Source: Pigoraptor vietnamica (taxonomy: Eukaryota > Opisthokonta > Filasterea). From it: a stretch of DNA of 40,000 bases. The position numbers were made by a program, and so were the translations under genes. How positions within the stretch are numbered: the stretch's first letter is position 1; the number at the start of each line of letters is the position of its first letter. Under the pieces are notes generated by a model. The model did not search any database. It saw only the letters and a list, made by a program, of their open reading frames with translations, and was not told the DNA's origin. Below, piece after piece: positions 1-40,000 of this stretch. The stretch covers positions 1-40,000 of the forward strand of contig CALSCQ010002637.1 in NCBI GenBank assembly GCA_943704525.1, read 5' to 3'.

Positions 1-2
1 GT

Positions 3-97
<95 letters not shown>

Positions 98-152
98 TGT
101 GTGCGTGCGTGTGTGCGTGTGTGTGTGTGCGCGCGCGCGCGTGTGTGTGTGC
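1..152. repeat. TG microsatellite
   Basis: The first 94 bases are almost uninterrupted GT dinucleotides, followed by a degenerate GTGC/GCGC tail to about 152. It lies in the first intron of the minus-strand gene that starts at 479, so in that transcript it reads as CA repeats. Confidence 0.95.
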
Positions 153-197
153 ACAATTAGAGTGGGAACTCGACAGGTGGACACAAGTGGATCTCAC

Positions 198-479
198 CTT
201 CATGCGCTGCCTCGCTGCGCGGTATATCTCCACGCGTTGCGCCTCAAGCGCCTCCCTCTGCATAGCAAGCGATCGCATGTCGCGCGCATTCTGTGCGAGC
301 TCGGCGTCGAGTGCGTCCGCGCGCGCCTTCTCGTCCGCCGTGAGAACGAGATCATCATCATCCTCAAAATCATCCACGTCGAAGGGCTCGACCTCCTCAG
401 CTGCGCCGGCATCGTGAGGGTCCAGTAGCACGCAGTCGCCCTCCCCGTCGGAGTCCCCCGTCAGGTCAACGGTCGCCAT
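198..479 (-). CDS. First coding exon of an unidentified acidic protein (5' partial)
   Basis: ATG at 479 opens 94 codons that end in AAG at 198, followed by a good donor (GTGAGA) at 197; the rest of the gene lies beyond the window. The N-terminus reads MATVDLTGDSDGEGD, where VDLT followed by acidic residues is a typical SUMO-interacting motif. Next come an Asp/Glu-rich stretch (FDVDDFEDDDD) and a charged helix, probably coiled coil, ending near EIYRAARQRMK. Acidic and helical starts of this kind occur in nuclear DNA-repair and helicase proteins, but nothing here identifies the family. The opposite-strand ORFs over the same bases are only shadows carrying the microsatellite. Confidence is good for the exon and nil for a function. 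Confidence 0.6.
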
Positions 480-885
480 TTGCAAAGGATGGAGACAGAC
501 GTCACCATCTCACAGAGGCGACAGTAGTTAACGCGCAGAGTTCGTCATGATCATGCCGCGATAACCCATCGATCACGGCTAAACGAAGCGAGTACAGCTT
601 CGCAGGTGTTTCTGAGAGAGGTGTTGCTCTGTGCCAAGCGCTCTCGTTACAATCAGCCTAAGTCGCCGACTTGTGTGCGCGCTGCGTGAGTGTCCAGCGG
701 ACAAATCCTACACTTGGTGGGCGTTCCCGATGGTGCCCGCAAGATGGTGTCACACTTCCTGCATGGCGGCAAGAGAAAGGCCTTTCCGGCGTTTCACAGC
801 CAGCGACTTCGTAACAACGCTCCCAGGAGTGCACTCCACGCACAATGAATGAGCCTGTATTAACACTTTCATACGAAGAACAAAG
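480..885. other. Intergenic spacer
   Basis: About 400 bp between the 5' end of the partial minus-strand gene and the 3' end of the XPC gene. It should hold the promoter of the partial gene and the XPC 3' untranslated region. I see no convincing ORF, TATA box or RNA gene. Confidence 0.5.
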
Positions 886-3754
886 TCAGTCCTCGCGCAC
901 GTCCTCGCCGCCGGCTCCCACAGCGCCCTGTTCGGCTCCGGGCGGCGGGTCGCTGTCCGTCACGTGCCCGCACGCGCATGTCTTTGTCCATCGTCCGCCG
1001 CTGTCCACGCGCAGAGAAGTGGCGTCGTACGCGTGCTCATGGCCCGTGGACGGCCCCTCGAACCGCCGCAGCAACCGCGAGCGAATGACGAGCGCCTTCG
1101 TGAGCCGCGCCCAGCGCGCGACGACCTCGGCCTCCCGCTTCGCGCGCGCCCGCTCGACCCTCCCGGACTCTTCGTGCTGCCAGGCGTCTTCAAGCAGCTG
1201 CGCGTGTTCCTGTGCGACGACAATGCCGTCGTGGAGTGGGGTGGACCTTCCCGCGCGAAATTCAAACCCAACGAGAGCCGGCGCGTGATCAATGCCGAGA
1301 CGACGCGCAATGGACGCAATGTTGTGCTGCCGCAAGTGCGCTGCGCCGGGCGGCAACATGGACCGCTTGAACAGTTCGACGCTGCCGTGCGCATTCTTGG
1401 GGACGACGCCATCGACGACAGGGCGCGCAACATACGGCTCCGTCTGCCACTCGCCAAAGAGAAGGGACTCCCGCTGCGAGTCGTCGCCTACACGGTCGTC
1501 CACCGAACGCTGACGCGAAGGGACTACCTTGAACGGCACCTCGCCTTCCCTCACAACACGCGCCACTTTGGCCCACGCGTCTCGCGAGTGCAAGTCCCTC
1601 ACGTTCGCCCTCGGAAAAACGGGCTCCCCGCGGCAATGACCAAGCACGGGCTCCCGAGGGTATATCGCCTGGAACTTGTGCACGTGACGCTCGAGCGCGT
1701 ACAGCGGGTGTCCCTTGTAGTCCGCGAGCGCCGTTGGAAGTGCGCGCGCCATTTGCGATGCGTCCAATAGCGCATCCTCTGTGGCCGCGAGCTCCTCATC
1801 ACGCGGGCGCAGGGGAGCGAGCGTCGACCGCCACCACGCGCACCCAGTAAACGGGTCCTCTGCTGCCTTGGCGCCCACGTCCGACATGCGAAAGCGGCGC
1901 ACGCGGGAGGGTTCCGGCACATATCTCCGCGTGACGTCACGCACACAGCCGTCGCCATCGACCGCAAGCACGTGCGATATTGGCCGCACGGCGCCAGCAA
2001 CGCACGCGGCGGCATTGTCCATCTCGCCCGCGGGCATCGCCACCGGCAACCACCGCGCGTGCCCGTCGCTCTCGCACAGCACCTCCATCCACGCGGACGC
2101 CCACGGGTCCTCCGACTTGGGTGCCGCTTCCACGCCCTCGATGGTCTCTGCTACAACGCCCGAATCGGCCGGTTTGCTTCTCCGTCGAGCGCGCGCCTTT
2201 CCCTTCGCGTCACGTGCCTGGCTGCCCGCATCGATCTCGCCCGTCTTCGGCTGAGAACCGCCGTCGTCAGCTTCGCCCGCGAGCCCCGCGAGCATCTCTC
2301 TGAACGCGCGCGCATCCGCATCCTCCTCCTCCCCGTCCTCCTCCGTCCCTCCCATCTCAGCGCGCACACTTCCCGGTGGTCGCAAAGGCGATACGCGGGG
2401 CGATAAGACAAGACGCGCACGAAGGCCAAGTTCCCTCGCCGCCGCCACGCTCAGAAACACAAACCGCTCGTGCGACGTTGTGCCGCGCGCAATGTCCTCG
2501 CAAAGCACAGCCACGAGCGGGTGCGAGACATCGCTCGCAGTGCCCTCATCCTCCTTCCCCTTGCCTTTGTCCGCTTTTGTTGTCGCACCGACAACGGCAG
2601 TAGCCGCGTCGCTCTCTCTATCTCCAGCGGCCCACACGCCCGCCTTTAACGTATCGTCAACATTCGCAGCCCCGCGCACGGCCTCAATTGCGGCGCGCAC
2701 CAGCACGTCCGCGTCGGCGTTCCCTAGCCTTCGCTTGGCATCCTCCAGCGACAGCCGCGAGGACAGTCGTGCGCGAAGCGTGCGGTCTTTAAGCGCGCGG
2801 TTAATGGAGAGCAACGTTGCGATGAGGCACACGAGATGCGCCATATGCACGCTTGCGAAGGCCTCACGTCGCTGTCGACCGATTTCGCGGAGCTCTTCTT
2901 CGCGCGCGGTGCGTTCTCTGCGTGAAAGAGGCGTCGATGAGCGATCACAGTCCAACTTTCCATCCATGTAGTGCCTCGCAAACGGCAAGAGACAGCCACA
3001 CACACACACACACACTGCCACCGACATGTATGTGCACACGTGCGCGTGTCACCATCCACGCACCGGCTTTCAGTTCCCGAAATTCAAGAGAGACAGCCAG
3101 CAAAACGGCGCACAGCACACCAACGCACCTTGCGCGCTCCTTCTCGCTCTTGATCTCCACGCTGATGCGAATGTTTTCCGTCGGTGTCTTGGTTAATGGG
3201 GGCGCCTCGTGCGTGGCGGGCTCGTCACGCGCGCCTGTTTCGTTCAACGTCCAGGCATCCGTCACTGACGAGACACAATCCGCCATCCCGAACCGATTGA
3301 CTGTACTCACGCGTGCGCGCTGCACGAACACGCCACCAGTACCCAGGCTCATACAAGGCAAGCATCGCAAGCACGCACCTTGCACAACTTCCCACACAAT
3401 GTCGTCGTCAGATTCGTCCTCCACGCGTTCCGTGTGCGCCTCGGCAGGGACCTCGCCCACCGTCGGCGACTCCGTCGCTACAGCCGCATCCATCGACACG
3501 GCAGGGCCGGCATCTTCGCCAGAATCCCCTTTCCGCGCGCGCTTCGCTGGTCGTCCATCACCCTTGCTCGCACGTCCCCTGCGCTTTGTCGATGCAGCAG
3601 GCGCACTGGGACTGTTCTCAACGGCATTCGATGATCCTGCGTCTCCTGCCTGCGGTGTCACGCGCGGCCGACGCACGCGTGGCGCAGGCTCAAAGTCGCT
3701 GTCGTCGCTCAGCGCGGGCAAGGCCGCCGTTGCCGTTTTGCGGCGGCGACCCAT
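886..3754 (-). CDS. XPC: XPC/Rad4 DNA damage recognition protein
   Basis: Damage sensor of global-genome nucleotide excision repair; it opens distorted duplex DNA in the nucleus and recruits TFIIH. Exons: 3754-3379, 3234-3129 and 2917-886 (837 aa); phases 1 and 2 match across both introns. Intron 1 is open in frame, so retention is possible. The N-terminal 125 residues are basic and acidic, nuclear-type. A Rad4 transglutaminase-like fold follows (AFASVHMAHLVCLIATLL near residue 180). BHD1 starts at GHPLYALERHVHKF (about 560), with GEPVFPR and LHSRDAWAKVARVVREGEVP; BHD3 is near 670-745 (ELFKRSMLPPGAAHL, GFEFRAGRSTPLHDG). After it, RWARLTKALVIRSRLLRRF keeps the W-x2-L-x3-L centrin-binding pattern of human XPC. 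ATG 3754 was chosen because the codon upstream in frame is GTG. It is divergent from POP7. Confidence 0.93.
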
Positions 3755-4138
3755 GGTCAAGAACACTGGATCTTCAAGCGATTCGTGTCACCGCGATTGC
3801 GAAACGAACCGCGCGGCGATTCGAATTGCCGCGGGTGTGCCGTGCATTCGTCAGCCCCCTCTTGTATGCGACGGAGCGCCGTGGCGCCGCTGTGTGGGAA
3901 CGAAAACTCAAAAGCGGCGGTAGCGGGAAGGTCGTTGCGGGAAACCGTGTTGGCGCGCGTGTTACAAGAGCGTAACCCTCACGGTGCGTCACACGCTCGC
4001 TTTGCACTGAAGAGGCAGTTGAACTCGGACCGGCCATATGTGCGGTGAGCGCTTTTCAGATTCCTCTGTTTGCTTTTTTTTTCTCCTTAGTACCGGTCAA
4101 GCCCATGCCTTCGACTGCATAAGCGTCCGCACGTGCGG
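3755..4138. promoter_or_regulatory. Divergent promoter region XPC/POP7
   Basis: A 384 bp spacer between two genes transcribed away from each other, so it must hold both promoters. There is a T-rich tract at about 4068-4090, just upstream of POP7. No TATA box or other recognisable site was seen; the call rests on position only. Confidence 0.4.
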
Positions 4139-4908
4139 ATGGCATCACAGGGTACGTGTGCGTGTGTGCGCGTGTTTCGCAAGAGCGACGCGTTGACTCA
4201 TCTTCGCACTCGCGGCGTTTGTCGCAGCGGCCGTGCGAAAGCGCGCTCCGCTTCGCCTCCCAAACCGAAAGAATGACTTGTATGTGACGCGGAATACGGA
4301 GTTCCCCGCGCAGCTGGATCGCGCACAGAAGCTGCTTGACGCAGGGTGGGGGCATTGCTGCCGAGAATCTCTTTTGGTTTCTCACCTTTGAACACATTCC
4401 GAATTGTTGTGTGTGTGTGTTCGTTTGTATATACGTACGTACGTGCGTGCGTGCGTGCGCGCGCGTGTGTGTGTCTCTTGTATGCTTGCGCATTCTGCAT
4501 ATTATGCCCGTCTTATGGCGTGTGTGTACGTGTATCGTTGTGCGCTCACACAAACACACGCAGCTTTGACGAAATCTTTATACACGGCCTCGGTGCGGCC
4601 ATCAACCGCGCCATCAATCTTGCACTAAGGTTACAAGAGCAGCACAAGGGCACTCTCAGTGTCGCCGCAAACACGTCCACTGTGGAGCTCGTGGACGATA
4701 TTGATCCGGCCGATGCGGTGCGTTTGCCTCTTCGTATTAGTTCCATTCGCTATGAGGGCGAGCACGTGGCGGCTGTGTGCGTCCGCAGAGATCGTACTGA
4801 CGCTGTTCTGACGCCTGTCGTATTGCGGTGCAGTCGCAGCTCCCAGGCGAACAGCGGCGCAACAACTCGGCCATTCACATTCGCGTGTACAGGGCGGGCA
4901 CCAAATGA
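4139..4908 (+). CDS. POP7: RNase P/MRP protein subunit POP7 (Rpp20)
   Basis: Alba-fold subunit of nuclear RNase P and RNase MRP, which mature tRNA and rRNA; it pairs with Rpp25/Pop6 on the P3 RNA. Four exons: 4139-4151, 4228-4345, 4564-4717 and 4834-4908 (119 aa), phases 1, 2 and 0. The short first exon MASQ splices to VRKRAPLRLPNRKNDLYV, which matches the family N-terminus, then AQKLLDAG. The next exon carries the Alba signature DEIFIHGLGAAINRAINLAL and SVAANTSTVELVDD. The last exon gives RRNNSAIHIRVYRAGTK and TGA. Length equals that of the family (about 140 in human). Intron 2 holds a TG/CG-rich microsatellite. The longer unspliced ORF to 4948 reads through intron 3 in the wrong frame and should not be used. 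Confidence 0.93.
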
Positions 4909-5177
4909 CGCGTGTCTCTACATGATGCATGGGCGCGAATTAGCGTAACGTTTCCTGGACATAAACCGTGGCTCTATGTGATCTTCTCTCTTCTCTTTCT
5001 CTTCTCCCATCGTGCGATTTGTTGCGTTGCCGAAACAACATGGGCCGCAAGACGATGATTTGCGCGACGGTGTCATCAGACGTGCGATTTGAAATTGCAT
5101 TCAGCACGCAAACGAGCGGAACACGACAACGCGGCGCGCAACACAGCGACCACACACTGCAAGGCCAATCCATTCCC
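4909..5177. other. Convergent 3' spacer POP7/TMEM254
   Basis: 270 bp between two convergent stop codons. It should contain both 3' ends. No gene is visible. Confidence 0.4.
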
Positions 5178-5579
5178 TCAGCGCTGCTTCTTGGGGCGGT
5201 CGCCCTTGAGCGACTTGACGTAGCCGTGGATAATCTTGGTGGAAGGAAAGCCGACTATCACCGTCTGCAGTCCCCACAGCGCGGCGGTCGAGAGGCCCGC
5301 CTTTTTCGCAATCAGGTACGCGTAGAGGCCCTCTCCCAGGTGCAGCGCACACGCCACCGCAAAGCCCGCCTGCATCAGCGTCGGGTAATCGTACGCAAGT
5401 GTGCGGATGAACGCCCCCGCGGCACCGAGCGAGTCGTAGGGAAAGAGATGCGGCTGAAACGCCACGACCTCAAACGCAGCGAGGCCCGACACAACCGCCA
5501 CCCACAGCCCGGGGTGGGGCACCTTGAAAAAGTCCTTCTGCATGGCGGGCATCCTGGCAATGTGGCGTTGCAAGGGCAT
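5178..5579 (-). CDS. TMEM254: TMEM254-like small membrane protein (DUF4499 type)
   Basis: Single exon, 133 aa from ATG 5579; upstream in-frame starts are non-ATG. Three to four hydrophobic helices: VPHPGLWVAVVSGLAAFEVV (about 17-36), LMQAGFAVACALHLGEGLYAY (near 70-90) and LWGLQTVIVGFPSTKIIHG (near 105-123). The core PYDSLGAAGAF ... HLGEGLYA ... LWGLQT matches TMEM254 (family pattern PYGSLGPLGSF, HVGEALYA, LWFLQT). The C-terminus is basic (KSLKGDRPKKQR). The function of this family is not established; it is presumed to be an integral membrane protein, possibly of an internal membrane. It is divergent from URB1 across 258 bp and intronless, unlike the animal gene. Confidence 0.8.
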   Translation of the reverse strand: MPLQRHIARMPAMQKDFFKVPHPGLWVAVVSGLAAFEVVAFQPHLFPYDSLGAAGAFIRTLAYDYPTLMQAGFAVACALHLGEGLYAYLIAKKAGLSTAALWGLQTVIVGFPSTKIIHGYVKSLKGDRPKKQR

Positions 5580-5837
5580 GATGCGCTGTACAAAAGTCGG
5601 AAAATATGCGGAAAAAAAGTGCGCCAAACCGTGTTACGCTGCCAGTAACAGGAACCCCGGATGTGGACTCGTCAGCGTATATCGATTTGGATACTAAGCC
5701 AGGTTCGTAATGCAAATGGAGCAACCTTGTAATTTATATCCGGGGTATTTACCACGTGCCAAACGGCAGGTGCGCCCAAGTTGGTGAAAGGGAGTAGCAA
5801 GAGGTCCTTGTCGTTGTACATCGCCTTTTCCTCACGC

Positions 5838-8800
5838 ATGGCGTCCGCAGCCGCCCTGACTGCGGGCGCCTTCCGCGATGCCCTCGGGTCGTCTGACCCG
5901 AGCCGCATCCACTCGACGCTTTCCGCCGTGTGCGCGGCGCTGGAGGGGGCGGACGGTGGACGACGCGATGCGCTCCATTTCTACGACTCCCCGCCGGCCA
6001 CCGTCATTAGTAGCGCGCCGTATGCGCTGTTGTGCGAGTACTTTGGGGCGTCGCGCGACTGTGAGGACCTCTTTCAGGTGTGGGAGAGGCAGAAGGCGCA
6101 GTGGAAGTTCACGGGGCTTACCGAGTCGATCCTCGACACGCTGCGGTGGATTGTCACGGCATCAGGATGGGACCCGGCGGTGCGAAGCAACGGCATCTTT
6201 CTGGTGAAGAAGATCATGGCGCAGCATGCGCGCTCCCTCTATCAGAGCCTGTCGTCGGATCGCGCGCGCCCGGCGAAGGCCGCGCTGCGTCTGTTGGTGG
6301 CCATGGTGGGCCAGTCGGTCGCCAGCGCACGTGACGTGCAGCAGTCGTTCAATTTCGCATACAAACCGTTGGAGAAGCTGCCCACGCGCCGTGCGGCCGC
6401 GGGCGAGTCGCCTGGGGACGACGTGCGCACGCACTTTGTCGCGTTTGCGCTTTCGTTTCTGCGGTGGGAGGACAGCCACCTGACCAAGCAGGTGCTGGAG
6501 ATCAAGGGCTTCGTGCCGTCCGTCCTCCGCGGCCTGGGGGCGGACCCTCCCCACGTGGTGTCCGCTGTGCTTGACACGCTTTCGTCGCGCGTCGTCAAGA
6601 GCCATTCCGTGCAGAAGAAGGTCAAGATTGCGTTCTTCAACCCCTCGGTGCTCGATCTCATCGCGCGGCTGTACGAGCGGCCTCCGTCGGAGGGAGAGGG
6701 TGCCGCGGACGGCGATCCCCGCATGGACGCGCACGCGTTTCTGCTGGACCTCTGCTGCGGCGCGGACGCCTGGCTGTCGTTTCCGGATCCCAAGTGGACG
6801 GCCGCGCGGCAGCCCGTGACCGGCGGCGCGAAGGGCAAGACGCGCAACCCCACTCTCCTCCGATTCGCACAGTCGCTGGTGACGGCCAATGAGGACCTTC
6901 TCGTGCAAGAGCTCGTGCTGGCCATCCTCTCGCGCTGTCCGGACATTGCCCAGCCGTACGTCTCGTCCGTGACGCTGGCGCTTGAGCCGCGCCTCAGCTT
7001 TCGGTGGCTGGCGAACGCGAGCCTGCTCACAAAAATCCTCGGGCGAACGCCGCACCCGCCGTTCGTGGGCAAGGCGGCGCCGCGGTCCCCGGCTGCCGTC
7101 CTCGAGCACATTCTGCCGGCGGTCCTGACGCGCCAAGCGCTCACGCACGGACTGCAGCACGCCTCGCCACTCGTGCGGTACACGACGCTGGGTCTCCTTG
7201 TCGCGGTCTTTGCGCAGGCGGACGTCGTGCACGCCGATGCCGTCGCTGCGTCGCGCGATGCATCGCCAGCCCAGTCGCAGGGCTGGATGGCGTTCTTCAG
7301 GCAGCTCCGCGAGGGTCTCCGGCGGCGACTGCCCGATGTCCAGACTGTCCTTGCGAGGCGCCAGAACGACCAGCCCACCGACGTGGATGCGCCCGCGCAG
7401 CAACAGTTGTCGTACGCGCGCGTTCTCGCCGTCATTCGCGGTTACTTGAGACACGCACCGGAGGCTCTCATCGAGTCCCGCTTCGACTACGGCAAGCTCG
7501 TTCCGCCGCTGCCCGTCCTCCTATCTCTGTCGTCTCCCTCGCAACTGTTCCTCGCCGAAATTCTTGCCGGCGCGGCAGGGTTCAAATGGCAGGCGAAGGC
7601 CGTGACGTCGGACGCGGGCCAAGCGACGCGACTCTCGACGCACTTTGCGGTGCTCGTGTATCTGGGGCAAGCGACGCAGGCCGACGCCGTTCGCGGCGCC
7701 CTCCGCCGCTTTGCACTCAGCGCGCTCGCGGACACGGGCCTGTTTGACGGCGGCGCGTCCATGCGTGCGGAACTGCGGCTGTGGGTGGACGCGCTGTGGG
7801 CCAGCGAAGACGCGATCGCGTTCCTGGACGCGGCCATTGCGGCTGCCGTGAAGGACCCCTATCCCCACATTGACGCTGTCGCGGACGCATTCCGCCGCGC
7901 GAACGAGGCGCAACAGGACGCGGCACAGGCCCCACCTTGCAGTCCCCTCCTCGCCAGCGCGCTCACACTCGCCGCGAGTGATGCGGCGACGACCCGCGAC
8001 GCAAGGACGTATCTCCGGCGGGTCGTCGTGTCGGTCGCATCCACCTTTCCTCACACTCTACCCATCGAGCTGCTTGTGCAGAAGCTGTGCGGCGATGACC
8101 TTTCGCGCGCCCTCTGCCGTACGATTGCATCGTGGAGCACCGGGCTCTCTCAAACGCTTCCGGACGTGGACAAGGCCGCTGCAAAGCGACTGGCGACGGC
8201 CGATGCCGCCATTTCCCGCGCTTTGGCGGGTGATGCGGGCGGGGGGGAGGCTCTCGCTGAAGCCGTCTTGGATCTGCCGTGGCCTATTGTCATGCACCGC
8301 CTCGTTCCACTCTCCGCGGCGCTCGACGCGCATGCGAACGCGCGGTGTGCCTTTGTGCGCCGGCTTGCGTCTGTCGATTGCGCCTCCTCCCTCTTCGCCT
8401 CGGCCGATGCTCTGGGTGCGATTGGCGGCGTAGAAGCGGACGAGCACGCGCACCTCTGGCGACTTCTGAACGAACTTCCGTACGGCGTGGCGCTTTCCCA
8501 CTGCGCGTCGCGGCTCCTGTTGGCCCGTCCGCCGGTCCTTTCGTATCTCATGGGAGCGCTGCACCACCGCTGCGAATCGGTCGCTATGGCATTCTCGCAT
8601 ACACTCCTTCTGCTGAGTTCGGTCATTGAAAGCGGCACCGGGTCGGCGGATGACGCGATGGACGGTGCAGTCCGCAGCCTGTACGCTCTTCTGGCGGAGG
8701 CCCTCTCGATCTCCGCCGGTTCTGCCGACGCTTCTCCGGCGTCACTCATGCAACTGTACGCGTCGCACGCGGTCGTCGAACGCCACTTTTTCCCCGATGG

Positions 8801-11800
8801 GCCCATGGACGCAGTTTCCGTCCTTGTCACGTGCGGTTCGACACTGCTCGCGACCGAGTTTCAATCTGCTCACGCTCAAGCGCATGAGAACGATCCTGCG
8901 CTGTCCGTCGCCCTCGCGCCACTGCTGGCACGCGTTCAGGCGCGCATTTCCGCGGCCGTTTCGCGCTGCAGAGCTGCGGCTGATACGGGTAAGAAGGCGA
9001 AGAAGGACGCCGGTGCGCAGAGCGATCACGTAACGCGGCTTCTTGTGTCCCTCCTCGGCGTTTATCGTCCTTTGTTTGCGCCTGCGGACGCCAGCAGAAT
9101 CACGCTCGAGCTCCTTTCCCTGCCGTCGCCCGCGTTCGGCGCTGGAGCAACGGCGTGGTCGCTCCTTGTGCTTATGCTGACGCGCGGCGACAGGGACGCT
9201 TCCGCGTCGCTGGACCTGTCTCGGGAGGGGTTCGCGAAGCTCGCGACGCTGATGCGCGCCTGTCCGTCGGCGGCAATTGATTCCGTTGTTGTCGACATTC
9301 TTGCTGCGTCGACACGCCGGGGCGTTGTGGGAGCGACTGACTACGCCGCCGTCGTGGGCGCCGATCTCGTCTCGTTCTGCCTCTCGGATGGCGCAAATTC
9401 ACTGCGCGTGCAGGCCGCGGCCATCCTAGTACGGGCGTCGCCGCACGCACGTGCCGCCTTTGAGGACGTGCTTCTCCTGGACAGGAAGTCAGGCGATTCC
9501 AAGGCGCTGTTGGCGACACCCACTGCGTGCGTGGCCCTTGCGTCCGCATACCTCGAGTCGCTCGGTGTGTCGACGGATATCCAGAAGGATGGCGGCGTTA
9601 CGCGTTCTCTGTCGGCACATCAACGGAGTGTTGTGCGAGTCTTGGGCGATGCGCTTGTTTCCGTCCTCGTGGCGTCGCTGCTGCGGCCGTCGACAGCAAC
9701 GACGGCTGTCGAAGTGGGCGTGGCTGTGGGTCTCGTGCGTGCCGAACCTTCGTACGCGGTATCTCTCGTTTGTGCGCTTGTGGACAGCGCAAGGGCTTCC
9801 GCGGATTGGGCTGTGAGCGCATCTCGCGTCGCAGGATTTGCGGCGGCATTGGCGGTGCGCTCGGGAATGGACGGCGCCGACAGTGCTGCGAAGCTACTCA
9901 TCCCCGCGCTCCTCTCTTTCCTTGGCGGCCGCATGCGCGCAGACACCGACCATGATCTTGCAGAGGAGGCCGCTGTTGGCGCGTGCGAGTCCGTCCTCGC
10001 CGTAGTCTCGGGCGGCGTCTTGTGTTCGCGAGACGTGGAAGCGCAGGCCAAGCTCTTTGCGACCGCGGCGTGCCGATGGCGCCTCGATGCGGCACCCGTG
10101 CTCACGCTCGTGCGCCGCATTCTGTCAATGGAGGGCGCCTCTTGGGCGAAGGGGTTCGCGTCCGTGGCGCTCGACACGCTCACGGACGCCCGCGGGTTTG
10201 AGGACGCCCTTGTGCGCGAGGACAGCGCGCCCGTGGAAGACGTTCTCGACGACGGGGGTGATGACAACAATGACGACGTCCCCGCGGCGGCTGGGAGGCG
10301 GTCGCGGGACGGTCACGAGGCCTTGCCGTCGGCGAAGGAAGCGCTCGTCCACCTCCTCTCCACTCTGGCGTCGCTCTCCCCTTCGGACTGCTGCCGCGCG
10401 CACCTTGTGCCACTATTGATGAGCGCGTATGGCGCGTCGCTGTCGCGCTGCGACCGCCTGCTCCTCGGTTTGCTCAACGCGTACGAGGCCGCCGGCATTT
10501 CCGTTGGAAACGAGGCGTTCATGTTCGGAACGGCATCGTTGGAGCGTCGTCGCGAGCGCAAGGAGCTGTTCTCGACCGGCCGCGGACTCTCCCTTCGCGC
10601 CATTGCGCACGAGTTCCTCGAATCGGTGGACCCCGCGCGCATGGCGTTTACAGCGGAAAACCTCCCGCCGTCCGTCGAGATGAGCCCAACCGCTGACGTG
10701 AGCGCGGACGCTTCGGTCACGCGTGCGTGCTACGACCCCGCGTTCCTGCTGCCACTCGTGGCGCAGGTGGCGTCTGTGGAGGATCCGCCGGACTGTCGCC
10801 GCCTGCTGGAGTGCGACTGCCTCTCTGTCGTAATCGCATCGCTCGCCGTGCGGTCGGAGGCCGTGCGTGCTGCGGCATACGAGGCGCTTGGGCTGCTCTA
10901 CGCCCTCGTGGACTCTGCGCGCTTCCGGGAGAAGCCGCAGGTCTATCTCCTGCTCTCCGCGCTCAAAAACGGCATTACGGGAGAGAACGAGCGTGTGCCG
11001 GGCGTCGTCGCGGCCTTTGTGTGCAGCTGCGCGCGCATCCTCCTCCGCCCGGACCATTTTTTGTACGCGACGGTCAACAAGTTTGTGCTGCAGCGGCCCG
11101 CGCTCGACCTCCGCGATGTGCCGCTGTTCTTCGCGCTCTTCAACAGCGCGTCGGGCGGCGGCGCCCACCGCAAGGAGCGCGCGTGGATGCTGCGCCTGCT
11201 CCACGCTGGAATCCGCGATGGTTTCGACCGCCGCATATACACGCGGAGGCACGTGTTTGAGCTCCTTCTCAGCTTCCTCGATTCGCCGCTCTCGGCAGAC
11301 GGCGGCGCTCGCAAGGCGGGCGTGAGGGTGATCGAGCGCGCGTGTGGCATTCCGACCGTCGCCGAGGATCTCGTCCGCCGCCTGGGGCTTGTCCCGTGGT
11401 TTCACGCTGCGTGTGCGTCGGCGCACAAGCACGGCGAAGGGCTGTGGCGGTCGCTGCTCCCCGCGGCTGCCGTGCTCGTCCGCACCCTCGCGCGGTCCGG
11501 TGCGATGTACCTTCCGGAGGAGTTTGTCTGGATGGCGCGCGCGTCGATCGAGTGGCTTGCGACCATGCCATCCACGGATCCGGCGACCGTGTCGGCCGTC
11601 GTGGAGCTGGTGGCGGGTGTGATGGCCTTTGCGCACGCGCACGTGTCGGCGTCGTATGGCCCCGCGGCCACGCGCGCGTCGCTCTTTGCGGACGTCACGG
11701 TCGCTCATGTGGCGCAGCTCATAGCCCTCTGGCGGCGGTACCTCGCGGCGTCTCCCGAGGACGGTGCACACGTCGCTGTCGCCGGCGCCATCTTGGACAT

Positions 11801-12518
11801 CGCATCGTCAATTTGCGTGCGCGGCGTGCAGACTGGAGCCGCTGCGACGGACCAGCCCTTGGGCGCCTCGTTCGCTGTTATCGAATGGTGTGCCTCGACG
11901 CTGTGCATACACCACTCGCTCGGTGCGGGTCGCATCGCGTCCTTTGGTACGTGGTGTGCAGCCACCTTCGCGCGCGATCGGAGGCTATCTTCGTGGGTTG
12001 CCACCACAGGGATGTCGTCCCCGGCTGCGCGAGCGCTCTCATCACTGTACACGGCTGCTTCGCGCATCGACGGACCCGAGAAGTTTGCAGCTCTCTCGGC
12101 CATTAACTCGGTGCACATGGTGCTCGTGGCACGCGCGCGGGAGATTGCATCGATGTGCAAGGTGTCGCAAGCCGTTGCTGATGCCGCCGCTAGTACTCCC
12201 CTCGTGGCAGCCGTTGCGTCCGCAGGGTACGCAAGCGCACTCTCGACGTCGCCTGACGGTGCTGTGGTGCGTCTGCTTAGTCTCGCGCCGCACCCCTTCG
12301 ACGCGGGCGATGTGGAGAGTGACATTGAACCGTGCACGTGCGGTGCGTGCGGCGACTCGGTGAAGGCGGCTGCGGAGCTCGTGGCCCTGTTTGTGCGCGA
12401 GCTGTGGTCGGGGTCGCACGCCCCTGTCCGATTTGCGGAGTGTGTCGCTGCGGTGCGCGCGAGTGGCAAGGCCAGCGGGGCCCCCTTGTGCCTTGTCGGC
12501 TTGCTGTCCGATGTCTGA
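5838..12518 (+). CDS. URB1: URB1/Npa1 nucleolar pre-ribosomal-associated protein
   Basis: Large helical-repeat scaffold of early 60S assembly in the nucleolus; in yeast Npa1/Urb1 binds early 27S particles with other Npa factors. One uninterrupted exon of 2226 aa (yeast 1764, human 2271). The first ATG in frame is 5838 (MASAAALTAGAF). The Npa1 N-terminal domain lies at about 60-330: VRSNGIFLVKKIM, LRLLVAMVGQS, LSFLRWEDSHLTKQVLEIKG and KKVKIAFFNPSVLDLIARLY. The C-terminal NopRA1-type domain is at about 1630-1840: CYDPAFLLPLVAQ, FREKPQVYLLLSALKNGI and KERAWMLRLLHAGIRDG. Between them are Ala/Leu-rich alpha-solenoid repeats. An acidic low-complexity patch (DDGGDDNNDD) lies near 1475. Odd point: 6.7 kb without an intron beside genes with 11 to 17 exons. 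Confidence 0.92.
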   Translation: MASAAALTAGAFRDALGSSDPSRIHSTLSAVCAALEGADGGRRDALHFYDSPPATVISSAPYALLCEYFGASRDCEDLFQVWERQKAQWKFTGLTESILDTLRWIVTASGWDPAVRSNGIFLVKKIMAQHARSLYQSLSSDRARPAKAALRLLVAMVGQSVASARDVQQSFNFAYKPLEKLPTRRAAAGESPGDDVRTHFVAFALSFLRWEDSHLTKQVLEIKGFVPSVLRGLGADPPHVVSAVLDTLSSRVVKSHSVQKKVKIAFFNPSVLDLIARLYERPPSEGEGAADGDPRMDAHAFLLDLCCGADAWLSFPDPKWTAARQPVTGGAKGKTRNPTLLRFAQSLVTANEDLLVQELVLAILSRCPDIAQPYVSSVTLALEPRLSFRWLANASLLTKILGRTPHPPFVGKAAPRSPAAVLEHILPAVLTRQALTHGLQHASPLVRYTTLGLLVAVFAQADVVHADAVAASRDASPAQSQGWMAFFRQLREGLRRRLPDVQTVLARRQNDQPTDVDAPAQQQLSYARVLAVIRGYLRHAPEALIESRFDYGKLVPPLPVLLSLSSPSQLFLAEILAGAAGFKWQAKAVTSDAGQATRLSTHFAVLVYLGQATQADAVRGALRRFALSALADTGLFDGGASMRAELRLWVDALWASEDAIAFLDAAIAAAVKDPYPHIDAVADAFRRANEAQQDAAQAPPCSPLLASALTLAASDAATTRDARTYLRRVVVSVASTFPHTLPIELLVQKLCGDDLSRALCRTIASWSTGLSQTLPDVDKAAAKRLATADAAISRALAGDAGGGEALAEAVLDLPWPIVMHRLVPLSAALDAHANARCAFVRRLASVDCASSLFASADALGAIGGVEADEHAHLWRLLNELPYGVALSHCASRLLLARPPVLSYLMGALHHRCESVAMAFSHTLLLLSSVIESGTGSADDAMDGAVRSLYALLAEALSISAGSADASPASLMQLYASHAVVERHFFPDGPMDAVSVLVTCGSTLLATEFQSAHAQAHENDPALSVALAPLLARVQARISAAVSRCRAAADTGKKAKKDAGAQSDHVTRLLVSLLGVYRPLFAPADASRITLELLSLPSPAFGAGATAWSLLVLMLTRGDRDASASLDLSREGFAKLATLMRACPSAAIDSVVVDILAASTRRGVVGATDYAAVVGADLVSFCLSDGANSLRVQAAAILVRASPHARAAFEDVLLLDRKSGDSKALLATPTACVALASAYLESLGVSTDIQKDGGVTRSLSAHQRSVVRVLGDALVSVLVASLLRPSTATTAVEVGVAVGLVRAEPSYAVSLVCALVDSARASADWAVSASRVAGFAAALAVRSGMDGADSAAKLLIPALLSFLGGRMRADTDHDLAEEAAVGACESVLAVVSGGVLCSRDVEAQAKLFATAACRWRLDAAPVLTLVRRILSMEGASWAKGFASVALDTLTDARGFEDALVREDSAPVEDVLDDGGDDNNDDVPAAAGRRSRDGHEALPSAKEALVHLLSTLASLSPSDCCRAHLVPLLMSAYGASLSRCDRLLLGLLNAYEAAGISVGNEAFMFGTASLERRRERKELFSTGRGLSLRAIAHEFLESVDPARMAFTAENLPPSVEMSPTADVSADASVTRACYDPAFLLPLVAQVASVEDPPDCRRLLECDCLSVVIASLAVRSEAVRAAAYEALGLLYALVDSARFREKPQVYLLLSALKNGITGENERVPGVVAAFVCSCARILLRPDHFLYATVNKFVLQRPALDLRDVPLFFALFNSASGGGAHRKERAWMLRLLHAGIRDGFDRRIYTRRHVFELLLSFLDSPLSADGGARKAGVRVIERACGIPTVAEDLVRRLGLVPWFHAACASAHKHGEGLWRSLLPAAAVLVRTLARSGAMYLPEEFVWMARASIEWLATMPSTDPATVSAVVELVAGVMAFAHAHVSASYGPAATRASLFADVTVAHVAQLIALWRRYLAASPEDGAHVAVAGAILDIASSICVRGVQTGAAATDQPLGASFAVIEWCASTLCIHHSLGAGRIASFGTWCAATFARDRRLSSWVATTGMSSPAARALSSLYTAASRIDGPEKFAALSAINSVHMVLVARAREIASMCKVSQAVADAAASTPLVAAVASAGYASALSTSPDGAVVRLLSLAPHPFDAGDVESDIEPCTCGACGDSVKAAAELVALFVRELWSGSHAPVRFAECVAAVRASGKASGAPLCLVGLLSDV

Positions 12519-12668
12519 GCCCGATTATGAAACGAGCTGTTCATTTACACGCAATCGAGAGACAGAATAATGTGCCCGCTGTAACAAATGCGCACGCACG
12601 CACGCACGCACGCACGCAACAGAACGCAATAGCATCACGACAGCATGGCGATACGGCAAGCGCATGCC
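12519..12668. other. Convergent 3' spacer with CGCA microsatellite
   Basis: 150 bp between the URB1 and tectonic stop codons, with a (CGCA)n run at 12591-12618. Both polyadenylation sites must lie in or near it. Confidence 0.5.
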
Positions 12669-15600
12669 TCAGAACGGCGTTGGGGCAATCTTGACCAGCA
12701 CGGCCATGGCCACCAGGAACAAGAACCACAGCCCAAACGCCACGTCACGTGAGTGCAGGTAAAGGTCGGGGTCGTAGTCCCTGCTGAAGGGGTAGAAGAT
12801 CGCCTCGTTGTCCGTAAAGTTGTTCAGCACGTTGCGGAAGGCGTCCGAGAGCACCGGCGCACGGCGTCGCGCCACGGGCGCGTCCAGCTCCAGCGCCATC
12901 AGCGTGAGATTGCCCGTGACGTTCACATAGGACACGAGGGACGTGAGCGGCACACGGAGCGTTCCATTCGCCACGTCGCACGGGCCGCGTTCGGCCGTCG
13001 CGCAATCAAACACCAGCGTGTCGAAGACAAAACCCATGCGCACGCCCTGCACGGCAGTCTCCGGCGCCTGCGCAGTCCCCACAAGCCCTGCCACCACGCG
13101 CATCGACAGCGCCACGGGGACGTTGGCACACCGATCCACGCCGTCCGTGGCACCGCTCAGAGAGTAGTTGGCCAGGATGACGGGCACCCACGACACGGGT
13201 TCCGAGGGGAACGAGCTGCCCCACCGCGCCACCCTGTTACCCACGGAAAACGCCGTGAGCGCCGCCGCGGCGCGCGCGCGCAACGCATCGCAGTCGGAGA
13301 ACTCGGCGCGTGAGAAGAGGAGATCGCACGACGTCGTCTGGTCGACCCCAAAGAGAGGCGTCCACGGCGCACCGCCGCACAGTCCGGACGCATCCGCACC
13401 CGCAAACGAGATCGGCAACGAAGTGTTGACGGCGGAAGCGCCTGCCGCATAATGGCCCGTGCGGAGGGGCTTTCCGAGAACGTACCCGCGGTGTCCAGAC
13501 ACGGGGATGGGGCTCAGCGCGGGGTCGACGAGATTGAGAAAGTCGACGGCGAACGACTGCGACACGGCCGTCGCGCCGCCGCCTCCCGGCATCGCGACAA
13601 CGCCAAGCACAATCTCCGTCACGATCCCCAGCACGCGCGATCCCTCCCAATACACAGTGTACGCCACCCCCTTTGCGGCATTCGCGCACGTCCCGGCGGT
13701 CGCGTTGAACACGGGCACGGGCCACCGGAGGGTCGGCGACGCAAAATAGCCAGACGTGAAATTCGCGCACTCGCCCTCTTCCTCGCACGCGAACGCGACG
13801 TAGTTGGCGACAGCCGATGCCACACCCACGGTGCCGTCGCTCACGGCGAGAAAGGACGCGTGGCGCTGCGCATCGTACGCGCCGCCGAGTGCGCAATCCG
13901 CGGCAAACGACGACGGGTTGCGCAGGCAAGACGCCTGAAAGGGCGACAGGTACTCCGCCGGCACCGAGTCACGACACGGCCCGGCGCCGCCAGTGAGGGA
14001 CGGCACGGGCACCCGCAGGGTCGATAGGGCAAAGGTGCCGTTCGTCGAGGGCACGGCGACGAGGAGCTGCACGCCCGACGCGTAACTTCTCAGGGGCGGC
14101 GCTTGCGACTGGAGAGAGACGAGAAGGGGATTTCCGCCGCGCGCGAGATCGTCCGCCGCCGCGTAGAGAGAGAAGACGGCAGGGTCCGTCACAATGCCCG
14201 GGTTGGGCCAGAAGATGCCCATGGATGGATTGCGGTCCACGGCGACGCACGTGAAGGGGCTCCAGTTCTCCGTCGTGAGCGAAGGGGGCGCGTCGCAGCG
14301 GTACGCAAACGGGGCAAAGGGGGGCGTCCAGCACGAAGAGAAGGCTTGGTTCAGCGTCGAGTAAGGAGAGAAGCACAGTGCGTCACAGCAGCAGTTGGCA
14401 TCGCACGCGCCCTCCGTCAGATCGCACCCGCAGAATGCGTCGTTCACGATGGGAAGGAAGAACGACGGCCCCGTCGCGACGACGGCGGCCCACGACACTG
14501 GCAGCGTGCGCACAAGCACAATCTCGACTGTCATCGACGCGTGCAGCAGCGCAAAATTCGACCCGTTATCCTCCGCAATGCACACCACGAGCACCTTCGC
14601 ACCTGCGCTCGTCGCGTTCGTCGACGTCACCTTCAGCACCTGGTCCACAGTAGTGGCGTCGTCGTCGCTGCCGGAATCAATGGGGAACGTAACGACGGCC
14701 GGCGAAACCACCGCGGCGCTGCTGTTGCCCAAGTGCCCGTCGACGACCTCGCAGCGGAAAACGGCGTCTGCGAAGGCCACTTGACCCACGAGGGAGAGAA
14801 CGGCGGGCGCGCTTGCACCCGGCGGACCAAATACGACCTGGTGCTCGGGCAAGAGGCGCGCTTCCGCAGGCGCAGTCCCAATGGCCACGCGCACGCCAGA
14901 CGACGTGGCCGTGAGGTACTGGCGGCCGCCGTTCTGCGACTGCGCGGTGCACGCGGCTGTGGCGGAGCGCCCGGCGGACGCGATGCGGAAGGGCACGGCG
15001 GAAATCGATTCGTTGAGGGGAACAACGACAGACTCGAACACAACAACGGCGCGCGAGGGGTCGCCGGAAGACACGACTGCGCACGTGACGTCGACGGGAT
15101 TGTCGGCCACAGCCTCGGAGAGGACGATGGGCAGGTCGTACACGGCCGATGCGTTGAACGGCACGCGAATGAATCCGCCCACAGCGTCCACAACGGGCGC
15201 CGGCAGCACGCTCACGATGACGCCGGTCCCTCCCGAGGTGGAGAGGAGGTATTGGGGCGTTCCGGTCGCATTGGACGACGCCGCGTGGCACACGACGTTC
15301 GCTGGGAGCCCCGACTGCGACACGCGAAACGGAACAACGGCCGAGGTCGCGTTCTCGCGTACGACGACCTCATCGAATGCGAGCTGCGCCGTGAGCGGGG
15401 ACGTCCCATTGCACACGACGGTGGCGTTGGTGCCGGTCGCTACCGCCGCGCTAAGGGTGACCGACACGGAGAGGCCCGCGGCGTTCTGCGCAACGGTGAC
15501 CGCCGCGGGTCCGGACACGTCCACGTGGGCGGCTTCCGAGACGGCGACGCTGAAGGCGGCCGAGGGAGAGGTCGCCGCGCGAAACTGCGGTGTAATTCCG

Positions 15601-17386
15601 CCGCCGATAGAGTTGGCAGAACAGGCGACCGACACATTCGCAGGGACGTTGGCGGCGGTGACGGCAAACGGCACCAGCGCAAACGCATCGCCCGCGTCAA
15701 CGGTCACCGCAACAAACGAGAGCGGCGATGACTCCGCGAGAGGAAAGCACGTGACCAACGTCGTCGACTCGGCGGCCTCCGGCAGAGTGACGTTCACTGC
15801 GTTGCCGGCGGCATTGGGGTTGAAAACGGCGGTGGGCACAATGGCCGACACGCGCGGGACGGCACTGAGCGAGATCTCGGTCCCATTGCCGCGCGATGTG
15901 CCAAAACGGTACTGCCTGTACGCGCCCTCTGCCGCAATCGACTCCGCCTCGCACGCGACGGCCACGGGGCCCCCGAGCGAAGCGATCGTGTAGTTGACGA
16001 CGGCCGTTGTGCGGCCAGCGGCGATAGTGACGACCGCGAGATCCACGCCGGCGGAGGGCGCCCCATCGTCGTCGTCCACCGGAGAGGCGACGCACCGCAC
16101 GACCGCAGGGTTCGTCGTGTCAGCGTCCAGCGCCAGCGACAGAGTGAGAGAGAGATCATTTGGACTGACGGTACGCTCGGTGGGCCCCAACACATACACG
16201 CGGCGCGAATCAAACGGCAGTGTCACCGTCGCAGCGGACGTCGCCGCGCGAAACTGCCGCCGCCCATTCGCGCTGGTGGCGTTGGACACGGCCGTGCACG
16301 TGACCGCGGGTGTGCCTGGCATCGGCAGCTCCACGACCGTGTAGGCGACACCCTGCGGACACGAGCGGTCGCCCGCAGCCACCGCGCAGCCCACAAACCG
16401 CATCGAATAGCCCGCCGCGGCACTTGCCGGCGCGAGTGCGCACGTAACGTTGGTGAGTCCCGCGGCCGCCTCGGAGAGGGTGACCTGCAGCGCCATGCCG
16501 GCGTCACTCGGATCGAGCGGCGCAGACGGCGTCTGTACGGACACGGTCGCGAACGGGGAGAAGGTAACATTGACCGTATTGGCGGGCGTATAGTCCGGCG
16601 ACGCCAGCGATGCGTTGGCAGACGCGCCGCGGCATCCAACCTGAGCCCACGCGAGCACCGGCCTCGAGATCACCTGGAAACCGACCCGCGTCGTCCCCAC
16701 GCCCGTCGCACTGACGACCGCAAACGCAAAGGGGGAGGGCCCATTGGACGGCGATGCATTCACGACGGCGCACGTGACGTTCAGCGCAACGGCACCCGCA
16801 GGACCGCCAGTTGTGTTCGTGATGGACACGACGAGAAACAGAGTGGCGGCGTTGGGGTCGATGGCGAGAGAAGAAGTGTTCGCAATGCGCACAAGGCCCA
16901 CAGGCGGGATGGGCGTTGCGGATGGCGACGGCGACGGTGACACGGACGACGCCGTTAGCGAGCTCGAACTCGACACATCATTAGGCGAGAGAGAGGACGG
17001 CGCCACTGAAGAAGCGTTGGAAGATGCATTTGTCGCAGAGGGGGCGGTCGCTATCGAGGACACCGGAGTGGCAGTCGCGAGCGCCGGCGACTGAGAGAGA
17101 GCGACAGACGAGACTGAAGTGGAGGCCGTCGCAATGGAAGGCGACTGCGAAAGTGTGACAGACGCACTGGGCACCGCCGATGTGGTCGACGCAAGAGGCG
17201 ACGACGACTGTCGAGTTGAAGGAACGTAAGCAATTGCGCCCAACACACCGCATATGCAAGCACGCACGCACTCACCGTCACCGCTGACGATGTCACACTC
17301 GCAGCGTGCACTGGCGCGGACAGAAGGAGAGCAGCGAGAATAAAGGCCGCTGCGGTCCTCGCGGTGACCCACACAACGTGCGCCAT
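12669..17386 (-). CDS. TCTN: Tectonic-family ciliary protein with seven N-terminal tandem repeats
   Basis: Tectonics are secreted or membrane proteins of the ciliary transition zone (MKS/B9 complex) that control entry of membrane proteins into cilia. Two exons: 17386-17276, phase 0, then 17207-12669; 1549 aa. Exon 1 encodes a signal peptide (MAHVVWVTARTAAAFILAALL, cleavage probably after VHA). Residues 38-130 are Ser/Thr/Pro-rich, mucin-like. About 130-930 holds seven beta-rich units of about 105 residues with many NxS/T sites. The tectonic domain runs from about 940: CGCDLTEGACDANCCCDALC (about 958-977), then YVLGKPLRTGHY, PLFGVDQTTSC and many paired Cys. A C-terminal transmembrane helix (VAFGLWFLFLVAMAVLVKI) ends the protein. 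Animal tectonics have roughly 590-700 aa and lack the repeat block. Implies a ciliated organism. Confidence 0.88.
14480..16890 (-). repeat. Seven degenerate ~315 bp repeats coding tectonic ectodomain units
   Basis: In the tectonic gene, about 800 residues fall into seven units. Each has a start such as (V/P)xAVxxNAAGxxVxVTLSEA, a (V/T)xVxC strand, a VxFxxVxVxxGxxxAxVPFxV strand, VxCxAxSxN and QYxxATS. Units 4, 5 and 6 are clearest (VNVTLPEAAESTTLVTC, VSVTLSAAVATGTNATVVC, PIVLSEAVADNPVDVTC). The pattern of two conserved Cys about 55 residues apart suggests a disulphide-linked beta-sandwich, Ig-like or Calx-beta-like. Fold assignment is inference. Confidence 0.7.
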
Positions 17387-18041
17387 GATGCGAGCTGCCC
17401 TTCGGCGGGAGAGATCAGGGCACTGCCATGCCAAGTGTAACCGCCACACACTTCCGCTGACGACCACACCGCAGCGTCAGAGTCTGCGCTCCCTAGCAGC
17501 GTAATGCAGATGCAGACGCAGACTTTAGAATGGCGGCTAGTAATCGCACAAACACAAGACACAGCAAGTGAGCGGCAGAAAACTGCAAGGCATCGCTGAG
17601 GAATGTAAGCAGCAATGTCGTCATCAGCGCGTCATTTCAATTTGGACAGACAAGTCCAAAATTAGCGTGCGTTCTATTTTTGGAAACACCGACGGGTGCG
17701 GCTGAACGGCGGTTTTGACTGTGTCTGCCGCGCACACGCACACGCACACACGCACACTCCCTCTCTCCGTGCACAGTGGCGCATTGCACGCTGTGGCCCT
17801 TCTTGTCACGCCTTGAGCGAAGCGGCGTGCGTTGTGTGCGAGCGCTTCTTCTTTCGCCCCGTATCGCCGCCCTTTTGTGTCGTCACCCAATCGATTATCG
17901 GCGTCGCATTTTTCGAGTGTATTACCCGCCTTCGCCATCAACTCTCTCTCCTGCGCAAGTTGAACGTTCAGACCGACTTGGAGGAGTTCTCGGGGCGACT
18001 ACTTTCGCGTTCGTTGGGGCGGCGGCGCCCGTTTTTGAAAA
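17387..18041. promoter_or_regulatory. Divergent promoter region tectonic/GBP
   Basis: 655 bp between two genes reading away from each other, with a short CA-rich patch near 17730-17757. It must contain both promoters. No specific element was recognised; promoter call by position only. Confidence 0.4.
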
Positions 18042-18874
18042 ATGGCGAAGCCGATGCCCCTCATTACGTACGACGAGCACATGAAGGATGGAGGCTCGTT
18101 CGTTCTCCACGAGACCGCGTGCGCCGAAATCGCAAAGATTAAGGAGCCCATCTATGTGCGTGCACGCGACGCTGTGTGTTCCTCGTGCACCGTCTGTTGC
18201 GGAGTGTTGGAATCGCGCAAAAAGCAAACCGTGTTGTAGTTTGAAGGCACTCAGGCGCCGCGGTGGCTCAACTTTTGTGCTGCTGCAGGTCGTCGCTGTC
18301 GCTGGCCTCTATCGCACGGGAAAGAGCTTTCTGCTGAACCAGCTCGCATCAAAGACGAACGGCTTCGACATTGGCTCCAGCGTCGGTGCGTCCGAGTTTG
18401 CTAATGAGAGAAGTTGCCGTCGTTTTGCTCTCGTGAGTCCTCACATCCCCTTGCTGTTCTCCCCCGCCAGAGCCATGCACGCAGGGCATATGGATGTGGA
18501 TCGTGGACGCCAACCAGGACGGCACCGACCCGGCGCTGTCGTCGTCCACGAGCAAGCGGTTCAAGCTGCTCTTGCTCGACACAGAGGTCCGTGTGTGCCC
18601 GTGGGCGTATGTGCGTGTGTGCGTAGATGCGGAGAGGGAGAGAAGTGATATAAGAGAGGGCGCTTTTGTGCGCAAGTGAGCGTAAGTTGAGCTGTAGTGT
18701 TGCGTGCTTGCAGGGTCTTGGGTCGTACACGAAGAACGAGACGTACGACGTGCAGATCTTTTCACTCGCGCTGCTCTTGAGCTCCATGTTCTGCTACAAC
18801 AGCCTTGGAAGCATCGACGAGACAGCTCTCGACCGCCTCTCATATCCCATCACCGACCGATTGCCCTTGCGCAC

Positions 18875-18916
<42 letters not shown>

Positions 18917-21526
18917 CCCTCGCGCACTTGCACACGCACGCACACGACACAATGGCCTCTCCCTGTTTGTTCACTCGTTCTCTCTCGTGCCCTCCCTTCT
19001 TCGCTTTCACCTTAACCGCTCCGCTGTGCCGTCCCCACGCTTGTCGTTGAGCTGTCGAAGCATATCCAGGCGAACCTCGACACGGCGTCGCAGCAGGACC
19101 CTTACCAGCTCAAGGCGTTCTTTCCCGCCTTCATGTGGGTCGTCCGCGACTTTTCGCTCGAGCTCAACATTGGCGGGAAGCAGGTGTCCGCGCGCGAATA
19201 CCTCGAGAACGCGCTCCTCCCGGCGAAGGTGCTCCTCGACTGGCTGTGTTGTTCAAGCAAGTCTTACCATTTCCACACGTGTAGCAACGTCCTACTGTTT
19301 GCAATGTTGCATCGCCCGTGTTGCGGCGCTCACGCACGCACGCACGCACACGCACGCACTCACTCACGCACTCACGCATTCGTCGCAGGGTGAAGGCCAG
19401 CGTGTGGTGATGAAGAACAACATTCGCAAGGCGATCACCGAGTTCTTCCCTGACCGCGACTGCTTCACCATTAAGCGGCCGGTGGCGACCGAGGAGCAGC
19501 TGCAGAACCTCGCGAAAATGGACCCGCGCGACTTCCGCCCGGAATTCCTCAAGCAAATGCTCGAGCTCAAGGCGACGATCCTCGGGAGGGTCAAGCCCAA
19601 GACGCTCTACGGCGAGAAGCTCACCGGGCCCAGTGGGTGTCGCGACCCTGTTGTGCTGTCGTGCGCGCTAGTGGCTGCATCTGTGTTATGTTGCGGTGCG
19701 TACGAGTGTGGTCGTCAAGTCGAGTGACGATATATGTTGCGGTGCGTGCGAGTGTGGGCGTCAAGTCGAGTGACGACATGTGCGTTCTGTTATTTGTGTT
19801 AGGTGGCTGTTTGATAGTGATAGGCTGACCTTACGTTCCCTGTTATGCACGCAGTGCTTGTCGAACTTGCGCGCAGTTACGTTGAGGCGATCAACGAGGG
19901 CGCCGTTCCGACCATTCGTACGGCGTGGGAGAACGTCGTCCAGATGCAGTGCCAGAAGGCGGTCGACACGGCCAAGCAGCTCTACACGAAGCGGTGAGCA
20001 ACCGGCACGCTATGTAACTCTCACTCACTATGCGACGCGCGTGTGCGGATGCGTTTGTTATCGGTCCTTGTGGATTTGCATCCTTCTCGCTATGCGTGTG
20101 CGTACAAGTGAAGCGCACTGTGGGCCATTTGCACAGCCGCGTGCTGAGCATGCCCTCCATCCCCCAGCATGGCGACGCTAATTGAGGAGGAGGAAATCCC
20201 GGAGGCCGATTCGCTCGAGGAGGCGCACAACGAGGCGTCGTGGGAGGCGTACCTGCTCTTCCGCCACGCGGCCGTCGGAGAGACAGTGGACGACTACGAG
20301 CTTATACTCCGGGTGGGTGCGGGTGTCGAAGATTGTGTTTTGGGTGTCCTTCATGTTTGATTCACTTGTGCCACTTGAATGGAAGCCCAGTTGCATTGTC
20401 TCCACTGAGACACTTCTTGCTGTCTGTGGGCTCTGCCACTCATTCTCGCCCACGTCCGTGTTGCGCAGCAATTCATTGTGACGAGCCACGAAAAATTCCG
20501 CGAGGAGAACCGCAAGAACAGCGAGCGCGAGTGCGACCGCCTGCTCCACGGCCTCGTCAAGGACATTGGGGAGCTCATGGCGGCCGGGCAGATAACGACC
20601 GTCGAGCAGCTGGAGGAGAAGTGGGACGCGGTGATCGACAAGTTCCAGCGGGTGGCGCGGGGGCCGGCAAAGCACCAGGTGCTGCAGTCGTACATTGCAA
20701 AGAAGCCGCTCGAAAACGCGCGCAAGGTGGCGTCTGGGCTCGTCGCGAACGTGAAGGACTCGTACGAGAAGCGGCTGAAGGAGGAGGGCGAGCGGGCGAA
20801 GCAGCAGTATGGCACAATGCAGGAGATGTTCAACAACGTCAACACGGAGTGGAAGCAGGCGCGCGAGTCGAACTCGGCGCTTGCGAGGGACAACAAGAAC
20901 CTCGAGGACCAGGTGCGTGCGGCGCCCTGTTGTCGCGTGCATGCTGCGTGTCCCAGCCGTCGTTGGCGATTTTGCTTGGTTTTTTTTTTTAAAAAAAATC
21001 CTTTGTCGTCCTAGTATCTGTGTGGTGACCGTCGCTCGTTCGTTTGCGTGTTGCGCAGATCAAGAAGCTGGAGAAGAACGAGCGCGATCTCAGCGAGAAG
21101 GTGATTCAGCTGGAGGCGACGCTCAAGGCGGAGCGGATGAACACGCAGACGAAGACCGAGGAGAACGAGGTGAGTGTTTGCGTGCGTGCATGCGTGTGTG
21201 TGCCTGTGTGTCCCGACAATCCCTGGTGTGCCCGTTGCAACCTGTGTGTGTGTGTGTGCCTGTCGATTTGTCGCTGTAGCCCTCATTTCCTGTTTTGGCC
21301 GTGCTGAGTGTGGACAGCACCGAAGTTATTATGCCCCTGTTTGAGTGTGAAGCGCACACACTGAGTTATTTTCCACTTTGCCCTGCAGCGGCTGAAGAAG
21401 GCGCTAGCGGAGGTCGAGAAGACGGCGCACCACTTGAAGGACAACGTGGTGACAAAGAAGCGCGACAAGGAGGCTATCGACCAGGCCATCAACAACCAGA
21501 AGAAGAAGAACTGCATCGTCATGTGA
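18042..21526 (+). CDS. Guanylate-binding protein (GBP/atlastin-like) GTPase with CaaX box
   Basis: Dynamin-superfamily GTPase acting on membranes; in vertebrates GBPs act in cell-autonomous defence, in other lineages roles are mostly unknown. Eleven exons: 18042-18155, 18289-18385, 18471-18586, 18714-18841, 19039-19228, 19389-19632, 19855-19993, 20168-20312, 20469-20912, 21059-21169 and 21389-21526; 621 aa. G domain: P-loop GLYRTGKS (44-51), PCTQGIWMW switch region, LLLDTEGLGS (G3, 103-112), SIDETALDRLS and base-recognition VRD (187-189). Then the long helical domain: LENALLPAK, LTGPMLVELARSYVEAINEGAVPTI, and coiled coil from exon 9 on. The tail KKKNCIVM is a polybasic CaaX box, so farnesylation and membrane anchoring are likely. 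Intron 4 is of AT-AC type. Length and order match human GBPs (about 590 aa). Confidence 0.92.
18842..19038 (+). other. Putative U12-type AT-AC intron of the GBP gene
   Basis: No GT donor exists between the conserved ETALDRLS codons and the CA repeat. Splicing ATATCC (donor at 18842) to CCCCAC (acceptor ending 19038), phase 2, restores the family sequence DRLS-LVVELSKHI without gain or loss. A U12-like branch element CACCTTAAC sits at 19008-19016, about 23 bases before the acceptor. The intron carries a (CA)n run at 18877-18911. Confidence 0.75.
18877..18911. repeat. CA microsatellite
   Basis: A 35-base CA dinucleotide run inside GBP intron 4, followed by a degenerate CA/CG-rich stretch to about 18952. 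Confidence 0.95.
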
Positions 21527-21584
21527 GAGATGCATGTCGGTCGAGTGGATGGCCTCCGTGTCGCACTCAGTCGTCAGACCTGCG

Positions 21585-21717
21585 TCATGGCTCAATGCGC
21601 GCCCCTCTCCGTCGCCCTGTCTACTCTTCACCTCCCCCTCCCGCGCGGCTCTCGCGTGACGTGTTTTGCCGCATCTGTCTTTGCGTGTGTTGTGGCCCGC
21701 GTGCGTTTCGCTGAGTA
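21585..21717 (+). repeat. Array-associated flanking element, copy 1
   Basis: It starts TCATGGCTCAATGCG and continues through a pyrimidine-rich stretch, a CTCTCGCGTGACGT block and CCGCATCTGTCTTTGCG. The same ordered blocks recur at 21800 and 24484. It lies just 3' of the GBP stop, so it may overlap the GBP 3' untranslated region. It marks the left edge of the duplicated array. Confidence 0.55.
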
Positions 21718-21799
21718 AAACTAACGTTGCGAATGCCGTTCCAACTGATACGACCGTGCGCGACGACAGCGCTCGTTGCACTCAACCACTCAAACTTTG

Positions 21800-21897
21800 T
21801 CATGACACAATGCGTAGCGCTCCACATCCCGCCCTGCAAACTCTAGACCTACCTTTCCTCGCGGCTGTCAGGTGACGTATCCTCCCGCACCCGCCTT
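21800..21897 (+). repeat. Array-associated flanking element, copy 2
   Basis: TCATGACACAATGCG, then CAAACTCTAGACCT, CCTCGCGGCTGTC, GACGTATCCT and CCGCA, in the same order as copies 1 and 3. It lies between the GBP gene and the first array gene, directly before the poly-G run. Its likeness to copy 3 (CAAACTCTCGACCT, GTATCCT) is closer than to copy 1. Confidence 0.55.
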
Positions 21898-21933
21898 TGC
21901 TGGGCAGTTGTGCGGGCAGCGGGCGCGCTCAGT

Positions 21934-21990
<57 letters not shown>
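21934..21990 (+). repeat. 57-base poly-G homopolymer
   Basis: An uninterrupted run of 57 G, 150 bases upstream of the first array gene. Such a run can fold into G-quadruplexes on the plus strand. Exact length is unreliable in any assembly because homopolymers are misread. Confidence 0.95.
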
Positions 21991-21991
<1 letters not shown>

Positions 21992-22139
21992 GCGGGATCG
22001 GGTATTAGGTCTGCAGTCAGGCCCGCGGAATTCACTACACGGGATCTTAGCCCCCGTGATTCACTCTGAAGATCGACTCGGGTGCAAAACGGCTGAGGGG
22101 GGCTCTTGAACGCGCGACGCCGAGGATAGTGAGCTCAGA

Positions 22140-22896
22140 ATGGAGGAAAAGACTGCGGAGGAGTGCGATGGCACGAAAAGTGAGCGCATCGCAGAGGATC
22201 AGAGTGCGGAGGAAGGCGACGAAGCGCTCGTCACTAAGGTGTGTTGAAATCCTTGCCCGGGTGATGTGTTGTGCACTAACAATGCGCCTGTAATGCAGGA
22301 GTGCCTGAAGAGGCGACAGAAGCGCGCGCGACAGAAGGAGAGAAAGCGAAAGGAGGCGGAAGAGAGGAGCAAACAGGAGGAGGAGAGAAAGAGAAAGGAG
22401 GCGGAAGAGAGGAGCAAACAGGAAGCAGAAGGGGACCACACAGGAAGGTGTGGACGACTCGTTTGTTCGCCGAGCGCCCTGCGTCCGCGTTATTGCACTG
22501 ACAACCTCGGTGTTAGGTCCAGCGGCAGTGTCGCGCGTGTCGCAGCCAGAGGCGGCCGCTCGTGCGCAGTCGCATGCCGCGGCAGAGGCAGAGAGGCGGG
22601 CGGAGGGCGACTTGAGAATTGCGGCTGAACTATTCCGACTAAGGCTCGCCATGGCTGGGAGGGAGCCGGCGGGCGATACGAGAATAATGGACGAAATCAA
22701 CCGGCTGACGCGCGCGCTGAGGACGGGGACACTGACGCTCCAGGAGCGCCTGCTGCTACTCCCGGGCAAATTCAATCGGCCGCTTGTGTTTATGAACGGG
22801 CCCAGAGGCGGCGGCGGGATGCTTGGTGTAGATTACCGCAGAATGACTCTGCCGGCGCCGGGGGAATGCATACCCCTTGACCCCTGCGCGTTTTAG
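22140..22896 (+). CDS. Array gene A, unknown family, possibly frame-shifted
   Basis: Not recognised. Exon 1 22140-22238 (MEEKTAEECDGTKSERIAED...), exon 2 from 22299 (ECLKRRQKRARQKERKRKEAE), exon 3 22517-22896. Exon 2 is a basic, charged helix containing a 45-bp-period duplication of ERKRKEAEERSKQ (22338-22376 and 22383-22421). Exon 3 encodes SRVSQPEAAARAQSHAAAEAE, LTRALRTGTLTLQERLLL and ends VDYRRMTLPAPGECIPLDP. Compared with gene C, exon 2 lacks two bases near 22423, so the homologous donor (after 22447) would put exon 3 out of frame, ending at 22628. A donor two bases later (after 22449) restores the frame, giving 209 aa. Either it uses that shifted site or it is a young pseudogene. Lys/Arg-rich exon 2 suggests nucleic-acid binding or nuclear location; this is inference. 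Confidence 0.55.
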
Positions 22897-22960
22897 AACG
22901 GTTGGGCCCTTGAATGAAGTACACCAACCGCTACCCGGCACCATTGAAGGGTTAGGGGAA

Positions 22961-22966
22961 CGTGTG

Positions 22967-22998
<32 letters not shown>

Positions 22999-23042
22999 TG
23001 CGTGTGTGTGTGTGTGCGTGTGTGTGTGTGCGTGCGTGTGTC
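22961..23042. repeat. TG/CG microsatellite
   Basis: Imperfect GTGT and GCGT repeat of about 80 bases between array genes A and B, just 3' of the gene A stop. Confidence 0.9.
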
Positions 23043-23651
23043 AGTCGCTGGTGCCCTGTTATTAAGAAAACACGCCGAGCGCCGGGACAAAAGAATGGCT
23101 AGCTACGGCTGCAGTGTCAGTGTGTGCAAACCGACAAGCGAATGATCCAGTCTCTTCGGCCCACAAGACTGCTCAATCTCCGCGGGGACGTGCAACAAAG
23201 CAGCCTCAAATCTGATGCCACAAGGCCGCAGTTTCGACGCGGCCCGTTCACAGCTTCAGGTACGGCTGGACCGGTCGCTGCTCGGAGCGGCTCGGGCGGC
23301 GACTGCCGGCGCCACAGCCGTGCTGACTGTCCGCCGCTACCGAGTGCTGGATGCGCAGGGGCGCACTCAATCGTCAGCACTGCGAACTGTGTCACGAATC
23401 CATGCGTGCCGCTCTGTCGCCGCAAACCTTCAACCTCTCCTCTCAGTTTCTTCACGCGTTTTGCTCTTGGAGTACTCAGGCGGACACCATCAGTGTTGCC
23501 GCAGACTTTGGTGGATTGTGACGTCAGCATAAAATTGCCGACAAGTCCCGCCCTTCGGCGGGCGGCGACCGCATCCAAGTCAAGACAACCATTACAAGAG
23601 CGTGAGGAAACGCGACCGCGTACGCACAACGCCAAGGACAGTGGGCTCACA
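23043..23651. other. Spacer upstream of array gene B
   Basis: About 600 bp with no confirmed gene. An ORF is open from 23124 in frame with gene B, but it starts on an isolated ATG, shows no likeness to genes A or C upstream regions beyond their last 140 bases, and is probably not coding. The CRE-like palindrome at 23519 falls here. Confidence 0.4.
23519..23526. promoter_or_regulatory. CRE/ATF-like palindrome upstream of gene B
   Basis: TGACGTCA, 133 bases before the gene B ATG. Gene C has the same octamer 118 bases before its ATG, both within TGACGTCAGC. CREB/ATF-type bZIP factors bind this palindrome in many eukaryotes. Gene A lacks it. Confidence 0.45.
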
Positions 23652-24257
23652 ATGGAGGACAAGAGTGCGGAGGAGTGCGATGGCGCGAAAAGTGAGCGCA
23701 TCACAGACGACAAGAGTGCGGACGATGAGCGCGCCAGCAAGGTACGGAGCCGGTGTGGACTGATTTCGGGCGCACGCGCACGGCTGTCATATTGTAATAG
23801 ATGGATAAATGCATCTCTTATGCAGGAGCGCCTGAAGAAGAAAGAGAAGCGCGCGCGGCAGAAGGAGAGAAAGCGCAGGGAGGCTGAAGAGAGGCGCAAA
23901 CAGGAAGAGGGCGTGACACAAATCAAGAAAGGTCAGGGGACGGACATGAGCTCGTTTGTTGACTCCGGTCGCGTTAATGTTTCTTGGGTCCATATTCTTG
24001 CACTGACGGCAATGTCGCGCGTGTCAGAGCCAGAGGCTGTCGCTCGCGCGTCGCATACGGCGGGACAGCCGGTGCCGGCGGAACCAGAGAAGCGGGCGGA
24101 GGAACCGCGACTCGCCGCAGCACGGCAGCGGCTGAGGCGCCTGCTGAGGAGAGAGACACAGAGCGATGAAGGGACCGCGGGCAAAACTGTGTGGCTTGTG
24201 CCCAAGAATGGCGGGCAACCGAGGGCTGTAGTGGATTACAGAAATGTAAAACTCTGA
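23652..24257 (+). CDS. Array gene B, unknown family, second intron apparently lost or retained
   Basis: Paralogue of genes A and C, not otherwise recognised. Exon 1 23652-23741 (MEDKSAEECDGAKSERITDD), donor GTACGG; exon 2 starts at 23826 after TTATGCAG with ERLKKKEKRARQKERKRREAE. The reading frame is open across the whole of intron 1 and across the sequence equivalent to intron 2. The TTAG acceptor seen in A and C is missing here because of a deletion near 24009, so exons 2 and 3 probably form one exon adding about 27 residues. The C-terminus SRVSEPEAVARASHTAGQPVPAEP is shared with C; the protein ends VPKNGGQPRAVVDYRNVKL. With intron 1 removed the product is 173 aa. Very high Lys/Arg/Glu content. 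Confidence 0.6.
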   Translation: MEDKSAEECDGAKSERITDDKSADDERASKVRSRCGLISGARARLSYCNRWINASLMQERLKKKEKRARQKERKRREAEERRKQEEGVTQIKKGQGTDMSSFVDSGRVNVSWVHILALTAMSRVSEPEAVARASHTAGQPVPAEPEKRAEEPRLAAARQRLRRLLRRETQSDEGTAGKTVWLVPKNGGQPRAVVDYRNVKL

Positions 24258-24277
24258 ACCGTGGGCTGTTCGTCCCT

Positions 24278-24350
24278 GTGTCATGCTGCTGTCAGATGGG
24301 CAGTGTAGAGCGAACGCGGAGCATCCGTGTTCTCGGTGCGCGGCTGTGGG
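24278..24350 (+). repeat. 3' flanking element of array gene B
   Basis: TGTCATGCTGCTGTCAG, GGGCAGTG and TCTCGGTGCGCGGCTGTGG follow the gene B stop. The same order recurs after gene C at 25426. It shows that the duplicated unit includes 3' flank. Confidence 0.55.
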
Positions 24351-24483
24351 CAGCGGAGAAACTAGCGCATCTTGTCACAAGAAACTGCCCCTGTGCTGTC
24401 TTTACAGCCGGCTGAACTTCCCCCAACAGGGGATCATGCGTCCAGTCCGTGGCGCGCGAATGTCCCTGAAAGCTGCAGCTGTG

Positions 24484-24632
24484 TCATGCATCAATGCGTG
24501 ACGGTCTCGTCGGCCTACAAACTCTCGACCTCCATTTCTCGCGACTCTCGCATGTCATATGTCGTATCCTGCCGCATCTGTCTCTGTTAGCGTGCGTTGT
24601 GGGTAGTCAGTGCGTTTCGCCGCTGGTCGTCT
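24484..24632 (+). repeat. Array-associated flanking element, copy 3
   Basis: TCATGCATCAATGCG, CAAACTCTCGACCT, TCTCGCGACTCTCGCATG, GTATCCTGCCGCATCTGTC, GCGTGCGTTGTGGG and GTGCGTTTCGC. It resembles copies 1 and 2 block by block; copy 1 shares the last blocks, copy 2 the middle ones. It lies 5' of gene C. Confidence 0.55.
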
Positions 24633-24643
24633 GTGGGTGAATA

Positions 24644-24651
24644 TGACGTCA
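24644..24651. promoter_or_regulatory. CRE/ATF-like palindrome upstream of gene C
   Basis: TGACGTCA in the same TGACGTCAGC context as the site before gene B, 118 bases before the gene C ATG. Conservation between copies supports a function or simply recent duplication. Confidence 0.45.
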
Positions 24652-24761
24652 GCCGCCGCACTGACCTGAAATGCCTCGAGACAGTCACGGTGACTACTCT
24701 GATGCAAGAAGCCTGACGGGAAACGCGATCGCGTGAGCGCAACAGGGATAGTGACCCCAGA

Positions 24762-25367
24762 ATGGAGGACAAAAGTGCGGAGGAGCGTAATGCCACGAAA
24801 AGTGAGCGCATCGCAGACGATAAGAGTGCGGACCAGGAAGAGCGCTCCAGTAAGGTACTGTGTGTGGACTGATTCGGGCGCACGCGCATGACTCAGATTG
24901 TAATATTGATGGACGCATCTCTTATGCAGGAGCGCCTGAAGAAAAAACAGAAGCGCGCGCGGCAAAAGGAGAGGCAGCGCAAAGAGGCGGAAGAGAGGAG
25001 CAAACAGGATGAGCAGAAGGGGACCACACAGGAAGGTGTGGACGACTAGTTTGTTGGCCGAGCACCCTGCTTCCACGTATTTGCGCTGATAACCCCAGTG
25101 TTAGGTCCAGCGGCAGAGTCGCGCGTGTCGAATACAGAGACTGTCGCTCGCGCGTCGCATACGGCTGGACGGCCGGTCCCGGCGAAACGTGAGGGTGACC
25201 CGAGAATAACGGCAGAACTCGACAGACTGACGCACGCGATGCGAACAGGGACACTGACGCCCGGTGAAGAGGCTGTGCTGCATGCGGGCAAAGCGGGTCG
25301 GAAGCTTACTTTTGTTTTCCCAAATAGCAAGCGAGCCGAATGCTTGTTGTCGATATGCGCGGGGTAA
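24762..25367 (+). CDS. Array gene C, unknown family
   Basis: The tidiest copy. Exons 24762-24854, 24930-25035 and 25105-25367; phases 0 and 1; 153 aa. Exon 1: MEDKSAEERNATKSERIADD with acidic tail. Exon 2: ERLKKKQKRARQKERQRKEAE, a basic helix. Exon 3: SRVSNTETVARASHTAGRPVP, then DPRITAELDRLTHAMRTGTLTPGEE and FVFPNSKRAECLL. Near the stop, a +1 frame would read LVVDMRGVTVP, matching LGVDYRRMTLP of gene A and AVVDYRNVKL of gene B, so the last 15 or so codons have shifted frame. The donor (AAG/GTGTGG) and acceptor (GTTAG) of intron 2 match gene A. The unit spacing B to C is 1110 bp. No known domain recognised. Confidence 0.65.
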
Positions 25368-25842
25368 CAGTCCCGCCTTGACTCGTGAAACGCGAGTGCT
25401 GCGAGGCGAAGTGCGTTTGGCCGAATGTCATGCTGCTGTAAGAACTGGGCAGTGAATGTGTACAGGCGTCAGTGTTATCGGTGTCTCGGCTGTTGACTGA
25501 CATCTTTAAGAGTGCGTACGTGGTGCGGCGACACGGTGCAGTGAAGTGAATGAATGGCACAGCCGCGTTGCCTCAGTCTCAGCACTCGGCGGCAAAGCGT
25601 GGACTGCCAGTTCTATGGGCTTGAAACTTCTGTCGGGCGTCTGAAGGGCGGAAGGTGCGATGGTCTCGCAGTTATAGGCGGTCGTTGTTTTTCTAATCAA
25701 GTGCTCTCTCTCTCGCGCATAGACCGTTACTGACGAGTAACACGAGTCTGGACGGATCACGTGACGCTCAACAACGTTATGTTGCATTGAAGCGGTCGCT
25801 TTCTCTTTCGGTAGTTTTGCCGCTGAGCGTGCGAGTGCGCGA
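25368..25842. other. Spacer between array gene C and PHKB
   Basis: 475 bp; the first part (25426-25500) matches the 3' flank of gene B, and the rest should hold the PHKB promoter. No other gene was seen. Confidence 0.45.
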
Positions 25843-31811
<5,969 letters not shown>

Positions 31812-32018
31812 CATAAAGGGTGTGAAACGGGCGCTTGGTGCAATAACTGTCTCAGACGGCACTCAGACGGCACCGGACTGTCGTGCGCGTGCCATTCCTT
31901 CTGTCGGCAGGCGCATTATCCTCTTCTGCCCTTTCTCTACCAACTCAAAGTAACGGTCGTACTTCTGTTGCGAGTCGCCACACTTCATTGAGCCAAACCA
32001 CGCGCGGCATTCCGTCCG
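31812..32018. other. Convergent 3' spacer PHKB/SPT5
   Basis: 207 bp between two stop codons on opposite strands. It must contain both 3' ends. No gene is visible. Confidence 0.4.
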
Positions 32019-35000
32019 CTAGCGATTTTGCACCGTGCAGCACACGTCGTTGACGCTGACGACAGCGGTTTCGCCTCCCTCGAGCGTGACGATGACTTCG
32101 TGCTCGTCCATACTCTGCACAGTACCAGAGCTTCCCCGGTGCTCGCCCCGCAACACGCGAATCGCAGCGCCCCTCGCGGCACCCCGCGGCGGCAGACTGG
32201 CAGACACGTTCCGGTCCGGCACGGTCTCCATGCGATTACGACCACTGCGCAACAGCACACGGCACGAGCCGTCGTCCAGCACCTCCTGCACGGTGCCGCG
32301 CTCCTCGCGGCCGTCCGAGAGTCGCACAATGACGTCGAGGTGGGGCGCCACCCACCGCTCCTGAGCGTAAGGGCGGTGCGCGGGGTGCGGCGCCGGCGTC
32401 GGCATCGTGTACGGGCCGGGCGCGGGCGTCTGCGGAATGCCCGACGACGGGTACCCGTGCGCCATGTGCGGCGCGGGCGTCTCCATGTTGTAAACGCTCG
32501 ACCCGGGCGTGTGCGGGTGGTAGGCCATCGGCGTGTCCGGCACGCGATGGTGGTCGACGTACGCGTGCGCGCCGGGCGTCGGCGGAGCGTGGTCGCCGAC
32601 ACTGCCCATGGGAGTGTGCACGTTGAAGCCCCCCGGCGCAGGCGTCGCGGGAGTGTCGTGGCCACCCGCCCCGGGCGTGCGCACGTCGTAGTGGCCCGTG
32701 TGGACGGGGCGGAAGTAGCCGCTGCTCGCAATGCTGCCGGGGGTCGCCGGCGCGTGGCTGCCGTAGCGCTCTTGCTGCGCGCGGGGAAAGGAGGAGAAAT
32801 CTCAAATTAATGTATGGCGGAAAGAATCGCAACAGATAGGTGTCACGTGCGTTTTGGAGATTGCGTGCTGTGGGTGGGACGCAAATGCACTCACCGGCGT
32901 GTCCGGCGCGCGGTGGCGGTCGAAGCGATCGCCGTAGTTGTCTTCCACCGCGGGCGTCCTATGTGAAAAATACGGGGGACCGATTAGCAGGCAGAAAGAC
33001 GCACAGAAAACAAGCCAGGCTCACGTGGAGGCACGCAATTCTGCACGCGTGGTCGGGCGCAAAGACCACATACACCACATCGCATCGCACACCGCATGCA
33101 CCACATTGCAATCGCACGCCGCAATAACCCACGTCGGATTGTTCAGGTACGCAGGGTCCCACACCGGGTCGTGGCCCGGCGTGCGGCCGCCGGCGTCGAT
33201 CATGGGCGTGCGCGAGCCGTACGCGGGCGTCTGACCGCCGATGCCGACGGGGCGCGCGAACGAGGGAATCGCGGAAGACACGCGCGACACGCCGCTGCGC
33301 AATGGTGCAAGGGGAAAAAAGGGTTAGGGTATAGGCGTAAGGGGAAAGGGGGGGTTAGCAGTGGACAGGCATCAACAGTGGATATAGGTGCACAACTACG
33401 ACGCCAAGCTCTCTACGCCCTCCACGACGTCACACTGCCTCATCGCCGCAGCGCCACACAGCAACGCGCACGTGACCCACTCGAGGACGGTGATCGAGTT
33501 GACGTCGACCGAGATGACGCGCCCCTTTGCGTGGAGTTCGACGCGCACGATCGAGTCGGTCGCGTCCTTCACGATGCCCTTGAGGCCCTTGTGGGGGCCT
33601 CCCTTGATCGCCACCGTCTTGTGCAGCAGGTGCTCGTTGCGACGACCGCCACGCCCGCGTCCAAACGCACCGCCCGCAGGAGGACCTGGAGAGAACGCGC
33701 GTGACCAATGAGGCAATAGTTCGAGACGAACGTGCGAGGGGCATGTGCGCGTGCGAATCTTCACAGCCACACTTACCGCCGCCAACGAACGGCACGGCGC
33801 CCACATTGCGCTGCTGGGCATCGCGGTGCGGTGCGGGACTCGCAAGCGTAATGCGGGGAGAGCTAGGCACCGACCCCGTGCTGCCAGCAATTGCGACCGG
33901 CTGCGATTGACGCACGCAAGCGAGGAGATGCGCACGTGAGCACAAAGTGACTGCAAATGAAATGCACTCAAAGTTCGTGATGCTCACGCAATCGCAGAGT
34001 TACTGGTACGACGCTCTCGCCCATATGCATACATACAAGCAAAACGCTGGCACGCACATATGCACGCACATAGCCTACATGACGTGCAGGGGAACACAAT
34101 ACTGACCTGCTGCTTGAGCTTCGCACCCGCAAGCAGAAGGCCGCGCGTGCGCACGGCGACAATGCCCTGGTGCTCCTGTACTTCGCGCGACTGGAGAAAC
34201 GCAAACGCGCGGTAGATGTGCTTGACGGTGCCGCTCTTGCCCTGCCGAAATATATCCAGAGACGCAGCATCAGTGGCAGTACAGAGTCAACCGGTACGAA
34301 GCGACACCAAGCTCGCAACGCCATCACACACCACGCAGTCGAGCGAAGGACGGCAACAATAGAAGCTGCAAGCGGACAACACAAAAGCAAGTGCACACGT
34401 ACGCACCGAGAGCGGGCCTTCGGTAATCTGGACCATGTCGCCCTCCTTGATCGTGTTGCCTTGCGAGTCGAGCGACACGGCGTTGCGGCGGCCCAACTTG
34501 CGCGAGACCTCCTGCAGGCGCACGGGGGTGATCTGTCCGTGCTGATCCATCACGCGAAGCGACTCGCGATCGACCTTCACGACGACGCCCACGCGGTGCG
34601 CGCTGGGAGCATAGAGAGGACGCACCGTGAGCAAAAGAAAACTCCGTGGCGAAGGATACGACTCTGCTTAGAACACACAGAGGAAGAAGGCGGACGCAGT
34701 GTAAGACTCACTCGAGTTCGACAAGGTCGTAAAGCCCGTACTGTCCGAGGGCATCGAGGCCACTGGCCACTTCGGTCGCGAGCTCGAGGTCGCGCGAGAA
34801 CGCCTTGATCTGAGGGAGGAAATGGCAAGCAACACAACAGGGGTTACTTCAGCAACGCTTGCAGACACATACCCTATGCACCGTTGCACCGTTACAACAC
34901 GCACACAGACACACTCGTACGCCCTCACCCACGCACCTCCTTCTTGCTGAGATCCGACACAATGTCGATGATGTCGCCCTGCACGTTCGTCACGTGGCCA

Positions 35001-37836
35001 GTCTCCCCCTCGAAGCGGCCCTGCGTCACCTTGACGTGATCGCCAATGCGGAAGTACTTGCGCAGCTCCGACGACGAAAGGCGAATGGGCTCCTGCGCGC
35101 CGGCGAGCAAGCGACAGGACATCGTCAACAGCAGTGCAATGGACGAGCGCACACAAAGGCGAATGTGCGAGATCATCGAGCAACGACAGCAGCTCAGCGA
35201 CACGAGGGGAGTGAACCGCTCACCAGGCCCTGGACATTCGTGGGGAGCACGACGACGCTGTCGCCGTCGACCGACTGCACAGTGCCGACAAGGTTTACGA
35301 GGGAACCGCCCGTCACTTCGACGTTGTCGCCGCGCGAAAACTTCATCGGCGCCATCTTGGTCTTCGGTGCCGATCCAACTGCAACAAAAACAGTCACGTG
35401 AGGAACGGTCAACTTTTGCCCACACTGTCAGATTCGCGCATTCGTAAGTTGTCGCACGTTCAAATGTGAGCATCGTCTGCACGCAGCCCCAAAACTCACG
35501 CTCAAAGGTGCTGTCGTCCGTCTGGAAGCGCTGGAGCTCGTCGAGACTTGGCCGCACGCCCTCCGTGACGAGCGCATCGAGCGGGAATTCCTTGTAGAGA
35601 TAGCCATCGCGGTACTTTGAGTTCGCAAACAGGAAATACTCGGTGTTGTCCTCGGTCACCGTCGCAACGTCACCGCCGATGCTCCTGAAAGCGCACGTGC
35701 GTCAGAGGGACACGCATGCGAACACAACACGCACGCGTGCAATCAACGCCAAGCAGGGACAAACGTGCGCGAATGTGGCCACACGCACACACACACACAC
35801 ACAGGCGCGCACTCAACGACATCAAAGACCGCAGGGACAAAAGTGCGAGGGTATAGCCACACGCGAACACGCGCACGCTAGACAACGACATCACAACTGC
35901 AGGGGACACCCACTTGATTTCGTCAGCATTAAAGTAGTGCTGCGGGGGGCGACGCGGGGCCTTCCGCACTTTGTCATCACGATCCTGCGACAACACAACG
36001 ATCAAGTAAGTTCCTTGCGAGCGAACACGCAAGCACGCGTGAGCGGCCCAAACACCACCGACAGCCGAGCGAGAGAAGGGGGGGAGGGAGACAGTCGCAG
36101 ACTACCGTCCCTCCAAAAGCGACATCAACAAGACACAACAACGACAGTCCCCGGGGCGCAAACGCACCCTCGAATACTTCTCGCGCAGGTGGTTGAGGTC
36201 GATGCGTGGGACGAGGCGCACGAGAATTCGGTCGTCCGTGTCGTTTCCTCCGACAACCTGACCGAGGTCGTCCTTGAAGATGCCGCGCTTCACGCGCACC
36301 CACGCCTTCGCCTCCAAGCTGACCACGCGGCGCGACGTCGTCAGCACGTCGGGCATTTCGGTGAGGGGGACCATTCGCACGCCCTTGCCGTGCATCACGG
36401 CGTTGAGACCGTGGATGGCCTGCGTCGAAGCCAATGCGAAGATATCAGACAACTCAGCGTCCGTGCACGACCCATCAAGTCCACTGCAAAGCAACGCACA
36501 ACGAGACCCGCCTTCTTCACGTGTTCCTGCTTGTAGGCCTCGACGTAGATGTGCTCGCGGAGGTGGCCCACGTGGACGACCGAAATGATCTCGAGCGCCT
36601 CGGGCTTGCCCAGGCGCTCCGTGTAACGGCGCATAAGGGCGACGGCGAGGTCACGAGCGGCACCAGGCTGTAGGACGACTCATTAACACTCTCCAAACAC
36701 CAGCATGGCCTTTCACTAACCCAACAAGTGAAAGGCGCACACACACACACGCACGCACATACACACACGCACACGCACACGCAGTCGCACACAGACGCAC
36801 GCACACACAGAAGCGCACCTTGCACCCGACAATCCACAGGCTGGGGTCCTTGATCGTGGGCAGCTCCTTGTTGCGACGAAAGTCGGCCATCGAGTCCTCA
36901 TGCGCGCGCCCCTCGTCGCTCAGCTCGTCCGAACCCGACAGATCATCCTCATCCTTCTCGATGAAATCGTCCTCCTCTTCCAGTTCCCTGTCGACCTCTC
37001 GCAGGTCGTCGCCATCCGCGCCCTCACCCTCCCCCGCAGCCCCCGCGGCCTCCCTCTCGGCGCGCTTCTTCTCCAGGGCTTCGAGCTTGAGCCGGCGCGC
37101 CTCACGCCGCCGCTCCTTCTCCTGCTCGCGCTCCAGGCGAATGCGCTCGTCCTCCGCCACGCGCTTTTCGAGATCCGACAGCTTCTCCTTGAACTGAACG
37201 ACACCACCGGGGCCCGACGGCAGCTCTTTCATTTGCTCTGTTGATATAAGAGCAATAGCGCGTCAGCCCATGTTCAACTGGGAAAAAATACCGCCAATCG
37301 ACTGCTTCAAGGCAGACCAAACGGCATTCGCGCACCCAGGGAGAAGGACAGGCAACGTGCGCACACATTTTTGCAACACACGCCCACGCGGCAACCAAAC
37401 TCACTCTCGGCGAGGGCGCGCTCTTCCTCGTCGACCTCCTCCTCCTCCTCATCCTCAGACCCTTCCTCGGCCTCTTCGAGCAAAAAGCCCTCCGCACGCC
37501 GGCGCTTCTTGCGACGGCCCCCACCGCGCTCCTGCTTGCGCTTCTGCGCAACCAACGCACAGTTACACCGCCATTCTCACCACACACAGCCTGCCGTGTC
37601 CCCATGCGACCAACACGTGCCTTTGACTTTCGACTCTCTTCCTCCTCCTCCTCCTCTTCCTCTTCCTCTTCCTCCTCTTCTTCCTCCTCCTCCTCCTCTT
37701 CGTCGTCGTCGTCATCGCGCTTGCTCGCGCCGTCCTTGTCTTCGTCGTCCTCGCGCCCGTCGGCGTCCTTCTCCACTGCCTCGCCACCCTCGTCATCAGA
37801 GTCCACGACGCGCCGCTTCTTTCCCGCGCTACTCAT
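32019..37836 (-). CDS. SUPT5H: Transcription elongation factor SPT5
   Basis: Large subunit of the SPT4-SPT5 (DSIF) clamp on RNA polymerase II. Seventeen exons: 37836-37615 (end uncertain), 37543-37405, 37237-36819, 36667-36512, 36419-36168, 35984-35914, 35684-35500, 35378-35224, 35092-34937, 34809-34712, 34602-34407, 34241-34107, 33900-33777, 33685-33481, 33294-33133, 32958-32895 and 32774-32019; about 1164 aa (human 1087). Acidic N-terminus with about 22 Glu in a row, then KKRRRAEGFLLEEAEE. NGN domain from LWIVGCK through VEAYKQEHVKK. KOW units: KAWVRVKRGIFKDDLGQVVG; FSRGDNVEVTGG; FRIGDHVKVTQGRFEGETGHV; GKSGTVKHIYRAFAFL; KTVAIKGGPHKGLKGIVKDAT; two more at the C-terminus. The C-terminal repeat region (about 830-1020) holds many TP sites (GSRTPM, HTPMGS, TPAPG), probable CDK9-type phosphorylation targets. 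Confidence 0.93.
36420..36511 (-). other. SPT5 intron 4 with ambiguous, possibly GC-AG, donor
   Basis: Conserved SPT5 sequence requires HVKK followed by AIHGLNAVMHG. The acceptor is CGACGCAG before 36419. A GC donor (AAG/GCGGGT, at 36511) joins them exactly. The only phase-matching strong GT donor is GTGCGT, starting at 36499, which would insert four extra residues (AGLV). Both keep the frame. Confidence 0.5.
37634..37701. repeat. 68-base polypyrimidine/polypurine tract
   Basis: All C/T on the plus strand, all G/A on the minus strand, coding the poly-Glu run of SPT5 exon 1 as mixed GAG and GAA codons. The mixture of synonymous codons suggests selection on the protein rather than recent slippage. 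Confidence 0.9.
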
Positions 37837-38394
37837 TTTCGCTCACGCACGCACCCCGATGGGGGGCAGCCACACAGGGACAGCAGCGCACGTGCGAGTG
37901 GAAGAGCAGTCAGGCCCACCACTTGCGTTAGGGAGGATTGCGCCCGTCGCAACAGACCCACAAGTGCAGCGAAAGGCGGTCCGCAGCAACACGCCAAACG
38001 AACGAGCGCTTCGAAATACCGTCACGTGGGCGTCGCTTTTGACTTCTGTTGGAAGTTAAGGGTCGCAGCGTGTGGATGGAGTGTGGACGTGTCGTGTGTG
38101 TGGGCAGCAGCTGACAGCTGTGATGTCGTCACTGTGACAGCACAAAGGACGAATTTCTAAAACAGGTTACATACGACCAATCTTACGCCTAATTAGGGCA
38201 TAGGAGCCCTTAAATGCCATATATGTAACTTATGAACGATCGTAAACCTAAGTAGGCAAAATTGAACCCGGTCTCCAGGGTGATTCGATGCCAAAAATAG
38301 AGCGTAACGCCTTCGTGCCGCTGTCGTCGCCACACTGTACTTCAATCATTAATGTGCTTAACGTGGCTGTGAAAAGCATTGGGACTCTGCGGAA
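37837..38394. promoter_or_regulatory. Divergent promoter region SPT5/LRR gene
   Basis: 558 bp between two divergent genes. It includes a locally AT-richer stretch at 38150-38310 (for example AAACAGGTTACATACG and ATATATGTAACTTATG), lower in GC than the coding neighbours. It contains no convincing ORF. Promoter call by position. Confidence 0.4.
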
Positions 38395-39814
38395 ATGAGC
38401 CGGCGGTCGTCACCGTCGCCCGTTCGGTCGCCTTCGCGCGCCAAAAGCTCCACAAAGAAAGATGGAGAGGCGGGAAAGCCCGCGGGGCCGCTCGAGCCGT
38501 GCGACGTTGTGCGCGGATGGGCCGACGCGTACCAAAAACGCGCGCAGACGACGCACGCTCCCGTCATTTCTGCCATTGTGAATTCGATGTATGAGGCAAT
38601 AGGCGACAATGTGTATCTTACGAAGGTGAAGAGTGTGCCCCGTGACTGGGCATTTGCGTGATGTGCCGCAACAGGGACACGGGTTCTTCCGTGTTTGGCC
38701 TTCCACTCACATTGGCATCCGTCGACGCAGCTTGTCTTCCAGGCGCGCCAGTCTGTCCTGAAAGAGGGCGCGCTCGCGTGCTTGTTTGCGTCTGCGCGCT
38801 CCGTGTTTTACTCGCACCTCACGATGCTCTTCTTCTGGCGACTTGCGATTTCGGAGGACGACATGTGTGTGCTGGTGAGTGGCTTGAAAGGCGCGGTGGC
38901 CATCATCACGCAGCGAATCTCACGCTCACTCGCACTTCTTCTGTCTGTCTTGCGTGTGTCGCAGGCACAATTTCTGTCGAAGTATGGGTACATCCACACC
39001 CTCGAGCTTTTCCACAACGACCTTTCTCCCAAGTGCGCCCTCAAGCTCGGCCATCTCCTGTCCATCAATCGCGGCCTTCGCACCGTTGTGTTGGATCTGA
39101 ACGTTCTCAACGCCGACGCCGTCTCCGCCATTTCGGCGGGCATCTGTGAAAGTCGCCTTGCGCTGCAGACGCTGAGCATGAACTACTGCCAGTGTGGGCC
39201 GGACGCCGCCCCCGCGATTGCGGCAATTGTGCGCTCGTCGGTGACGTTACGGTGAGCTTACACTGCATTGCTTCTTCGCGTTTTGCCCTTTGTATGTCGA
39301 AGCGCCCGCGGGTCCGTGGGAGTGGCAACGCCAGCGTCGGTTCCTTCGTTCTCATCTCGGCCTCGTCCCTCGCAGCGAACTGCGCCTGGACGGCAACAAG
39401 CTCAAAAGCACGGGCGCACGCGACATCTTCACCGCGCTTTGCGACAACCGCAGCATCGAGCGTCTCTCCATGGCGGACAACATGATCGATTTTGAGCCCA
39501 GCGAGACGGCGATGGCGGCGCTGCGGCAAGCGCTGACGTCGGAGATAGTGCTCTTGCGACTCAACCTTGACATGAATCTCATATCGACACGCGCGGCGAG
39601 TCTCATTCTCGAGGGAATGTCCGAGCGACGCCTCCGCAAGTTGCGCGGTCTGGACATCCACGTGACGCACCGCCTTCCCACCGTCGTCCTCGACAGCATC
39701 GAGCGGTTGTGCGAGAAGGTCACCGACAGCAAGCGGAAGAGGCGCTCGGCGAAGAGTTCCGGCCGGGGGTCCGGACGCGCGAAGAGCGGGTCGGCGGGAA
39801 GCCGCAAGAAATAA
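38395..39814 (+). CDS. Leucine-rich-repeat protein (RNase-inhibitor-like repeats)
   Basis: Four exons: 38395-38625, 38731-38874, 38965-39251 and 39376-39814; phases 0, 0 and 2; 366 aa. The N-terminus is Ser/Arg/Lys-rich (MSRRSSPSPVRSPSRAKSS). Residues about 30-125 are helical and unassigned. Then come 28-30 residue LRRs of the ribonuclease-inhibitor class: IHTLELFHNDLSPKCALKLG, LRTVVLDLNVLNADAVSAI, LQTLSMNYCQCGPDAAPAI, LRELRLDGNKLKSTGARDIF, IERLSMADNMID and LLRLNLDMNLISTRAASLIL. The tail is Lys/Ser/Gly-rich (KRKRRSAKSSGRGSGR), nuclear-like or nucleic-acid-binding. Function cannot be told from LRRs alone; a protein-interaction scaffold is the general expectation. An alternative acceptor at 38751 would trim the start of exon 2, but 38731 keeps frame. 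Confidence 0.8.
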
Positions 39815-40000
39815 GCGGTCACTCGAGGGCGAACTTCGAAAGGGATACTAAGCGAACAAATCGGCGGGGAAAGAGACGGTCGAGTCCTATGAGTGGTTAT
39901 GACGTCGCACTCGGCGACATTAGGAGAACAAACCCGCGAGATAGATTGCTGCTGGCAGCGCAGCGAACTGCTGGCGCGCTTGCACGTGTGTGCCTTCACG
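39815..40000. other. Right-edge sequence without a recognised gene
   Basis: Only 186 bp remain after the LRR gene stop. It should be its 3' flank. Nothing else is seen. Confidence 0.4.

Follow-up and report, generated by a model that had tools for sequence, protein, structure and literature searches.

The analysed window comprises 40,000 nucleotides of one contig from the filasterean Pigoraptor vietnamica, without a single undetermined base. The minus strand from 17386 to 12669 carries one gene, with an ATG at 17386 and a stop codon at 12669–12671, whose spliced translation is 1549 residues long. The interval proposed in the first-pass annotation, 12669..17386, is exactly this gene, with the start and stop codons at its ends. 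The product is a giant tectonic, one of a family of proteins that belong to the gate at the ciliary base. From the N terminus, it is predicted to have a signal peptide, a stretch rich in Ser, Thr and Pro, a tandem-repeat block of 795 residues, the tectonic core and a C-terminal hydrophobic segment (Table 1).

The window contains several other genes. On the minus strand, 886–3048 encodes a Rad4/XPC-like DNA repair protein, in which Pfam recognises four Rad4 domains (best E 1.5e-24). A 2261-codon open frame on the plus strand (5733–12518) contains Npa1 (E 4.9e-63) and NopRA1 (E 4.2e-56) domains, and we take it to be a URB1-type 60S biogenesis factor. It is convergent with the tectonic gene, and the 150 bases between them include a GCAC simple repeat (12590–12618). 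A guanylate-binding-protein-like GTPase (GBP, E 5e-19) is located on the plus strand at 18654–19727, and a P-loop-like stretch was recognised by eye in the frame just upstream of it (18085–18648). Elsewhere in the genome, C1236:3747–3762 is an exact copy of a universal SSU rRNA primer site; the 3016-base locus around it has no Rfam match at gathering scores.

The first exon of the tectonic gene contains a hydrophobic segment with a likely signal peptide cleavage after ...APVHA, as judged by eye. This exon had been described as set apart from the rest by one intron, and the spliced translation agrees. The intron was assigned to the nearest frame-keeping acceptor; two acceptors farther downstream likewise keep the frame and would give proteins of 1528 or 1510 residues. 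Everything else, repeats and tectonic core alike, is encoded by a single 1512-codon exon that contains neither a stop nor a donor-like GTRAGT. The suggestion that the intron would ease domain shuffling does not hold, as it cuts off only the signal peptide. Since repeats and core share an exon, and the paralogue described below reads through from its signal peptide to the Cys motif, the intron does not mark a shuffled repeat-core border. A codon-usage score trained on a neighbouring 2226-codon gene and applied in segments of 150 codons ranked the coding frame first in 10 of 10 segments; the Ser-rich part scored 0.16 bits per codon and the other segments 0.23–0.39. The other two same-strand frames were negative everywhere and one antisense frame was weakly positive in several segments (≤0.16). 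The long antisense frames thus look like by-products of high G+C.

Table 1. Predicted features of the giant tectonic gene, in the order of the encoded protein (positions in the window).
Feature	Position	Strand	Basis
Exon 1, start codon and signal peptide	17276..17386	-	Spliced translation; hydrophobic segment 4–32
Predicted intron, 68 nt, GTGAGT...ACAG (GT-AG)	17208..17275	-	Nearest frame-keeping acceptor
Mucin-like Ser/Thr/Pro-rich stretch, residues 38–140	16899..17207	-	60% S+T+P
Repeat R1, residues 141–250	16569..16898	-	16.1 bits, 0/2000 decoys as high; best decoy 14.2 (narrow)
Repeat R2, residues 251–366	16221..16568	-	37.0 bits, 0/2000 decoys
Repeat R3, residues 367–481	15876..16220	-	54.2 bits, 0/2000 decoys
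Repeat R4, residues 482–593	15540..15875	-	44.6 bits, 0/2000 decoys
Repeat R5, residues 594–703	15210..15539	-	54.7 bits, 0/2000 decoys
Repeat R6, residues 704–813, Ig-like beta-sandwich in model	14880..15209	-	44.1 bits, 0/2000 decoys
Probable degenerate repeat R7, residues 814–935	14514..14879	-	Both repeat cysteines align (A2, A4)
Tectonic core, residues 938–1549, TLPVSW segment to C terminus	12672..14507	-	Paralogue pairwise match and Pfam
DUF1619_N match with Cys motif CGCDLTEGACDANCCCD	14316..14438	-	PF25752, E 3.3e-6
TCTN_DUF1619 best match	13026..13496	-	PF07773
C-terminal hydrophobic segment; residues 1524–1549 contain a probable membrane helix	12672..12749	-	Kyte-Doolittle maximum 2.47

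Two Pfam models identify the core, both above their curated cut-offs. PF07773 (TCTN_DUF1619) matches with 43.8 bits against a cut-off of 22 (E 4.7e-11 for the whole protein, 1.4e-5 in a six-frame search), and PF25752 (DUF1619_N) with 28 bits against 22, covering profile positions 24–62 of 120. No further Pfam family was matched at E up to 10 across the 1512 residues. The C-terminal half had been called a clear tectonic: the assignment stands, while the core amounts to ~40% of the protein and not to half. The mucin-like character of the stretch after the signal peptide is likewise borne out by its composition. By hydropathy, the protein is predicted to have a signal peptide and a C-terminal membrane segment. 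A third, weaker hydrophobic segment at the R5-R6 border (residues 699–717, 1.88) also exceeds the same threshold; we take it as part of the beta-sandwich, because it falls mostly inside the R6 model (see below), which predicts no helix there.

The giant protein thus has in common with the tectonic family (TCTN1-3) both Pfam models, the Cys motif, the signal peptide and the C-terminal hydrophobic segment, and differs from it in its tandem Ig-like domains, which add about 795 residues. At 1549 residues it is much longer than Chlamydomonas TCTN1, for which two reports give 679 residues with DUF1619 at 78–418 (PMC12723291, PMC9271036). The DUF1619 domain is described as being without functional annotation (PMC12723291). 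We regard the identity of the giant protein as a real tectonic with an Ig-like extension as secure.

The first-pass annotation placed about 800 residues of tandem repeats ahead of the core, and the block indeed spans residues 141–935, in domains of ~113 residues with two cysteines each. In the seven units the first cysteine falls at residues 183, 293, 409, 524, 636, 746 and 856, at intervals of 110, 116, 115, 112, 110 and 110 residues. Each repeat was scored by a leave-one-out profile against 2000 shuffled decoys. Six of the seven claimed repeats, R1–R6, are upheld by this test. R7 fails it (1.9 bits, 392/2000 decoys as high); it keeps the spacing and the two cysteines and is counted as a probable repeat. 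Both cysteines are invariant in 7/7 repeats in alignments A2 and A4. Only the second is invariant in A1 and A3, an effect of the aligner having displaced the first in part of the rows. The two-repeat alignment A5 and the R7-plus-Cys alignment A3 were set aside because of their poor register.

The repeats are 12–37% identical to each other. R4-R5 and R2-R3 share 37% identity over 218 residues, which suggests that a unit of two domains was duplicated. No two units share an identical DNA run longer than 18 bases, so these duplications are old. A self-BLAST of the repeat block reported the full self-match alone.

An AlphaFold2 run on residues 703–818 (R6), with the sister repeats as alignment, gave a confident beta-sandwich (mean pLDDT 90.8, pTM 0.83). 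The Ig-like sandwich of this model supports the earlier description of the repeats as beta-rich. Structure prediction had been proposed for residues 130–930; within this region R6 was modelled confidently and R7 yielded no usable model (pLDDT 56.2). A C-F instead of a B-F disulfide was considered from the strand order and dropped. The predicted R6 fold resembles solved Ig-like sandwiches, the nearest being the cystinosin luminal domain and Calx-beta domains. The former (8dkw, 8dke, 8dyp) has 12% identity and is one domain of a transporter, in contrast to the tandem array here; the likeness is one of fold alone and says nothing about function. Calx-beta domains (NCX1 CBD1, integrin beta4) share the beta-sandwich with Foldseek E-values of about 5e-4 to 2.5e-3, at a TM of only about 0.5. 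They differ from the present repeat, which has a conserved cysteine pair and no Calx-beta Pfam match (0/7 repeats at E up to 10). As regards acidic Ca2+ loops of the Calx-beta kind, acidic clusters were seen by eye in R3 and R7 only.

The repeat could not be named convincingly from three family libraries. Among the families listed for the seven repeats in Pfam and NCBIfam at E up to 10 and in PHROGs at E up to 1, none was of the Ig, fn3, cadherin or Calx-beta kind, the best E-values being 0.18 (Pfam), 0.088 (NCBIfam) and 0.018 (PHROGs; a tail protein, 1/7 repeats). In the PDB, a profile search returned weak matches only, to chains of antibody, filamin and ICAM-1, with E no better than 0.53. 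A viral fold library gave five matches to R6 at E ≤ 0.001, the best of them (1.0e-4, 25% identity) being an unnamed viral protein of 1010 residues. Within the genome itself, the 795-residue block (4 candidates scored) and R4-R5 (11 candidates scored) matched this gene only; these were single-protein six-frame searches, which could miss diverged copies. Prokaryote and viral collections gave no relative of the protein, a result without bearing on protists. No tectonic with Ig-like or other repeats was found among the titles and abstract openings listed by full-text searches of an open-access library, which is not proof of absence.

The repeats had also been called N-glycosylatable, and residues 141–935 do contain 21 sequons, compared with 6.7 expected (0/2000 shuffles as high). 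The core (residues 936–1520) has 10, compared with 3.5 expected (1/2000 shuffles as high), and the enrichment is therefore not peculiar to the repeats.

In the genome (32.5 Mb, 1395 contigs), PF07773 and PF25752 each match at two places, the giant gene and contig C993. The latter holds a second tectonic at about 27179–29860, in two pieces that each match one of the two Pfam models. From Met 27179 a stop-free frame of 166 residues leads to CLCDLTLNSCDANCCCD, with a hydrophobic signal-like start followed by a stretch of 53% Ser+Thr+Pro. This tectonic has in common with the giant a signal peptide, an S/T-rich stretch, the Cys motif, DUF1619 and a C-terminal hydrophobic segment. It lacks the repeats, with only those 166 residues from Met to Cys motif, and frame changes in its core imply introns. 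The pairwise match of the two proteins starts at P0001 residue 896, with TLP at 901, just before TLPIVWP/TLPVSWA. The onset of similarity corresponds to about residue 938 of the giant protein, directly after R7, which is without counterpart in the paralogue. Together with the common signal-like start and Ser/Thr-rich stretch, this onset places the 795-residue block between shared parts. The first-pass annotation described the repeats as not known from any animal tectonic. That they are no part of the ordinary tectonic is borne out by their absence from the paralogue and by Chlamydomonas TCTN1, in which only 77 residues precede DUF1619 (PMC12723291, PMC9271036). A survey of transition-zone proteins describes a single TCTN family member as near-ubiquitous (PMC4092220); this genome has two tectonics.

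Meckelin (PF09773; 9 matches, contig C792) and B9-C2 proteins (PF07162; 9 matches on three contigs, C33, C681 and C654) indicate that transition-zone MKS genes are present in the genome. Unlike the 1512-codon exon of the giant tectonic, the matches to the second tectonic and to Meckelin are broken into several pieces, as would be expected if these genes had introns. The giant gene may have lost introns or arisen by retroposition.

The reading that we favour, at a probability of roughly 40%, is that the tectonic ectodomain is extended by an Ig-like beta-sandwich array topped by the mucin-like stretch, the whole forming a glycosylated stalk. The core would dock the protein in the transition-zone MKS module, as in other tectonics, and the array would hold a glycan-rich head off the membrane at the ciliary base. 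Ig-like domains are about 4 nm long. Seven of them could thus reach some 25–30 nm if extended, with R6 alone confidently modelled. The head would thicken the local glycocalyx, and it may screen lateral passage or touch a neighbouring membrane. The usual role in the gate would be left to the short paralogue. The spacer, adhesive or gating roles suggested in the first-pass annotation are likewise inferences.

Published work on tectonics bears on this reading in both directions. Tectonic-1 is described as being glycosylated and located outside the cell (PMC10500017), the ciliary glycocalyx is largely disrupted in Chlamydomonas tctn1 (PMC9271036), and TCTN1 truncations in this alga do not rescue, loss of either end lowering transition-zone localisation (PMC12723291). 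On these grounds a glycosylated stalk on a tectonic anchor is the best reading of the array. Counted against a stalk is the finding that in mouse rods the loss of Tctn1 affected neither the ciliary necklace nor the WGA staining of glycoproteins (PMC10500017). The weak R7, the third hydrophobic segment and the sequon enrichment of the core were also counted against it.

The array might instead be a functionally minor insertion tolerated in a drifting, duplicated copy. We consider this unlikely. The repeat-free tectonic could cover the core function, and the low identity among the repeats fits such a history; however, the two cysteines kept in all seven repeats (A2), the excess of sequons and an open frame with coding signal over 795 residues would not be expected under drift. 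Somewhat less likely still is an adhesive element joining the ciliary base to an adjoining membrane, either the flagellar pocket wall or the cell body, by analogy with ADGRV1/usherin. Calx-beta is among the nearest solved folds to R6, and ADGRV1 is reported to have many tandem Calx-beta domains in its ectodomain near the ciliary base and a USH2 complex that links the periciliary and connecting-cilium membranes (PMC10296736). The resemblance of that array to the present one would be a functional analogy only, and against it stands the lack of any Calx-beta Pfam match among the repeats. That a repeat protein and a tectonic were misread as one, through two genes or an assembly join, is very improbable: repeats and core are indeed unlike, but the long exon is uninterrupted, the window has no undetermined base, codon-usage scores are similar to either side of the point where repeats and core meet (0.38 and 0.26 bits per codon, no clear step) and the upstream part, taken by itself, would lack a stop codon.

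If the array is a glycosylated stalk, the tectonic could anchor an Ig-like rod with a mucin tip in the membrane. Such rods might form an outer collar at the base of the flagella, and part of the gate would then work outside the membrane; we put this forward as a rather doubtful extension of the stalk reading. The outer-face role of tectonics at the ciliary base is poorly known, and a giant and a plain tectonic in one genome provide a natural comparison, which opens the question of what the outside part contributes to the ciliary gate. The giant protein also suggests that a long extension made of repeats can be accommodated by the tectonic ectodomain and is perhaps put to use there.
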